From Flavobacteriales bacterium (lineage in GTDB: Bacteria; Bacteroidota; Bacteroidia; Flavobacteriales_D; Crocinitomicaceae), in the NCBI GenBank assembly GCA_947497485.1, contig CANMHB010000004.1, forward strand, positions 62,001-126,000: DNA of 64,000 nt. Direction: 5' to 3'. The first letter of the stretch is position 1. Each line of letters starts with the position of its first letter. Both the position numbers and the translations under genes were made by a program. The notes below the pieces were generated by a model. That model was not told the origin of the DNA and ran no database searches. It was given only the letters and a program-made list of their open reading frames with translations. Shown in pieces: positions 1 through 64,000 of this stretch.

Positions 1-3000
1 TCCTTCGAATGGGCAAACCAATTTCAAAGTTTCAATAATCGGAGATTTAGCTGTTGCGACTGATTTTCAGTCAATTAATTATTGGTCTTTTAAATATCCG
101 AGAACACCTACGTTTGTTGGAAATTCATTGTTCTCATTCGAAATTTTAAATGCTCAGAATCAAGCAAAGGTTCGTTTGAATCTTAACTCAATAGGGATAA
201 ATAACCCAATTCTTTTTTCTTTTGGGTCAACACCAAGAAAAATACCGCTTATTTCTTCTGGAGGTCAATTGCAGTGTATCATCCCAAATGATTTACAAAA
301 TGAAAGTCAGAAATTAATTCTGCAAGATTTGTCAACTGTTACTACAATTTCTATTTTGAAACCCGTAAATGGAACAGGAACATTCACCGATTTTGAGTCA
401 ATACCAAACTTGGAAAATGCCTTGTTATTTATATACCCATCGAAACTGAAAAACAAAACGTTTGAGTATGCCGCTTACCGCGGTTCTCAGACTGGAGGAA
501 ACTATAATGTTGTGCTAGCGAATGTTGAAGAACTTTTTCAGCAATATGGTGGTGGAATTAATAAACACATCAATGGAATTAGAAGATTTGCCAATAAAAT
601 TTACAATTTAGCAACGCAAAAGCCAATTGGACTTTATTTAATTGGTAAAGGGATACGCGAAGCCAATGTCACGTCCATCACCAACATTGGTCCGGGATCA
701 AGAACAAATACATCCGCTTATCAAAACAATTTAGTGCCTTCTTTTGGCTATCCATCGTGTGATGTTTGTATAACGTCCAATTTTGAAGGCCAGGACAAAT
801 ATATGCCATTGATACCAACAGGTAGAATATCAGCTCAAACGGAATCTGAGTTGCAAACATACTTGAGTAAAGTCATTGAATATGAAGCGCAGCAAAATCA
901 AAATTCTGTATACACCACAGAAACCAAAGATTGGCAGAAACACATACTTCACTTTTCAGGTGGTTCAACCTCTCCTGAGCAAAACAGCTTTCAAATGTTT
1001 TTGAATTCAATGGGATCATATGCAGAAGGAAGTAATTTTGCAGGTGAAGTAACATTAGTAGCCAAAGAAAATGCTGATCCTATAACGCCCACTGAATTGC
1101 AGGCAGTGAAGGATCGAATTAGTGATGGTGTTAGTGTCATGAATTTTTTCGGGCATTTTTCTTCTTCTGAAAGTGGATTTGATATCAATTTGGATGAGCC
1201 TCAATATTGGAATAATCAAGGTAAATACCCAATTTTGATTGCAAACTCCTGCTACAATGGTAATATTTTTCATAATGCCAATTCCAATTCTCAGTCATTT
1301 GTTTTAACGCCAAATGCAGGTGTTATTGCTTACCTTGGAACAATTGACTACGGATTTACTTCTGCACTTAGTTCATATGGGCAAAATTTTTATAAACAGT
1401 TTAGCAAATACAATTACGGAGGTACGATTGCTGGTCATATCAAAAATGTAATTGATTCTGTGTTAAATGGAAATACTAATTTAATAACTGAAACAACTTT
1501 TTGTCAGATGACGCTGCATGGAGATCCAATGCTAAAAGTAAATTACCACAATAAACCAGAAATTGAACTAACCGATTCACGCATCAGCTTCGGTCCTTCG
1601 AACATATCTTATGCGACTGATTCCTTGGAAATTTATATTACACTCAAAAATCTTGGAAAGTCCATAATAGATACCTTCAATATAAATATTACGAGAGATT
1701 TCCCGGGGTTAGATAATGATTCAACGTATTATATTTCAATTGCTGGATTAGATTACGAGAAATCTACAACCATGAAGATTCCTTTTTATCCTTCAGTAGG
1801 TATTGGATTAAATAAGTTTCGGGTCGAAGTTGATTTGCCATCCAATATTGATGAACAGTATGATGAAACAACAAATAATCAAATTGTTAAATCATTTTTT
1901 ATTAACGTTGACGGTATTGAGCCAATTTTACCGCAAAATTTTGCCGTTGTTCCAAATGACAGTATAACTCTTTATGCCTCGACCATTAATCCAATTGCTT
2001 CTTTCAATAATTACCGATTTGAAATAGACACTGTTTCAAATTTCAGTTCTGCTTTTGCGAGATATGCAGTTGTAAGTGGTTCAGGTGGCTTGAAGTCGGT
2101 TAATCCTTCACAATGGAAACTTACTTCAAATAACCAAAGTTCGAATTTAGTATTGGAGGATAGTGTTGTTTATTATTGGAGAGTAGCACTTATCGAAAAT
2201 AATCCAATATGGAAGAATCGATCATTTCAATACATTGTTGGAAAAAGAGGATGGGGACAAGCTGATTTTGATCAGTTTACTGCGAATCAATTTTTAGGTA
2301 TTAATTTGAATCAAACAAATGAACTTAGGCAATTTGAACCTATCGAATCGGAAATTTCTTGCTTGGTAAAATCGACGACACAAGAACCTCAAATTTATGA
2401 AAATGCTTGGTATTTAAATGGATTTCAGCAAGAAAGAGGAATTTGCACCATTACTCCAAAACTACATGTCGCAATTATAGACAGGGCGACACTAGTTCCT
2501 TGGGAAACCCGCTATTTAGCTACAAATTCTAATTTGAATAATAATTTTGGGAATGCTAACGATAATGGTGGTTGCAACCAACGTCCTATGCGTTTTTTTA
2601 CGTTCAATCAAAATAGTGCAACCCAAATGGATTCATTTCAAAACTTAGTTGAGAATATTGTCCCAAATGGTGATTACATGTTAATATACTCACCTATGAC
2701 AACGCGTTATGATTGGTGGCAGAATTTGAATTCAGGGATTGTGGAGACTTTTCAGGCAATGGGTGCCGATAGTATGAGTTATTCTCGTCCGAATAGACCT
2801 TTTATTTTCTTAACACGAAAAGGAGACCCAAGCTTTGCGGTTCAAATTTACAGTCAAAATTACGAGGATATCTACCTTGATACGCTCATTACGGGAATTC
2901 AGGGAATTGGTATTGAATCTTCACCACTGATTGGCCCTTCGGCATCTTGGCAGTCACTTTTCTGGAGACATAATTCAATTGATTTAGCTGCTGGAGATAC

Positions 3001-4324
3001 TACTAAACTGCAAATCCAAACGTTTAATCAATACGGGTCTTATCAATATACAATCGACACAATGCTCGTTTCAGGTGATTCAATTTTGAATTTACAAAAC
3101 GTAATAAATGCGGAAGCATATCCATTTATAAAATTAAAAGCAAATTATGCTGACAATCAGTTTCAAACTCCTTCGCAGCTTGATTATTGGCATGTCCTTT
3201 ATCAGGAATTACCTGAAAGTGCAATCGATGCATCAAATGGATATGTCTTCCTCCCAGAAAATGATACGCTGCAGGAAGGTCAGATTGCCAAATTCTCAGT
3301 TGATGTCAAGAACATCAGTGAATTACCAATGGATTCTTTACTCGTTTCTTATTACATTCTTGACCAAAATCAACAAAAACACGTGATCAATTATCCAAGG
3401 CAAGATTCTCTTTTGATCAATGGAGTTTTAAAGGATACTATTACTTTTTCTACGGATGGATTAGTAGGGACAAACTGGTTTTATATGGAAGTTAATCCTT
3501 ACAAAGATTTGAATCAAACTATTTTAGATCAACCAGAATTGGCGCACTTTAATAATTTGTTACAATTCCCATTTACTGTTATTGACGAAGAAGTTAATCC
3601 AATTCTTGATGTTACGTTCAATGGAAAGCATATCATGAACAAAGACATAATTGCACCAACTTCTGAAATTATTATTTCATTGAAAGATGAAAATCCTTAT
3701 CTGATCATGGATTCTGATGCTGACACTTCTTTATTTGGCATCTATTTGACTGATCCTGATGGTATTCAAAAACGAATTCCTTTTGTCGATGGAAATGGAA
3801 ATACGATTTTACATTGGACTCCAGCAACAAATCAGAATAAGCGTTTCAAGATTAATTTTCCCGCTTATTTTGAAAAATCAGGAGAATACAATTTACTTGT
3901 TCAAGGAACTGATAAGTCAGGGAATTTATCAGGCGATCTTGAGTATAAAATCAATTTTGAAGTGATTCATGAGTCAATGATAACGCAGATGATGAACTAT
4001 CCGAATCCTTTTTCGACAAGTACTCGTTTTGTCTTTACGTTAACTGGTGATGAAATACCTGATGATCTTCAAATTCAGATTATAACGATTAGCGGTAAAG
4101 TTGTACGTGAAATCAACGAAAGTGAACTAGGTCCAATTCAAATAGGAAGAAACATCACCGAATTTGCATGGGATGGTAAAGATGCATTTGGCGATCCCTT
4201 AGCAAATGGAGTTTATCTTTATCGCGTAAAAGCTAAAATAAATGGTCAAGACATTAAACGTCTTGAATCTGGAGCAGATGATTATTTCCACAAAGGTTTA
4301 GGAAAAATGTATTTAATTCGCTAG
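1..4324 (+). CDS. C25 (gingipain-like) peptidase, PorU2-like, T9SS-associated; 5' end outside window
   Basis: The reading frame is open from base 2, so the start lies upstream and only the last ~1440 codons are present. A gingipain-type C25 caspase-fold domain spans about nt 400-1560. Its candidate catalytic His is in NFFGH (codon at 1154-1156) and its Cys in ANSCYNG (codon at 1250-1252). A long run of Ig-like/CARDB-like beta domains follows. The C-terminal ~100 residues (MNYPNPFST..., WDGKDAFGDPLANGVYLYRV) form a FlgD-like/T9SS type A sorting domain. In Bacteroidota, proteins of this build are usually called putative type IX secretion sortase PorU2, a paralogue of the sortase PorU that cleaves sorting signals at the cell surface. 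The catalytic residues are seen; the sortase role is inferred from the family. The gene converges on the phosphatase gene with 3 bp between them. Confidence 0.85.
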   Translation, partial: PSNGQTNFKVSIIGDLAVATDFQSINYWSFKYPRTPTFVGNSLFSFEILNAQNQAKVRLNLNSIGINNPILFSFGSTPRKIPLISSGGQLQCIIPNDLQNESQKLILQDLSTVTTISILKPVNGTGTFTDFESIPNLENALLFIYPSKLKNKTFEYAAYRGSQTGGNYNVVLANVEELFQQYGGGINKHINGIRRFANKIYNLATQKPIGLYLIGKGIREANVTSITNIGPGSRTNTSAYQNNLVPSFGYPSCDVCITSNFEGQDKYMPLIPTGRISAQTESELQTYLSKVIEYEAQQNQNSVYTTETKDWQKHILHFSGGSTSPEQNSFQMFLNSMGSYAEGSNFAGEVTLVAKENADPITPTELQAVKDRISDGVSVMNFFGHFSSSESGFDINLDEPQYWNNQGKYPILIANSCYNGNIFHNANSNSQSFVLTPNAGVIAYLGTIDYGFTSALSSYGQNFYKQFSKYNYGGTIAGHIKNVIDSVLNGNTNLITETTFCQMTLHGDPMLKVNYHNKPEIELTDSRISFGPSNISYATDSLEIYITLKNLGKSIIDTFNINITRDFPGLDNDSTYYISIAGLDYEKSTTMKIPFYPSVGIGLNKFRVEVDLPSNIDEQYDETTNNQIVKSFFINVDGIEPILPQNFAVVPNDSITLYASTINPIASFNNYRFEIDTVSNFSSAFARYAVVSGSGGLKSVNPSQWKLTSNNQSSNLVLEDSVVYYWRVALIENNPIWKNRSFQYIVGKRGWGQADFDQFTANQFLGINLNQTNELRQFEPIESEISCLVKSTTQEPQIYENAWYLNGFQQERGICTITPKLHVAIIDRATLVPWETRYLATNSNLNNNFGNANDNGGCNQRPMRFFTFNQNSATQMDSFQNLVENIVPNGDYMLIYSPMTTRYDWWQNLNSGIVETFQAMGADSMSYSRPNRPFIFLTRKGDPSFAVQIYSQNYEDIYLDTLITGIQGIGIESSPLIGPSASWQSLFWRHNSIDLAAGDTTKLQIQTFNQYGSYQYTIDTMLVSGDSILNLQNVINAEAYPFIKLKANYADNQFQTPSQLDYWHVLYQELPESAIDASNGYVFLPENDTLQEGQIAKFSVDVKNISELPMDSLLVSYYILDQNQQKHVINYPRQDSLLINGVLKDTITFSTDGLVGTNWFYMEVNPYKDLNQTILDQPELAHFNNLLQFPFTVIDEEVNPILDVTFNGKHIMNKDIIAPTSEIIISLKDENPYLIMDSDADTSLFGIYLTDPDGIQKRIPFVDGNGNTILHWTPATNQNKRFKINFPAYFEKSGEYNLLVQGTDKSGNLSGDLEYKINFEVIHESMITQMMNYPNPFSTSTRFVFTLTGDEIPDDLQIQIITISGKVVREINESELGPIQIGRNITEFAWDGKDAFGDPLANGVYLYRVKAKINGQDIKRLESGADDYFHKGLGKMYLIR

Positions 4325-4327
4325 AAA

Positions 4328-5551
4328 TCAAAAGAATTTACAGCTAAAAATAGCCGTGTCATCGACAAAATTTAGATCACCACGCCAATCATCCAATTTT
4401 GAAAAAATGATGTTGTTCATATCTTCCATTTTTAGTGGAGAATAAGCTTGAATGTTTTTAATTAGTCTTTCTGAACCAAATTGTTCACCCTCATCATTTT
4501 CAAGCTCAACAACACCATCCGTGTATAAAACAAAGGTTGTATTTGGTTTTAATTCAAGTTTCCCAACATTTACATATGGAAGTTCATCGAGCATGCCTAA
4601 ACCAATGCAACCCTCTTTTAACAGAGTTACCTTTCTGCCGTTTAAGAGAATAGGATGGTTATGGCCAGCATTGACATACTTCATTTTGCGGGTGAACGCA
4701 TTGTAGTGCGCGATAAAAAAAGTAATGAATTTTTCACCTTTTGTACTCTTTATGACCTTAGAATTTAATTCTTCTAGAAGGAAAGGCAATTCAAAGCGTT
4801 GATATTTGAACAAAGTTCGGATAGTCGCTTGAAAATTAGCCATAAGCAAGGCTGCGGATATTCCTTTTCCTGAAACGTCTGCAATACAAATCATATACTC
4901 ATCATCACCGAGTGGGATAAAATCGTAATAATCTCCGCCAATCGCGTGCCGCGGGACATATTTTGCGGAAAGATCCATCTTACGATTCGAAGGAAGTTCA
5001 GATGGAAAAAGTAATTTCTGCATTTCAGATGCAACCTCTAATTCCTTAGAAATTCTTTGTTTGATGAGGTTCTGTCGAACCAATCTTTTATTTTCAACGG
5101 CAACAGAAATAATATTAGTTAGTGTTTGCGCAAATGAAAAATGACTTGGCTCAAGGTTTTCAATTTTTAAATTAGTTGATATAAGAAGATAGGCCAGTGG
5201 TTTCTCTAAATGATAAACAGGAATAACAGCCTGAAATTCCTTTAAAATTGGTGAATTTGATGATTCTACAAGGGTAATTTCCTTAAATCGTTTAAAATTT
5301 TCTTGGATATTCGTAAGATCGGTTTTTCCTTTGAAACCTATTTTAATAAGACAATTCCACTCTTCTTGGGAATGTAGCAAAAGGAATTTATTGAAATTCA
5401 ATTGTTCCTTTAAAATAAAACTGTATATTTTCAGTAATTGTTCTACAGGGTAGTCTGAATTAATCGCATTTGTTATTTCCAACAACGAATGGAGCTTCGT
5501 ATCTTTAAGTTCCAATTGATAATCGATATCTGCAGTATTGGAAAAACGCAT
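4328..5551 (-). CDS. GAF-domain SpoIIE/PP2C-type serine phosphatase
   Basis: 407 aa, cytoplasmic, with no signal peptide or membrane segment. A GAF-like sensor domain covers about residues 20-160. A short helical linker (about 155-185) leads to a SpoIIE/PP2C phosphatase domain at 195-405. Metal-binding acidic motifs are visible: GGDYYD (205-210), ADVSGKG (224-230), AGHNHP (295-300), YTDG (343-346) and the terminal VDD (396-398). Such RsbU-like phosphatases usually dephosphorylate an anti-sigma-factor antagonist or a similar STAS protein, but no STAS or anti-sigma partner lies nearby, so the target is unknown. The start codon lies 1 nt after the stop of the upstream LpxD-like gene (TGA-A-ATG), which implies one transcript and probable translational coupling. 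Confidence 0.88.
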   Translation of the reverse strand: MRFSNTADIDYQLELKDTKLHSLLEITNAINSDYPVEQLLKIYSFILKEQLNFNKFLLLHSQEEWNCLIKIGFKGKTDLTNIQENFKRFKEITLVESSNSPILKEFQAVIPVYHLEKPLAYLLISTNLKIENLEPSHFSFAQTLTNIISVAVENKRLVRQNLIKQRISKELEVASEMQKLLFPSELPSNRKMDLSAKYVPRHAIGGDYYDFIPLGDDEYMICIADVSGKGISAALLMANFQATIRTLFKYQRFELPFLLEELNSKVIKSTKGEKFITFFIAHYNAFTRKMKYVNAGHNHPILLNGRKVTLLKEGCIGLGMLDELPYVNVGKLELKPNTTFVLYTDGVVELENDEGEQFGSERLIKNIQAYSPLKMEDMNNIIFSKLDDWRGDLNFVDDTAIFSCKFF

Positions 5552-5552
5552 T

Positions 5553-6473
5553 TCAGAGTTTGTTTAATAATTTCGGTAATTGACGAATTGCTGCCATTTC
5601 CTTGAATTTTTCTTTTGCTTCAATGCATGGACTTCCAAAATAGGTTTTTCCTGCTTCAAGATCTTTGGAAATGCCAGATTGTGCGTATACGATAACTCCT
5701 TCACCTATTTCGACATCACTTGCACAGCCCACTTGACCCCAAAGAATGACGTTGTTATTGATTTTAACACACCCTGCAATTCCGACCCCTGATGCCATCA
5801 AGCAATTTTCACCAATGGTAGTGTCGTGTCCAATATGCACTTGATCGTCTAGTTTTGTTCCTTTTCCGATTTTTGTTATTCCAGTAACCCCAGCATCAAT
5901 GGTGCAAAGCGCGCCGATTTCAACATTTGATTCAATTTCGACTCCTCCACACGTATGAAGTCGGTTGTAACCATCTTCTTTTCGTTTGTAGTAAAAGGCA
6001 AAATGACCTATTACCGAATTTGCGCCAATAATAACATCATCTCCGATTATTGTATTATCCATGAGACAAACTCCAGGGAAAATCCGGGTGTTTTTACCAA
6101 TTCGAACATTGTTTCCAATGAAGACATTTGGATAAATCATTGCCGATGGATGAACAAATTGATTTTCTTGCGAATGAGGAGATTGCAAAGGCATGAAATG
6201 CGTTGTCAATTGATTAAAAGCATCAAACGGTCGGTCACTCAAAATGAGCGCTTTTCCCGCTGGGCAAACTACTTCCTTGTTTATAATAATTGTTGTTGCT
6301 GCTGATTGAAGCGCTTTTTCATAATACTTCGGATGATCCACAAATACAATATCTCCTGCTTCAACCATGTGAATTTCATTTATTCCTTTGATAACATGGT
6401 TTTCGTTGCCTATGAAATCACATCCAACGATTTCACAAATTTCCTTTAAGGTGTAATCTCTATTTAATTTCAT
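5553..6473 (-). CDS. LpxD-like UDP-3-O-acylglucosamine N-acyltransferase homologue
   Basis: 306 aa. The N-terminal ~100 residues resemble the LpxD uridine-binding domain, and residues ~105-290 are hexapeptide repeats of a left-handed beta-helix (IGNNVRIGKNTRIFPG and similar). LpxD adds the second 3-hydroxyacyl chain in lipid A synthesis in the cytoplasm. The catalytic-base His of E. coli LpxD (His239, in QIAHN) is kept here as HIGHD. The position matching E. coli His276 (INGHMEI) reads CASDVEI, so that His is replaced by Asp. At 306 aa it is shorter than E. coli LpxD (341). Bacteroidota often encode a second, shorter LpxD paralogue, and this may be that copy; its true acceptor could be a sugar other than UDP-glucosamine. 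It is the first gene of a two-gene unit with the downstream phosphatase. Confidence 0.75.
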   Translation of the reverse strand: MKLNRDYTLKEICEIVGCDFIGNENHVIKGINEIHMVEAGDIVFVDHPKYYEKALQSAATTIIINKEVVCPAGKALILSDRPFDAFNQLTTHFMPLQSPHSQENQFVHPSAMIYPNVFIGNNVRIGKNTRIFPGVCLMDNTIIGDDVIIGANSVIGHFAFYYKRKEDGYNRLHTCGGVEIESNVEIGALCTIDAGVTGITKIGKGTKLDDQVHIGHDTTIGENCLMASGVGIAGCVKINNNVILWGQVGCASDVEIGEGVIVYAQSGISKDLEAGKTYFGSPCIEAKEKFKEMAAIRQLPKLLNKL

Positions 6474-6672
6474 ATTTCAATCCAAACAAATTTAATGCAT
6501 CGAAAAGCGATTTATTTTCGTGTAGAATTTACTTATCATCCTATGAATGTTGAAAGTCAGTCCTCATGGTTTATAATTGCTAAAGAGTTGGTGGTTTTTG
6601 GATTATCAACATTTAATTCGATTTTGTTAAAAAACAATTTATTTTTCTTAAGGTCATTCAAGTTACATCGGT

Positions 6673-6680
6673 TAAATTTG
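6673..6680 (+). promoter_or_regulatory. Bacteroidota -7 box upstream of carB
   Basis: TAAATTTG matches the Bacteroidota -7 consensus TAnnTTTG exactly and lies 53 bp before the carB ATG. No clear TTTG -33 box was found at the usual distance, so this rests on the -7 match alone. The rest of the 259-bp divergent spacer between lpxD and carB (6474-6732) holds no other element I could recognise. Confidence 0.4.
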
Positions 6681-6732
6681 CGCTCAATTTGCAGCGAATC
6701 ATCGCTTCGAAGAAATGTAAATTGAAATCCCT

Positions 6733-9549
6733 ATGCCCAAAGATTCATCCATTAAATCCATTCTGATTATCGGAAGTGGACCAATTGTTATTGGTCAAGC
6801 ATGTGAGTTTGACTATTCTGGTTCGCAAGCTGCTAGATCATTAAGACAAGAAGGAATTGAAGTAACTTTGATAAACTCCAATCCGGCAACAATTATGACG
6901 GATAAAGTAGTAGCTGACAATATTTATTTAAAGCCACTGGAACCGGAGAGTATTATTGAGATTTTAAATAATCATAAAATTGATGCTGTTCTTCCAACAA
7001 TGGGCGGACAAACAGCTCTCAATCTTTGTATCAAGTGCGATGAAATGGGGATCTGGGAAGAATTTGGAGTGAAAATTATTGGTGTTGATATCAATGCAAT
7101 TGAAATAACGGAAAATCGTGAGGCGTTTCGTGATTTGATGATTCAGATTGGAGTTCCAATGGCTCCACAAAAGACAGCCAAATCCTTTTTAGAAGGAAAA
7201 GAAATCGCTCAAGAATTCGGTTTCCCACTATGTATTCGTCCTTCCTATACACTTGGAGGTTCAGGAGCGTCTATATTATACGAGCCAAAAGAATTTGACA
7301 ATTTACTAGAAAGAGGTTTGCAATTATCACCTATTCACGAGGTTATGATTGACAAAGCATTGATTGGTTGGAAAGAATATGAATTAGAGTTACTTCGCGA
7401 TGCAAATGATAATGTTGTAATCATTTGTTCCATTGAGAATTTCGATCCAATGGGTATTCATACAGGTGATTCGATTACAGTTGCACCAGCAATGACGTTA
7501 TCTGATACGACTTTCCAGAAAATGCGTGACATGGCCATCAAAATGATGCGCTCGATTGGGAATTTTGCCGGAGGTTGTAACGTGCAGTTTGCTGTTTCGC
7601 CCGATGAAAAAGAGGATATCATTGCTATCGAGATTAATCCGCGCGTATCTCGTTCGTCTGCATTGGCATCAAAAGCAACGGGTTATCCGATTGCGAAAAT
7701 TGCTTCGAAACTAGCTATTGGTTACCATTTGGATGAATTGAAAAATCAAATTACAAAAACTACGTCGGCTTTATTTGAGCCAACTTTGGATTATGTAATT
7801 GTGAAAATTCCGCGTTGGAACTTTAATAAATTCCCTGGGACCAATCGTGAACTAGGCCTTCAGATGAAATCAGTAGGGGAGGTGATGGGAATTGGTCGTT
7901 CGTTTCAAGAAGCACTTCAAAAGGCTTGTCAGTCCCTGGAGATTAACCGAAATGGTCTGGGGGCTGACGGTCGTGAATTAACTAATCAAAATGAGATTTT
8001 ACATTCTTTGAGTCACCCAAGTTGGAATAGACTTTTCCATATTTACGATGCCATCAAATTGGGAATTCCTTTCAAAACAATTGTTGAGAAAACAAAAATT
8101 GACATTTGGTTCTTAAAGCAAATCGAAGACTTAATTCAGATGGAACGCAAAATTGAAAAGTTTCACATTGAAAACTTGCCGAAAGAACTATTTTTTGAAG
8201 CGAAGCAAAAAGGCTATGCAGATCGTCAAATTGCTCATTTGCTTAGATGTTTGGAATCTGAGGTTTATAAAAAACGAACCGAATTTGGGATTAAGCGTGT
8301 TTATAAATTAGTTGATACTTGTGCGGCTGAATTTGAGGCGCAAACGCCTTATTACTACTCAACATTTGAATACGAAAATGAAAGTATTGTTTCCGATAAA
8401 AAGAAAATCGTTGTTTTAGGTTCCGGTCCAAACAGAATAGGGCAGGGGATTGAGTTTGACTATTCATGCGTTCACGGTGTACTTGCAGCTAAAGAATGTG
8501 GTTACGAAACAATCATGATTAATTGTAATCCGGAGACTGTTTCTACAGATTTCGATACGGCTGATAAGCTGTATTTTGAGCCCGTTTTTTGGGAGCATAT
8601 TTACGATATTATTGAGCATGAAAAACCAGAAGGTGTTATCGTTCAACTTGGTGGACAGACAGCTTTGAAATTAGCTGAAAAACTAAGTCGTTACGGAATT
8701 AAAATCCTTGGAACCAGTTTCGACGCTTTGGATTTAGCAGAAGATCGTGGTCGTTTTTCGAAATTATTAGAGAAAAATAATATTCCTTTTCCAAAATATG
8801 GCGTAGTAGAAAGTGCGGAACAAGCCTTGGAATTGGCCGACGATTTAGGTTTTCCTTTGTTGGTTCGACCATCATACGTTCTTGGTGGACAAAAAATGAA
8901 AATTGTCATTAACAAAGAAGAATTGGAGCATCACGTGGTTGATATTCTAAACGAAATGGGTAACAACCAAATATTATTGGATCACTTTTTAGGAGGTGCT
9001 ATTGAAGCAGAAGCAGATGCTATTTGCGATGGAGAGAATGTCTACATCATTGGAATTATGCAACACATCGAACCTGCCGGAATTCACTCCGGTGATTCAT
9101 ATGCCGTTTTGCCTCCATACAACCTTGGCGATTTTGTCATGACACAAATTGAAGATATCACTAGAAAAATTGCTGTAGAATTAAGAACAGTTGGTTTATT
9201 GAATATTCAATTCGCGATTAAGGACGACAAAGTGTATGTCATTGAAGCAAATCCAAGAGCTTCGAGAACCGTTCCATTTATTGCCAAGGCCTACGACGAA
9301 CCATATGTAAACTATGCTACGAAAGTCATGCTTGGTGTGAACAAAGTAACGGACTTTAATTTCAACCCGCGAAAAGAAGGTTATGCGATTAAAATCCCTG
9401 TTTTTTCTTACGAGAAGTTTCCTGATGTTAAAAAAGAACTTGGTCCTGAAATGAAATCAACTGGAGAAGCCATTCGTTTCATTAAAAATCTAAAAGATCC
9501 GTTCTTTACAAAGGTTTATTCAGAAAGGAATATGCATTTGTCTCGATAA
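6733..9549 (+). CDS. carB: Carbamoyl-phosphate synthase large subunit, lacking the allosteric domain
   Basis: 938 aa. It makes carbamoyl phosphate from ammonia (supplied by CarA), bicarbonate and two ATP for pyrimidine and arginine synthesis. Two duplicated ATP-grasp halves are clear: residues ~1-400, starting with GSGPIVIGQACEFDYSG, and ~550-930, starting with GSGPNRIGQGIEFDYS. The oligomerisation region lies between them. The protein stops right after the second half (EMKSTGEA...MHLSR), where E. coli CarB (1073 aa) continues into its ~135-residue MGS-like domain for UMP/ornithine/IMP control. CarB proteins of about 940-950 aa without this domain are, to my knowledge, common in Flavobacteriia, so this is a lineage trait rather than a truncation. 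carA is not in the window. The ATG at 6733 begins exactly at the family N-terminus. Confidence 0.95.
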   Translation: MPKDSSIKSILIIGSGPIVIGQACEFDYSGSQAARSLRQEGIEVTLINSNPATIMTDKVVADNIYLKPLEPESIIEILNNHKIDAVLPTMGGQTALNLCIKCDEMGIWEEFGVKIIGVDINAIEITENREAFRDLMIQIGVPMAPQKTAKSFLEGKEIAQEFGFPLCIRPSYTLGGSGASILYEPKEFDNLLERGLQLSPIHEVMIDKALIGWKEYELELLRDANDNVVIICSIENFDPMGIHTGDSITVAPAMTLSDTTFQKMRDMAIKMMRSIGNFAGGCNVQFAVSPDEKEDIIAIEINPRVSRSSALASKATGYPIAKIASKLAIGYHLDELKNQITKTTSALFEPTLDYVIVKIPRWNFNKFPGTNRELGLQMKSVGEVMGIGRSFQEALQKACQSLEINRNGLGADGRELTNQNEILHSLSHPSWNRLFHIYDAIKLGIPFKTIVEKTKIDIWFLKQIEDLIQMERKIEKFHIENLPKELFFEAKQKGYADRQIAHLLRCLESEVYKKRTEFGIKRVYKLVDTCAAEFEAQTPYYYSTFEYENESIVSDKKKIVVLGSGPNRIGQGIEFDYSCVHGVLAAKECGYETIMINCNPETVSTDFDTADKLYFEPVFWEHIYDIIEHEKPEGVIVQLGGQTALKLAEKLSRYGIKILGTSFDALDLAEDRGRFSKLLEKNNIPFPKYGVVESAEQALELADDLGFPLLVRPSYVLGGQKMKIVINKEELEHHVVDILNEMGNNQILLDHFLGGAIEAEADAICDGENVYIIGIMQHIEPAGIHSGDSYAVLPPYNLGDFVMTQIEDITRKIAVELRTVGLLNIQFAIKDDKVYVIEANPRASRTVPFIAKAYDEPYVNYATKVMLGVNKVTDFNFNPRKEGYAIKIPVFSYEKFPDVKKELGPEMKSTGEAIRFIKNLKDPFFTKVYSERNMHLSR

Positions 9550-9629
9550 GATAGGAGATTTGTTATTAATAAAGAATTTGCCTCTTAAGAGAATTTAAAA
9601 AATAAAATTAAAATTAAAAAATAAAAGTT

Positions 9630-10226
9630 TTATCTCCTTCTCCCCTCTAAAATTTTCAAAACATCATCGAGATTTTTGCCTTTCGCTTGAAGTAAGATTA
9701 AATAATGAAAAAGCAAATCTGCAGATTCGTTTAGGAATAGTTCGTCATTGTTTCTAAGTGCTTCAATCACCGTTTCGACTGCTTCTTCACCAACTTTTTG
9801 AGCAATTTTTTCAATTCCTTTGGATTTCAAACTTGCCACGTACGAATCATTTCCGCCTTCGGCTAAACGTTGCGAAATTACATTTTCCAAATCGCGCAAT
9901 ACACCAAATCGCGTTTCATGTTCCTCTGACCAACAAGTTTTACTTCCTAAATGACACGTTGGACCTTGAGGTTTTACGCGAATCAACAAGGTGTCGCGGT
10001 CACAATCAAATTGAATCGATTCTACATTTAGAAAATTTCCGCTTTCCTCGCCTTTGGTCCAAAGTCGGTTTTTGGTGCGGGAGAAAAACGTGACTTTTTG
10101 TTCTTGAACGGTTTTCTCGTAGGCCTCAGCGTTCATATACCCGAGCATCAAAACTTGAAGCGTGTCTGTATCTTGAATAATTGCCGGAACCAAGCCGTCA
10201 CCTTTTGTAAAATCTATTGATTCCAT
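9630..10226 (-). CDS. hisIE: HisIE: phosphoribosyl-AMP cyclohydrolase / phosphoribosyl-ATP pyrophosphatase
   Basis: 198 aa bifunctional enzyme for steps 2 and 3 of histidine synthesis: PR-ATP to PR-AMP, then opening of the purine ring to ProFAR. The N-terminal HisI domain (about 1-105) shows [18 protein letters not shown] and the metal-site stretch FDCDRDTLL...[10 protein letters not shown]. The C-terminal HisE domain (about 110-198) has the MazG-like helix motif [12 protein letters not shown]. It is the last gene of the his operon, overlaps hisF by 13 bp, and converges on carB. Confidence 0.95.
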
Positions 10227-10981
10227 ACTTTGCGTATTGCTATGTTTTGTTGACTTAATGTTTCTTTCAAATTCTCTATTTTAATTTCACCAAAGTGAAA
10301 TACACTTGCAGCCAGAGCGGCGTCCACATTTGTTTTCTGAAAAACTTCTGTAAAATGTTCCTCCGAACCACAACCACCAGAGGCGATAACGGGCACTGAA
10401 ACAACATCGCAAACTGCCTGTAAAGCTTCCAAGGCAAAACCGTTCCTTGTACCGTCGTGATCCATCGAAGTGAATAGAATTTCTCCAGCGCCGCGCTCAA
10501 CGGCTTCTTGCGCCCAATCGATTAAATTTAATTCTGTTTCTACTTTACCGCCATTAACAAATACCTTCCATACACCATTCACAGGACGAGCGTCAACAGC
10601 TAATACCACACATTGGTTTCCAAAAGCCTCCGAAAGTTCGTTGAGTAACTCGGGTCTCTTGACCGCCGAAGAATTCACACTGATTTTATCTGCACCATGC
10701 TGCAATAATCGGTAAGCATCTTCAACACTTCGAATGCCGCCACCAACTGTAAATGGAATGTTAACCTGCTCGGCAACTCGCTTTACCAAATCGACTAGTG
10801 TGTCGCGGTTCTCGAGCGTAGCTGTAATGTCTAAAAAAACAAGTTCATCAGCGCCTTCCTCTGCATAGCGACGAGCCAATTCGACAGGATCTCCGGCATC
10901 ACGCAGCCCGATAAAGTTGACGCCCTTCACGGTGCGACCATCTTTGATATCTAAACAAGGAATGATGCGTTTTTTTAACAT
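10214..10981 (-). CDS. hisF: Imidazole glycerol phosphate synthase, cyclase subunit HisF
   Basis: 255 aa TIM barrel, the usual length for the family. With HisH it converts PRFAR plus ammonia to imidazole glycerol phosphate and AICAR. The catalytic aspartates sit in [15 protein letters not shown] near the N-terminus and in [12 protein letters not shown] in the middle of the barrel. Phosphate-binding loops read VGGGIRS and IASGGCGS. The start overlaps the end of hisA by 7 bp and the end overlaps hisIE by 13 bp, so translation is probably coupled. The glutaminase partner hisH lies two genes upstream in the same operon. Confidence 0.97.
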
Positions 10982-11694
10982 GATAATTCAGAAATTTCGT
11001 TTAAGGTGATTTTTCCTTCGTATATGGCTTTCCCGAGCACAACAGCGGGAATTCGGGCTTCATCCAACCCAATTAAATCGTGTTTGCCTGATACGCCACC
11101 ACTAGCAATGAGGTAAATATTCGGAAATGTCTCCATGATTTCGCTATATAAAACAATCGAAGGTCCGGAAAGCATACCATCTTTCGCGATATCTGTGCAT
11201 AAAAACTGCCGCACGCCACAAGCAATGTAATCTTCCATAAACGTTTTCCAATGAAGTGAACTATTTTCAAGCCAACCACTTACTGCCAAATATCCATCGC
11301 GAACATCAGCACCCAAAATAAACGTTTCACTTCCGTAACGGATGATCCAATCTTTCATGGTTTCTGGGTCTTTTACGGCCATACTTCCTATCGTGAGCCA
11401 TTTTGCTCCTGTATCTAGCACGCACTTCAAATCTGTTTCAGTTTTAATTCCTCCTCCAAAATCAATTTCCAGGGAAGTATTCGAACACAAGTTTTCCAGG
11501 ACTTTCAAATTGATAACTTTTCCTGCTTTGGCTCCGTCCAAATCTACCAAATGCAATCGTCGGATACCTGCATCCTCAAAACGCTTAGCCATAACGAGCG
11601 GATCTTTTTCATATATCTGCTTCGTGTTGTAGTCGCCTTTCGTCAGTCGCACGCATGCGCCATCAATTAAATCTATTGCGGGGATTATGTCCAT
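10975..11694 (-). CDS. hisA: ProFAR isomerase HisA
   Basis: 239 aa TIM barrel that isomerises ProFAR to PRFAR. The catalytic Asp lies in [20 protein letters not shown] at the N-terminus, the second Asp in [14 protein letters not shown], and phosphate loops in DFGGGIKTE and [12 protein letters not shown]. It is homologous to HisF next door, and the two differ in the expected catalytic loops. Its start codon shares one base with the hisH stop codon. The length is typical. Confidence 0.97.
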
Positions 11695-12269
11695 TATGCG
11701 TTTAAAAATCGTTTTAAAATAAGCTCACCAGCGGTCCCGCTTTTCTCCGGATGAAACTGGCAAGCAAAAAAATTGTTCTTTTCCATCGACGCTGAAAATG
11801 GCTGTCCATACTCGCAAACTGCAACCGTGTATGGATTCACTGGTGCATAATACGAATGAACAAAATACACATCTTCGGTCAATTCTTCCATTTTTTTAGA
11901 AGTATCCTTCAAGCTATTCCAACCCATGTGTGGAATTTTCAAATCACCTTCAAACCGCTTCACAGAAACACCATCGAAAATTCCGAGGCACTTTTCGTTT
12001 CCTTCTTCTGTGTGCTCACACATCAATTGCATTCCCAAGCAAACACCAAGAACGGGTTGTTGCAAGGCAGGAATAAATGTATCAAGCTTTGATTCACGTA
12101 ATTGCTTTAGTGCCGCTGTTGCGTGTCCCACCCCGGGGAAAACTATGCGATCTGCAGAAAGAATTTCATCTTTGTCTCGTGTCAAAAGAGCATCGACACT
12201 CAAACGCTCAAATGCAGATTTTACAGAAAAAACATTACCTGCTCCGTAATCAATTATAACCAGCTTCAT
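11694..12269 (-). CDS. hisH: Imidazole glycerol phosphate synthase, glutaminase subunit HisH
   Basis: 191 aa class I glutamine amidotransferase that supplies ammonia to HisF. The triad is visible: nucleophile Cys in [17 protein letters not shown], and His and Glu in [13 protein letters not shown] near the C-terminus. The N-terminus ([15 protein letters not shown]) is the family signature. It overlaps hisB by 4 bp (ATGA type) and hisA by 1 bp. Confidence 0.97.
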
Positions 12270-13402
12270 AATGTTCCTTTGGTACTTGGTAAAATAGCTA
12301 ATTCGCCGTTGCGTTTTTTTGCCATTTTAATTGCTTTAGCAAATGCTTTAAAAATCGATTCAATTTTGTGGTGCTCATTTTGTCCTTCTGCCTTGATATT
12401 CAAGTTGCATTTTGCGCCATCTGTAAACGACTTGAAGAAATGGTAAAACATCTCTGTCGGCATCTTTCCAATCATTTCACGTTGGAAATCAGCCTCCCAA
12501 ACCAACCAATTTCTTCCTCCAAAATCAATGGCAGCCTGAGCTAGGCAATCGTCCATTGGCAGACAAAAACCATAACGTTCCAATCCTGTTTTATTTCCCA
12601 AGGCTTGCGCAAAACATTCTCCCAAAGCAATTGCAGTATCTTCAATGGTGTGGTGTTCGTCTACCTCCAAATCACCAATTACCGTCAAATCCAAATCCAA
12701 CTGGCCGTGTCGTGCAATCTGATCGAGCATGTGGTCAAAGAAATGAATTCCGGTTGAAATTGAAGATTTTCCGGTTCCATCCAAATCCAAAACAAGTGAA
12801 ATATCCGTTTCATTGGTTTTTCTTCTATGTTTTACCCGGCGTTGACCAAGTCGAAGAAAGGTATAGATTTCATCCCAATCCGTGGTTTGAAGCACCACAA
12901 CCTCCTTCATTTCTTGTTCGTTGATACTCGCTTCTGACTTCCCTGGATCATCTGGATTGAGCATATAAATTGCTTTTGCCCCTAAGTTTTTTGCTAAATT
13001 GACATCCGTTAAACGGTCACCAATAACAAACGAATTTGCCAAATCGTATTCTTCTGAAAAATAGTTTTGAAGCATTCCTACTCCTGGTTTTCTTGTTGGA
13101 AGATTTTCATGTGGAAAACTACGATCGATATGAATAGCTTTAAATTCAATTCCTTCTGATTTCAGTGTTTTAAGCATCAATTCCTGAGGCCCAACAAAGG
13201 ATTCGTAGGAATAAGCATCCGTTCCCAAACCGTCTTGATTCGTTACCATCACGAGTTCAAAATCAAGATCGCGGGCAATTTTTCCCAATCCTGAAAAAAC
13301 CTTCGGATAAAATTCCAGTTTCTCAAACGAATCGACCTGAAAATCGATTGGAGGCTCAAGAATCAGTGTTCCGTCTCGGTCGATGAACAAAACTTTTTTC
13401 AT
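12266..13402 (-). CDS. hisB: HisB: histidinol-phosphatase / imidazoleglycerol-phosphate dehydratase
   Basis: 378 aa bifunctional protein. Its N-terminal HAD phosphatase (about 1-165) begins [13 protein letters not shown], with nucleophile Asp8 and Asp10. The C-terminal IGP dehydratase (about 185-378) shows [14 protein letters not shown] and [13 protein letters not shown], which carry the manganese ligands. The longest open frame runs 27 codons further upstream, to 13483. I start at the ATG at 13402-13400 because it forms a 4-base ATGA overlap with the hisC stop and places the catalytic motif at the usual distance from the N-terminus; the extension would read through hisC. The fused arrangement is the one known from enterobacteria and many Bacteroidota. 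Confidence 0.95.
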
Positions 13403-14430
13403 ATTTGATATTGATTTAATGCTTCTAAAACTAATTGATTTTCCTTTGCAGTTCCAACCGTTAAACGCAAGGTATTTTGACACAAGGGCTGTGTCGAGCG
13501 ATTACGAACCACAATACCTCTGTTGATCAAATATTGATACAACTTGTTGGCGTCATTTACACGAACTAAAATAAAATTGGCATCACTCGGAAAAACTTCT
13601 TCAACAAATGAATATTTCTCCAAAGCTATTTCTAAAACTTTTCGTTCTGATATGATTTCGGCCGTTTCGGATTGAATTTTCTCCCAATTATTTAAGTAAT
13701 CCAACGCAAATTGTTGAGTAAGTTGATTAACGTTATAGGGCGGTTTTATTTTATTGAGCCACGAAATAATTTCTTTCGATCCGAAAAGCAATCCTAAGCG
13801 AATTCCTGCTAAACCAAAGGCCTTGGAAAGTGTTTGACATATCACCAAGTTGGGATATTTTTCTAATTCGCCAAGTAATCCGGGTTCTTTAGCAAAATCA
13901 ATGTAGGCCTCATCCAAAACTACGATACCTGAAAAATTTTCAACAATACGAGTGATTTCTTTTCTAGGAATCGAAAATGCTGTTGGGTTGTTGGGAGAAC
14001 ACAAAAATAGTAGCTTCGAACCCTTTGATTCTTCAATAAAACGATCGGTTGAAAAGGTAAAATCTTCGTTCAATAATATCTCTTTTAATTCTACATTATT
14101 GATACGAGCTGAAACCGAATACATTCCATAAGATGGACTCATGGCAGCAACCGTATCTATGCCTGGAGAACAAAATAATCGAAAAAGTAAGTCGATACAC
14201 TCATCTGATCCGTTTCCTAAAAATAGATTTTCTGGATTTGTTTCTTTTAAGGTAGCGAGTTTTGCTTTCAACGATTTTTGCAAAGGATCTGGGTAGCGAT
14301 TTACGCCATTATCATTCGGATTTTCGTTGGCATCTAAAAAAACACTAGCTGTTCCTTCAAATTCATCGCGAGCCGAGGAATAGGCTTTCATGCCAATTAA
14401 ATCGGGTCGTATGAGTTGTTCAATATTCAT
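13399..14430 (-). CDS. hisC: Histidinol-phosphate aminotransferase HisC
   Basis: 343 aa PLP-dependent class I/II aminotransferase. It converts imidazole acetol phosphate plus glutamate to histidinol phosphate. The Schiff-base Lys lies in [16 protein letters not shown]. The PLP contact regions [18 protein letters not shown] and VLDEAYIDF and the terminal [19 protein letters not shown]rg cluster are all present. It overlaps hisD by 4 bp and hisB by 4 bp, so the block D-C-B is tightly packed. Confidence 0.96.
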
Positions 14431-15707
14431 GCATTCAAAGATTTAAGTCGAATACTAACTGCTTGCTTGTGCGCTTCCAATTGTTCCGCCTCAGCCATGC
14501 ATTCTATGATTGGTCCGATGTTCCTTAAGCCTTGTTCAGTTATTTCTTGGTAGGTAATTTTCTTCACAAACGAATCCAAGGAAACGCCTGAATATTGCCT
14601 TGCGTAACCGTTTGTAGGAAGTGTATGATTTGTCCCCGATGCGTAATCTCCGGCACTTTCTGGAGTGAAATTCCCAATAAAGACAGAACCAGCATTCACT
14701 ACTTCTTCGATCAATTTCTCGTTGATTTCTGTTGAAAGAATTAAATGTTCAGGAGCATAAGTATTAATTAGTTCGGAAAAATCTTCCGTTTTGCAAACAA
14801 TCGTTAATGAATTTTCGATTGCCGCTTCCGCAATTTCTTTCCGAGGAAGTTGTTCGAGTTGTTTCTTAAGTTGGTCCTCTACTAAATCAGCAAAAAGTTC
14901 TGAATTGGTAAGCAGAACCACCTGTGAATCTTGTCCGTGTTCCGCCTGCGAAAGTAAATCTGCCGCTACAAATTCAGGATAGGCAGAATCGTCGGCAACA
15001 ACCATCACTTCCGAAGGGCCAGCAGGCATGTCAATGGCAACCTTGTATTTTTGTGCGAATTGTTTTGCAGCCGTTACGTATTGATTTCCAGGCCCAAAAA
15101 GTTTGTAAACAGCGGTAACTGTTTCAGTTCCTAACGTCATAGCCGCAATGGCCTGAATACCTCCAATTTTAAAGATCTGTGTGACCCCAACTAAATCTGC
15201 AGCAAACAACATGGCAGGGTGAACATTTCCAGAAGCGTCGCATGGTGTACACATGATAATTTTCTCACAACCAGCTAGTTTCGCAGGAATTCCCAACATT
15301 AAAACTGTTGAAAATAATGGAGCCGTTCCGCCGGGAATATACAAACCAACTTTTTGAATAGGTTTTGACTTTCGCCAGCAGTGAACACCTTCCATGGTAT
15401 CGAGACACATCCCTTCGTCCGTTTGCGCAGCGTGAAAAGATCGAATATTTGCTGCTGCCATCTCAATTGCATTTTTCAATTCCGCAGCAAGCTCATTTTT
15501 GGCTTGTTCGATTTCTTCTTTACTCACGGAGAGCGAACCTTTGAATCCTTGAAATTGTTTCACATACGTTGCCACGCCTGAATCTCCGTGTTCTGCCACT
15601 TGATGAAATACCTCGCGCACGACTGTGTCCAAATTAGGTTGATCCAACTCAGGTCGAGCCAGTACTGATTTCCAGTTAGTTTTTTCCGGGTTTATAATTC
15701 GTTTCAT
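14427..15707 (-). CDS. hisD: Histidinol dehydrogenase HisD
   Basis: 426 aa zinc-dependent, NAD-linked enzyme that carries out the last two steps, histidinol to histidine. The signature region holds MPAGPSEVMVVAD, then DLLSQAEHGQDSQVVLL with zinc-binding and catalytic residues. Later come APEHLIL and the C-terminal GDYASGTNHTLPT stretch. The length is typical. It is separated from hisG by 261 bp of repeats, the only sizeable break in the operon. Confidence 0.97.
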   Translation of the reverse strand: MKRIINPEKTNWKSVLARPELDQPNLDTVVREVFHQVAEHGDSGVATYVKQFQGFKGSLSVSKEEIEQAKNELAAELKNAIEMAAANIRSFHAAQTDEGMCLDTMEGVHCWRKSKPIQKVGLYIPGGTAPLFSTVLMLGIPAKLAGCEKIIMCTPCDASGNVHPAMLFAADLVGVTQIFKIGGIQAIAAMTLGTETVTAVYKLFGPGNQYVTAAKQFAQKYKVAIDMPAGPSEVMVVADDSAYPEFVAADLLSQAEHGQDSQVVLLTNSELFADLVEDQLKKQLEQLPRKEIAEAAIENSLTIVCKTEDFSELINTYAPEHLILSTEINEKLIEEVVNAGSVFIGNFTPESAGDYASGTNHTLPTNGYARQYSGVSLDSFVKKITYQEITEQGLRNIGPIIECMAEAEQLEAHKQAVSIRLKSLNA

Positions 15708-15715
15708 TTCTTCAA

Positions 15716-15965
15716 ATTAATTGCGAACGAAGAATTACGAACTGTTAATTCGCAACTAGCAACTCCAAGTTCTCCATTTTTATTTCTAAAGTTAAGGTCT
15801 CCAATCTTAAAATAATTGCGAACGAAGAATTGCGAACTATTAATTCGCAACTCTAAGTTCTACATTCTTAATTCTAATATCTAAATTCTCCACTCTTTAA
15901 ATTAATTGCGAACGAAGAATTGCGAACGAGTAGTCCATAATTCGCAACTCTAAGTTCTCCATTTT
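15716..15965. repeat. Three tandem ~90-bp palindromic repeats inside the his operon
   Basis: Between hisG and hisD the unit starting TTGCGAACGAAGAATT recurs at 15721, 15816 and 15906 (spacing 95 and 90 bp). Each copy ends with a TTCGCAACT...AAGTTCT motif. Within a copy, TTGCGAA and TTCGCAA form a 7-bp inverted repeat with a short loop, so the transcript could fold into a row of stem-loops. The tails (AAGTTCTCCATTTTTA, AAGTTCTACATTCTTA) have diverged. A related element lies upstream of fahA at 62603-62692. No coding potential was seen. The class resembles REP-like dispersed intergenic repeats. Confidence 0.8.
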
Positions 15966-15968
15966 TAA

Positions 15969-16820
15969 TTATCTCACCATTTTCTCAATTGGTACAACCA
16001 AAATTCCTTCTGCTCCAGCTTCTTTAAGCGCATCGATTTTATCCCAAAATTGGTCCTCGGTAATAACAGAGTGTAACGAACTCCATCCTTTTTCAGCCAG
16101 TGGCAATATCGTAGGACTTTTCATACCAGGTAAAATTTTAAGAACCTCAGCAATTGCTGTATCAGGGACATTCATCAACACATATTTTGAATTTCTTGCC
16201 TCGAGTACGGCTTTTATTCTGAAAAGTAATTTATTTAAAATCGCCGTTTTTTCGTTGTTCAATTTAGGGGCTTGTACTAATACAGCTTCCGAGCGCAAAA
16301 TTGTTTCTAATTCAACTAAACCGTTCATAAAAAGTGTATTGCCAGAAGAAACAATGTCACAAATTCCATCTGCTAATCCAATGGTTGGCGCAATTTCTAC
16401 CGAACCAGAAATGGTATGTACCTCGGCTTGAATTCCCTTGCTTTTAAAGTAATCATTGACTGTATTCGGATAAGAAGTTGCAATCTTTTTTCCTTGAAAA
16501 TCGGATGTTGATTGAATCGAACTATTTTTTGGAACTGCAAGCGATACTCGGCATTTTGAGAAATTCAGTTTGCAGGTTACATCGAGAGTGCTTCTTTCCT
16601 CTATCAATAAATTTTCGCCAACAATTCCACAATCAACAACTCCATCCAATACATATTGTGGAATATCTGAATTTCTTAGAAACAAAACCTCTAAAGGAAA
16701 TCCATTTGCAACTGACTTTAACTTTCCATTTGCAGCATCCACCTTGATTCCACACTCCTTTAACAACTGGAGAGAATCTTCAAGCAACCTACCTGATTTT
16801 TGTACAGCAATACGCAACAT
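15969..16820 (-). CDS. hisG: ATP phosphoribosyltransferase HisG, long form
   Basis: 283 aa; the committed, feedback-controlled step joining ATP and PRPP. The N-terminal periplasmic-binding-like catalytic domains show MLRIAVQKSGRL, VDCGIVGENLL, IATSYPNTVNDYF and the PRPP loop region DGICDIVSSGNTL. The C-terminal ~75 residues form the ACT-like HisG_C regulatory domain, ending EGILVVPIEKMVR. This marks the long, hexameric, histidine-inhibited type that needs no HisZ. It is the first structural gene of the operon, directly downstream of the attenuator, with its ATG at 16820. Confidence 0.96.
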   Translation of the reverse strand: MLRIAVQKSGRLLEDSLQLLKECGIKVDAANGKLKSVANGFPLEVLFLRNSDIPQYVLDGVVDCGIVGENLLIEERSTLDVTCKLNFSKCRVSLAVPKNSSIQSTSDFQGKKIATSYPNTVNDYFKSKGIQAEVHTISGSVEIAPTIGLADGICDIVSSGNTLFMNGLVELETILRSEAVLVQAPKLNNEKTAILNKLLFRIKAVLEARNSKYVLMNVPDTAIAEVLKILPGMKSPTILPLAEKGWSSLHSVITEDQFWDKIDALKEAGAEGILVVPIEKMVR

Positions 16821-16849
16821 ACTTTATCTAATTTTAAATTCAATAAAAA

Positions 16850-16872
16850 ACCCGCCTGAAATCCAAGCGGGT
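16850..16872 (-). terminator. his attenuator terminator hairpin
   Basis: On the minus strand ACCCGCTTG and CAGGCGGGT form a 9-bp stem (one G-U pair) around a 5-nt loop. A TTTTTT run follows (plus-strand A's 16844-16849), and hisG starts 24 nt further on. This is an intrinsic terminator placed between the leader peptide and the first structural gene. Its 5' arm (CGCTTGG) is also complementary to CCAAGCG at 16899-16905, just after the leader stop codon, which gives the antiterminator alternative. Confidence 0.85.
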
Positions 16873-16905
16873 CAACTATATTTAGCACATAACACCTTCG
16901 CTTGG

Positions 16906-16947
16906 TTAACCAAGTAACAAGTGATGATGTGTAATTGTAAAATTCAT
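16906..16947 (-). CDS. hisL: his operon leader peptide with three consecutive histidines
   Basis: A 13-codon frame, ATG at 16947-16945 and TAA at 16908-16906, encodes MNFTITHHHLLLG. Three consecutive His codons (CAT CAT CAC, plus-strand 16921-16929) sit 15 nt before CTTGG (plus 16910-16914). CTTGG pairs with CCAAG spanning the nucleotides right after the stop. A ribosome stalled at the His codons would mask the CTTGG arm, free CCAAGCG to pair with the terminator's CGCTTGG arm, and allow read-through into hisG. With histidine plentiful, the ribosome reaches the stop, covers CCAAGCG, and the terminator forms. Position, codon content and hairpins fit classical transcription attenuation. Confidence 0.85.
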   Translation of the reverse strand: MNFTITHHHLLLG

Positions 16948-17066
16948 TTTGCGAAATTAGATTAATTTTTTAATCAATCCAAATCTTTTGTATTTCATTT
17001 TTATTACAAATGAATTTTTGTTGGTATCTTTTGTGAATTATCTTCTTTCAATCATTGGAAAAAAAT

Positions 17067-17074
17067 TAAATTTG
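17067..17074 (+). promoter_or_regulatory. -7 box of dnaX
   Basis: TAAATTTG, an exact TAnnTTTG match, ends 5 bp before the dnaX ATG at 17080. Transcription would then begin almost at the start codon, giving a leaderless or near-leaderless mRNA. No convincing -33 TTTG at normal spacing was found. Confidence 0.4.
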
Positions 17075-17079
17075 TATTG

Positions 17080-18195
17080 ATGAGTGAATTTGTAGTTTCT
17101 GCTAGAAAATATCGTCCACAAACCTTTGATACGGTTGTAGGTCAACTTTCTATTACGAATACACTGAAGAATGCTATCAAGAATGATCATTTAGCGCAAG
17201 CATTTTTATTTTGCGGCTCCAGAGGTGTTGGTAAAACAACTACCGCGCGAATATTGGCAAAGACCATCAATTGTTTCAATCGCACCGAAAATGTTGAAGC
17301 TTGTGATGTGTGCGAATCATGTATTTCTTTCAACTCAGGAAATTCGTTAAATGTATTTGAATTGGATGCTGCATCGAATAATTCTGTTGACGACATTCGT
17401 GTACTAATCGATCAAGTTCGCATAATGCCGCAATTGGGAACACACAAAGTCTATATTATCGATGAGGTTCATATGCTATCTGCGAATGCTTTCAATGCCT
17501 TTTTAAAAACGCTTGAGGAACCCCCAAAGCACGCGATATTTATCTTAGCAACGACTGAAAAACATAAGATTATTCCTACTATTCTCTCTCGCTGTCAAAT
17601 TTTTGATTTCAACCGAATTCGTGTTTCTGATATTTCAGAACATTTGGCAAAAATTGCGAGTAAAGAAGGAGTAACAGCTGATCCAGAGGCTTTGCATTTG
17701 ATTGGTATGAAGGCAGATGGTGCTCTTCGTGATGCACTTTCAATTTTTGATCAAATCGTAACCTTTGCCGGCAACACCGTAACTTATCGCCATGTTCTCG
17801 ACAACTTGAATGTTCTCGATTATGACTATTACTTCAAAGTTGTTGATTGCGCGGAAAAAGAGGATATTCCCGCATCGCTATTAATCTTAAATGATATTTA
17901 TCAAAAAGGATTTGATGGTCACAATTTTGTAAATGGTCTGTCAGAACATTACCGAAATCTGTTGGTCGCAAAAGATGTTAGAACTCTCAATTTGATTGAT
18001 GTTCCAGATACAATTCAACAAAAATTTTTAGAACAATCAAAATTGATTGAAGCTTCTCGAATTCTTCGATCGCTGGCTGTTCTTTCCAAACTAGATGTTG
18101 AATATAAATCATCGAAAAATCCAAGGTTACTGATTGAGGTTGCTTTAATGCAGTTATGTTCGCTCAAACAAGAGCAGGAAAAAAAAAATGGCTGA
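17080..18195 (+). CDS. dnaX: DNA polymerase III gamma subunit (short DnaX product)
   Basis: 371 aa clamp-loader ATPase. The start is the ATG at 17080; the in-frame TTG one codon earlier is less likely. Motifs: Walker A GSRGVGKTTTARIL, zinc-site cysteines in CFNRTENVEACDVCESC, Walker B/DEAD-like DEVHMLS, sensor LSRCQIF, then the domain III collar helices to about residue 365. The frame ends EQEQEKKNG-stop within and just after a run of ten A's at 18179-18188. The C-terminal tau domains continue in the -1 frame (next entry). This closely parallels the dnaX genes of E. coli and Thermus thermophilus, where slippage at an A-run gives both gamma and tau. Confidence 0.9.
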   Translation: MSEFVVSARKYRPQTFDTVVGQLSITNTLKNAIKNDHLAQAFLFCGSRGVGKTTTARILAKTINCFNRTENVEACDVCESCISFNSGNSLNVFELDAASNNSVDDIRVLIDQVRIMPQLGTHKVYIIDEVHMLSANAFNAFLKTLEEPPKHAIFILATTEKHKIIPTILSRCQIFDFNRIRVSDISEHLAKIASKEGVTADPEALHLIGMKADGALRDALSIFDQIVTFAGNTVTYRHVLDNLNVLDYDYYFKVVDCAEKEDIPASLLILNDIYQKGFDGHNFVNGLSEHYRNLLVAKDVRTLNLIDVPDTIQQKFLEQSKLIEASRILRSLAVLSKLDVEYKSSKNPRLLIEVALMQLCSLKQEQEKKNG

Positions 18196-18797
18196 CGGCT
18201 CGAGTTGATATTCTGCCTTTTCCGAATCAATCTCTTCGCAAAAATCCGCAAACTCCAAAAGTTAATCAACCAGTTGTCAAACAATCTTATGTTCAGGAAC
18301 CTGAGAAACCTCGAGTTTTATCTGAGCCGACTGGGAATATTGGTTCAACCCATGTTTCGATAAAGAAAATTCTTGAAGATCAAAAATCAAAAGATACATC
18401 CCCAGATTTACAAAATCTGCCGCGCGAAGGATTTTCTAAGGAACAAGTAAAAATGTATTGGAAACAATTTGCTTTTCAGATGAAAGAAAATGGGATGGAA
18501 ACATTTTATCATGCGCTCATTAAAAGGGAGCCCCATTTTTTGGAAGAGGAAAAATTCGGACTCGAGGTAGATAATCAAATTCAAATAGATTACATCAATC
18601 CAATTCTAGGTGATTTCATAGATTTTATGCGCAAGAATTTGAAAAATTACCAAATAGAAATAGAATTAATCTTAACTGATAATCCGGGTAAGGAAATTAA
18701 GTTTTTAACGGGTAAAGATAAGTTCAACGCACTCGCTCGTCGAAATCCTAACTTACATACACTTAAAAATTTGTTTAATCTCGACATAGAATTTTAG
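18186..18797 (+). CDS. dnaX: DnaX tau-specific C-terminal part, reached by -1 slippage at A10
   Basis: In the -1 frame the sequence runs KWLTARVDILPFPNQ to FNALARRNPNLHTLKNLFNLDIEF, about 203 aa. With the upstream 369 codons this makes a tau protein of about 572 aa. The C-terminal ~120 residues (EQVKMYWKQFAFQMKENG... onward) look like the tau tail typical of Bacteroidota DnaX. A proline- and glutamine-rich linker precedes them. The frame also contains an ATG at 18156, but translation from there would give a hybrid of out-of-frame residues, so I read it as the shifted continuation of dnaX. A possible stem (GAGTTGAT at 18202-18209 with ATCAATCTC at 18226-18234) lies 13 nt after the A-run. A sequencing error in the homopolymer is the main alternative. 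Confidence 0.8.
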   Translation, partial: KWLTARVDILPFPNQSLRKNPQTPKVNQPVVKQSYVQEPEKPRVLSEPTGNIGSTHVSIKKILEDQKSKDTSPDLQNLPREGFSKEQVKMYWKQFAFQMKENGMETFYHALIKREPHFLEEEKFGLEVDNQIQIDYINPILGDFIDFMRKNLKNYQIEIELILTDNPGKEIKFLTGKDKFNALARRNPNLHTLKNLFNLDIEF

Positions 18798-18801
18798 GAA
18801 T

Positions 18802-19809
18802 ATGTCGAACTATTTTCAAAATGAAGTATTAGAAGTTGCTTACAGAAAGTTTGAAAATCAATGGAATTCTTCGCATGAATTCGAAGTTTTAACATCTGGA
18901 TCTACAGGTGAACCGAAAAAAATCAAATTATTAAAAAGTCAACTTGTATTGTCCGCAAATAAAACAATAGATTTTTTCAATTTAAAATCAGGAATCAATG
19001 CATTAGTATGTCTTTCTTTGGATACGATTGCTGGTAAAATGATGTTGGCAAGGGCTTTCGTGGGGAATTGGAATTTGAAAATTGTCGAACCTAAAGCCAA
19101 TCCATTAAAAGATTTAAACGAAGAATTTGATTTTGTGGCTTTGGTTCCATATCAACTGGAACACATTTTGGCTGAAACTCCTGGAAAACTGAAATTACTA
19201 AAAACCATCATAGTTGGAGGAGCCCCTGTTTCTTCCAAACTAATAATTCAACTCAAAGAACATAAGATTTCAGTTTATCAAACTTTTGGTATGACAGAAA
19301 CTGTTTCACATATTGCTTTGAGGAAAATTGGTTTTGAAGCTGAATTACGGTATCAGACAGTTAAAGGAGTGCATGTTTCGGGGCAAGATGGAAATTTGAT
19401 TATTCACTATCCTGAAATGTTTCCAAACGAAATACAAACCAACGATCTTGTAGAAATTAAGTCGCCGACAGAATTTGAATGGTTAGGAAGAAAAGATTTC
19501 ATTATTAACAGTGGAGGAATAAAATTGAATCCAGAAAACATTGAAGAAAAACTTTCCAGTTTAATTCCAAACGATTTCTTTGTAATTGGAATTCCTGATG
19601 AATCACTTGGACAAAAATTAGCTTTAATTTTAGAATCTGAATCTCAATATATTTTAGAAAAAAACAATTTGCTTAAAATTCTTAATAAGTTCGAAGTGCC
19701 TAAAATATATGCTTTTGTCAAACGATTTTCAAGAACTGATAGTGGAAAAATTCAGCGATTAGAAACATTAAAAAAGATTTCTTTAGATGACTGGAAAGCA
19801 TTTGTTTGA
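18802..19809 (+). CDS. menE: AMP-binding acyl-CoA synthetase, probable O-succinylbenzoate-CoA ligase (short form)
   Basis: 335 aa member of the ANL superfamily. Motifs: P-loop-like TSGSTGEPKKIKL (31-43), YQTFGMTETVSHIAL in the A5 region, a DLVEIKSPTEFEWLGRKDFIINSGGIKLNP hinge region, and the C-terminal catalytic Lys in DSGKIQRL. It is much shorter than E. coli MenE (451 aa) and lacks most of the N-terminal subdomain. Short proteins of this kind in Bacteroidota are assigned to the menaquinone step that activates O-succinylbenzoate, but no other men gene is in the window, so the substrate is inferred. It lies 4 bp after dnaX and overlaps the J-protein gene by 23 bp. Confidence 0.75.
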   Translation: MSNYFQNEVLEVAYRKFENQWNSSHEFEVLTSGSTGEPKKIKLLKSQLVLSANKTIDFFNLKSGINALVCLSLDTIAGKMMLARAFVGNWNLKIVEPKANPLKDLNEEFDFVALVPYQLEHILAETPGKLKLLKTIIVGGAPVSSKLIIQLKEHKISVYQTFGMTETVSHIALRKIGFEAELRYQTVKGVHVSGQDGNLIIHYPEMFPNEIQTNDLVEIKSPTEFEWLGRKDFIINSGGIKLNPENIEEKLSSLIPNDFFVIGIPDESLGQKLALILESESQYILEKNNLLKILNKFEVPKIYAFVKRFSRTDSGKIQRLETLKKISLDDWKAFV

Positions 19810-20632
19810 TTATTTCGGTCTTCCTTATGATGCATCCATTGAAGATGTAAAAAAACGCTACCGTGTTTTGGTCAAAAAATACCATCCCGACCGAAATAAA
19901 TCGAAAAATGCCAATGTTAAATTTCAAGAGCTTCATAAAATATATGAAGAATTATTGACAGTAATCAAAAATAGACAGTCTGTTTTACCAAATCAAATTG
20001 ATGATTCGCCTGAGGAACAATGGAAAAAGTATCGAGAAAGAGCACGGAGCATTCGGTTGGAAAAACAACGAAAACAGGCTGAAGCCATGAATTTGTGGTA
20101 TGATCAACTGCAATCGGGAAAAATCTTAAAATATACACGTTTCGTAACCTTGTGCTCGGCCATTTTACTTATGCTTTTGACTTTTGATATATTTCTTCCA
20201 ACAAGGTATGTTAAAGATTCGATTGTTCGATATTCAACAAAGATTTATCACACCATCGATGAGCATCGAATTAGTAAGATTGAAACTGCAAATGGAGAGA
20301 ATTTATGGCTAGATCGATATAATAATGGTTTTTTTTCGTACAATCCGTTTGTTCAAATTGAAAAGACCAGAATTTTGCATAGTCCGATCAGTATTCATAA
20401 ATATGATGAACAATTTAAAAAGACTATACCAATTGAATTAACTGTTTATTGGGCTCAAATTATGATTTTCATTGCTCTGCTGATTCCAGTTTTTTTTTAT
20501 TTCTATAGAGTAAGAGATATTTTTCTCATCATGGGAAGTTATTTTACAAGATATTTTGTGGGTCCATTTATTGTTTGGTTTTTGTTTTCCAATGATCGCT
20601 GGATTCATTTATTTACATTCGGATTTTTATGA
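19787..20632 (+). CDS. Membrane-bound J-domain protein
   Basis: 281 aa. An N-terminal J domain (about 5-65) carries the HPD motif at residues 33-35 (KYHPDRNKSK), which stimulates the ATPase of DnaK-type Hsp70s. A basic helical region rich in Arg/Lys/Gln follows (80-105). Hydrophobic segments lie at about 115-135 and 225-275. There is no Gly/Phe linker or zinc-finger domain, so it is not a canonical DnaJ but a specialised co-chaperone tethering DnaK to the membrane. The client is unknown. The start lies inside the end of menE (23-bp overlap) and is the only ATG that keeps the whole J domain. The end overlaps nth by 4 bp. Confidence 0.8.
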   Translation: MTGKHLFDYFGLPYDASIEDVKKRYRVLVKKYHPDRNKSKNANVKFQELHKIYEELLTVIKNRQSVLPNQIDDSPEEQWKKYRERARSIRLEKQRKQAEAMNLWYDQLQSGKILKYTRFVTLCSAILLMLLTFDIFLPTRYVKDSIVRYSTKIYHTIDEHRISKIETANGENLWLDRYNNGFFSYNPFVQIEKTRILHSPISIHKYDEQFKKTIPIELTVYWAQIMIFIALLIPVFFYFYRVRDIFLIMGSYFTRYFVGPFIVWFLFSNDRWIHLFTFGFL

Positions 20633-21273
20633 CAAAAAAAGAGAAGGCTTCATATATTTTGATCGAATTAGAAAAGTTGTATCCTGAAACACCAATTCCA
20701 TTAGTTCATTCGGATGAATATACTTTGTTAATTGCCGTTTTACTTTCTGCGCAATGCACTGACGAACGCGTAAATAAGATTACTCCGATTTTATTTCAAA
20801 AAGCGAAAACTCCGAAAGAAATGATCAAATTGACGGTCGAACAAATTCGTGAAATTATCAAGCCTTGTGGTTTATCTCCGCGAAAATCACAGGCAATTTG
20901 GGATTTATCAAATATTCTATTGAATAAATTCGATGGAAAAGTCCCTGCAAATTTTCAAGACCTAGAAGCGCTTCCTGGTGTTGGTCATAAAACGGCTTCT
21001 GTGGTGATGTCTCAAGCTTTTGGTGTGCCGGCATTTCCAGTGGATACTCACATTCATCGGTTGCTAACGAGATGGGGAATTTCCAGTGGTAAAAACGTTG
21101 AAGAAACGGAAAAGAGTGCAAAAAAAATATTTCCAATTGATTCTTGGAATAAATTGCATTTACAGATTATTTTCTATGGTCGTGAGTATTCACCAGCTCG
21201 ATCACCGAAAAAGGACATAGATTATATTACAGCAAAAATTGGAACAAAATCAGCTATTTTAGAGCTTAAATGA
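20629..21273 (+). CDS. nth: Endonuclease III-like DNA glycosylase without the Fe-S cluster cysteines
   Basis: 214 aa HhH-GPD base-excision glycosylase/AP lyase for oxidised pyrimidines. The helix-hairpin-helix LPGVGHKTA contains catalytic Lys121, and the catalytic Asp is Asp139 in PVDTHIHR. The early motif LLSAQCTDERVN is intact. The C-terminal four-Cys cluster of E. coli Nth (C-X6-C-X2-C-X5-C) is absent: the corresponding part reads FYGREYSPARSPKKDIDYI and holds no cysteine. Loss of the cluster is, as I recall, seen in other flavobacterial Nth proteins. The gene starts 4 bp inside the J-protein gene. Confidence 0.9.
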   Translation: MTKKEKASYILIELEKLYPETPIPLVHSDEYTLLIAVLLSAQCTDERVNKITPILFQKAKTPKEMIKLTVEQIREIIKPCGLSPRKSQAIWDLSNILLNKFDGKVPANFQDLEALPGVGHKTASVVMSQAFGVPAFPVDTHIHRLLTRWGISSGKNVEETEKSAKKIFPIDSWNKLHLQIIFYGREYSPARSPKKDIDYITAKIGTKSAILELK

Positions 21274-21337
21274 ATTCATATTAACAAATGTTGATAAACC
21301 AATTTTATATCTTTTAATAAAGTATTTTAAAACTATT

Positions 21338-21368
21338 TAGGACGCTCAAAGAGCAATTCTTATATTTG
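21338..21368 (+). promoter_or_regulatory. Promoter of dnaB with near-leaderless start
   Basis: TATATTTG at 21361-21368 matches the -7 consensus TAnnTTTG. A TTTA, one base off the -33 TTTG, lies 19-21 bp upstream at about 21338. The dnaB ATG is at 21373, so the mRNA would start at or within a few bases of the start codon. Confidence 0.5.
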
Positions 21369-21372
21369 TTAT

Positions 21373-22929
21373 ATGGATCAACAAGATAACAACAGAAAAC
21401 CAATTTCAAGAATTAAAACTCCTTCTGTATTAACGGGAGACATAGGTAAAATACCACCTCAAGCAATTGATATTGAACAGGTTGTTCTTGGTGCAATGAT
21501 GTTGGAAAAAAACGCTGTAAATGATACAATCGATATTTTACATCAAAATAGTTTTTATGATCCTAAGCACCAATATATCTACAAAACGATCCGTGAATTA
21601 TTCGCTTCTACAAATCCTGTTGATTTGGTAACAGTAACTGCTAAACTTCAAAAGAATGGCGAGTTGGAAGCAGCAGGTGGTGCAGCATACATTTCATCTT
21701 TAACAAATCGAGTTGCAGGATCTGCTCACGTCCAGTATTGGGCTAGAATTATTGCTGAAAAGTACATCAAGCGTGAATTGATTCGCGTGAGTAGCGAAGT
21801 TATTAGAGACGCATATGATGACACAAAAGATGTTTTTGATTTGCTAAATAGCGCTGAATCCGGACTTTTTCAAATTGCTGAAAATAATATGAGTAAGCAA
21901 GTAAATAACATGCAGAATGTTGTTCGAGAGGCTATTCAGGAAATTGAAAAAGCGGCTCAAAACTCAGATGGTATTTCAGGTGTTCCTTCCGGTTTTTATG
22001 ATTTGGATAAAATTACATCTGGTTGGCAACGTTCGGATATGATTGTCCTCGCAGCGCGACCGGGTATGGGTAAAACGGCCTTTGTGCTTTCCATGGCCCG
22101 AAATACAGCAGTTGATTACAACAAAGGCGTTGCAGTATTTTCTCTTGAGATGTCGGCTGTTCAACTCGTTAAAAGGTTAATTGCGAGTGAAGCTAGATTG
22201 AGCGCAGAAAAACTAAGAAAAGGTGATTTAAAAGAGCACGAGTTTCAGCAAATGCATACGCGAATTTCAAAGTTGGCAACGGCACCAATTTTTATAGATG
22301 ACACTCCTGGTTTAAGTATTTTTGATTTTCGTGCGAAATGCCGTCGGCTGAGAGCTCAACATAAAATAGAATTGATTATCATTGACTATTTGCAGTTGAT
22401 GTCAGCCAAAGATGGTAAAGGAGGAGGAAATCGCGAGCAAGAAATTTCAACCATATCGCGATCAATTAAAGAAATTGCAAAGGAATTGAATGTTCCAATA
22501 ATTGCGTTAGCCCAGCTCAGTCGTTCAGTTGAACAGCGAGGTGGAGACAAGCGTCCAATGCTTTCAGATTTACGTGAATCAGGAGCTATTGAGCAAGATG
22601 CCGATATCGTTTCATTTATCTATCGTCCAGAGTATTATGGTTTAGTAAAAGATGACGATGGGAATTCCAATCAAGGAATTGGAGAAATAATTATTGCGAA
22701 ACACCGTAATGGTTCCTTAGACCGTGTGCGCCTCCGATTCATTGGTGAATATGCACGTTTTGAAAATTTGAACGAAGTACATGAAATGGAAGTGTCTAAA
22801 CCTTTGAATAATAGTTTGTCCAGTTTCAACGAACAGATGAATTCTTACATAATTCCTAGTAAGATGAATGATAACGAGACAAATGGCGATATTTTTGATA
22901 ATGATGGAATTGATCAAAATGCATTTTAA
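21373..22929 (+). CDS. dnaB: Replicative DNA helicase DnaB
   Basis: 518 aa hexameric 5'-3' helicase of the replication fork. The N-terminal DnaB_N domain (about 28-135) begins PPQAIDIEQVVLGAMM. A linker helix leads to the RecA-like motor, with Walker A RPGMGKTAF (229-237), Walker B IELIIIDYLQLMS, IALAQLSRSVEQR and the arginine-finger region SDLRESGAIEQDADIVSFIYRPEYYG. The C-terminal ~40 residues are a polar tail. The gene stands after nth with its own promoter, and the following gene begins at the base after its stop. Confidence 0.97.
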   Translation: MDQQDNNRKPISRIKTPSVLTGDIGKIPPQAIDIEQVVLGAMMLEKNAVNDTIDILHQNSFYDPKHQYIYKTIRELFASTNPVDLVTVTAKLQKNGELEAAGGAAYISSLTNRVAGSAHVQYWARIIAEKYIKRELIRVSSEVIRDAYDDTKDVFDLLNSAESGLFQIAENNMSKQVNNMQNVVREAIQEIEKAAQNSDGISGVPSGFYDLDKITSGWQRSDMIVLAARPGMGKTAFVLSMARNTAVDYNKGVAVFSLEMSAVQLVKRLIASEARLSAEKLRKGDLKEHEFQQMHTRISKLATAPIFIDDTPGLSIFDFRAKCRRLRAQHKIELIIIDYLQLMSAKDGKGGGNREQEISTISRSIKEIAKELNVPIIALAQLSRSVEQRGGDKRPMLSDLRESGAIEQDADIVSFIYRPEYYGLVKDDDGNSNQGIGEIIIAKHRNGSLDRVRLRFIGEYARFENLNEVHEMEVSKPLNNSLSSFNEQMNSYIIPSKMNDNETNGDIFDNDGIDQNAF

Positions 22930-24195
22930 ATGATTCGTATTTGTTTCGTATCTTTTTTATTGTTTTTAGTTAGTTTTTCTAGGGCTACTCAACTTCTAGT
23001 CCCAATGGATGATGCTCAGTCAAATCATTTGAAAGCTTATGGAATTGCCTATTGGACGCTCGAAAATAATGTTACAATCGAATGGCTGCTTAATTATCGT
23101 GGAGGCTCATTTCTTATGCCGCATTTAAAGTCAATTGAAGAAGAATTAATTATTCGTGGCGTTCGTTATGAAGTTCTTGCAGACGGCCAAGTGAATCAAA
23201 TTCGTTCACAAATTGCCAATCCTGAGGTGAATATGGAAATTGTTCAGCTAGAAAAGGCTCCTAAAATTGCAGTTTATACTCCTCCCAACAAACAACCTTG
23301 GGATGATGCCGTAACATTGGTTCTTGAGTATGCAGAAATTAAATACGACAAAATTTATGATTCTGCAATCGTAATGGGACTGTTACCAAAATATGATTGG
23401 TTGCATCTCCATCACGAGGATTTTACGGGGCAATATGGTAAATTTTATAGTTCAGCAAGAAATCAAAGTTGGTATCAAGAGCAAATCGCAATTGCCGAAA
23501 AAGATGCAAAAATGCTAGGATTTAGAAAGGTGTCTGAATTAAAATTGGCTGTGGCGAAAAATTTAAAAAGCTTCGTTTTAGGTGGAGGTTTTCTTTTTAC
23601 TATGTGCAGTGGAACAGACAGTTTCGATATTGCACTAGCTGCCGAAGGAGTTGATATATGCGAATCTGTGTTTGATGGAGATGGTTCTGATGGAAGAGCA
23701 CAAGAAAAACTTGATTTTTCGAAAACCTTTGCTTTCAAAGATTTTCATATCATCAAGGATCCAATGGTTTACGAATATTCAGATATTGATGCATCTGATT
23801 TAAGAAATCAACGAATAATTACGGAACAAGTCGACCAATTTACGTTATTTGATTTCTCCGCAAAATGGGATGTTGTTCCAACGATGTTAACTCAGTGTCA
23901 CGTGGATGTTGTTAAAGGCTTTATGGGACAAACAACAGACTTTAGAAAAGAATTTATCAAGTCAAATGTTCTAATAATGGGGGAGAATAAAGCAGCAGGA
24001 ACAGCCCGATACATGCATGGAGAGCTCGGACAAGGAACTTGGACTTTCTATGGAGGACACGACCCAGAAGATTACCAACATTTTGTGGGAGATCCGGTCA
24101 CTGATTTAAGTTTACATCCAAACTCTCCCGGTTATCGCTTGATTTTGAATAACATCCTCTTTCCAGCAGCAAAAAAGAAAAAAAGAAAAACATAG
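22930..24195 (+). CDS. Conserved exported protein of unknown function (often labelled asparagine synthetase B)
   Basis: 421 aa with a signal peptide (hydrophobic 3-17, SRAT cleavage region), so it is predicted periplasmic or outer-membrane. From memory, close homologues across Flavobacteriia are annotated asparagine synthetase B, but none of the expected features is present. There is no N-terminal Cys for glutamine hydrolysis and no SGGxDS ATP-pyrophosphatase loop, and a cytosolic enzyme would not be exported. What is seen is a Rossmann-like segment (KIAVYTPPNKQPWDDAVTLV), a loop LGGGFLFTMCSGTDSFDIALA reminiscent of class I amidotransferase-fold nucleophile elbows, and a C-terminal MHGELGQGTWTFYGGHDPEDY segment. 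A GATase1-like fold is possible. The start follows the dnaB stop directly (TAAATG). Confidence 0.7.
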   Translation: MIRICFVSFLLFLVSFSRATQLLVPMDDAQSNHLKAYGIAYWTLENNVTIEWLLNYRGGSFLMPHLKSIEEELIIRGVRYEVLADGQVNQIRSQIANPEVNMEIVQLEKAPKIAVYTPPNKQPWDDAVTLVLEYAEIKYDKIYDSAIVMGLLPKYDWLHLHHEDFTGQYGKFYSSARNQSWYQEQIAIAEKDAKMLGFRKVSELKLAVAKNLKSFVLGGGFLFTMCSGTDSFDIALAAEGVDICESVFDGDGSDGRAQEKLDFSKTFAFKDFHIIKDPMVYEYSDIDASDLRNQRIITEQVDQFTLFDFSAKWDVVPTMLTQCHVDVVKGFMGQTTDFRKEFIKSNVLIMGENKAAGTARYMHGELGQGTWTFYGGHDPEDYQHFVGDPVTDLSLHPNSPGYRLILNNILFPAAKKKKRKT

Positions 24196-24310
24196 ATTTT
24201 TTGGTTTTTCATTGCTAATTCAATTTTAATGATTAAACTTGCTTCGTTCTTTGTTGCGCTTTTGCAACTTTTCTCCACATAAAATTCATAACAAACTCTT
24301 AATCAATTAA

Positions 24311-25903
24311 ATGGATCGTTCAAATTTAGAGAGTAAGAAAATCTCAGATCTTCGGGTAATAGCTCAAACACTAGGAATAGAAAATCCTGAAAACTACAAA
24401 AAACCAGAATTAATAAACATAATAATGGGAGATAATCCTGAGGAAGAGGTAAAAACTCCAGCTGAAGCTAAAAATGAGCAGAAATCAAAAAGAAAACGAA
24501 CTTCAACTCATTCTATCGAAGAACCAACACTTTTCCAGAATTCAAATAAAGTTGAAGAAACGATAACTCCTGTTGAGGATAATTCTAGCTTTGAAGTTAC
24601 GGACGCTATTCCAGATCCAATTGAGACGGTTGAAGCAACTTCATCCGCAGAACCAACCAGCGAAGCTCCGAAAGAGGATAGAAATAAATTTAAAAAACAC
24701 AACCATCAACATCGTCATCAAGACAATCAAGCCTCGGATAATCAAAATACATCAGAAGACAAAATACCTGATGAGAATTACGATTTAGTTGGAATTGTTT
24801 CAGCTGAAGGCGTTTTGGAGGTTATTCAAGATGGTTATGGTTTTTTACGATCTTCGGATTATAATTATCTGCCATCTCCTGATGATATTTATGTATCACA
24901 AAATCAAATTAAATTATTCGGACTTAAAACAGGTGATACTGTAAAAGGAACGATTCGTCCCCCAAAAGAAGGTGAAAAGTATTTTCCACTTGTGAAGGTT
25001 GAATCAATTAATGGTCGAGATCCTTCTTATATCCGTGATCGTGTTCCATTTCAATATTTAACACCCTTATTTCCAGACGAGAAATTTAAATTGACTGGGC
25101 ATAAACAAGAATCCCTTTCGACGCGCGTTATGGATCTTTTTGCACCAATTGGTAAAGGTCAACGCGGAATGATTGTCGCTCAGCCAAAAACGGGAAAAAC
25201 CATGTTGTTGAAAGATGTTGCAAATGCAATTGCAGCGAATCACCCAGAAACATATTTGATCGTTTTATTGATTGATGAACGTCCTGAAGAGGTCACTGAT
25301 ATGGCTCGAAGTGTTAAAGCTGAGGTAATTGCTTCAACTTTTGATGAACCGGCAGAACGACATGTGAAGGTTGCCAATATGGTTTTGGAAAAAGCTAAGA
25401 GAATGGTTGAATGTGGCCATGATGTTTGTATACTACTGGATTCCATAACACGGTTAGCTCGAGCATACAATACAGTTTCCCCTGCTTCAGGAAAAGTGCT
25501 TTCTGGTGGTGTTGATGCCAATGCACTTCACAAACCAAAAAGATTTTTTGGTTCCGCTCGTAAAATTGAGAATGGTGGTTCACTTTCAATTCTAGCGACC
25601 GCTCTTACAGAGACAGGTTCAAAAATGGATGAGGTTATTTTCGAAGAGTTCAAAGGAACTGGTAACATGGAATTACAACTTGATCGAAAAATATCAAACA
25701 GAAGAATTTATCCTGCTATTGACATTACAGCATCAGGAACGCGAAGAGAAGATTTACTCGTAGGAAAAGACGTTTTACAGCGCGTTTGGTTAATTCGTAA
25801 GTTCATTGCAGATATGACACCAGTCGAAGCAATGGAATTCTTAAAGTCACATATGGAAAATACACTTTCCAACGAGGAGTTTTTAATTTCAATGAATAGT
25901 TAA
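24311..25903 (+). CDS. rho: Transcription termination factor Rho with extended N-terminus
   Basis: 530 aa against 419 in E. coli. The N-terminal Rho_N/SAP-like helices (about 3-40) are followed by a ~115-residue acidic, low-complexity insertion (45-158) with a His/Gln/Asn-rich basic patch ([11 protein letters not shown]). The cold-shock RNA-binding domain follows (about 160-235), with [22 protein letters not shown]. The motor has Walker [12 protein letters not shown] (290-300), [12 protein letters not shown], the Q-loop/R-loop region and the arginine finger. It terminates untranslated transcripts in the cytoplasm. The 115-bp spacer before it holds a small GTTGC/GCAAC hairpin around 24260 but no firm regulatory element. 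Confidence 0.97.
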
Positions 25904-25904
25904 A

Positions 25905-26444
25905 ATGAGATTTCCGATTAAGGTTGGCCTAATCTGCGCATTGATCTGGATTGGAATAAAGTTAGCTTCCTTGTCGTTTAGTTTGAGTCTTAACGATGTT
26001 AAGCCCTTTGTTTTCATAAATATGTTTTTGCTCACATCTTCGATTACTTGGGCATTATATTTCATGAAATTAAAAGAGCACGAAAGTAATTTATTAAACG
26101 ACATAAAAAATGGAATGCTAGCTGGAGTTCCTTACACAGTCGTAATTTCAATTTTCCTATATTTTTACTACGATCGAATTTACCCTGATTTCAATCAATT
26201 GAAAATAAAAGAGGTTGAACATAAATTAGATGATTCTTCAGCGATTAAGGCAATTCAGAAAAATAATCCTGAAATGCAAAACGATTCAGCCGAAGAAATT
26301 AGATCGCAAGTACTTGAAAAAACCAAATTGATTTACAGTGCAAAATTCAATATGCTGGTTGCATTACTTTCTCTGATGCTCTACACAACTTTGAATTCAA
26401 TTGTAATTTCCTTGATTTTTAGGAGGGTTGTTTTCCGAAATTAA
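25905..26444 (+). CDS. DUF4199-like four-helix membrane protein
   Basis: 179 aa with about four membrane segments (roughly 5-27, 33-53, 72-93 and 147-172) and a charged extracytoplasmic or cytoplasmic loop at 95-145. The topology and the mid-protein motif NGMLAGVPYTVVISIFLYFYY with a following YPDF resemble the Bacteroidota-specific DUF4199 family, whose function is unknown. The ATG lies 1 bp after the rho stop, so the two are probably cotranscribed. It converges on the beta-lactamase gene with 2 bp between them. Confidence 0.6.
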   Translation: MRFPIKVGLICALIWIGIKLASLSFSLSLNDVKPFVFINMFLLTSSITWALYFMKLKEHESNLLNDIKNGMLAGVPYTVVISIFLYFYYDRIYPDFNQLKIKEVEHKLDDSSAIKAIQKNNPEMQNDSAEEIRSQVLEKTKLIYSAKFNMLVALLSLMLYTTLNSIVISLIFRRVVFRN

Positions 26445-26446
26445 TG

Positions 26447-27244
26447 TTAGTGGATAACACCTATACTTCTCAACGCTTCAAAGGCAATTTCTTTTCTTAA
26501 ATTTTGAAAATCAAAGCTTTGGTAGTCATTTGTTACTAAAATGGTGGCAAATGGGTATTTTATTCCACTTTTTACAGCATATCCGATATACCATCCAATA
26601 TCTAAATCAGAATTAACGGCCCATCCAGTTTTTGCATAAATGTTAACATCCTCGATAGTATGTGAAAACATGATTTTTTCAATTGTTTTATATGTCTTTT
26701 TCGATATTGCTAAATCTTTATTTGCTAATTTTTGAACAAAATCAACTTGTTCGAAAAGATTTTTTTTCAGATTTCCATTCAGCCAAAAGCTATCAATGTC
26801 ATTGTTGATTTTAAAATCCTTGTCAACATAATTAAGCTTTCTGAGCATTTTAGACATCCTTTTTTCTCCGATTTTTCGGGCTAATGCTTGAAAATACCAT
26901 ACGGTTGAGTTTTTAAAGGCTGTTTCTAAATCTTGTGATTGATTCCATTTATCATTTGCTCTTTTCTTGCCATCCCATTCAAAAACCTGTTTTTCATCTG
27001 AAAGCACATTTGTTTCGAGTCCAATAATTGCATTTGCAATTTTAAAAGTGGAGGCAGGTGAAAATTTTCGTTTTGCAAGTGAATCATTGCAGATTAAGTA
27101 TTTTTTTTGAAGTGGATCGAAAATAATCGCTGCGTATTCAACATTTTCAATTGAAATGTTCTTCAGCTGAAAATCTTCAGTTTTTATTTGACAAATGCCA
27201 ATTTGAAAATTATAAAATAGGAATACTACAATAAAAAATCTCAT
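26447..27244 (-). CDS. Class D (OXA-type) serine beta-lactamase
   Basis: 265 aa with a signal peptide (1-19, ending ICQ), so probably periplasmic. Class D motifs: S-T-F-K at 65-68 (nucleophile Ser65 and the Lys that is carboxylated in this class), S-T-V at 113-115 followed by WYFQALARKIG, FWL at 153-155 (the conserved Trp), and K-T-G at 205-207. The WDGKKR segment at 90-95 is also typical of OXA enzymes. The usual Y-G-N motif reads Y-V-D (139-141), a visible deviation. Activity on beta-lactams is likely but not provable from sequence; a BlaR-type sensor is less likely because there is no membrane anchor beyond the signal peptide. The ATG overlaps the mpl stop by 4 bp, so it is coupled to a murein-recycling gene. 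Confidence 0.85.
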   Translation of the reverse strand: MRFFIVVFLFYNFQIGICQIKTEDFQLKNISIENVEYAAIIFDPLQKKYLICNDSLAKRKFSPASTFKIANAIIGLETNVLSDEKQVFEWDGKKRANDKWNQSQDLETAFKNSTVWYFQALARKIGEKRMSKMLRKLNYVDKDFKINNDIDSFWLNGNLKKNLFEQVDFVQKLANKDLAISKKTYKTIEKIMFSHTIEDVNIYAKTGWAVNSDLDIGWYIGYAVKSGIKYPFATILVTNDYQSFDFQNLRKEIAFEALRSIGVIH

Positions 27245-28602
27245 ATTTTGGCGAGCAATTTTGCACCTAAATCTTCGTAATTAATGCCGTCAAACGTTCC
27301 AGATGACATCATAAGTAGAACAGAATTCGAGAAATCTTGCTTACCAATAAATTCAAGAACTTCTTCTGTTTTATTTGTAACGATAACATTGCCTCCAAAA
27401 CCTTCTAAAACTAATTCTTTTGAGATAGCGTCTAATTTTTTGTGTTTTACTACTTCAGGATTATAATAGACAAGAGCGACATCAGCATTTTCCATTGAAC
27501 CGTGGTAGTGAGGGAGAAATTCTTTTTTCAGTGATGAAAATGTATGCAATTCCATACAGGCTATTACCTTTCGGTTTTGAAATTGGTGTTTTACGGCATT
27601 GGTAGTAGCTTTTAATTTTGAAGGAGAATGTGCGAAATCTTTAAACATCGTAAAAGTTCCTTTTTCAGCAACCTTTTGGAGCCTTTTTCCAGCTCCTTTG
27701 AAGTCAGACATTGCCTTTAAAAAATCATTTGGATTAATTCCGATTGCTTCGCCAAGCTTAAGAGCACCCATTAGGTTTTGTAAATTATGGGGTCCAAAAA
27801 TGGATAGGGGATAAGATTTTCCTTCGAAATGCATCAAAGTTCCTGAATCTGTAGGTTGAAATTCAGGAGTCTGATAAGGAATTGCATTGATTTTTGATTT
27901 GTATTTTTCTCCTAATTTTCTTACCTCTGGATCTTCTTGGTTGTATATAAAAGTCCCATTAGGCTCAATTAATTGACAGAAAGTATCAAATTGTTCAACG
28001 TAATTTTCGAAAGTTGGAAAAACGTTGATATGATCCCAAGCAATACCACTAATGATGGCTATATTTGGCTTATATAAGTGAAATTTAGGTCGTCTGTCAA
28101 TGGGTGAACTTAGATATTCATCTCCTTCCAATATCATGATTTTAGCGTCTTCACTTAATTTCACCATGCAATCATAACCTTCTAGTTGAGCACCAACCAT
28201 GTAGTCAACATTTATGCCTAGTTTATTAATGGCATGGAGAAGCATCGAAGTAATCGTAGTTTTTCCATGACTTCCACCAATTACAAGTCGAATTTTGTTC
28301 TTGCTTTGTTCGTATAAGTATTCAGGATAAGAGAAAACGGGAATATTCAATTCTTTTGCTCGAATTAATTCTGGGTTATCTGCTCTAGCATGCATTCCTA
28401 GAATTACGGCGTCCAAATTCGAGTGTATCAACTCCTTATTCCAACCGATTTCCTTTGGTAAAATACCTTCTTTTTCTAACCTTGATCGTGATGGCTCAAA
28501 AATTTCATCATCAGAACCAGTTACCTTGTAACCTTTTCGATTAAGTGCAATAGCTAGATTGTGCATTGCGCTTCCACCAACTGCAATAAAATGAACGTTC
28601 AT
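27241..28602 (-). CDS. mpl: UDP-N-acetylmuramate:L-Ala-gamma-D-Glu-meso-DAP ligase (murein recycling)
   Basis: 453 aa Mur-ligase fold. The N-terminal Rossmann domain starts MNVHFIAVGGSAMHNLAIAL. The ATP loop is IGGSHGKTTITS (108-119). The central domain has LEGDEYLSSPIDRRPKFHLYKPNIAIISGIAWDHINVFPT. Mpl rejoins the tripeptide released from cell-wall turnover to UDP-MurNAc in the cytoplasm. It differs from MurC in the GGSAMHNLA start and the YLSSPIDRRPKF segment, which match what is annotated as Mpl or 'peptidoglycan synthetase' in Flavobacteriia. It is the first gene of a two-gene unit with the class D beta-lactamase. Confidence 0.9.
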   Translation of the reverse strand: MNVHFIAVGGSAMHNLAIALNRKGYKVTGSDDEIFEPSRSRLEKEGILPKEIGWNKELIHSNLDAVILGMHARADNPELIRAKELNIPVFSYPEYLYEQSKNKIRLVIGGSHGKTTITSMLLHAINKLGINVDYMVGAQLEGYDCMVKLSEDAKIMILEGDEYLSSPIDRRPKFHLYKPNIAIISGIAWDHINVFPTFENYVEQFDTFCQLIEPNGTFIYNQEDPEVRKLGEKYKSKINAIPYQTPEFQPTDSGTLMHFEGKSYPLSIFGPHNLQNLMGALKLGEAIGINPNDFLKAMSDFKGAGKRLQKVAEKGTFTMFKDFAHSPSKLKATTNAVKHQFQNRKVIACMELHTFSSLKKEFLPHYHGSMENADVALVYYNPEVVKHKKLDAISKELVLEGFGGNVIVTNKTEEVLEFIGKQDFSNSVLLMMSSGTFDGINYEDLGAKLLAKI

Positions 28603-28691
28603 ATAAACATTTTGAACGAAAATATAAGTTTTGAGAATCTCTTTGAGACGATCAAAAAGAAATTACTGACAGAGTGATATGGAATAACTAG

Positions 28692-31238
28692 TTATTTGTT
28701 TGTTAAGTTTATTCCAGTAGATTCATTCATCCAAACAAATTCCGTAATTGGCGATCCGTTTTTATAAAAGGAGTTTACACCTCTTTCATTTGTATTTTGC
28801 TCATATACAATCCCGTATCCATTTTTATCTACAACAACTCGCCGTGTAATGATAGTCGTTACAAAACCGTCTTTATTTTTGATTTTGTAAATTTTTTCCG
28901 TCATTCCTTGCTTAAATTCTACACCGTTTTCATCCTTCAAGTGATTTGGTGAAAATTTCGTTTCAATTACGAAATCTTTTGAATTTTGAACCGAATTTAT
29001 TCTGCTTTCATTTTGTATGGCATTTATAGAATCAGTTTTAAAAACAGCATACTCTCCATCTAATTTTTTGTCAAGCATGCTTTCTGCTCTACTATCGTTC
29101 TGTTTTTGACTTTCAATAGATTGTTTTTCAATTACATTTTTCGTTTCTTGAATTCTTGCAATATCATTTTCAATTTTAAGTTCAGTTTCCTTCAATTTGA
29201 ATTCAGTGAGGGAATCGGCTTCATTTTTTAATTCTTGTAATTGTTTATCTCTGGCTTCATTTTGATTAGCATTATCAATGTTTTTATTGTAAATAGAAAT
29301 ATCATGTTGCCGTTTTGATTCTTCTAGATTTTCTTGAAGTTGAACTGGAATTTTATTTTGCTCTAATGCCTTTAATTCAATTTCAGTTTTTCTTTGTTCA
29401 AGATTAGCATTTTCATCCTCTTGTCTTGAAGCATTTAGTTTCTTTTGAAAATCAGCTTCCTTGTCCAGTTCATTTTTATATTCAGCTAAATTTTCTTGAC
29501 CTTCATTTTTCTGATTTTCATAATTCTCAGATAATTCATTAAACACATCAACTGGATTATCGGTAACCAATTCTCCCGGAGCTTTTAATTGAATTCCTAC
29601 ATTCGAATTGGAATTATTATTAGTTGAAACATTGGAATTCGAAATGTTTTTAGGGTTTAAAATTGCATCAAGTGAGTCAATACTATTTTTCAGTTGGTTA
29701 ATTTCTGATGAAGAAATAAGTGCACCCATTTTTAAAGCGTTATCACGTAAAGATTTTAACTGGGTAAAGGCTTCATTATTTTTCTTGTTTTTAATTTGGG
29801 TATAAGCATCTTTCTTTTGACTAACAAAATTTTGCATTTTAGTGATTTTTTCACTTAAATCTTTTACCTCAGGTTCATTCATACGACTTTTCATGGGGTC
29901 GCTTTTTAAAATTTTATCTGCATCAGAGTAAGCTCCTTTATTGAAAAAATCTTGAGCTTTGTTTAATTGGTCCTTAAATTCTTGACCATCTTGATTCTTT
30001 TTATCTACAACAGCTTTTAGTCCCTTGGAGCTGAGGTCAGAATAACTATTAATTAATGATTGATTAGTTAGTTTTGAAATGTAATTATCAATATTTTTAT
30101 ATGAATTTATAGCATCATCATATTTCTTTTCTTTGAATAATTTTTCCGCGGATTTAATTTCATTTTTAATTTGCTCTTCTGTTATTACATCGGACTGAAT
30201 GTTTTTGATTGTGGAAATTTCCTTTTCAATCGATGCTTTTTGAGCGGGGTCAAGATTTAATGCCTGCTGTAATTTCGCAATGGCATCATCATATTTTTTG
30301 GCATTTTTTGAGGTGTTTGCCTGAGTAATTAATTTAGTCGCCTCTTCTTGGTTTTTCTTTAATAAAGCCTGCTGATTTTTTTCATTGGTTATTTTACTTA
30401 ATTGACTGGTTGCGTATGCATCGCCAGGGAAATCTTTCAAAAGTAAATTATATTTCTGTTCAGCCTCAGTTAAATTATTTTTTTGAAATGCCTCATCACC
30501 AGCTGATTTTAAATCTTCATATTTTTTCTTACTCTCCTCCTCTTCCTTTATTTTCTTGATTGTATTCTGAACAATATTCTTTTTTGTTATAATTATGGAA
30601 TCATTCGGGGTTTTAAGTAAAGCTGTGTCATAATAAGCTATTGCTTTCTCAAATTCACGGTTTTTGTTTGCAATATCACCACGTGAAACATAATTTTTAG
30701 ATAAGCCATTATTTTGCGCTTTCGAATAGGCCTCATTTACCTTGTCGTCAACATCTTTTTTGAATTTTTCTCTTGGTAAACAAGCTCCATTGCCACTATT
30801 TGCATTCTCGTCCCAATAAAATTTTTCAGCATAAGAGGTTTTTGTAAAACTTAAGTCCGCTCCTGGTTGATTTTCATATAATTGGATTGTCAGTTCCTCT
30901 AGTAACTGTAAATTAATATTGTTAGCATTTTTTAATTTTAGTTTATCCAATTCAAAAAGCACTTTCTTCGCCGCATATCCTGGTTTTGAAATCATTAGCT
31001 CCATTGGAACGGATGTAGTAATGTTTCCGCTAACTGTATATTGACCAATTTCATCCGAAATTGATTTACCAATGGTCTTTCCATTTTGCATCATATACAA
31101 AGTCGCACCGAATAATTTTTCTGAAGTTGAGAAATTTGTAACACTGCCAACCAACGAAATGGTGATCTTATTTTGACTATACAAACCACCTGCGACAAAA
31201 ACAACTATTAAAAAAGCTATTAAATTCTTCATATTCAA
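28692..31238 (-). CDS. Exported TPR and coiled-coil protein with carboxypeptidase-regulatory-like domain
   Basis: 848 aa. It has a signal peptide (1-22, ending GGLYSQ), a carboxypeptidase-regulatory-like beta domain (about 27-115), then tetratricopeptide-like helices at 185-345, including EKAIAYYDTALLKTPND and DDAIAKLQQALNLDPAQ. Long Lys/Glu/Asn-rich coiled-coil stretches follow (about 350-540 and 590-740). A compact C-terminal domain (about 765-848) has KIKNKDGFVTTIITRRVVV and GYGIVYEQNTNERG. I do not recognise a named family. The build suggests a periplasmic or outer-membrane scaffold. The start could be Met1 or Met3; both fit the signal peptide. The gene stands alone between mpl and a divergent oxidoreductase. 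Confidence 0.75.
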   Translation of the reverse strand: MNMKNLIAFLIVVFVAGGLYSQNKITISLVGSVTNFSTSEKLFGATLYMMQNGKTIGKSISDEIGQYTVSGNITTSVPMELMISKPGYAAKKVLFELDKLKLKNANNINLQLLEELTIQLYENQPGADLSFTKTSYAEKFYWDENANSGNGACLPREKFKKDVDDKVNEAYSKAQNNGLSKNYVSRGDIANKNREFEKAIAYYDTALLKTPNDSIIITKKNIVQNTIKKIKEEEESKKKYEDLKSAGDEAFQKNNLTEAEQKYNLLLKDFPGDAYATSQLSKITNEKNQQALLKKNQEEATKLITQANTSKNAKKYDDAIAKLQQALNLDPAQKASIEKEISTIKNIQSDVITEEQIKNEIKSAEKLFKEKKYDDAINSYKNIDNYISKLTNQSLINSYSDLSSKGLKAVVDKKNQDGQEFKDQLNKAQDFFNKGAYSDADKILKSDPMKSRMNEPEVKDLSEKITKMQNFVSQKKDAYTQIKNKKNNEAFTQLKSLRDNALKMGALISSSEINQLKNSIDSLDAILNPKNISNSNVSTNNNSNSNVGIQLKAPGELVTDNPVDVFNELSENYENQKNEGQENLAEYKNELDKEADFQKKLNASRQEDENANLEQRKTEIELKALEQNKIPVQLQENLEESKRQHDISIYNKNIDNANQNEARDKQLQELKNEADSLTEFKLKETELKIENDIARIQETKNVIEKQSIESQKQNDSRAESMLDKKLDGEYAVFKTDSINAIQNESRINSVQNSKDFVIETKFSPNHLKDENGVEFKQGMTEKIYKIKNKDGFVTTIITRRVVVDKNGYGIVYEQNTNERGVNSFYKNGSPITEFVWMNESTGINLTNK

Positions 31239-31340
31239 TCAATTTCCTCAACAATTTTGAAGATATAACATTACTTAAACGTAATCACTTAATTTTGTTG
31301 CAGTATTTGCAAATTTCACAAAAAAAAACCTAACAAAAAA

Positions 31341-32465
31341 ATGCTTTCATTGAAGGATTTAAGTTTCTGGGAAAAGTCGGTTTACTTGCAAAATATAGAC
31401 TTTTGCGTTGTAGGAGCTGGAATTGTTGGGCTTTCTACGGCAATTTTTCTTAGGAATAACTATCCAGATGCAAAAATTTTAATTTTGGAACGGGGGTATT
31501 TGCCGACTGGTGCGAGTACGAAGAATGCTGGTTTTGCTTGTTTTGGAAGTCCTACAGAAATATACGACGATTTAAAAACTATTTCGGAAAATGCTGTTTG
31601 GGAAACATTCCTTATGCGATATGAAGGACTTGAAATGTTGTTTGAAATAATTGAACCTAATTTGTTCTCTTATCAAAATTGTGCTTCTTGGGACTTAATC
31701 CAATCACGAGACGAATTATTGCCAGTTGATTTCTTGAATTATTTAAATGATAAAGTAAAATCATTAATTGGTCAAGAACAGGTTTATCAAGAGGAAACTG
31801 ATATAATTGAAAAAAGTGGATTCAAAAATATCATTGCTGCATATAAAAATCGATTGGAAGGAAGTATTAATACTGGTGCGTTAATCCATTGTTTGTATAA
31901 AAAAGCGATAGCTCAAGATATTCATGTGCTTTTTGGAATTGAATTAGAAGATTTTGATACTTGTCAAGAATCTGTAGAGCTTAAAACAAATTTTGGTTTC
32001 ATTAAAACTTCAAATTTGATTATATGTACCAATGGTTTTGCTCGCAAAGTAATTGGGGAACGAATCAAACCCGCAAGAGCTCAGGTTTTAGTGACAAAAC
32101 CAATTCGAGATTTGAAATTTGAAGGAACATTCCATTTTGATCGTGGATATTACTATTTCCGAAACGTCGAGAATCGAGTTTTACTTGGAGGAGGTAGAAA
32201 TTTAGATATTAATGGAGAGACTACCGAAGAAATAAAGACAACAGGGCAGATTCAAGAAAAATTGGTTAGTTTACTTGAAAATGTTATTCTTCCAAATACA
32301 CCGTTTGAAGTCGATTATTCATGGGCGGGAATCATGGGAGTAGGTAACGAAAAACAACCAATTATCGAAAAATTGAACAACCGAGTAGCTATAGGTGTTA
32401 GAATGGGAGGAATGGGTGTGGCAATTGGTGCGGCTGTTGGAAAAAAACTAGCAAATTTGTTTTAG
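31341..32465 (+). CDS. FAD-dependent oxidoreductase of the D-amino-acid oxidase family
   Basis: 374 aa. The dinucleotide-binding motif is VVGAGIVGLSTAIFL (G25xG27xxG30), with the ribose-binding Glu at the end of strand 2 (LILERG). GASTKNAGFACFGSP follows, the FAD contact region typical of DAO/glycine-oxidase-like enzymes. The C-terminus VDYSWAGIMGVGNEKQPIIEKL...RMGGMGVAIGAAVG is the second FAD-binding part. The substrate (an amine or amino acid) cannot be told from sequence. There is no signal peptide. The stop shares a base with the GTG start of the next gene. Confidence 0.85.
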   Translation: MLSLKDLSFWEKSVYLQNIDFCVVGAGIVGLSTAIFLRNNYPDAKILILERGYLPTGASTKNAGFACFGSPTEIYDDLKTISENAVWETFLMRYEGLEMLFEIIEPNLFSYQNCASWDLIQSRDELLPVDFLNYLNDKVKSLIGQEQVYQEETDIIEKSGFKNIIAAYKNRLEGSINTGALIHCLYKKAIAQDIHVLFGIELEDFDTCQESVELKTNFGFIKTSNLIICTNGFARKVIGERIKPARAQVLVTKPIRDLKFEGTFHFDRGYYYFRNVENRVLLGGGRNLDINGETTEEIKTTGQIQEKLVSLLENVILPNTPFEVDYSWAGIMGVGNEKQPIIEKLNNRVAIGVRMGGMGVAIGAAVGKKLANLF

Positions 32466-32923
32466 TGGAAAATAATGAAGAATTTATAAATCCGATAGAT
32501 CCGGATAAAATAACAGAAAATCCGCATTCGTTGGAATATGGGCATCATGCGGGAAGTGCCTTGATTAAACCTGAAGATCAAGGTAAATTGAAGAGTCGCG
32601 CACTGAATGCAATGGAACATCAGACCGATATGCAGCTCAATCAGATTTATGAACAAATGAAATTATTGGCTGAACAAGCAAAAAAACTGAATGACCGAAA
32701 AAGTATTTCTGAGTTTATTTATCAGGCTGAAATTCGATTTGAACCATTCATTAATCATACTTATCACTTATACAAGAAACCTCAAGGAACCTATTTGCTT
32801 TCATTGATCGGTCCTCAACAATGGGGAAGATCAGGTGCTGAACTTCAATTTATGGCTACAGTAAAATTACTGGCTGACCACACCTGGGATATTCTAGACC
32901 AAAGTCCAGATCTTAGTCTTTAA
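32465..32923 (+). CDS. DUF2452 family protein
   Basis: 152 aa, GTG start overlapping the previous stop by one base (TAGTG). The family hallmarks are NPIDPDKITENPHSLEYGHHAGSALIKPEDQGK near the N-terminus, and GTYLLSLIGPQQWG and ATVKLLADHTWDIL near the end. From memory, homologues occur in bacteria and some animals, with no known biochemical role. It is probably cotranscribed with the oxidoreductase. It converges with yaaA with a 4-bp overlap at the stops. Confidence 0.8.
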   Translation: MENNEEFINPIDPDKITENPHSLEYGHHAGSALIKPEDQGKLKSRALNAMEHQTDMQLNQIYEQMKLLAEQAKKLNDRKSISEFIYQAEIRFEPFINHTYHLYKKPQGTYLLSLIGPQQWGRSGAELQFMATVKLLADHTWDILDQSPDLSL

Positions 32924-33684
32924 CGAATGAACACCCATTCATTATCTGTAGAAGTTATTTCATCAAAGGAGTATCCATCTCGGTTGTAAAGTTTTAAATT
33001 TTCGGTATCTGTTAATTGTTCATTTACTATAAATCTTCCCATTTTTCCACGAGCATTTTTCGCATACATCATTACAATTGAAGGTTTCCCATTTTTAAAT
33101 TCTTTAAACGTTGGTGTAATAATTCTTGATTTTATTGTTTTCTGGTCGATTACTTTAAAATATTCAGTTGATGCGAGATTAATGATTATTTCATCCTTTT
33201 GAATTTCACTATTCAGAGCTTTTGTCACTTTTGCTTTCCAAAATTCATAGAGGTTTTTTGCTTTTGTGTTCGGGCTAAATTTTGTCCCCATTTCTAACCT
33301 ATATGGAGATATTAAATCAAATGGTTTCAGAATTCCGTACAAACCAGACAGAATTCTAATTTGGTTTTGTACACTTTCAAATTGAGAATCGACAAGACTC
33401 TCGGCCTCAAATCCTCGATAAACCTCGCCTGAAAAAGCCCGAATTGCTTGAAGGTAATTTTTATTATTATCCGAATTTGCCTTATCCCAAGTTTTGAAAC
33501 GCAATTCATTTATCATTGCAAGTTCTTTGGATATCGACATTAAATTTCCAATTTTTTCAGCATTAAGTTTTTTAAGAGATTTTACGATTTGTTGAGCCTC
33601 ATTTTCAAACAACGGAATGCTCGAATTTCCTTTGCAAATTGGACGCTCATTAAAACTTTTTGCTGGTGATAGAAGTATTTTCAT
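32920..33684 (-). CDS. yaaA: Peroxide stress protein YaaA (UPF0246/DUF328)
   Basis: 254 aa, the usual family length. Signature segments: MKILLSPAKSF at the N-terminus, FSGEVYRGFEAESL, ILSGLYGILKPFDLISPYRLEMGTK, ASTEYFKVID, and the C-terminal NARGKMGRFIV. In E. coli YaaA is induced by hydrogen peroxide, binds DNA and limits free iron damage. A single gene; the 141-bp spacer to the next gene is A/T-rich with no clear motif. Confidence 0.93.
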   Translation of the reverse strand: MKILLSPAKSFNERPICKGNSSIPLFENEAQQIVKSLKKLNAEKIGNLMSISKELAMINELRFKTWDKANSDNNKNYLQAIRAFSGEVYRGFEAESLVDSQFESVQNQIRILSGLYGILKPFDLISPYRLEMGTKFSPNTKAKNLYEFWKAKVTKALNSEIQKDEIIINLASTEYFKVIDQKTIKSRIITPTFKEFKNGKPSIVMMYAKNARGKMGRFIVNEQLTDTENLKLYNRDGYSFDEITSTDNEWVFIR

Positions 33685-33825
33685 TTATCAATTAAAATTA
33701 TCTTTTTTGATGAAACCTTTATTCGCGAAATTACACAAGAAAGCATTTTAAGGCAAATTATAGAACCCTATAATTTCATTTATAATACAAGTTTTAATAA
33801 ATTTAACGTTTCAAAATATTAGACT

Positions 33826-36800
33826 ATGAAAATTACCATTTTTACAATACTCCTCTCGATTGCATGTAGCCATGTTTATGGACAAAATTCGGAATTGATG
33901 GGATTTTTTAGTCCAACTGTAAGTCATTTGGTTCCCGTTTCAATTGACCAGTCTGAGCCTAAAAATCAATTGATTAAACCCAATTTTAAAGGTCGTGATT
34001 TGATTGAGGTGGATAATTCGAATACGCACAATCCTGATTGGGTTTGGCAACAACATTCCTCGAATTTGAAAAGTACTTCAGCAAATATTAATTGGCAATT
34101 TCAAGGATTAGGTACAAATCTATCACCACCTGACCCAACTGTCGATGCCGATAGTACTGTGGTTATTCAGGCCACAAATGGAAATGGAGGAGGAGTTTAT
34201 CGAATATTCAATAAACTAACTGGCGCAACCATATTAAGCTCTGCGACATTACAAACTTTGGGAGGCCCATCAGGTGCTGGTGATCCAATAGTGCTTTATT
34301 ACAAACCTGCTAGAAGGTGGTTTTTAACTGAGTTTTCTAGTTCAGGAAATAAATTATTAATTCACGTATCTCAAACCTCAAATCCTCAGGGAGCATACTG
34401 GACTTATCAATTCACTTGTAATCAATTCCCAGATTACCCAAAATATTCATTTTGTCCATCCTCTGATGCATTTTTGGCCACTACAAATGAAGGGTCAGCC
34501 CCGAAAACGTATGCGATGAGATTAAGCACTTTGTTGACTGGTGGCACATCACCATTTATTAAAGTTGCAATAGGATATGGGTTGAATGGCTTTGGTTTTC
34601 AGTCTATTACGCCAGTGGATATTGAAGGTGATAATCCTGCCCCTTCAGGAATGAAGCCTCTTTTTGTTCGACATCGCGATGATGAATCTCATTCAAATGG
34701 CTCTCCTGACAGTGGAACTAACGACTGGATTGAGCTTTGGGAAATGACTATTAATTGGGATAATAGCACCGCAACTATCGCCAAGATTCAGGATATTTCG
34801 ATTGCTGAAATAGACTCTAAATTATGTGGTTTAACAAGCTTTGCTTGTATCAAGCAGCCTGGTACGACTAATACGTTAGATCCATTGCGAGAAACAGTTA
34901 TGTTTAAAGCTCCAATGCGCGTTTTTGATGATCATCAATCGTTGTTGCTCGCTCTTTCAACTGATATTGATGGAGCTGATCGATCTGGTGTTCGTTGGAT
35001 TGAATTACGAAGAAATTCAGGAGAAATAACTCCTACCTGGACTAAATATCAAGAAGGTACATATGCGCCGGGAGCTAATACGAGTCGTTGGATGCCAGGG
35101 ATCAATATGGATAAGCGTGGTAATATTTTGTTAGCCTATTCATCTTCTAGCAATGCCTCAGGTGATTTTCCTTCTTTAAAAATGACAGGAAGAAAACCTT
35201 GTGATCCACTTGGGACTATGACAATGCCCGAGACTACTATTGTTGGCGGAACCTCTTCTAAAAGTGGAGATACCAGATGGGGGGATTATCATCATTTGAG
35301 TATTGATGATTTCGACGGACAAACATTCTATTTTACGGGGGTTTATCACAATTCAAATACCAAGAGTAGTGTTTCTTCAATTCGCATCAATCCGGAAAAT
35401 CTTGATTTAGCGCTTGTTGGTGCTTTTCAGGTTTCTGATTCTGGATCCTGTGGTTCAGCAACGGAAGTTGGTTTGATAATCGAGAATCAAGGAATAACGG
35501 ATGTGACCCAAGGTTCTATCACTTGGCAAATTGGAAACAATAGTCCTACAACCGTAAATTTTATTTCAAATCAATTAACATCGGGCTCGATTGATACCAT
35601 TTATTGCAATATTATCGGATTAATTAATGGTTTCAATACAATATCTTTTGAGTTATTAAGTGTAAATGGTCAAGCTGATGAAAATAGTTGCAATAATGCA
35701 CGTTCGACACAAGTTAATATGGGGCAAGGCACATTCTTTTCAGTATCATCAAACATTAATACAGCACCTTCTTGCATAGGTGCAGATGGTTCGATAACTT
35801 TGGCTGTTTCAGGTGGAACAGCTCCGTATACTTTTTCGTTAAATAACGGGCAGTTTCAATTAGATTCAACATTCATTAATTTACAAGCCGGTTCATATAG
35901 TTATCAAATAGCAGATAGCACAGGCTGTTTGAATACGGGTTCATTTCAGCTTGATCCTTTAACTAATGTTGAGGTAAGTGGGAATTTAGTAAGTCCGATA
36001 TTATGCAACGGTCAAAGCGGATCGGTTAATATCATTGCATCGGGTGGTCAACCTGACTATGTTTATTCCTTCGATGGGGTCAATTATCAAAATAGCAGTA
36101 TAATTTCAAATTTAGTTGCAGGAACATATGCCTTTTATGCGAAAGATGTAAATGGTTGTGTCGGAATAACTGAATTAACGATAACTGAACCCACTGACTT
36201 GACATTAAATGCTATTCCAACTATGGTATTATGTAATGGTGAATCAAATGGCTCTATTTTGGCAAATGCAGCAGGAGGTATTGTTCCATATTCATACAGT
36301 TTAGACGGTGTAAATTTTACAAGTAACGGAACTTTTTCCAATTTAGGACCTAACTCATACGTTGTAACCGCGAGAGACGGAAACGGATGTCTTAAGACTT
36401 TTACAACCACAATAACGCAGCCGAATGAACTCATTGCAAATGGTGTCACTACGTCAGCTACAACTGGCACCAATGGAACAATAACCTTATCTGCAACTGG
36501 AGGGCTAACCCCCTACACATATAGTTTGAATGGAACTAATTATTTTTCTGGTGCGTTATTTTCAAATCTTGCACCAGGTTCATATACCGGTTTTGTAAAA
36601 GATAATAATGGATGTATTTCTTCTATTTCACTGATTGTTGGGGACAATAATTCAGGTCTTTCTGATTTAACTATTAATATTTTGAAATTGTATCCTAACC
36701 CAAATAAAGGAATATTTGAGTTGGAAATAGATGGTCTAACTGGAAAGGAAGTCGAGTTGAAATTTTTTAATATTGCAGGTCAACTTGTATCATCACTTAA

Positions 36801-36930
36801 ATTACCAGTAGAAAATGGAAAGATTATAAAAACTATTGAATTGAGTTCAAAATTGTCGTCAGGAACTTATTATTTAGGAATTTACGAAGGTAAGATCGCG
36901 AAGGTAGTTCAGTTTGTAAAAGAAAAATAA
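33826..36930 (+). CDS. Secreted T9SS-sorted adhesin-like protein with SprB repeats
   Basis: 1034 aa. Signal peptide 1-20 (ending YGQ). A large N-terminal domain (about 75-530) has beta-propeller-like features (GDPIVLYYKPARRWFLTEF, ending with SKSGDTRWGDYHHLSIDDFDG). A CARDB-like beta domain follows at about 530-635. Four SprB-type repeats span about 640-950, each of the form SGGxxPYxYSLDG...FSNLxxGxYxxxxxDxNGC. The T9SS type A sorting domain (about 960-1034) starts LYPNPNKGIFEL and ends VVQFVKEK. SprB repeats were named from the Flavobacterium johnsoniae gliding adhesin; here four repeats on a mid-size protein suggest surface adhesion rather than SprB itself. A strong bidirectional terminator follows. 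Confidence 0.85.
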   Translation: MKITIFTILLSIACSHVYGQNSELMGFFSPTVSHLVPVSIDQSEPKNQLIKPNFKGRDLIEVDNSNTHNPDWVWQQHSSNLKSTSANINWQFQGLGTNLSPPDPTVDADSTVVIQATNGNGGGVYRIFNKLTGATILSSATLQTLGGPSGAGDPIVLYYKPARRWFLTEFSSSGNKLLIHVSQTSNPQGAYWTYQFTCNQFPDYPKYSFCPSSDAFLATTNEGSAPKTYAMRLSTLLTGGTSPFIKVAIGYGLNGFGFQSITPVDIEGDNPAPSGMKPLFVRHRDDESHSNGSPDSGTNDWIELWEMTINWDNSTATIAKIQDISIAEIDSKLCGLTSFACIKQPGTTNTLDPLRETVMFKAPMRVFDDHQSLLLALSTDIDGADRSGVRWIELRRNSGEITPTWTKYQEGTYAPGANTSRWMPGINMDKRGNILLAYSSSSNASGDFPSLKMTGRKPCDPLGTMTMPETTIVGGTSSKSGDTRWGDYHHLSIDDFDGQTFYFTGVYHNSNTKSSVSSIRINPENLDLALVGAFQVSDSGSCGSATEVGLIIENQGITDVTQGSITWQIGNNSPTTVNFISNQLTSGSIDTIYCNIIGLINGFNTISFELLSVNGQADENSCNNARSTQVNMGQGTFFSVSSNINTAPSCIGADGSITLAVSGGTAPYTFSLNNGQFQLDSTFINLQAGSYSYQIADSTGCLNTGSFQLDPLTNVEVSGNLVSPILCNGQSGSVNIIASGGQPDYVYSFDGVNYQNSSIISNLVAGTYAFYAKDVNGCVGITELTITEPTDLTLNAIPTMVLCNGESNGSILANAAGGIVPYSYSLDGVNFTSNGTFSNLGPNSYVVTARDGNGCLKTFTTTITQPNELIANGVTTSATTGTNGTITLSATGGLTPYTYSLNGTNYFSGALFSNLAPGSYTGFVKDNNGCISSISLIVGDNNSGLSDLTINILKLYPNPNKGIFELEIDGLTGKEVELKFFNIAGQLVSSLKLPVENGKIIKTIELSSKLSSGTYYLGIYEGKIAKVVQFVKEK

Positions 36931-36952
36931 AGAGGAGCCCGGAACACAAAAT

Positions 36953-36981
36953 AAAAAGGGGGATTGACAATCCCCCTTTTT
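36953..36981. terminator. Bidirectional terminator between convergent T9SS genes
   Basis: AAAAAGGGGGATT, loop GAC, then AATCCCCCTTTTT form a perfect 13-bp inverted repeat with T-runs on both strands. It serves the SprB-repeat gene on the plus strand and the riboswitch-controlled gene on the minus strand. Confidence 0.93.
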
Positions 36982-36996
36982 GATTAATAAATTGAA

Positions 36997-38253
36997 TTAT
37001 AATTTTACGAATTTTTGAATTTGATTATTCGCGTTTATCAAATATGTTCCAGAATTTAGATTTGAAATATTAATGTTTGAATCGTTTGTAGAAATAACGA
37101 TTTTACCAGACAAGTCAGTAACATTGATTTCTGATCCATTCGAATTTTCAACTAAAATATAGCTAGAAGCAGGATTAGGGTAAATCGAAATGGGTTGCAT
37201 TAACTCATCTACTCCTGCAGACATTGAACGGATGTCAAAAACTATTGTTCCCGGAGAAACGCCTGCATCAAAGTTGCTTAGCTCATTGTTTTGAGAATCG
37301 AAAATATGAATCTTTCCATATGATGAAAAATCAGTTTCACTTGCGTAAAAATTACCCGAAATTTGCTCTTGTGCTAACTCGTAGTAATTAATTGTGTGGC
37401 CTGAAATTGGACCAACATTATTCATTAAACCTAAATCAAATTCATTTAAGGTAGTCTCCATTGAAATTTGATAAACTAATTTATTATCGCGCAATGCAGA
37501 TGTCCCACAACCAGTTATTGCAGATGAAATATTCGTTGTTGTTGGTGAGGATGAACCTATTGCTAATTTTGACACAGAGGCTCCCGACCAATCTTTGTTG
37601 TTTACCGTATATAAAATACCATTGAAATTGAACATATTATCTGGATTTTTTCCATCTGGACCCAAATCAACTTCATTTCCATATGTCAAAGAGTTTAAAT
37701 CCAATTTTCCAATTAATCCTTTTTCATTTCCCCACTCGTATGCATTGTTTACAGCAACGTAAGCATAGGAACCATCTACAACAATATTTTGAGTTGCCCA
37801 TTTTGGGCCTTGAATAGTGTCAATTGCAGTAATTAAGGATAAATCAGTAGCATCATAGACGTGTAAATATGAATCAAATGTTGTTAAATATTCACCTCGT
37901 GTAGCAATCAATTTATTTTGATGAATTCCCAAATTTCGAACTCCCGGACAATTTGCAGAAGCTAATTCCTGATGTGAATTCAAATCCATTTTGAAAATTT
38001 TTGAATCGGCTGCAACGTAGTAGAAATCGCCATCAATTAAAATATCGGATCCAAATCGCATACCTTCAAGCGTGTCAACAACATTATAGAATTGTGCACT
38101 GGGGTTGTAAGAACCAATCGTAACAGGTTCTAAAATCGTGTTTGTATTGTAATCAAACTTCCCTTCATTCAGGATGATCGCCTGATGTACGTAATTCTGT
38201 GCATTCGTAAAAGCACTTAGCCCAAGGCCAATGGTAAAAAATACCTTTTTCAT
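36997..38253 (-). CDS. BtuG/DUF5074-like beta-propeller protein with T9SS tail, under a cobalamin riboswitch
   Basis: 418 aa from the ATG at 38253, which gives a clean signal peptide (MKKVFFTIGLGLSAFTNAQ). The frame is open to a TTG at 38328, but that extension lies in the riboswitch leader. The mature N-terminus (VHQAIILNEGKFDYNTNT) and propeller-like repeats (GDFYYVAADSKIFKMDLN, GSYAYVAVNNAYEWGNEKGLIGKLDL) resemble DUF5074/YncE-type propellers, the group that includes the Bacteroides cobalamin-capturing lipoprotein BtuG. Residues ~345-418 are a T9SS sorting domain (ISIYPNPASSYILVEN...), and there is no lipobox Cys. With the B12 riboswitch upstream, a surface cobalamin-binding role is a reasonable inference. 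No btuB, btuF or cobalamin synthesis gene is adjacent. Confidence 0.8.
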   Translation of the reverse strand: MKKVFFTIGLGLSAFTNAQNYVHQAIILNEGKFDYNTNTILEPVTIGSYNPSAQFYNVVDTLEGMRFGSDILIDGDFYYVAADSKIFKMDLNSHQELASANCPGVRNLGIHQNKLIATRGEYLTTFDSYLHVYDATDLSLITAIDTIQGPKWATQNIVVDGSYAYVAVNNAYEWGNEKGLIGKLDLNSLTYGNEVDLGPDGKNPDNMFNFNGILYTVNNKDWSGASVSKLAIGSSSPTTTNISSAITGCGTSALRDNKLVYQISMETTLNEFDLGLMNNVGPISGHTINYYELAQEQISGNFYASETDFSSYGKIHIFDSQNNELSNFDAGVSPGTIVFDIRSMSAGVDELMQPISIYPNPASSYILVENSNGSEINVTDLSGKIVISTNDSNINISNLNSGTYLINANNQIQKFVKL

Positions 38254-38373
38254 TCGTTCTGTTTTTAAACGGTTAATAAATAAAATAAAAACTAGAAGAT
38301 GAAAAAAGAGGGAAACGAATAGGTGCAACTCTTCCTATTAACGAGTCCGACTTTAATCTGAAGTCTTCTCTCT

Positions 38374-38528
38374 GTTCCATGGCAAGTCTTCTGGCTCACA
38401 CTAAGATCAGTTCTCCTTCCCGAATAACAGTGGATCATGAACTGTTTTTAAAGTGCTTACAGCTGCAGATACAGCTCCGGATTCACACCGGATTCCTTTT
38501 TAATTTCGCATGACGAAAACCAAAGAAC
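38374..38528 (-). promoter_or_regulatory. Cobalamin (adenosylcobalamin-type) riboswitch aptamer
   Basis: Read on the minus strand, the core holds the standard elements in order. P1 is GTTCTTTGG (38528-38520) against CCATGGAAC (38382-38374). P2 is the small hairpin TTTCG-TCATG-CGAAA. The conserved string GGAATCCGGTGTGAATCC is followed by GGAGCTGTATCTGCAGCTGTAAGCAC, then CACTG and GAAGGAGAACTGAT. The B12 box AGCCAGAAGACTTGCC is at 38396-38381. The 120 nt between aptamer and ATG (38254-38373) hold possible switching stems: AATAGG/CCTATT followed by a T-rich stretch, and a second copy of GAAGACTT that repeats part of the B12 box. Whether control is by termination or by access to the start codon is not certain. 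Confidence 0.93.
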
Positions 38529-38633
38529 GTGGCAAAATTAATAAAAAATTGTTAATAACTTAAATTTCCCAAAAAAGAGATTTTAATTTAAAGTGCTTAT
38601 TTTTAGCATATTAATTTTTAAAAACTTTTAAAT

Positions 38634-39266
38634 ATGAAATTTGGAATAAGACATCAGGATACTTACTCGCGTGGTGAGTTAATTTTAAGAGGTTTGTTCG
38701 GTTGGTTGTATATAGCATTTCCTCACGCGTTTCTTTTGATTTTTTTACAAATAGGAGCTGCAATTGTTTCTTTTATTTCTTTCTGGTCAATTTTGTTTAC
38801 AGGAAATATGCCCAATGGAATGTTCAACTATCAACTAAACCTTCAAAAATGGACTTTAAGACTTAATGCAAGATTACTGAACCTTTCAGACGGATATCCA
38901 GCATTCGGTCTTAATTCAATAGATTCTAATACGTTAATAGAACTGGATCAACAAGAATCATATAACCGTATGAGTCTTCTTGCCAGGGCATTGTTTGGTT
39001 TTATATATGTATATATTCCTCATATGTTCTGTCTTTTCTTTCTTCAAATTGGTGCAATGTTTGTTCGAATAATTGCGTTTTGGGCTGTTCTAATAACAGG
39101 TAAATATCCGAAAGGTATGCACAACTATATGGTTGGTATTTTGCGTTGGAGTTTTCGAATAAATATTTTTATGACTTATTTGACAGATAGATATCCTGCT
39201 TTTTCAATGTCTGGAGATGAAGCGGATTTTGGACCAAGTGATTCTGGTAATCTTTTGGATAATTAA
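38634..39266 (+). CDS. DUF4389 membrane protein with internal duplication
   Basis: 210 aa. Two homologous halves (about 10-90 and 105-190) each contain RGLFGWLYIAFPHAFLLIFLQIGA / RALFGFIYVYIPHMFCLFFLQIGA, then a second hydrophobic stretch ending in ITGKYPKGMHNYMVGILRWSFR or its counterpart, and a DGYPAF / DRYPAF close. This gives about four membrane segments. DUF4389 is a domain of unknown function found in bacterial inner-membrane proteins. The start follows an A/T-rich leader and faces away from the riboswitch gene. Confidence 0.8.
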   Translation: MKFGIRHQDTYSRGELILRGLFGWLYIAFPHAFLLIFLQIGAAIVSFISFWSILFTGNMPNGMFNYQLNLQKWTLRLNARLLNLSDGYPAFGLNSIDSNTLIELDQQESYNRMSLLARALFGFIYVYIPHMFCLFFLQIGAMFVRIIAFWAVLITGKYPKGMHNYMVGILRWSFRINIFMTYLTDRYPAFSMSGDEADFGPSDSGNLLDN

Positions 39267-39281
39267 TATTCTTCATAAAAG

Positions 39282-39311
39282 TTGTTTTATGAAAATCTAA
39301 TTGTATCTTTG
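39282..39311 (+). promoter_or_regulatory. Promoter of rpsO
   Basis: TATCTTTG at 39304-39311 is an exact TAnnTTTG -7 box. TTGT (39282-39285), close to the -33 TTTG, lies 18 bp upstream. Transcription would begin near 39317 and leave a leader of about 50 nt before the rpsO ATG. Confidence 0.6.
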
Positions 39312-39321
39312 CAGTCGTTAA

Positions 39322-39336
39322 TCCGAAAAGTTCGGA
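39322..39336 (+). promoter_or_regulatory. Hairpin in the rpsO leader, possible S15 autoregulatory site
   Basis: TCCGAA, loop AAG, TTCGGA: a perfect 6-bp stem at the very start of the predicted rpsO mRNA leader, about 32 nt before the start codon. Ribosomal protein S15 represses its own mRNA through different leader structures in several phyla. Here the link is inferred from position only. Confidence 0.4.
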
Positions 39337-39368
39337 AACTACATAAAAATTATTTTAAAAATATTGGC

Positions 39369-39638
39369 ATGTATTTAGATTCATCAAAGAAAAAAGAAAT
39401 CTTCGCTAAACACGGAGGTTCTGAAACGAACACCGGTTCAACCGAAGGTCAAATTGCTTTATTCACATTTAGAATTAGTCATTTGACAGAACACCTTAAG
39501 AAAAACCGTAAAGATTTCGGTACGCAAAGAGCACTTCAGTTGCTTGTTGGTAAGCGTCGTAGTCTTTTGGATTATTTGAAAGGAAAAGATATAGAGAAAT
39601 ACCGTGCATTGATTAAAGAGTTAGGATTACGCCGTTAA
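39369..39638 (+). CDS. rpsO: 30S ribosomal protein S15
   Basis: 89 aa, the normal S15 length. Start at ATG 39369, giving MYLDSSKKKEIFAKHG; the frame is open further upstream to 39282, but that part covers the promoter and leader. Hallmarks are GGSETNTGSTEGQIALFTFRI, the HL..HLK..KKD-like helix (LTEHLKKNRKDFGTQRAL) and LVGKRRSLLDYLKGKD. S15 is a primary binder of 16S rRNA in the central domain of the small subunit. Confidence 0.97.
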   Translation: MYLDSSKKKEIFAKHGGSETNTGSTEGQIALFTFRISHLTEHLKKNRKDFGTQRALQLLVGKRRSLLDYLKGKDIEKYRALIKELGLRR

Positions 39639-39674
39639 TTCAATTTTTAATCACACGAAATTTATTGAAGAGGG

Positions 39675-39708
39675 GACATTCGGCTTTGGTCGGGTGTCTT
39701 TTTTTTTG
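39675..39708 (+). terminator. Intrinsic terminator after rpsO
   Basis: GACATTC and GGGTGTC form a 7-bp stem (two G-U pairs) around GGCTTTGGTC, followed by a run of ten T's from 39699. It lies 37 bp after the rpsO stop and separates rpsO from the downstream cassette and pnp. Confidence 0.75.
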
Positions 39709-39746
39709 GTTGAAGTAAGAGTGAGATTTATTGTTAGAGGTCTTGA

Positions 39747-40204
39747 GAGAATGATTTAATGACGGAACGAGAGAATGAAAATGGGGTGATTATTGAAGAA
39801 TGAAAAAACACAATTTTAGGGAAATAAAAATTTGGCAAGAAGCTTTATTAATGGTAAAAGAAGTATATTTATTTAGTTCGAAACTACCAAAGGAAGAAAA
39901 ATATGGAATTACTTCCCAAATAAATCGTTCTGCAGTTTCAATACCCTCTAATATTGCTGAAGGATCCGGTAGGACAACCAATAAAGAATTTGTTAGGTTC
40001 TTAGAAATAGCCATCTCATCTAGTTATGAGTTGGAAACACAATTAATTTTAGCCGAAGAATTATTCGATTTGTCATCTGTAGAATTAATTAAAAACCTTA
40101 ATGCTTTGCAGAATAGGATTGGTGGGTTCACTCGGCAAATTAAAAATAGAATTGAAAATGATATATAAATCATTAAGTCATTCACTCATAAAATCATTCA
40201 CTCG
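39747..40204. mobile_element. Candidate mobile cassette carrying a four-helix-bundle gene
   Basis: The only gene between rpsO and pnp is bracketed by short related repeats. On the left is GAGAATGATTTAATGAC (39747-39763) followed by a GAGAATGAA copy. On the right are direct copies of TCATTCACTC (40178-40187 and 40195-40204) within AAATCATTCACTC, which is an imperfect inverted copy of the left motif. The inside has no transposase. Boundaries are approximate. This layout, a 23S-intervening-sequence-type protein between attcactc-like repeats, is what I recall from other Bacteroidota genomes. Confidence 0.45.
39800..40168 (+). CDS. Four-helix-bundle protein (23S rRNA intervening-sequence protein family)
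   Basis: 122 aa, all-helical. Family hallmarks: a start FREIKIWQEALLMVKEVY, then LPKEEKYGITSQINRSAVSIPSNIAEGSGR with the strongly conserved IPSNIAEG, then EFVRFLEIAISSSYELETQLILA. The family (TIGR02436/PF05635) is named for proteins encoded in intervening sequences of 23S rRNA genes and is related in fold to the Avd accessory protein of diversity-generating retroelements. Its function is unknown. There is no rRNA gene or reverse transcriptase here. It lies between rpsO and pnp, normally close neighbours in bacteria, and is flanked by short repeats. Confidence 0.9.
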   Translation: MKKHNFREIKIWQEALLMVKEVYLFSSKLPKEEKYGITSQINRSAVSIPSNIAEGSGRTTNKEFVRFLEIAISSSYELETQLILAEELFDLSSVELIKNLNALQNRIGGFTRQIKNRIENDI

Positions 40205-40230
40205 TAAATTAAACAAGTAAATAAATAAAA

Positions 40231-42375
40231 ATGAATATAGGTTTAAGAAAGTCAATGATTACCGGCGGCAAGGAGATTAGCGTCGAAACGGGAAAATTGG
40301 CAAAACAGGCAGATGGGTCTGTTGTTGTGCGCATGGGCGACACAATGTTATTGGCAACTGTAGTTGCAGCAGCTGATGCGAAAGATGGCGTGGATTTTTT
40401 ACCACTAACTGTCGATTACCGCGAGAAATATGCGGCAGCAGGAAGATTTCCAGGAGGGTTTTTCAGAAGAGAAGCACGTCCGTCGGAAACTGAAATTTTA
40501 GTAATGCGTTTGGTGGATCGAGCATTGCGTCCATTGTTCCCAGATGATTATCATGCAGAGGTACAGGTAATGATTCAGTTGATGTCTTATGATGGCGTGA
40601 ACAATCCAGATGCACTTTGTGGATTTGCTGCATCAGCGGCTATCGCAGTTTCAAACATCCCATTTAATGGACCAATGTCAGAAGTTCGTGTTGGACGCGT
40701 GAATGGAGAATACATCATCAACCCAAGCATGGCTGAAATGGCATTGTCTGATATCGATGTAGTTATTGCTGGAACCATGAAAGACATCAATATGTTGGAA
40801 GGTGAAATGCAAGAAATTTCAGAAGCTGAATTAGTTGAAGTGTTCAAAATCGCACATGCGGCAATTAAAGAACAGTGTCAATTCCAATTAGATTTAGCAG
40901 CTGAAATCCCAACAGCAAATCCGAAAAGAGAGTATTCTCACGAAACGCATAACGAAGAGGTTCGAGCAAAAGTTTATGAACTTGCAATGGATAAATGCAA
41001 GGACGTTGCTCGAATGGGATTGGCTAACAAAGCTAAAAGATCAGAATTGTTCGACGAAATCAAAGCGGAAGTAAAAGCTGCGTTCACAGAAGAAGATTTA
41101 ACTGAGGTTGGAAAATTCATCTCACCTTATTTTTCAGAGGTTAAGAAAAAAGCAGTACGTTGGGTGATGTTGAACGAGCGTAAGCGATTAGACGGACGTA
41201 ATTTTGATGAAATCAGACCAATTTGGGCAGAAGTAGATTATTTACCAATGGTTCATGGTTCTGCAGTATTTACGCGTGGAGAAACTCAATCGTTGACTAC
41301 TTTGACATTGGGAGGTAAAATGGATGAGCAATTAATTGATGGTGCAACGTTTCAAGGAACTGAAAAATTCATGTTGCATTACAATTTTCCTCCATTTTCA
41401 ACAGGTGAAGCGAAACCACTACGTGGAACGTCGAGAAGAGAAATAGGTCACGGAAACTTGGCGTTAAGAGCATTGAAACCTGTTTTACCTGCTGATAATC
41501 CATACACAATTCGTATTGTATCTGATATTTTGGAATCAAATGGATCGTCTTCGATGGCTACTGTTTGTGCAGGTACACTTGCATTAATGGATGGTGGTGT
41601 ACAAATCAAAGCACCAGTTTCAGGGATTGCAATGGGATTGGTTGCTGACGAAGGTAAATTTGCAGTTCTTTCTGATATTTTGGGTGATGAAGATCACTTG
41701 GGTGATATGGATTTTAAGGTTACTGGAACAGCAAAAGGAATCACTGCTTGTCAAATGGATATCAAAGTGGACGGGCTTCCATACGAAGTTTTGACGCAAG
41801 CACTTGAGCAAGCAAAACAAGGACGTTTACATATTTTAGGTAAAATTACCGAAACTATTGCGGAGCCAAGACCAACATTAAAACCTCAAACTCCACGTAT
41901 TGAAGCATTTAATGTTCCGAATGAAATGATTGGTGCGATTATCGGACCTGGAGGTAAAATCATCCAAGGTTTACAAAAAGAAACGCATACAACAATTACG
42001 ATTGAGGAATTACCAACAGGTGAGGGTCGTGTTCAAATTCTTTCGAACAACGGTGACGACATGAATGAAGCAATTCGTAAAATTCGTTTAATCGCTTTCC
42101 CTCCAACGGTAGAAGAAGGAGCAACGTATACTGGTAAAGTAAAATCTGTTAAGGATTTTGGTTGTTTCGTTGAAATTTTACCGGGAACAGATGGCTTGAT
42201 TCATATTTCAGAATTCAATTGGGATAAAGTTGCCAAAATGGAGGATGTTGTTAAAGAAGGCGATGTTCTTGACTTCAAAGTTGTTGGTAAAGATCCAAAA
42301 ACGAAAAAGTGGAAGCTTTCAAGAAAGGTTTTATTACCAAAACCTGAGCGTCAGCCGGAGGCTCCGCAAGCATAA
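40231..42375 (+). CDS. pnp: Polynucleotide phosphorylase
   Basis: 714 aa phosphorolytic 3'-5' exoribonuclease of the RNA degradosome. Two RNase PH domains (about 10-230 and 325-545) frame a helical linker. The second carries the active-site region [23 protein letters not shown] and [19 protein letters not shown] domain (about 560-620, [15 protein letters not shown]) and an S1 domain (about 630-700, [31 protein letters not shown]) follow. The length is typical. It has its own A/T-rich leader after the four-helix-bundle gene. Confidence 0.97.
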
Positions 42376-42400
42376 TTAACAACTAAAATAAGTTATAAAC

Positions 42401-42427
42401 AAAGGCGGCTTCGGTCGCCTTTTTTAT
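42401..42427 (+). terminator. Intrinsic terminator after pnp
   Basis: AAAGGCGGC-TTCG-GTCGCCTTT stem capped by a UUCG-type tetraloop and followed by TTTTT, 25 bp after the pnp stop. Confidence 0.9.
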
Positions 42428-42460
42428 TTTTTACTTAACAGTTAAATCGCATTGATTGGT

Positions 42461-42468
42461 TATTTTTG
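42461..42468 (+). promoter_or_regulatory. -7 box of the MopE-repeat gene
   Basis: TATTTTTG, matching TAnnTTTG, ends 16 bp before the ATG at 42485. No good -33 box was seen. Confidence 0.4.
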
Positions 42469-42484
42469 GGGAAAATTATTTTAA

Positions 42485-45400
42485 ATGAAAAAAATATACA
42501 TTCTATTAGTTGCATTGATTTCTAATTTTGTTTTGAATGCTCAAGTTTTTGAATCATTTTCGTATAACGGTGCACTCAATGCAAATGGTTGGACCACCCA
42601 CAGTGGAGCAATACCAGGTCAATTTCAAACTATAAGCTCAACTTCAGACTGCCAAAATAGTTTATATTATTCTGGTTTAGAAACTTCAAACGGTAATAGA
42701 ATTGCTTATGTTGCCGGTAATACTGAAGATGTGAATAAAGCAATAATAGGAATTTCAGGTACTGGTTATTTTTCGTTTCTATTAAAGGTAACAAATACCA
42801 CTGGTTTATCTGCCACTGGAGATTATTTTACAGGTTTTGGCGGTACTGCAGGTGCTTCCGTTTCGATATTTGCCCCACGTGTATTTGTTAAAGCGGGAGT
42901 CACAACGAATACTTTTCAAATTGGCGTTCAAAATACAACAGGTGGAACACCAACACAATCCTATTCTTCGGAATATCCAGTAGGAACCACAGTTTTTGTA
43001 GTGATAAAATTAGATGCAACAGTTGCTCCTATTCAAGCCTCTGTATTTATCAATCCAATTCCTGGAGCAACAGAACCCGTTGCTACCATTTTTAACGCCT
43101 CAGGAACAAATCCTTTCGCTAATTTTGCCTCAGTTTTTTTAAGACAAGGAGGAAATGCAACTTCAGGAACTGGAAATCTTCAAATCGATGAAATTCGAGT
43201 TGGATCAACTTGGGAATCTGTCACCCCTGCATGTCAGCAAATAATATCATGGTATCCAGATTTAGATGGTGATGGATTTGGAGGTACATCACCGATCATT
43301 CAATCATGTTGTCAACCTTCAGGATACGTATCCAACAATACGGATTGTGATGATAACAATGCGGCATTAAATCCAAACGCTGTTTGGTATGCAGATACTG
43401 ATGGTGATGGATTTGGGGATTTGAATTCAACTCAAAATTCTTGTACTCAACCTACTGGTTACGTCTCGAATTCAACCGATTGTAACGATAACAACGCTCA
43501 AGTTAATTCACTTTCTACTTTCTATGTAGATGCTGACAATGACGGATTTGGAAACCCAACCGTAAGTATTCAAAATTGTGGTCAACCATCTGGTTATGTT
43601 GCCAATAATACGGATTGCGATGATTCAAATATTTCAATAAATCCGAGTGCTACGGAAATAGCAGATAACATTGACAACGATTGTGATGGATTAATTGATG
43701 ATGGTTTTGCAGCATTAACATGGTATTTGGACAGCGATCAGGATGGTTTTGGGGGCTCAGATTCCTTATTGTCGATACTTTCCCCAGGATCGAACTACAC
43801 ATTAACCGATGGGGATTGCAACGACACTGTTTCTTCAATCAACCCAAATGCTCAGGAAATTTGTGATGGAATGGATAATAATTGTGATGGATTAATTGAT
43901 AATGGCTTGACATTCACAACTTTCTACGCTGATGCTGATCAAGACGGATATGGAAATATAAATGATTCCATTGTTGCTTGTTCACAACCTACTGGATATG
44001 TTTCCAATAGTTCTGATTGTGACGATACGAATGCGTCTTTAAATCCAGGTGCTACAGATATTCCCTTAAATGGTATTGACGAGGATTGCAGTGGGTCTGA
44101 TGCTCCTCTTTTGCCGATTAGTTTGGGGATTTATCAATTTGCTGGTACAGTTGATTGTGCGACACAAGATAACGCAGCTTCAAATACAAATATCGACCTT
44201 ACTTTTTCAAATTTCAATGGGGTTGGAACAAATTGTGCAACCGGTGGTGGAATTTTTAATAGAAGTGGTTGGAATACTGGATCTTCTGTTGATTTGAATC
44301 AATACAATGAATTTTCAGTAACAGCAGCAAATTGTAAGGTAATGAATTTAGATCGTGTTGCTTTTAAATTTAGACCAAGTGGCTCTGCTGGTTCTCCAGT
44401 TTGGCATTTACGTTCAAGTTTGGATAATTATGCATCTGATATAGATTTTGGAACCGGTGTTAATGTTAATAATGCTTATTTGGATGATACTGTTTTCCTT
44501 ACAAACTATTCTAATTTAAGTCAGGTAACTTTCAGATTCTACATTACAGAGATGCTCGGAACAACAACTACTTGGAGGATGGATGATGTATCCCTTTATG
44601 GGAATGTGATTAGTCTTTCTCCTCAAACGTATTATGCAGACAATGATGGAGATGGTTATGGGAATCCATTGATTGATACCGTTACATGTTCGGCTCCAAT
44701 AAATTTTGTTTCGGATAATAGCGATTGTGATGATGCCAATAATCAAATAAATCCATTAACAGTTTGGTATTATGACAATGATGGAGATCAAATTGGAGAT
44801 TCACTTACAAATTTTACGGGTTGTAATGCTCCAACAGGATATGTTTTAGCAGCTGGAGATTGTGATGATAACAACACACAAGTTTCTGGCCCAGTAACCT
44901 ATTACGTTGATAATGACGGTGATTTATTCGGAAATGATTCTACTGCACAGAGTTTATGTCAAAATCCAGGAATCGGTTATGTAACTGCTGGTGGAGATTG
45001 TAATGATGCTGATAGTCTTATCAACCCAAATGCAAGTGAAATTTGCGATGGAATTGACAATGATTGTGACGGTTTGACTGATGATGGACTTGTGTTCGCT
45101 ATGTATTACGTGGATGCAGATGGTGATGGATTTGGTGATGAAGCTACTGGCGTTGAATCATGTTCGCAACCACAAAACACGATAACCATTGGAGGAGATT
45201 GTGATGATGCAAACGACCAAATTTATCCAGGTGCGACTGAAATTTGTGACGGAATTGACAATGATTGTGATGGAGTTGATGATAACGGATTAAATTTCAC
45301 AACATATTACACTGATGCCGACAATGATGGTTTTGGAACTGGTTCAACTGGATTGAGTTTCTGTGAAAATCCGGGAATTGGATTTAGTACAAATAACCAG

Positions 45401-45751
45401 GATTGCAATGATACAAATGGTCAAATTAATCCAAATGCAACAGATATTTTAGCCAATGGGATAGATGAAAACTGTGACGGTGTGGATGGATATTTAGGAA
45501 TAGAAGATATTACTGATCCTAACTTTTCAATTAATCCTAATCCGAGTCAAGGTGAATTCACTTTACAGCTTTCGGAATACGTAAATAATTGCGAAATTGA
45601 ATTGACCGATTTGAACGGAAAACTGATTAAAAAGAATTCTTTTAGTGGTAACAAAATTCAATTTTTAGAAACTGGCTTAGAAAAAGGAGTTTATTTTATC
45701 CATTCAAGGATTAATGGAAAATCATTTATTGAAAAAATAGTTATCCAATAA
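42485..45751 (+). CDS. Secreted T9SS protein with ten MopE-type metal-binding repeats
   Basis: 1088 aa. Signal peptide 1-19 (ending LNAQ). Residues ~20-250 form an adhesin-like jelly-roll domain. Then come two blocks of five repeats each, about 255-535 and 715-1000. Each repeat holds a Ca-binding-like DxDGDGFG loop, a Cys, QPxGYV, and a DCDDNN...INP close; several add the unit EICDGIDNDCDGLIDDG. This is the MopE-like putative metal-binding motif (PF11617). A ~180-residue beta domain (about 540-715) separates the blocks. The C-terminus (about 1015-1088, FSINPNPSQGEFTLQL...) is a T9SS sorting domain. It is a surface or matrix protein likely to bind calcium or copper; MopE of Methylococcus is a copper binder, but the ligand here is not determined. 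Confidence 0.85.
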   Translation: MKKIYILLVALISNFVLNAQVFESFSYNGALNANGWTTHSGAIPGQFQTISSTSDCQNSLYYSGLETSNGNRIAYVAGNTEDVNKAIIGISGTGYFSFLLKVTNTTGLSATGDYFTGFGGTAGASVSIFAPRVFVKAGVTTNTFQIGVQNTTGGTPTQSYSSEYPVGTTVFVVIKLDATVAPIQASVFINPIPGATEPVATIFNASGTNPFANFASVFLRQGGNATSGTGNLQIDEIRVGSTWESVTPACQQIISWYPDLDGDGFGGTSPIIQSCCQPSGYVSNNTDCDDNNAALNPNAVWYADTDGDGFGDLNSTQNSCTQPTGYVSNSTDCNDNNAQVNSLSTFYVDADNDGFGNPTVSIQNCGQPSGYVANNTDCDDSNISINPSATEIADNIDNDCDGLIDDGFAALTWYLDSDQDGFGGSDSLLSILSPGSNYTLTDGDCNDTVSSINPNAQEICDGMDNNCDGLIDNGLTFTTFYADADQDGYGNINDSIVACSQPTGYVSNSSDCDDTNASLNPGATDIPLNGIDEDCSGSDAPLLPISLGIYQFAGTVDCATQDNAASNTNIDLTFSNFNGVGTNCATGGGIFNRSGWNTGSSVDLNQYNEFSVTAANCKVMNLDRVAFKFRPSGSAGSPVWHLRSSLDNYASDIDFGTGVNVNNAYLDDTVFLTNYSNLSQVTFRFYITEMLGTTTTWRMDDVSLYGNVISLSPQTYYADNDGDGYGNPLIDTVTCSAPINFVSDNSDCDDANNQINPLTVWYYDNDGDQIGDSLTNFTGCNAPTGYVLAAGDCDDNNTQVSGPVTYYVDNDGDLFGNDSTAQSLCQNPGIGYVTAGGDCNDADSLINPNASEICDGIDNDCDGLTDDGLVFAMYYVDADGDGFGDEATGVESCSQPQNTITIGGDCDDANDQIYPGATEICDGIDNDCDGVDDNGLNFTTYYTDADNDGFGTGSTGLSFCENPGIGFSTNNQDCNDTNGQINPNATDILANGIDENCDGVDGYLGIEDITDPNFSINPNPSQGEFTLQLSEYVNNCEIELTDLNGKLIKKNSFSGNKIQFLETGLEKGVYFIHSRINGKSFIEKIVIQ

Positions 45752-45769
45752 CAAACTAAAACAAAATAG

Positions 45770-45797
45770 AAAAAGGTCTTTTTTAACGGCCTTTTTT
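45770..45797 (+). terminator. Intrinsic terminator after the MopE-repeat gene
   Basis: AAAAAGGTC and GGCCTTTTTT pair over 9 bp (one G-U) around a T-rich loop and run into a T tract, 19 bp after the stop codon. Confidence 0.8.
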
Positions 45798-45879
45798 CCG
45801 TTTATGTGTAAAATAATCACTTTTCGAAACGATTAAAGCCGTTACACAAAATTTTTTTTTCGTCGAATAGCTTTAGCTT

Positions 45880-45887
45880 TAAATTTG
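45880..45887 (+). promoter_or_regulatory. -7 box of the M1 peptidase gene
   Basis: TAAATTTG, an exact TAnnTTTG match 25 bp before the ATG at 45913. The -33 region is T-rich without a clear TTTG. Confidence 0.4.
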
Positions 45888-45912
45888 TAAATTCAAACAA
45901 ATAATTTCAACT

Positions 45913-48894
45913 ATGAGATTTCATTTACTATTCTTTATTTTTCCTTTTGGATTATTTAATGCTTTTTCACAAGATTACTGGCAACAAGAAGTTAATTATA
46001 ACATCCAAGTAAAATTGAATGATAAAAATCATACCTTATCAGCTTTTGAAGAATTCGAGTATATTAATCATTCACCCAATTCTTTGGATAAAATTTACAT
46101 CCATTTGTGGCCGAATGCATATCGTAATGGGAAATCAGCATTGGCAAAACAGCAATATGCAGAAGGTAAAAAAAATCTCCATTTTGGAGAGGAAAAAGAT
46201 AAGGGTTGGATTGATTCACTGGATTTTAAAGTAAATGGTCAACAAGTAAAATGGAATTATGACTTTGCCAACCAGGATATTTGTATCATTATGCTACCAA
46301 GTGCTTTAAAAAGTGGTGAACGAATTAAAATTTCAACGCCTTTTAAAGTCAAAATCCCTTCAGGTGAGATTTCTCGTCTTGGTCACATTGGTCAATCTTA
46401 TCAAATAACGCAGTGGTATCCAAAGCCTGCGGTTTATGACAAAAATGGCTGGAATCCTATTCCGTATTTAAATCAAGGAGAATTTTATTCTGAATTTGGT
46501 TCATTTGATGTTTCAATTACCCTTCCATCAAATTATGTTGTTGGGTCAACAGGTGATTTGCAAACGGAGTCAGAAATCGCATTTTTAAATAGTAAGGCTG
46601 CTGAAACTCAAAATAAATTAGCTGATTATTTGATGGCTCCACAAGGTAGAAATGGCAAAACAGAATTTCCTGAATCTTCAACACAATGGAAAACCATTCA
46701 ATACAAACAATCGAAAGTGCATGATTTTGCTTGGTTTGCTGATAAGCGATACGGTGTTTTAAAAGGGGAAGTAGAATTGCCTCATTCAAAAAGAAAAGTA
46801 ACATCTTGGGCAATGTTTGTTCCTCATAATACAATACATTGGCAACATGCGATTGAATACATAAACGATGGAACTTATTACTATTCTCTTTGGAATGGCG
46901 ATTATCCCTATAATCAAGTGACTGCTGTTGATGGAACCATCAGCGCAGGCGGCGGAATGGAGTATCCGAATGTCACTGTGATTGGAAATTCGAGTTCGAA
47001 GGAGGAACTTGAAATTGTTATCGTGCACGAAGTCGGGCATAATTGGTTCTATGGAATTCTAGGTTCAAACGAGCGGGTTCATGGTTGGATGGACGAGGGC
47101 ATGAATACCTTGAATGAAATGCGATACATGACAACTAAATATCCGAAAAATAAAAATATGTCGGATATGATTTTGCAAGGTCGTTTTCATTTCAATGATT
47201 TAAGTCATCACGACATGGGGGACATTAGTTCGCGTTTTTTGGCTGTAATTGGAGAAGATCAACCGATTGAAACGCATTCAGCTGAATTTACATCGGCAAA
47301 TTATGGCGTTACGATGTATCAAAAAACAGGACTTGTTTTCTTTTATTTGAAAGATTATTTGGGAGAAGAATTGTTTAACAAAGCTATGAGCAATTACTTC
47401 GAAGCTTGGAAATTCAAACATCCACAACCGGAGGACATGAAAAAGTCGATTGAGTCTACAACTGGAAAGGATTTGTCCTGGTTATTTGGGGATTTAATTC
47501 AAACGACAAAACACATCGACTATAAAATTAAAAAGGTAAAGAAAGATAAGTTAACCAACACAACGAATGTTACCGTGAAGAATGTTGGTCAGGTTAAAGG
47601 ACCAATCGAAATCAATTTTTTGAAAGGGGATTCAGTTGTAACAAAATGGATGGAACCTTCCAAAAAAGGAAGTATTTCATTTAATGGAACAGATTTTACG
47701 TCAATTGCAATTGATAAAAGCAAAGATATTCCTGAGGTAAACCGTGGAAATAATTTTTGGACTTCAGACAAAATGTTTCACAAAATTGAGCCATTGAAAA
47801 CGGAGTTTTTAATCGGTGATCACGAATCAGGAAAAACCAATTTATTTTGGTTACCAACAATCAGCGGAAATAGTTACGACAAATTGATGTTGGGAGTAGC
47901 TGCTCATAATTTGGGCTTACCGTTTAAACAATTTCAATACCTTGTCGCACCGCAATTTTCCTTTGGTCGAAAGAATATAGCTGGAATTGCTGAATTGAGC
48001 TATTCGTTTTTGCCCATTAAAGGAATAAAACTTTCAAAATTTGGTCTTTCTGTAAAGAATTTCGGAAATGGAGAAAATCGAGATGGATTTTTACTTGCTG
48101 TAAGTCCTTATTGGAATGCGAAATTAGGTAATCGCGGTCGAGCGAAAGCAACTTCCCATAATTTATTGGTTCAAGCGATTTATCGAAAAGATCGTTTTTC
48201 GACGTATGATTTCAATCAGCGAGGGGCATTTGCCAAATATGATTATAATGTTGATTTACCGGATAATAAATTCAACTTGGAATTGCGCTTGGATTATATG
48301 CAAAGTGAAGATAATCAAGAACAATTGGGTCGCTTTTCAACAACGGCTTCCTACAAATACCGCTATTTAAAAAACAAGATGAATCGTTGGGTGGAGTTAC
48401 GTGCTTTTTTCGGAACGAATTTCATTTATGAAAGTGCTTCTGGCATAGGAAATATTGCTTATCAAATGTCATTAAGTGGAGCAAGGGGTTATCAAGATTT
48501 ATTTTTAGAGGATTACGATTTTGCCAGAAACGCTACAACTGGTTTCTGGAGCCAACAGCGTGCCGAGAATTTTGGAGGTTTTCATAGTACATCCAATTTC
48601 GGAACGACTAGTTTTTGGATGACAAGTGTAAATGGATATATTCAATTACCGATTAAACCAAACCTATTTGGGGCTTTCGGAGATTGGGGAGCTTTTTATG
48701 ATGGAACGCAAGTTCAAACGGCTTTTAATTCTGGAATTGGACTGCGATTTAGAAGCGTATTGGGCGTTTATTTTCCGTTATTTAGAAGTGGTGATTTTGG
48801 GTCAGATTTATTTGATAAGTACCATGAAAACATTCGTTTTTCATTGCGATTAAATATCGTTAATAAAGGACTAAAAATCGGTAATTTATTGTAA
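45913..48894 (+). CDS. Exported M1-family metallopeptidase with beta-barrel-like C-terminal domain
   Basis: 993 aa. Signal peptide 1-20 (ending AFSQ). N-terminal M1 beta domain about 25-290. The catalytic domain carries a GAMEN-like GGGMEYP (347-353) and the zinc site HEVGH (372-376) with the third ligand Glu395 in GWMDEGMN, so it should be an active aminopeptidase. After a small beta domain (about 535-620), the last ~350 residues are rich in alternating aromatic and polar strands (for example AFFGTNFIYES, GIGLRFRSVLGVYFPLF). They look like an outer-membrane barrel or surface beta domain rather than the helical ERAP-type C-terminus. The barrel reading is inference. It is followed at 20 bp by sppA. 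Confidence 0.88.
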   Translation: MRFHLLFFIFPFGLFNAFSQDYWQQEVNYNIQVKLNDKNHTLSAFEEFEYINHSPNSLDKIYIHLWPNAYRNGKSALAKQQYAEGKKNLHFGEEKDKGWIDSLDFKVNGQQVKWNYDFANQDICIIMLPSALKSGERIKISTPFKVKIPSGEISRLGHIGQSYQITQWYPKPAVYDKNGWNPIPYLNQGEFYSEFGSFDVSITLPSNYVVGSTGDLQTESEIAFLNSKAAETQNKLADYLMAPQGRNGKTEFPESSTQWKTIQYKQSKVHDFAWFADKRYGVLKGEVELPHSKRKVTSWAMFVPHNTIHWQHAIEYINDGTYYYSLWNGDYPYNQVTAVDGTISAGGGMEYPNVTVIGNSSSKEELEIVIVHEVGHNWFYGILGSNERVHGWMDEGMNTLNEMRYMTTKYPKNKNMSDMILQGRFHFNDLSHHDMGDISSRFLAVIGEDQPIETHSAEFTSANYGVTMYQKTGLVFFYLKDYLGEELFNKAMSNYFEAWKFKHPQPEDMKKSIESTTGKDLSWLFGDLIQTTKHIDYKIKKVKKDKLTNTTNVTVKNVGQVKGPIEINFLKGDSVVTKWMEPSKKGSISFNGTDFTSIAIDKSKDIPEVNRGNNFWTSDKMFHKIEPLKTEFLIGDHESGKTNLFWLPTISGNSYDKLMLGVAAHNLGLPFKQFQYLVAPQFSFGRKNIAGIAELSYSFLPIKGIKLSKFGLSVKNFGNGENRDGFLLAVSPYWNAKLGNRGRAKATSHNLLVQAIYRKDRFSTYDFNQRGAFAKYDYNVDLPDNKFNLELRLDYMQSEDNQEQLGRFSTTASYKYRYLKNKMNRWVELRAFFGTNFIYESASGIGNIAYQMSLSGARGYQDLFLEDYDFARNATTGFWSQQRAENFGGFHSTSNFGTTSFWMTSVNGYIQLPIKPNLFGAFGDWGAFYDGTQVQTAFNSGIGLRFRSVLGVYFPLFRSGDFGSDLFDKYHENIRFSLRLNIVNKGLKIGNLL

Positions 48895-48914
48895 TACGAA
48901 TTAAAAAATTAGAC

Positions 48915-50723
48915 ATGACAGAAACTAACAACAAATTCTCATTCGGAAAAGTATTTTGGCCAAGTTTTTTAGCCGTTTTCTTAGCGGGCTTGGTAGGAAT
49001 GATTTTCTTTTTTCTAATACTTGGAGGAATTATTGGTTCTTTTAGTGAATTTGGACCTGAGCCACTTGCATTAGAGGATAAAACCATTTTACATTTGAAA
49101 CTGGACGGTCAGATTCTAGAAAAAGGTAAATCGGAGTTTGATCCCATGAATTTGCAACTTTCAGAATCTGCTGGTCTGCCTGATATTTTATTTGCACTGG
49201 AAAAGGCAAAAAAAGACAATAGAATCAAAGGGTTATTCATTGATATCGGGGATGTTTCTTGTGGAATGGCAACAGCGCAAGAAATTCGAAAAGCGATAAA
49301 TGATTTTGAAAAGAGTGGGAAATTCGCTTTAGCTTACAATTCTGGTGAATTTGTTTCTCAAAAGGAATATTATATCAGTTCTGCAGCAGATGAATCATAT
49401 GGTTTTCCTACTTCGGCTTTTCAAATAACTGGGTTAGGTGGCGAGTTAATGTTCTTCAAAGGAATGTTTGATAAACTCGATGTAGAAGTTGAAATCATTC
49501 GAGGTAAAAACAATGATTTTAAGAGTGCTGTAGAACCATTCTTTCGAACGAATATGAGTGATTCTAGTCGTGTTCAAGTTCAACGATACATGGATAGTAT
49601 GTGGGAGGATATGCGCAATGATATTGCTTCTGATCGTAAAATTGATTCCGAGCAGTTAAATTTAATCGCTGATTCAATGAAAATTAAACGTGCCGAAGAT
49701 GCTGTAAATTACAATCTTTTGGATGGGGTTAAATTTCGTGATGAGGTAATGGGACTTCTTATGAAAAAAGTTGGGGTTGATTCAGAGGAGGATTTGAAAT
49801 TTCAAAATTTTGAGAAATATGCTAAAAAATCGTTCTACGAAGATCAACTTTTAACGAAAACACAAAGTCCGGGTGTAGCAGTTATCCTTGCCGAAGGTGA
49901 AATTTCAACCGAAGGAGAAGGTATGACATCGGAGGAAATTTGTAAACTTTTTAAAAAGGTGCGAAATGAAAAGTCAATAAAAACCGTCGTTTTCCGAATA
50001 AATAGTCCTGGCGGAAGTGCTTTAGCTAGTGAAGAAATTTGGCGTGAAGTAAATTTGACTAACAAGGTGAAAAAAGTCATTGTTTCAATGGGTGATGTGG
50101 CAGCTTCAGGTGGTTATTACGTTGCAACACCTTCGTTTAAAATTTTTGCTGAACCAACAACAATAACGGGCTCAATTGGAGTTTTTGGAATGATTCCGTA
50201 TACGGGTAAAATGTTGGAAAATAAACTTGGAATTTCATTTGATCGTGTTTCTACGAATCGGCATGCCGTTCTTTCTACTAATCGAAAATTGACACCAGAG
50301 GAATTGGCAATTACGCAAGAGGAGGTAGACCAAATCTATGATCAGTTTCTTCAACGTGTCGCAGATGGACGAAAAATGACGAAAGATGAAGCGAATGTTT
50401 TGGCTCGTGGACGCGTTTGGACTGGTCGAGATGCACTTCGAATTGGATTGGTAGATCAGTTGGGAGGATTGAAGGATGCGATTGCATATGCCGCGAATGA
50501 AGCTAAGTTAAAAGATCCGAAAGTTCTATATTATCCCTTGAAGAAGGAAGATAAATTTTCAGATTTGATTGAATTAATTGATGAGCAAGAGGACGATGAA
50601 AGCGTTCAAATTAATTCTCAAAAAATTCCACAAGAACTCCTAGAATATTATGCCACAATCAAAAAGATTGAGCGCATGAGAGGTATTCAAATGCGAATGC
50701 CCTTTGAGGTTGTTTTTGATTAG
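48915..50723 (+). CDS. sppA: Signal peptide peptidase SppA, long (67K) form
   Basis: 602 aa with one N-terminal membrane anchor (about 13-43). The duplicated S49 fold is clear. Catalytic Lys203 lies in GKNNDFKSAVEPFFR in the first half, and catalytic Ser398 in GDVAASGGYYVA in the second, matching the Ser/Lys dyad of E. coli SppA. It degrades signal peptides left in the membrane after export. It starts 20 bp after the M1 peptidase gene and is probably cotranscribed. Confidence 0.95.
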   Translation: MTETNNKFSFGKVFWPSFLAVFLAGLVGMIFFFLILGGIIGSFSEFGPEPLALEDKTILHLKLDGQILEKGKSEFDPMNLQLSESAGLPDILFALEKAKKDNRIKGLFIDIGDVSCGMATAQEIRKAINDFEKSGKFALAYNSGEFVSQKEYYISSAADESYGFPTSAFQITGLGGELMFFKGMFDKLDVEVEIIRGKNNDFKSAVEPFFRTNMSDSSRVQVQRYMDSMWEDMRNDIASDRKIDSEQLNLIADSMKIKRAEDAVNYNLLDGVKFRDEVMGLLMKKVGVDSEEDLKFQNFEKYAKKSFYEDQLLTKTQSPGVAVILAEGEISTEGEGMTSEEICKLFKKVRNEKSIKTVVFRINSPGGSALASEEIWREVNLTNKVKKVIVSMGDVAASGGYYVATPSFKIFAEPTTITGSIGVFGMIPYTGKMLENKLGISFDRVSTNRHAVLSTNRKLTPEELAITQEEVDQIYDQFLQRVADGRKMTKDEANVLARGRVWTGRDALRIGLVDQLGGLKDAIAYAANEAKLKDPKVLYYPLKKEDKFSDLIELIDEQEDDESVQINSQKIPQELLEYYATIKKIERMRGIQMRMPFEVVFD

Positions 50724-50779
50724 TAATGGAATCATGAAGTTATAAAATCGCATTGCGCAACAAGTAAATAGGATATTTA

Positions 50780-51367
50780 CTACTTGGTAAAATCGATAAT
50801 TTTATGTTTTAATATTCTCAGTTGAATTCCAAGTTCATTTGGAACAATTGGATTCTCTCCAAAACTGTGTCTGTAATAACCTTCTACTTTTAATTGAAAC
50901 ATTTTATTAAATCGACCAAATCCAGTTTGAACATGATAGATACCTAAACCGGCTCGAATGGACGGATTATAATTAAAATCACTTGTCTGGTTTGGAATTC
51001 GGCCGAATAATTCAGGTGTTACAAAAATTTCAATTAATTCCGCTTGACAAGATCTTCCAACCTTACGCTCGTTTATTTTTAATATTTTCTTTCGAAAGGT
51101 TATCCCCGTTTGAATGAAATGACTTTTTATCCCAGTTTGAGTCATCGTTCTATCAAAAGGCTCAACTTGTTGTCTGTATCCTATTTCTGGTAAAATGTAA
51201 CTACCAAATTGCCTTGTAAAACCAACTCCAAAAGAATTTAATTTGTTTGCTTCTGTTCGTTGGTTCAGATTCGCATAAAATCCAATATTTTTTTTTGTTC
51301 GCATATATATCTGCCCGAATAATGGTGTGATTAAAAAAATACAAGAGAAAATCAGAATATTTTTCAT
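50780..51367 (-). CDS. Hypothetical exported protein, outer-membrane beta-barrel-like
   Basis: 195 aa starting at the ATG at 51367; the open frame extends five codons to a TTG that I do not favour. A signal peptide (MKNILIFSCIFLITPLFGQ) is followed by alternating beta segments such as NSFGVGFTRQFGSYILPEIGYRQ, SIRAGLGIYHVQTGFGRF and FQLKVEGYYRHSF. These are typical of small outer-membrane barrels. No family recognised. It converges on sppA. Confidence 0.6.
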   Translation of the reverse strand: MKNILIFSCIFLITPLFGQIYMRTKKNIGFYANLNQRTEANKLNSFGVGFTRQFGSYILPEIGYRQQVEPFDRTMTQTGIKSHFIQTGITFRKKILKINERKVGRSCQAELIEIFVTPELFGRIPNQTSDFNYNPSIRAGLGIYHVQTGFGRFNKMFQLKVEGYYRHSFGENPIVPNELGIQLRILKHKIIDFTK

Positions 51368-51474
51368 AAGTGGTGTTTTCAATTTTAACGCTTTTTCAAT
51401 TTAATTGTAACACAATTTGCTAAATTTAGACCAATTAAATAATTCAACTTAGTCCTTTAAATTTTGAGTAAATA

Positions 51475-51855
51475 GTGAAAGAAAAAATCGTTCAGCGAAT
51501 ATTCAATTTGGTAAGAGATATGCTCATTTCGGGAGCATCCTTTTTAAAAATCACCTACAACGAAATAAATATTATCGTTTATTATTTTCTGATACCATTT
51601 TCATGGCTTTGCATGTTAGATGTGATTTATGAATTTCATTATTTGAAATTAGCATTCATTATATTTTGTTTAGGATTTTATATAGGATGTATGAATTTCC
51701 GAACCTTTTCTGATGAACTATTTATGAAATCAGTTTATTTCCTTAATTATTTCAAACGTTTTGGAAGCAACTACGTTTCAGCCTCCGTGTGGATTTGTGT
51801 TGTAGTTCCAATTTTGATATATGTCGGCTTAATTTACTTGATTGTGAAAAATTGA
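51475..51855 (+). CDS. Hypothetical three-helix membrane protein
   Basis: 126 aa, GTG start just after an in-frame stop; a Met at codon 16 is the alternative. Hydrophobic segments lie at about 30-50, 55-75 and 102-124. No motif recognised. It lies between the barrel-like gene and the SRP RNA; a TAAATTTTG sequence shortly upstream resembles a -7 box. Confidence 0.5.
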   Translation: MKEKIVQRIFNLVRDMLISGASFLKITYNEINIIVYYFLIPFSWLCMLDVIYEFHYLKLAFIIFCLGFYIGCMNFRTFSDELFMKSVYFLNYFKRFGSNYVSASVWICVVVPILIYVGLIYLIVKN

Positions 51856-51886
51856 TTTAACCCAAGATATGGATTCACAAAAAAAA

Positions 51887-51983
51887 GGGTAAGCTACTCT
51901 TATCGCACCGCTACAACCTCATACCTTTGCTACGTTCCCGTCCTGGAGGATTAAGAGGGAGCTGGTCGTAAAAGACTTACCCC
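51887..51983 (-). ncRNA. ffs: Signal recognition particle RNA (small bacterial type, 4.5S-like)
   Basis: On the minus strand a ~97-nt hairpin starts GGGTAAGTC and ends GCTTACCC. The Ffh-binding domain is CCAGGACGGGAACGTAGCAAAGG, containing the GGAA tetraloop and the asymmetric loop signature. The strands flanking it pair along most of the length. The transcript runs into an 8-T tract (plus-strand A's 51879-51886), a natural terminator. The RNA binds Ffh to target membrane and exported proteins. Confidence 0.87.
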
Positions 51984-52032
51984 AGGACAAAGTTAATCAA
52001 ATATTCAGTTTTCGATTAACAATTTTCTAGAT

Positions 52033-52515
52033 TTAATTTTCAATTATCGCGCGATTCATTAGTGAAATCATCGCAAGTGTAACTATAAATAATTGAGTTG
52101 CGGTTTCCTCATCTAACGTTGTTCCATCATTATCTTCAGTGGAAACTTCCATTGCCATAAATTGAGCTAGAAATGGCTGATCACAAAACGACTCTATGAT
52201 TTCTTCATCTTCTTCCTCAAAATATTGATCTAACATATCGAAGTATGGATCTTCTAATTCATCAATATCTGCTTCGTTTATCTGTCTAATTTTTATTCCC
52301 TCTTGCTCAAAACATTCACAAATCAAGCAAAAATAGTAAATCAACAAACCTTCGAGGTTCTCATTTTTATATTCTGCTGGTGCAGACATCACATAGTTCA
52401 AAAGTGCTTGTTGTGCATTCGCATATTTATTTGAAATGGCTTCCAACTGATTGTCATCTAAATTGTCTACCACATCGATAGCCTTTTCGATTGAGGCAAG
52501 TGTAACGTGTTTCAT
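52033..52515 (-). CDS. Hypothetical acidic helical protein
   Basis: 160 aa from the ATG at 52515 (MKHVTLASIEKAID); the frame is open 11 codons further, but that part overlaps the likely promoter. It is strongly acidic in the middle (DEADIDELEDPYFDMLDQYFEEEDEEIIE), predicted all-helical and cytosolic, with no membrane segment. No family recognised. It stands alone between the SRP RNA and the DUF6132 gene. Confidence 0.6.
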   Translation of the reverse strand: MKHVTLASIEKAIDVVDNLDDNQLEAISNKYANAQQALLNYVMSAPAEYKNENLEGLLIYYFCLICECFEQEGIKIRQINEADIDELEDPYFDMLDQYFEEEDEEIIESFCDQPFLAQFMAMEVSTEDNDGTTLDEETATQLFIVTLAMISLMNRAIIEN

Positions 52516-52668
52516 AGTAATGAATATTTTGTCAAATTTACTGAACAAAAGTGGGTAAAATATACTTCTGTAACAAAAGATACAATTCGTAACTTTAAAA
52601 GGAATTAAATTTGAACCTTAAATAAGGTAAGAACTTATCCAAGATCTTAAAAAAAATAAAAAGTTACT

Positions 52669-52866
52669 ATGAAAAATCGACAAACGTTAATTGCTGTAGT
52701 AGGATACATGGTTGGGGCCATTGGTGGTTTTGTTTATTACAACTTATTTCCATGCGAAACAGGTTGCACAATAACTTCTAGTCCATTTATTACGATGCTA
52801 ATTGGAGCATTTATTGGGGGCTTTGTTTTTCAGCTTATTAACGAAATGTTTTTTGTTAAATCTTAA
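52669..52866 (+). CDS. DUF6132-like small membrane protein
   Basis: 65 aa with two membrane helices (about 7-25 and 40-58) joined by a short loop with PCETGCTITSSP, resembling the CxxGxCPITSxP signature of DUF6132. Such proteins often sit next to rhodanese genes, as here: the stop is 3 bp before the first of two rhodanese genes. The loop Cys pair may take part in sulfur or redox chemistry; this is inference. Confidence 0.7.
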   Translation: MKNRQTLIAVVGYMVGAIGGFVYYNLFPCETGCTITSSPFITMLIGAFIGGFVFQLINEMFFVKS

Positions 52867-52869
52867 ATT

Positions 52870-53127
52870 ATGTCAGTTAAAGGAACAATAATCGACGTTC
52901 GTACACGAGCTGAATTCAGTGGCGGCCATGTGAATGGATCAATCAATATTCCACTTCAGGAAATTACCAATCACATTGAAGAAATAAAAGGAATGAAACA
53001 ACCGATTATTTTTTGCTGCGCCAGTGGAGGTAGAAGTGGTCAAGCAACACAATACTTTAAATCGTTAGGCGTGAATTGCGAAAATGGTGGATCGTGGTTG
53101 GATGTTAATTATCAATTGAGTTTATAA
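52870..53127 (+). CDS. Single-domain rhodanese
   Basis: 85 aa rhodanese fold with IIDVRTRAEFSGGHVNGSINIPL and the active-site loop CASGGRS starting at Cys50. It should transfer or carry sulfane sulfur as a persulfide. No signal peptide, so cytoplasmic. It is the middle gene of a three-gene unit; its stop is followed by the next start after 1 bp. Confidence 0.9.
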   Translation: MSVKGTIIDVRTRAEFSGGHVNGSINIPLQEITNHIEEIKGMKQPIIFCCASGGRSGQATQYFKSLGVNCENGGSWLDVNYQLSL

Positions 53128-53128
53128 T

Positions 53129-53434
53129 ATGTCTTTTTTATCAAAATTATTCGGATTTAAGTCAGTGGACTACAAATCGCTAGTGCAAAATGGAGCAATG
53201 ATTGTAGATGTTCGTACACCTCAGGAATTTAATGGAGGACACATCAAAGGATCCGTCAATATTCCTTTGCAATCATTACAATCTTCATTGGGAAAAATCC
53301 CTAAAAACAAAACCGTAATTACCTGCTGTGCATCCGGAATGCGAAGCGCTTCTGCAAAATCAATTCTCAAATCAGCAGGATACCAAGATGTTCACAATGG
53401 TGGTGGTTGGTCTAGTTTGAATAGTAAGTTGTAA
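53129..53434 (+). CDS. Single-domain rhodanese, paralogue of the preceding gene
   Basis: 101 aa. MIVDVRTPQEFNGGHIKGSVNIPL and active-site loop CASGMRS from Cys67. A short amphipathic N-terminus (MSFLSKLFGFKSVDYKSL) is missing from its neighbour. The two copies share the same core but differ in the active-site loop (GGRS against GMRS), suggesting different partners. The end overlaps the convergent disrupted gene by about 20 bp. Confidence 0.9.
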   Translation: MSFLSKLFGFKSVDYKSLVQNGAMIVDVRTPQEFNGGHIKGSVNIPLQSLQSSLGKIPKNKTVITCCASGMRSASAKSILKSAGYQDVHNGGGWSSLNSKL

Positions 53435-54101
53435 ATCTCCTTTTATTTATTCGATATCCAAATCCCAATTGCAACGAATGTCTTTGAGAATGACCATATA
53501 ATTCTCCATTGATGCCTAAGAAATATTTATAGCTTGGCCGAATTATAAATTTTCTGATATTTATTTCATATGCCAAACTGCAATTTAAGCCTAGGTTAAA
53601 AAAGTTGGGTTTGACACCTACGTCTGATAGATTTTCAGACGTTGAACTTGGTTGCTGTGTATATTGCCATGACGTTTGAGTTCCATTGATCGAATAGTTT
53701 AATCGAAAATTGCTTTCAATTCCCAATGCGAAGAGTAAATTTGGAATCAAATATTTGTTGAGGGGATAAAATTCTAGGTCAATTACATGCTTTAAAAAAT
53801 TGCCTTCGGTTTGGATAGATCCTCCCAATCCACCTTCAGAATGATAGAAATATCCTCCATATTTTTCATACCCTAATCCATATTTGAAGAAATTCTTCGT
53901 TGAATCTTTCCTTGGTTGACTGAAAGATATTCCAAAACAAAGACCATGAAAACTTCCAAATTCTTAATTGATATGTGGATCTGATTTTCGTAGACTGAAT
54001 AAACTTCCATAATTTGGACCTCCTTCAGTGCAAATGATTTGGCTTTTCAAGATTAGACAATTTGAGCCAATAAATATTAAGAGAGTAATGTATTTCCTCA
54101 C
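53412..54101 (-). pseudogene. Exported outer-membrane-like protein gene interrupted by one in-frame stop
   Basis: From the GTG at 54101 the frame gives a signal-peptide-like start (RKYITLLIFIGSNCLILKSQ) and 45 codons to SDPHIN. It then meets a TAA at 53966-53964 and continues in the same frame (EFGSFHGLCFGISFSQPRK...) without a further stop for another 183 codons to 53412. The later part has barrel-like strands (NLGLNCSLAYEINIRKFIIRPSYKYFLGING, SLQLGFGYRINKRRF). A single nonsense change therefore splits a ~229-codon gene; a one-base sequencing error would explain it equally well. It lies 17 bp after the DPP-IV-like gene on the same strand. Family not recognised. Confidence 0.75.
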
Positions 54102-54118
54102 TCAGAGTGGTTTAAGAC

Positions 54119-56227
54119 TTACTTATTATTCTCAATCACATAATTTAACACTTTCTCCATCAAATGCGCTCGGTCTTTACCTATAACATTGTGTTTGTGC
54201 ATAGGGTAGGGGAAGAAGTCCATTTGTATTCCTAATTCAACAAATTTCTTGACCAAAGCATAATTGTGCTGCATCACAACCACATCGTCTATTGTTCCAT
54301 GAATCAACAGAAAATCTCCTTTCAGATTTTGCGCATGATTTAGAAGAGAAGCTTTTTCGTAACCCTCCTTATTTTGTTCCGGACGATCCATGTAGCGTTC
54401 ACCGTACATAATTTCGTAGTATTTCCAATCCGTAACTGGTCCGCCGGCAACTCCGACTTTAAACGTTCCCGGTTGACGAAGCATTAACGAAGTTGTCATG
54501 AATCCACCAAACGACCAACCGTGAACCGCTAATCTGTTTCCATCAACATATGGAAGTGATTTCAAAAATTCCACACCAGTCAATTGATCTTCCATTTCTA
54601 CATCACCTAAATGACGGTGAATTTGAGATTCAAATGCAAAACCACGCTCTCCAGAACCGCGATTATCCAAAGTAAACACCAAGTAACCTTGATTTGCCAT
54701 CCAATGCATCCAAAGGTTTGCTCCTGCCAACCACGAATTAGTTACCATTTGTGCGTGTGGACCACCATAAACATAAACTAAAACCGGGTATTTTTTTGTT
54801 GGATCAAAATTGCTTGGTTTGATAAATCGATAATACAAATCCGAACCGTCTTTTCCTTTCAAGGTGCCAATTTCAGTCGAACCAACGTTAAAATCATCGA
54901 GTTTTTCTTTTGACTCCATGAGTAATTTGGTCATTTTGCCTGAATTGGTGTAGATCATTGCTTTGTATGGTATTGTGATACTTGAAAACGCGTCAAAATA
55001 GTAAATTCCATTCGATGAAAGTAAAAAGGTATGCGTTCCTTCTTCTTTGGTAATCAACTCATTGTTTCCTTGTATATCTACACGATAAACCATAGTATTG
55101 GTGGGATTCGTGCCGGTTGCGGAATAATACACAAACTTTTTATCCGGACTAGTTTCTAAGATATCCTTCACTACAAATTTGTTTTCGGTTAGTTTCTTAA
55201 TTAATTTTCCGCTGAAATCGTAGAGGTATAAATTGTTGAAACCATCTCGCTCTGAAATCCAAATGAAGTCATTGGAATTGGAGTGAAAATACGCGGGATG
55301 TTCTGGTTCAATCCACTTCTCGTTTGTTTCTTCGAAAAGCGTTTTTACGAATCTGCCAGATTTTGCGTCGTAAACATTTAACCACATGTGATTTTGATCA
55401 CGGTTTACTTCAGCAACCACAATGTATTTTTCATCTGGCGTGAAAGTCAGGTTGGTGAAATAATCATCTTTCGCTCCTCGTGGATTTATATAAACTGTTT
55501 TTTTTGATTTAACATTGTAAATCCCAACCCGCGGTTCCTCGGATTTTTGTCCAGCCATAGGGTATTTGATCGAAACTAATTCACCCGGTGTTGCATTGAC
55601 ATCTAATAATGGATAGTTGTGCACGTTTGTTTCATTTTTTTGATAAAATGCCAAAATATCTCCTGATTCAGACCAAAAAATTCCTCCGGAAATTCCAAAT
55701 TCATTGCGCGCGATAGATTGACCTGAAACGATATTCTTGTCTACATTCTTTGTAATTGGCTTCCCGTCAATAAATAAATTATTTTCAATTGTATATGCTA
55801 ACTGATTTGAATTTGAATGATAGTTGTGATTCTCTGAATTCTCAATTGTTTTCTTCAAAATTGAGCCTGATTTGGTTGAAACATTCCATTTTGCAATTGT
55901 TTGTCCGTCGTTTAAAAGAATTTCATTTTCTGAAAGCCATGACATTCCAAAGAAATTGGCGTATGTAGATTTCAATACCGTATTTATATCATCAATTTTG
56001 GCAAGTTCAGTTTCTTTATCTCCAGAAAGGGTAGATTTTTGAATCGTTTTCCAATCCGACGAAAAAGTAGAATAGAAATCGGTATTTGGAATCCAAAGAA
56101 AGTTGTTAACGCGATCTGGTGAAAGTGCTCGCTGTTTTAAAACGGATTCTTTCAACGTGAATTCTTTCTTCTGAGCAAACGTTAAAAAGGTTGCGAAAAT
56201 GAAAATCGGTAAAATTAATTTGGTCAT
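54119..56227 (-). CDS. S9 family dipeptidyl-peptidase IV-like serine peptidase
   Basis: 702 aa. Signal peptide 1-18 (TFLTFAQ). An N-terminal DPP-IV beta-propeller domain spans about 35-440, including an AYFHSNSNDFIWISERDGFNNLYLYD segment. The alpha/beta-hydrolase domain carries Ser572 in GWSFGGF, Asp647 in GTIDDVV and His679 in MHKHNV, the S9 triad order. The GERYMDRPEQN segment after the Ser is typical of prolyl peptidases of Bacteroidota. It should remove Xaa-Pro di- or tripeptides in the periplasm. It overlaps the upstream DUF2461 gene by 4 bp. Confidence 0.93.
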   Translation of the reverse strand: MTKLILPIFIFATFLTFAQKKEFTLKESVLKQRALSPDRVNNFLWIPNTDFYSTFSSDWKTIQKSTLSGDKETELAKIDDINTVLKSTYANFFGMSWLSENEILLNDGQTIAKWNVSTKSGSILKKTIENSENHNYHSNSNQLAYTIENNLFIDGKPITKNVDKNIVSGQSIARNEFGISGGIFWSESGDILAFYQKNETNVHNYPLLDVNATPGELVSIKYPMAGQKSEEPRVGIYNVKSKKTVYINPRGAKDDYFTNLTFTPDEKYIVVAEVNRDQNHMWLNVYDAKSGRFVKTLFEETNEKWIEPEHPAYFHSNSNDFIWISERDGFNNLYLYDFSGKLIKKLTENKFVVKDILETSPDKKFVYYSATGTNPTNTMVYRVDIQGNNELITKEEGTHTFLLSSNGIYYFDAFSSITIPYKAMIYTNSGKMTKLLMESKEKLDDFNVGSTEIGTLKGKDGSDLYYRFIKPSNFDPTKKYPVLVYVYGGPHAQMVTNSWLAGANLWMHWMANQGYLVFTLDNRGSGERGFAFESQIHRHLGDVEMEDQLTGVEFLKSLPYVDGNRLAVHGWSFGGFMTTSLMLRQPGTFKVGVAGGPVTDWKYYEIMYGERYMDRPEQNKEGYEKASLLNHAQNLKGDFLLIHGTIDDVVVMQHNYALVKKFVELGIQMDFFPYPMHKHNVIGKDRAHLMEKVLNYVIENNK

Positions 56228-56898
56228 GCGCGTTTTATAAATTGATTAAAAAATTGTTCCATTGGACGACCTGCTTCAAAGCAAGCAAAAACGATTTGAT
56301 CGAGGTCAGGTTTTAAAATTGTTTCGGGAGAAAATTCTTCAAAGAAATACCATTGTTTGTTGTAAATCAGTGGTTCTTTAGAAGCAACTTCTCGCAAATG
56401 AGCCGGAATGATTTTATTCTTTTCCCCTAAGATTTTTCCAAAATGTGATTTGAATTTGTTCGAATTATAAATGCCTTGAAATTCAGACAAATTATTGGCA
56501 ATGCCTTCTCGTAATAATTCTAAATCTTCTTTTTCGATTTCATAAATCCCTCCATAAACCCGAAGGTGTTCAGGACCAAATTCAAAATAAATGCCGTTGA
56601 CAGCCTTACTTTTCTTGCCATTCGGTGCAATTACTGCCGAATATTGCAATTTGTAGGGCGATTTATCTTTGGAAAAACGTATGTCGCGATTGATGCGAAA
56701 AACACAATCCTTTGCCAACAAATCTTTAAACGCAGCATCTGATTTCGTGATGCGATCAATCAAATGTTGGGTAAAGGCATAAAAGGGTTTTTTAATGCTC
56801 TCTTCGTAGCGCTTACGATTCAAATCAAACCAATCTTTGTGGTTGTTGGGCGCCAATTCGATAAAGAAATTCAAAAAATCTTCGGTAAAAAATGCCAT
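56224..56898 (-). CDS. DUF2461 family protein
   Basis: 224 aa, cytoplasmic. Hallmarks are a start TEDFLNFFIELAPNNHKDWFDLNRKRYEE, then VFRINRDIRFSKDKSPYKLQYSAVIAP, GIYFEFGPEHLRVYGGIYE and WYFFEEFSP. The function of DUF2461 proteins is unknown; homologues also occur in fungi. The start codon is well placed for the family. The stop overlaps the S9 peptidase start by 4 bp. Confidence 0.9.
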   Translation of the reverse strand: MAFFTEDFLNFFIELAPNNHKDWFDLNRKRYEESIKKPFYAFTQHLIDRITKSDAAFKDLLAKDCVFRINRDIRFSKDKSPYKLQYSAVIAPNGKKSKAVNGIYFEFGPEHLRVYGGIYEIEKEDLELLREGIANNLSEFQGIYNSNKFKSHFGKILGEKNKIIPAHLREVASKEPLIYNKQWYFFEEFSPETILKPDLDQIVFACFEAGRPMEQFFNQFIKRA

Positions 56899-56961
56899 GG
56901 TTAAAAGTAAGCATTTAATCTATTTTGGATCATGTTTTTAAGTATTTTACTACTTTGATAC

Positions 56962-57594
56962 TTAAAAGAAATCATTTGATTTCTGAAATAAACAAAACGT
57001 AAAATTTTGAATTGTCTCGAAAGGTGTTCTGTGATCTGTTTTGAAGCAATTTAAACACTCGAAATCTTCTGAAAACACATTTTTTAAGTCATCCATTGAA
57101 TATTGCTTGATTTCAATTCCACTGCATTTTAAAGGGCCGGTTTCAGAGAAAGTACCGATAACAAGAAGACCTTTTTCAGATATAAATCGTCCGACTTTTT
57201 CTAAATAATTCTGGATATCCGAATCTTTGGTCAAAAAATGAAATGCTGCTCGATCGTGCCAGAAGTCATATTTTTCTCCAGTCTGGAATTCACAAATATC
57301 TGATACAATCCAGGTTACTTTTGCTGCTTTTTCACCAAGCCTTTGTTTTGCTCGTTCGATAGCTTTTTCAGAAATGTCTAAAACGGAAACATTGGAATAA
57401 CCTAATTCCAGTAAATGATCTACAAGAAAACTATCTCCACCACCAATATCTATGATTTTTGCATCACGAGGTAAATTCGCATTCGTTATGAATTCTAATG
57501 AAGTTTCAGGAGTTGGTTGATACCAACTCACTTCGTTTAGGTTTTTGGTATTGTACATGTTTTCCCAGTGTTTTTTTCGGTCGAATTGTTCCAT
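56962..57594 (-). CDS. Class I SAM-dependent methyltransferase
   Basis: 210 aa Rossmann-fold methyltransferase. SAM-binding motif I IIDIGGGDSFLVDHL (47-61), acidic strand-2 end SVLDISEKAIERAKQRLG, and motif KYDFWHDRAAFHFL further on. The N-terminal HWENMYNTKNLNEVSWYQ is common in small bacterial methyltransferases of unknown target, sometimes annotated as thiopurine or tellurite resistance related. It lies 6 bp after the M28 peptidase gene on the same strand. Confidence 0.85.
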   Translation of the reverse strand: MEQFDRKKHWENMYNTKNLNEVSWYQPTPETSLEFITNANLPRDAKIIDIGGGDSFLVDHLLELGYSNVSVLDISEKAIERAKQRLGEKAAKVTWIVSDICEFQTGEKYDFWHDRAAFHFLTKDSDIQNYLEKVGRFISEKGLLVIGTFSETGPLKCSGIEIKQYSMDDLKNVFSEDFECLNCFKTDHRTPFETIQNFTFCLFQKSNDFF

Positions 57595-57600
57595 TGAAAT

Positions 57601-58956
57601 TTATTTTAAGTTATTGTCGAGCAGATATACAAAACTTGCAATAGCCGCTGCTCCTAACTCCAATTCACGTTTGTTGACATTTTCAAACACATCGCTTGGT
57701 GCATGATGAAAGTCAAAATAGCGCTGTGAGTCGGGAATAAATCCAAACAACGGAATTCCGGGAAATGATTCTTTCAACGGACCGATATCAACTCCACCAT
57801 ACCCTTTTTCAAAGACATGTAAATCATAGTTTTTAAAATTAGGGGCTAGCGACTGTAAAAATTTAACGTGTACATCAGTGCCGTCACAACCAAAACCTCT
57901 TGGAGAGAAACCGCCTCGGTCACTTTCCAATGCTGCAATGTGTTTTTCACCTTTTTCTTTTACCCAAGTTGCATAAGATTTTCCACCCATGTTTCCGTTT
58001 TCCTCATTCATGAAGAATACCACACGCAGCGTATGTTCAGGTTTGTATTTTAATTCTTTTAAAATTCGCAAAGCTTCGAGGCAATGAATGACGCCGGCAC
58101 CATCGTCATGCGCACCTTCTCCTGCATCCCAGGAGTCAAGGTGACCTCCAAAAGTGATGATTTCGTTTGGGAATTTAGTTCCTGTAATTTCTGCCATTAC
58201 GTTGTAGGAAACGGCATCTGGAAAAGAACGACAGTCCATCTCTAAGATTAATTCAACTTTTCCATTTTTTACTGATTCCGAAAGAAGATCAGCATCTTGC
58301 GTTGATAAAGCACCAGCTGGAATTTTTGTTACATTTTCTTCGTAATGCATGGATCCAGTATGTGGATGCTGGTCGGTAGGTAAGCCCAACGAACGAATAA
58401 CAACTGCTTTTGCACCTAATTTTCCAGACTCAACAGCACCATTTCCACGAATTCCGTAACAAAGGCCGTAAGCTTTAAAAGTTTGAATTTGAGCGGCATC
58501 CATTGGTTGATTTAGAAACACAATCTTTCCTTCGACTTGACTTCGCTTTGCTGCTTTTAATTCATCCAGTGTTTTGAATTCAACAACTTCTCCTGTTAAT
58601 ATTCCGTTTGTGCCAATTGAACCACCTAAGGCTAAAAGATGCAATTTGGTTAATTCTCCATTTTTAGTTCGTAACCATGCCGTTTCTTTCGTGCCTCGTT
58701 CCCAGTGAGGGACTTTAATTTCTTGAAGATAGACTTTGTCAAAGCCGTATGATTTCATCTTTTGTTCACTCCATTCTACAGCCATTTGCGCTTCCGAGGA
58801 ACCTGAAAGTCTTGGCCCAATGTCTTTGCAAAGTTGTCTTAAGTCTTCGTAGGCTTTGCCTCGTAAAAGCGCTTCATCGTATATCTTTCGAATGAAAATT
58901 GAATCTGTTTGTGAAAAACAAATTATAGGAAATAGAAACAAGATTAGAATTCGCAT
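57601..58956 (-). CDS. Exported M28 family zinc aminopeptidase with PA domain
   Basis: 451 aa. Signal peptide 1-15 (IICFSQ). A protease-associated (PA) domain is inserted at about 105-240. Two-zinc site residues: His272 in GGHLDSWD, Asp284 in AHDDGAG, the Glu pair 318-319 in MNEENGNMGG, Asp346 in ESDRGG, and a terminal His in FDFHHAPSD. All are intact, so it is predicted active, releasing N-terminal amino acids in the periplasm or at the surface. It may work with the S9 peptidase nearby in peptide use. Confidence 0.93.
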   Translation of the reverse strand: MRILILFLFPIICFSQTDSIFIRKIYDEALLRGKAYEDLRQLCKDIGPRLSGSSEAQMAVEWSEQKMKSYGFDKVYLQEIKVPHWERGTKETAWLRTKNGELTKLHLLALGGSIGTNGILTGEVVEFKTLDELKAAKRSQVEGKIVFLNQPMDAAQIQTFKAYGLCYGIRGNGAVESGKLGAKAVVIRSLGLPTDQHPHTGSMHYEENVTKIPAGALSTQDADLLSESVKNGKVELILEMDCRSFPDAVSYNVMAEITGTKFPNEIITFGGHLDSWDAGEGAHDDGAGVIHCLEALRILKELKYKPEHTLRVVFFMNEENGNMGGKSYATWVKEKGEKHIAALESDRGGFSPRGFGCDGTDVHVKFLQSLAPNFKNYDLHVFEKGYGGVDIGPLKESFPGIPLFGFIPDSQRYFDFHHAPSDVFENVNKRELELGAAAIASFVYLLDNNLK

Positions 58957-58991
58957 CCGTGATATTTTTTCATAAAAATAAGGAAATGTCT

Positions 58992-61358
58992 TTAGAACTG
59001 AATTCGATAAACAAAGTTTGGAAAGAATCCGATTTGATAAGCCTTGTTAATGTTGTTGGTAGTTGGGTTGTAGCGATCGGCAAAAATATTTTTGTTATTC
59101 GTCACATTATTAATGTCAAAAGCCCAAGATTGCGATAGTTTGAATTTTTTAGAATTGAGTGTAAATCCAGCTTTGACATCGAGGCGCAAAAAATCGGGAT
59201 AGCGTTTGGTGTATGCGTAATCGTCTCCCATGAGAACTTGAAAATCCACTAGTTGAGACAGTGCCAAATTAATAGGTGTGTAATGTCTTCCACCGGCATG
59301 GGTGAATTTGATGTCAAACGTGAAGGCATTTTGTTTATCCTTTCCAACTTTGATTTCCTTTCCGATAAGAACGTTGTAAACAAACTTCCCATTAAATGCT
59401 GTATTTCGTTCGATATTATCGCTTCCGGTATATTTTGATTCGTATAAGGAACCTGTAGCCATGCCATAAAAACCTTTTCCGAAGTAACGTTCAATTGTTA
59501 ATTCTAACCCATAATTTTTGCCATTTCCTTCATTGACTAATACCACTTGATTATTCGGGTAATATGTCGCGCCAGCATTTAGCATGGAATAACTACTTGA
59601 GAAATTGTTAACTGGAACATTCCAAAGGTATTGGTAGTAGATTTCTGTTTTTATTAGCCACAGCTTGGAAGGTTTCCATTCGTAACCAATCACTGCGTGA
59701 TGACTTCGAGTGAATCCCATGTTTTTGTTTGTTTGCAAGGCATTACCGTTCGAATCAAACGACTGAAAAAAGTAAGAATCCATCGGTTGCATTTGGCTGT
59801 GAAGACCATAACCAAGATTGAGTGAGCTTGAATTAATCAATTTATATCTAAGACCAATTCGAGGTTCAATTGAATACGAATGATTTAAACTTAAATATTG
59901 ACCATGAATTCCTGTATTTAAAGTAAGGTTATCCGTAAAGTTGTATTTTGCGTGAAAGTAAGTTTGCAGTAGCGCCATATTTTTGTTCGTATTCCAATAG
60001 TCCAACCATTGAATTTGATTTTCCCGACTTCTGTAAAGTAATTTCACGTTGAAAATTTCAGCTATAACTCCAGTTTTTAAAAACAAACGAGCACTGATTT
60101 TATTATTGTAGGAACTATTCAAAGAATACGTGAGTCTATTGGTTAGATTTTCAATCGTTCGAACAGGGGAGGAGTCCACAACACTAATACTGTCCTGCAG
60201 ATAACCGGATCCTCCATAATTGATTCCAATAACTGTATTAATAAATGATTTGAAATTCAATCGTTTTACATGTTTCAATCCTAAAAGTCCAATTTTACTA
60301 TTGAAGTAACCATCGCGGTTTGGTATAGCAAATAAGTCTGTGCTATCAATTTTATCGTGCTCGAAATTAACACGGCTCACTGCTCCAACTCCAAAGAGTG
60401 TGAAGCGACCGAGTTTTGTTTCGCCAGAATTTATTTTGAAGGAAAAATCCTGGTAATAGGGTGTTGCGAAGGTTCCAATTGGAAGTCCTAGTTTTTTAGC
60501 CATGCCAGGAAATCCATAACGGTAAGCAAAAACATAGGATGAACCATTTTCCTTTTTAATTGGACCTTCTGTCATAAATTCAATTCCAGTGATTAACCCG
60601 AATTGAAAGGTGTTTTCTCGTTTTTCTGTGTTTCCATCGCGAAAACCAAGATCAAAAACACCGGCATTTGCATTACCATATTCTGAAGGAAAAGCCGATG
60701 TCATGAAATCTGAGTTCCGAAGTAGATTGGTATTAATTGCTGAAACCGGTCCACCTGTTGTTCCAATGGTAGAGAAATGGTTCGGATTTGGGATATTAAG
60801 ACCTTCCACGCGCCAAAGCACCCCAACTGGAGAATTTCCACGAATGACCAAATCATTCCTCGAATCATCGGGAGAACTAACACCAGCGAAATTTGCTGCC
60901 AATCGAGCAGGATCTGATCGACCACCGGCATAACGATTTACTTCTTCCATGGAGAAGGATCTTCCGCTAACCGATGTCATGGTGTTATTTAGCTCTTTTC
61001 TTCGCGGAGTAATTTTAATTTCCTTCATGTTCACCACACTTTCTTCCATCGAAATATCCAAAATTGTCTCCTTTCCTGCGGAAACAATTACATTGGGAAT
61101 AATGATTTCCTTGTAACCAGCGAAGTTGAATTTAAGTTCATATCTTCCAGGTTGAAGTTGGTCAATTCGATATTTTCCTTTCGAATCCGATATGGCCTGT
61201 TTAAATGGAGAGGTCTCAAGAACCAGAATCTTAACGCCAAAAAGCTGCTGTTGTGACTGTTTGTCGGTAATTGTGCCACGTATAACCTGAAAATTATTTT
61301 GTCCAAATAAATGCGTCGAAAGCAAATATAGAATCAAAAATTGATAGATTTTTTTCAT
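58992..61358 (-). CDS. TonB-dependent outer-membrane receptor with carboxypeptidase-regulatory-like N-domain
   Basis: 788 aa. Signal peptide 1-19 (THLFGQ). A CarboxypepD_reg-like domain spans about 22-110 (IRGTITDKQSQQQLFGVKILV...). A plug domain (about 125-230) contains RNDLVIRGNSPVGVLWRVEGLNIPNPNHF. A long beta-barrel runs to the C-terminus, which ends in aromatic residues (NFVYRIQF). The substrate is not known; no SusD-like partner or cobalamin/siderophore gene is adjacent. The downstream genes on this strand are peptidases, so a peptide-related substrate is possible. Confidence 0.9.
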   Translation of the reverse strand: MKKIYQFLILYLLSTHLFGQNNFQVIRGTITDKQSQQQLFGVKILVLETSPFKQAISDSKGKYRIDQLQPGRYELKFNFAGYKEIIIPNVIVSAGKETILDISMEESVVNMKEIKITPRRKELNNTMTSVSGRSFSMEEVNRYAGGRSDPARLAANFAGVSSPDDSRNDLVIRGNSPVGVLWRVEGLNIPNPNHFSTIGTTGGPVSAINTNLLRNSDFMTSAFPSEYGNANAGVFDLGFRDGNTEKRENTFQFGLITGIEFMTEGPIKKENGSSYVFAYRYGFPGMAKKLGLPIGTFATPYYQDFSFKINSGETKLGRFTLFGVGAVSRVNFEHDKIDSTDLFAIPNRDGYFNSKIGLLGLKHVKRLNFKSFINTVIGINYGGSGYLQDSISVVDSSPVRTIENLTNRLTYSLNSSYNNKISARLFLKTGVIAEIFNVKLLYRSRENQIQWLDYWNTNKNMALLQTYFHAKYNFTDNLTLNTGIHGQYLSLNHSYSIEPRIGLRYKLINSSSLNLGYGLHSQMQPMDSYFFQSFDSNGNALQTNKNMGFTRSHHAVIGYEWKPSKLWLIKTEIYYQYLWNVPVNNFSSSYSMLNAGATYYPNNQVVLVNEGNGKNYGLELTIERYFGKGFYGMATGSLYESKYTGSDNIERNTAFNGKFVYNVLIGKEIKVGKDKQNAFTFDIKFTHAGGRHYTPINLALSQLVDFQVLMGDDYAYTKRYPDFLRLDVKAGFTLNSKKFKLSQSWAFDINNVTNNKNIFADRYNPTTNNINKAYQIGFFPNFVYRIQF

Positions 61359-61473
61359 TTTCAGAATTCAACATGCAAGATTACAACTTCTAAATTGAAA
61401 ATTCATTTTTGATTTCTAAAAATTCTAATAACTCAATTCATAACTTACAGTTAACAATTCGCATTTCCTTTCT

Positions 61474-61481
61474 TATCTTTG
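61474..61481 (+). promoter_or_regulatory. -7 box of ychF
   Basis: TATCTTTG, an exact TAnnTTTG match ending 15 bp before the ATG at 61497. Predicted 5' leader is only about 10 nt. Confidence 0.5.
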
Positions 61482-61496
61482 TGAAAAAATCAAGAA

Positions 61497-62594
61497 ATGG
61501 CTTTAAAGTGTGGTATTGTTGGATTGCCGAATGTTGGGAAATCTACTTTGTTTAATTGTTTATCTAATGCAAAAGCTCAGTCGGCAAACTTTCCATTTTG
61601 CACGATTGAACCGAATATTGGAACTATCTCAATTCCTGATCCACGTTTGGAAAAGCTAGAGTCTCTTGTCAATCCTGAGCGTGTTGTCCCTACAACGATG
61701 GAAATTGTCGATATTGCTGGTTTGGTTAAAGGAGCGTCTAAAGGAGAAGGATTGGGGAACCAATTTTTGGCCAATATCCGAGAAACTGATGCTATTTTAC
61801 ACGTACTTCGTTGTTTTGATGATGGAAATATTGTTCATGTTGATGGTAGTGTAGATCCAATTCGAGACAAGGAAATTATTGACATCGAGTTGCAATTGAA
61901 GGATCTTGAGTCCATTGAAAAGAAAATCCAGAGTTTATCCCGCGTTATTAAGTCCGGAGATAAGGATGCAGTAAAAGAAAATGAACTTGCTTTGATAATA
62001 AAAGAAGGTTTGGAAAAAGGCATCTCTGTCCGTGGACTTGGATTCAGTGATGAGGATATGGAAGTCATCCGAAGATTTAATCTAATCACCTCGAAACCTG
62101 TCATGTACGTTTGTAATGTAGATGAGGCATCCGTAAAAACAGGTAATGAATATGTTGAAAAAGTGCGGCTGGCAGTTGCTTCAGAGAATGCTGAAGTTCT
62201 TGTAATTGGTGCAAAAATCGAGGCGGATATTACGGAATTAGAAACGTATGAAGAGCGAAAAATGTTTCTAGATGAACTTGATTTGGAAGAGCCAGGGGTA
62301 AATCGTTTGATACGTTCAGCTTATTCGCTTTTGAATTTACAAACCTACTTTACTGCTGGAGTGAAAGAAGTTCGTGCATGGACTATCCGTAAAGGAATGA
62401 CTGCACCGCAAGCAGCAGGCGTTATCCATACTGATTTTGAAAAAGGCTTTATTCGCGCTGAGGTAATGAAATATCACGATTTTACGACGCTCGGTTCAGA
62501 ATCTGCGGTGAAGGACGCTGGTAAGTTTAAAGTAGAAGGAAAGGAATATGTTGTTGAAGATGGTGATGTGATGCACTTTCGATTTAATGTTTAA
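61497..62594 (+). CDS. ychF: Redox-regulated ATPase YchF (Obg-family, ribosome-associated)
   Basis: 365 aa, typical length. G1 motif GLPNVGKSTLFN (9-20), switch II DIAGLVKGASKGEGLGNQFL, and a coiled-coil insertion in the middle. The nucleotide-specificity motif is NVDE in VCNVDEASVK (in place of NKxD), consistent with ATP preference. The C-terminal TGS-like domain has AWTIRKGMTAPQAAGVIHTDFEKGFIRAEV. A conserved translation-associated P-loop protein linked to oxidative stress. Confidence 0.96.
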   Translation: MALKCGIVGLPNVGKSTLFNCLSNAKAQSANFPFCTIEPNIGTISIPDPRLEKLESLVNPERVVPTTMEIVDIAGLVKGASKGEGLGNQFLANIRETDAILHVLRCFDDGNIVHVDGSVDPIRDKEIIDIELQLKDLESIEKKIQSLSRVIKSGDKDAVKENELALIIKEGLEKGISVRGLGFSDEDMEVIRRFNLITSKPVMYVCNVDEASVKTGNEYVEKVRLAVASENAEVLVIGAKIEADITELETYEERKMFLDELDLEEPGVNRLIRSAYSLLNLQTYFTAGVKEVRAWTIRKGMTAPQAAGVIHTDFEKGFIRAEVMKYHDFTTLGSESAVKDAGKFKVEGKEYVVEDGDVMHFRFNV

Positions 62595-62602
62595 TTAATT
62601 TT

Positions 62603-62692
62603 AGAATTGCGAACGAATTAATTGCTAATTCTAATTACGAGAATAGACAATTTATTTCATTCGCAATTCGCAACTAAAAATTCATAATTACT
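62603..62692. repeat. Dispersed palindromic repeat related to the his intergenic repeats
   Basis: AATTGCGAACGAA (62604-62616) and TTCATTCGCAATT (62656-62668) form a 13-bp inverted repeat with one mismatch around a ~39-nt loop. TCGCAACTAAAAATTCATAATTA follows, like the tail of the repeats at 15716-15965. It fills the spacer between ychF and fahA, and the fahA promoter must lie in or beyond it. Confidence 0.7.
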
Positions 62693-63964
62693 ATGATAAA
62701 AGCAAATAACCCAGAATTAAAATCATGGATCTCAGTTCCTGAAAATTCTGATTTCCCGATTCAAAACATTCCATTTGGAGTAGTTAAAACAGCAGATTTG
62801 ACCCCGTTTGTGGCAACGCGAATTGGAGATAAAGTAATTGATTTAAAGAATCTCTTTCAATTGGGATATCTAAGTAATTTAGGCTTTGAACTTGCAGATT
62901 TTGACAATCAATATTTGAATTCTTTGATGAAACATGGCAAAGTTGCTTCGCGAAATCTTCGAAATAGACTTTCAGAATTATTTGATGTTAATTGTAACGA
63001 GTTGAAACAAAATGATGTTCATGTTCAAGAAGTATTGTTTGATATCAATGAAGTGGAAATGTGCATGCCAATCCAAATTGGAGATTATACAGATTTTTAT
63101 TCAAGCAAGGAACACGCAACGAATGTTGGAATGATGTTTCGAGATCCGGCAAATGCACTTTTACCAAACTGGTTGTGGATTCCAGTGGGGTATCATGGCC
63201 GTGCTTCCTCAGTAATTCTTTCTGGTCAAGACATTTACCGTCCGAAAGGTCAAATTAAACCCGTTCCAACCGAAGATCCAATTTATGCGCCTTCTCGGCA
63301 GGTAGACTTTGAATTGGAAATGGCGTTTGTAACTTTCGAAGGAAAACCTCTTGGAGATTCAATTTCAACAGCTGAAGCTGAAGATTATATTTTTGGAATG
63401 TGTTTGTTTAACGACTGGTCAGCGCGAGACATTCAAGCTTGGGAATATGTTCCACTTGGTCCATTTTTAGCTAAGAATTTTGCATCATCAATTTCTCCTT
63501 GGATCGTTACATTAGATGCTTTGGAGCCTTTTGCGGTTGAAACGACCAAACAAGATCCAAAAGTGCTTTCCTACCTTGAGTTCGAAGGGAAAAAATCATA
63601 TGATATTCATTTACAAGTTGCCATCGAACCCGAAAACTCAAAGGAAACGGTTATTTGTAATTCGAATTTCAAATACATGTATTGGAACATGGCGCAACAA
63701 CTCGCTCATCATACGGTGAATGGTTGTAATGTGCGTTGCGGAGACCTGATGGGTTCAGGAACAATTTCGGGTCCAACAGAAGATTCATATGGTTCAATGC
63801 TCGAATTAGCTTGGAGAGGAACAAAACCATTAAAAATGAACGATGGTTCAGAACGTAAGTTTATTTTAGATGGAGATACAGTTATCATGCGAGGTTATTC
63901 AGAGAGTAATGGAGTTCGAATTGGATTTGGAGAAGTGAAAGCAAAAATTCTTCCAGCTAAATAA
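62693..63964 (+). CDS. fahA: Fumarylacetoacetase
   Basis: 423 aa, the length of the animal and bacterial FAH enzymes. It cleaves fumarylacetoacetate to fumarate and acetoacetate, the last step of tyrosine and phenylalanine breakdown. Active-site stretches: GDYTDFYSSKEHATNVGMMFR (catalytic His and Asp/Tyr region), WIPVGYHGRASSV, the metal-binding DFELEMAFV (two Glu), and NDWSARDIQAWEYVPLGPFLAKNF with Asp and Lys. The N-terminal SH3-like domain begins PIQNIPFGVVKT. The stop shares a base with the following ATG. Confidence 0.96.
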   Translation: MIKANNPELKSWISVPENSDFPIQNIPFGVVKTADLTPFVATRIGDKVIDLKNLFQLGYLSNLGFELADFDNQYLNSLMKHGKVASRNLRNRLSELFDVNCNELKQNDVHVQEVLFDINEVEMCMPIQIGDYTDFYSSKEHATNVGMMFRDPANALLPNWLWIPVGYHGRASSVILSGQDIYRPKGQIKPVPTEDPIYAPSRQVDFELEMAFVTFEGKPLGDSISTAEAEDYIFGMCLFNDWSARDIQAWEYVPLGPFLAKNFASSISPWIVTLDALEPFAVETTKQDPKVLSYLEFEGKKSYDIHLQVAIEPENSKETVICNSNFKYMYWNMAQQLAHHTVNGCNVRCGDLMGSGTISGPTEDSYGSMLELAWRGTKPLKMNDGSERKFILDGDTVIMRGYSESNGVRIGFGEVKAKILPAK

Positions 63965-64000
63965 TGCAAGAGTACGGGGCAAATATTGAAATAAACATTG
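63964..64000 (+). CDS. Possible start of the next gene, cut by the window end
   Basis: An ATG overlaps the fahA stop by one base (TAATG) and stays open for the remaining 12 codons (MQEYGANIEINI). The tight overlap suggests a cotranscribed gene, but too little is present to identify a product. Confidence 0.35.
   Translation, partial: MQEYGANIEINI

Follow-up and report, generated by a model that had tools for sequence, protein, structure and literature searches.

A putative T9SS-exported, BtuG-like propeller behind a cobalamin riboswitch, where some close relatives carry a B12-uptake operon

Hemophores and similar secreted nutrient carriers are exported proteins that bind a cofactor and deliver it to a receptor of the outer membrane. 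The closest described counterpart of the protein we investigated is BtuG (BT1954, or BtuG2), a propeller of the YncE/DUF5074 group, which a passage of PMC6143338 defines as a surface lipoprotein with a lipobox cysteine and an export signal. According to sections of PMC10404256, the cavity of BtuG2 is narrowed by Trp194, Trp272, and Tyr316, Tyr239 and Tyr335 are further ligand contacts, and the loop Asn54-Thr64 forms one of the jaws that grip the ligand in simulations. Excerpts of three further sources state that DUF4465 proteins bind B12 (PMC13398666), that cobamide riboswitches repress expression in the presence of the vitamin (PMC8941943), and that a type A tail of the type IX secretion system (T9SS) may leave a protein anchored at the surface or release it (PMC12618676). 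A T9SS-exported BtuG is not the subject of any title among the matches listed from the open-licence literature on B12 or BtuB in the Crocinitomicaceae and on bacteria without BtuB, and open-licence papers that join BtuG or BtuB with type IX secretion have titles on BAM complexes and protease secretion.

The window analyzed here is a stretch of 64,000 nucleotides from a bacterium of the Crocinitomicaceae. It contains the gene for a 418-residue protein, P0001, behind a cobalamin riboswitch (Table 1). The original prediction, which was made from the sequence of the window, had read a complete B12 riboswitch at 38374-38528, and the Rfam scan proposed with it finds this segment inside a full-length aptamer (model positions 1-189) that scores 95.5 bits against a gathering threshold of 31.5 (E 1.7e-22) and is the only RF00174 match in the genome (3.1 Mb, 99.99% complete). 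The description of P0001 as a lone gene agrees with its surroundings: its ATG is at 38253 and its stop ends at 36997, the downstream neighbor (33826-36930, + strand) is convergent, and the gene behind the riboswitch, which starts at 38634 on the + strand, is divergent. In the relatives, the next ORF downstream lies on the same strand in 51 of the 76 loci that show one (from the best 80 of 106 loci), 29 of these 51 being a PRTase-like ORF of a shared flank, so that co-transcription of the propeller with genes unrelated to uptake is possible there.

Table 1. Features of the P0001 locus, in coordinates of the window.
Feature	Position	Strand	Basis
Cobalamin riboswitch aptamer	38364..38539	-	cmscan RF00174, 95.5 bits, model 1-189
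Leader, presumed expression platform	38254..38363	-	sequence; 110 nt from aptamer to ATG
Gene P0001, 418-aa BtuG-like propeller with T9SS tail	36997..38253	-	translation; long homologues in 30/37 genus genomes
Sec signal peptide, residues ~1-19, no Cys	38197..38253	-	sequence; cleavage site guessed by eye
BtuG-like beta-propeller, residues ~20-344	37222..38196	-	hhalign to BtuG lipoproteins; AF2; Foldseek
T9SS type A C-terminal sorting domain, residues 357-417	37003..37185	-	PF18962 1.1e-10; TIGR04183 1.1e-9
Likely terminator, GGGGGATTGTCAATCCCCC hairpin with A and T tracts, between two convergent genes	36953..36981	-	by eye

The pairing of riboswitch and propeller gene is not confined to the window. 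When GTDB genomes were scanned, 106 loci in relatives came up; the best 80, which stem from MAGs of the Crocinitomicaceae, the Flavobacteriales, and other Bacteroidota, were considered, and a nucleotide profile built from 17 aptamers of the genus was used to find the riboswitches. An aptamer lies upstream of the propeller gene in 78 of these 80 loci, at a spacing of 69-161 nt, and in the other two the contig ends too early. Because 78 of the best 80 of 106 loci show the pairing and the remaining two have no room for it, the association is more than chance; the 80 loci are not independent, because they overlap with the genomes of the genus discussed below (L215, for example, is from genome G032). 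A loose TTGCAC-like pattern occurs in just 24 of the 78 leaders, and we do not claim it as a common loop motif.

The proposed kinship of P0001 with BtuG and DUF5074 is supported by profile comparisons and by the predicted fold, whereas the search with the HMM of DUF5074 (PF16819) gives no Pfam match for P0001 at E up to 1. DUF5074 is also absent from the 17 Pfam families matched by the 62 members of the family alignment at E up to 0.1 and from the NCBIfam matches of P0001, and phmmer of P0001 alone against the PDB returns as its best match a T9SS tail (0.034), followed by two unrelated matches above E 1. The weak OLF and LVIVD matches in Pfam and NCBIfam were read as a generic propeller signal and rejected as an identification. 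Because the direct Pfam and NCBIfam calls missed the propeller, the link to BtuG rests on profiles and fold. Compared by hhalign with 14 lipoproteins from the riboswitch-BtuB operons of the order, whose own profile matches BtuG2 (8bmx chain D) at 8.6e-93, P0001's family reaches 98.8% probability (E 6.2e-17 over 284 columns), and against a profile led by BtuG2 it reaches 99.5% (E 4.6e-22). Below an E of 1e-3, the 62-row family profile finds among all PDB sequences three T9SS-tail matches, nine chains of the BtuG/YncE family (3dsm, 8bmy, 8bn0, 8baz, 8bai, 8bmx, 8okv, 8puj, and 8p97), and no other family; the next match is a designed propeller at 0.29.

The structure comparison points in the same direction. 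The AlphaFold model computed from the 62 sequences has a mean pLDDT of 87.5 over the whole protein and was used in place of a single-sequence model, which was discarded at a pLDDT of 32. With this model, Foldseek ranks 1-13 are all BtuG chains (E 2.6e-15 to 1.9e-13, target TM 0.76-0.82, about 15% identity to P0001), 3dsm being named BtuG after a passage of PMC6143338 and the others by their titles. Rank 14 is Tako8 with an rmsd of 19.5, and the best target TM of a chain other than BtuG among the 50 matches listed is 0.71. The net charge of the propeller is -20 (-33 to -14 across the family) and that of BtuG2 is -18, in keeping with the electrostatic capture proposed for BtuG2 in a section of PMC10404256.

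Four of the five aromatic residues named for the BtuG2 pocket align with conserved aromatics of the new family. In the hhalign alignment, Asn54-Glu55-Gly56 of BtuG2 correspond to N29-E30-G31, which are invariant in 62/62 rows, and the start motif IILNEGKFDYNTNT, singled out in the original prediction as resembling the DUF5074/YncE group, aligns with the beginning of the Asn54-Thr64 loop. BtuG2 W194, Y239, Y316, and Y335 align with W174, W222, Y291, and F309, each of these positions being aromatic in all 62 rows; Trp272 of BtuG2 falls in an alignment gap and has no counterpart in the propeller. As a control for alignment bias we counted how often the other aligned aromatics of BtuG2 fall on conserved aromatics, defined as positions that are aromatic in at least 90% of rows (28 of 324 positions): they do so in 14 of 41 cases, against four of four for the pocket (one-sided Fisher 0.02). 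Each pocket aromatic is also kept in 20 or 21 of 21 homologues from family f9. Distant propellers encoded within BtuB operons (L072, L078, and L079) lack the aromatics of W222 and Y291 in the alignment, which suggests that these propellers may bind differently.

Above their cut-offs, Pfam and NCBIfam detect just the T9SS type A tail in P0001 (38.1 bits with TIGR04183, cutoff 23). This tail had been predicted, and the translocon protein SprA is encoded in the genome. The signal peptide sequence contains no cysteine, in line with the predicted absence of a lipobox, and the AlphaFold model places a helix of low confidence at residues 3-16 in this region. With a signal peptide and a C-terminal domain matched by TIGR04183 and PF18962, P0001 fits the definition of a T9SS type A substrate; in the family alignment, 57 of 62 sequences have a PF18962 match at E up to 0.1. 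P0001 and BtuG have in common the fold (target TM of about 0.8), the NEG loop, four of the five pocket aromatics as aligned, a strong negative charge, and presumed control by a cobalamin riboswitch. However, P0001 carries a T9SS tail where BtuG has a lipobox and lipid anchor, it has no adjoining BtuB and none recognized in its genome, its identity to BtuG is about 15%, it has no Pfam DUF5074 match, and the Trp272 position is not conserved. P0001 may work like BtuG, but we do not file it as BtuG because two of its defining features, the lipoprotein nature and the btuB partner, were looked for and not found.

The strongest argument for a role in B12 acquisition is that, behind a B12 sensor, the gene and a B12-uptake operon replace each other. 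When 60 relatives were searched with the protein, long homologues, which match over 293-418 residues and have best segments at 53-100% identity, turned up in 30 of 37 genomes of the genus, the window's included; G030 has a propeller fragment at a contig end, and in G020 the propeller is split over two contigs. In total, 31 of the 37 genomes have the propeller, four have an operon of the order riboswitch-DUF4465-BtuB-BtuG-X, two have neither, and none has both. The two genomes with neither are G031, which is 66% complete, and G006, which has an 82-residue C-terminal piece at a contig start; these two have no RF00174 match, and the other 35 have exactly one. Behind the riboswitch, the operon (G016, G018, G025, and G026) encodes a T9SS-tailed DUF4465 protein, BtuB, a DUF5074 lipoprotein, and X, as identified by Pfam in G016 and by sequence identity in the other three; the T9SS-tail match of X in G016 is just under the cut-off. 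The operon and the propeller locus have in common the same kind of riboswitch at a shared site and a T9SS-tailed exported first gene, which in the operon belongs to the B12-binding DUF4465 family (Pfam-checked in G016), but the operon consists of four genes with a receptor and a BtuG lipoprotein, whereas the window's genome has one gene.

The shared site can be traced through the flanking genes. Genes that flank the G016 operon recur at propeller loci (rpsO in 36, a PRTase-like gene in 40, and a MurQ-like gene in 39 of the best 80 of 106, named by eye), and the window shares with the G016 flanks the rpsO/pnp side only. The propeller locus L215 (G032) and the operon locus L062 (G016) share 1505 nt (90.6% identity) that extend slightly beyond the aptamer and, downstream, another 3353 nt (87.9%); these segments are separated by 1.38 kb in the former and by 5.05 kb in the latter. 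The query with the G016 BtuB finds no match in G032, which is 97% complete. In a second pair, the propeller locus L212 and the operon locus L065, three segments are shared: 219 nt around the aptamer (94.5% identity), another 153 nt (80.4%), and, downstream, 3965 nt (88.7%); this comparison was made at the level of the locus, and of the two propeller genomes the BtuB search covered G032. In a tree of MurQ and PRTase sequences from 43 loci, the propeller and operon states interleave in a six-locus clade (support 99), in which L212 groups with L065 (support 98) and L215 pairs with L062. In the propeller tree, L215 and L212 are placed together, inside a clade supported at 100. By our reading of these sequences, more than one exchange between propeller and operon is needed, with the direction possible either way. 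BtuB of L062 and L065 is 88% identical, against 75-82% for the flanking genes, whereas BtuB of L062 and L064 is 71% identical, against 81-89% for the flanking genes. These identities run opposite to those of the flanks, which suggests that BtuB was transferred; the other operon genes do not clearly show this pattern.

The G016 operon encodes a receptor of 654 aa that is a genuine BtuB of the Bacteroidota, its best PDB match being BtuB1 (8blw chain A, 2.1e-75). With this receptor as the query, orthologues were found in five of the 61 genomes of the genus, and the window's genome is not one of them. The BtuG query from G016 finds full-length orthologues in the same five genomes, two more passing the threshold with weak partial matches, and no BtuG lipoprotein is recognized in the window's genome. 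A 14-row BtuB profile gives partial matches to other receptors there, the best at 7.9e-13 over 175 columns. The prediction that P0001 has no btuB neighbor holds, and beyond the neighborhood no BtuB is recognized in the genome. In the flanks of the best 80 of 106 loci, two BtuB queries find nothing at E below 1e-4 except in L223, where a receptor with 24% identity lies on the opposite strand. The window's genome encodes MetH (Met_synt_B12 3.5e-126), two further large proteins with a B12-binding domain (PF02310) above the cut-off, and an operon resembling BtuF-BtuC-BtuD (PF01497, PF01032, and an ABC ATPase), whose permease is the sole FecCD match in the genome.

We also compared the Plug matches of five genomes by grouping them through reciprocal best hits (19 in G000, 19 in G014, 20 in G019, 23 in G016, and 20 in G025). 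Fourteen receptor groups are common to all five, a few of them with identities down to 26-36%, so that some of these may not be orthologous, and the BtuB group is confined to G016 and G025. The single group present in 3/3 propeller genomes and 0/2 operon genomes is a SusC-like receptor beside a glycosidase-like gene (by eye), and it was rejected as the receptor of the propeller genomes. Within the window's genome, the tandem pair L130 comes closest to BtuB. Loci L371 and L372, which show a receptor orthologous to L132, carry propeller sequences identical to those of L198 and L194.

The reading we favor, and think fairly likely, is that P0001 is a divergent BtuG propeller that binds corrinoids, is repressed by B12 and exported through T9SS, and feeds a TonB-dependent receptor other than a recognizable BtuB. 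A secreted protein would then probably do the job of B12 uptake without the usual B12 receptor, given that some close relatives have the normal B12-uptake operon at this spot in its place. When internal B12 is scarce, the riboswitch would be open and the propeller gene expressed; the propeller would leave the cell by Sec and T9SS, to be anchored or released, and would capture corrinoid at or outside the cell surface. The corrinoid would be handed to a TonB-dependent receptor not recognizable as BtuB, and BtuFCD would then import it to the cytoplasm for MetH and other B12 enzymes. The steps up to export are supported by sequence features, and we infer that B12 represses the gene, that the protein binds B12 and is displayed on the surface or released, and that a receptor takes over the corrinoid; a putative scavenger is the likeliest role for P0001. 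In a further-reaching version, which we hold tentatively and consider somewhat more apt to be wrong than right, one T9SS-exported BtuG-like protein would replace the whole DUF4465-BtuB-BtuG-X module by working, at the surface or in solution, as a corrinoid carrier or "cobalophore" for a general TonB-dependent receptor, with BtuB dispensable through much of a B12-using genus. Hemophores differ from P0001 in ligand, fold, and secretion route, and the carrier role of P0001 is putative. Whether a secreted BtuG-type protein stands in for BtuB, and through which receptor the vitamin enters, is a testable question because the propeller is present in 31 of 37 genomes and BtuB in five of 61, and close kin have the operon in the propeller's place.

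An alternative explanation is that a divergent BtuB is encoded elsewhere in the genome, and that we are dealing with an ordinary BtuB-BtuG pair whose BtuG moved to T9SS export and lost its linkage. The window's genome offers candidates, since it has 19 Plug matches, 18 of them above the cut-off, and several weakly match the BtuB profile; however, the window's genome is not among the five of 61 with BtuB orthologues. With a check profile of ten BtuBs from outside the genus, the highest scores in the window's genome go to the L130 pair, located near metH, with 79 and 72 bits, whereas the BtuBs of G016 and G025 score 174 and 173 bits. In NCBIfam the L130 pair scores best with heme/hemoglobin receptors, at 111 and 115 bits, and reaches 70 and 82 bits with B12 receptors, all below the cut-off; it was rejected as a propeller-specific receptor, as the BtuB-carrying G016 and G025 have the pair too. 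The same check profile gives 127 bits for L285, a 628-aa receptor of the propeller genome G014, and at most 96 for the rest, so that G014 may possibly hold a divergent BtuB. L285 matches CirA-, pyochelin-receptor-, FhuA-, and E. coli BtuB-type chains, largely by way of the plug region, it reaches 89 bits with TIGR01779 against a cut-off of 599.7 (the G016 BtuB itself reaches just 75), and none of the receptors in the other four genomes corresponds to it. L285 leaves our estimate unchanged because the window's own genome still shows no BtuB. In 10 of the best 80 of 106 loci, the gene of a receptor orthologous to L132 of the window's genome ends shortly before the riboswitch, in the same orientation, but we treat it only as a lead because neither G014 nor G019 has a receptor of this group. 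We regard a BtuB hidden elsewhere in the genome as doubtful, though not far-fetched.

P0001 might also be a sponge or carrier of B12 that is released and free in the medium, a kind of hemophore for corrinoids and not the docked lid of a receptor. Its type A tail permits release as well as anchoring (as in the section of PMC12618676 cited above), it has no lipid anchor and no linked receptor in the window, and a passage of PMC13374852 describes that soluble BtuG added to a coculture sequesters corrinoid; however, the tail sequence equally allows surface anchoring, and we think free release unlikely. Far less probable is that the propeller has lost B12 binding, being an adhesin or a binder of another ligand, and that the riboswitch was kept for another reason. 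Propellers as a fold bind many things, and the homologues in family f9 have no riboswitch (0/21 loci), but the riboswitch is retained in 78 of the best 80 of 106 loci, the gene is swapped with the B12-uptake operon in two pairs of relatives, the pocket aromatics and the NEG loop are conserved in 62/62 rows, and BtuG is the closest PDB protein by both sequence and fold.

Across the order, a profile search limited to E up to 1e-15 picked out 73 of 249 genomes, in a few cases through fragments. Matches were found in 35 genomes of family f9, in which RF00174 is absent at 21/21 loci examined, and a more permissive search of seven of these 21 finds no riboswitch up to E 5. This argues that the propeller gene of family f9 is under other control or has another use. 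The riboswitch is present at three g27 loci and at the one f3 locus with room upstream. In G041, G046, and G049 a distant propeller (24-27% identity) leads operons of the order riboswitch-propeller-X-BtuB-BtuG; the T9SS tail of such an operon-borne propeller is confirmed by Pfam in L079, and the riboswitch operon of G041 has a FecCD gene nearby. The first gene of the operon in G038 encodes a T9SS-tailed DUF4465 protein. In G040, one riboswitch precedes the gene of a T9SS-tailed DUF5074 protein that stands alone (L070), and a second one precedes X-BtuB-BtuG (L071). Like the P0001 locus, L070 is a single riboswitch-led BtuG-type propeller with a T9SS tail (PF16819 4e-18, PF18962 8.1e-12), but its genome additionally has the riboswitch-X-BtuB-BtuG locus. 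The first gene behind the riboswitch is T9SS-tailed in L062, L068, L070, and L079, and through such first genes type IX secretion would be linked with vitamin capture.

In ten propeller loci (L178, L179, L180, L185, L194, L196, L197, L198, L201 and L202), the riboswitch is closely preceded by the end of a same-strand gene, an orthologue of the TonB-receptor gene at L132, a receptor locus of the window's genome. This receptor is a possible partner of the propeller. The propeller-carrying genus genome G014 encodes a receptor, perhaps a divergent BtuB, that scores 127 bits with an order-level BtuB profile and has no counterpart in the other four of the five genomes compared.

Four loci (L222, L224, L225 and L227) carry a second exported-protein gene after the propeller, whose products appear lipoprotein-like when judged by eye. 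BLAST gives weak BtuG matches for the L224, L225 and L227 products, and the L222 gene falls into a four-member cluster of genes that come first downstream of the propeller. Protein X, about 320 aa long and encoded in the riboswitch-BtuB operons, is found again in several of the order's families. It matches a T9SS tail, with no further domain given by Pfam, and is presumably B12-related.

The MetH of the window's genome is encoded by two ORFs, an S-methyl_trans part of 331 aa and a remainder of 888 aa, separated by a 117-aa ORF of the 23S_rRNA_IVP family. The genus relative G016 likewise has two MetH ORFs; however, it lacks the intervening ORF. A second gene of this family lies in the window, flanked by rpsO-like and pnp-like ORFs; two further RNA elements of the window are listed in the table.

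Coordinates of the features discussed
Feature	Location	Strand	Detail
Second exported-protein gene downstream of propeller	L222:8264-9337; L224:8216-9373; L225:8225-9283; L227:1676-2794		
Receptor gene, 628 aa	L285:666-2552 (G014)	-	order-level BtuB profile, 127 bits
Protein X gene	L062:3834-4790; L078:7559-8539; plus counterparts	both -	
Split MetH gene region	L130:10261-14420 (contig C12, window's genome)		two ORFs
Second 23S_rRNA_IVP-family gene	window:39800-40168	+	PF05635, 1.1e-32
S15-Flavobacteria ribosomal leader	window:39304-39371	+	58.8 bits
Bacteroidales small SRP RNA	window:51883-51989	-	107 bits
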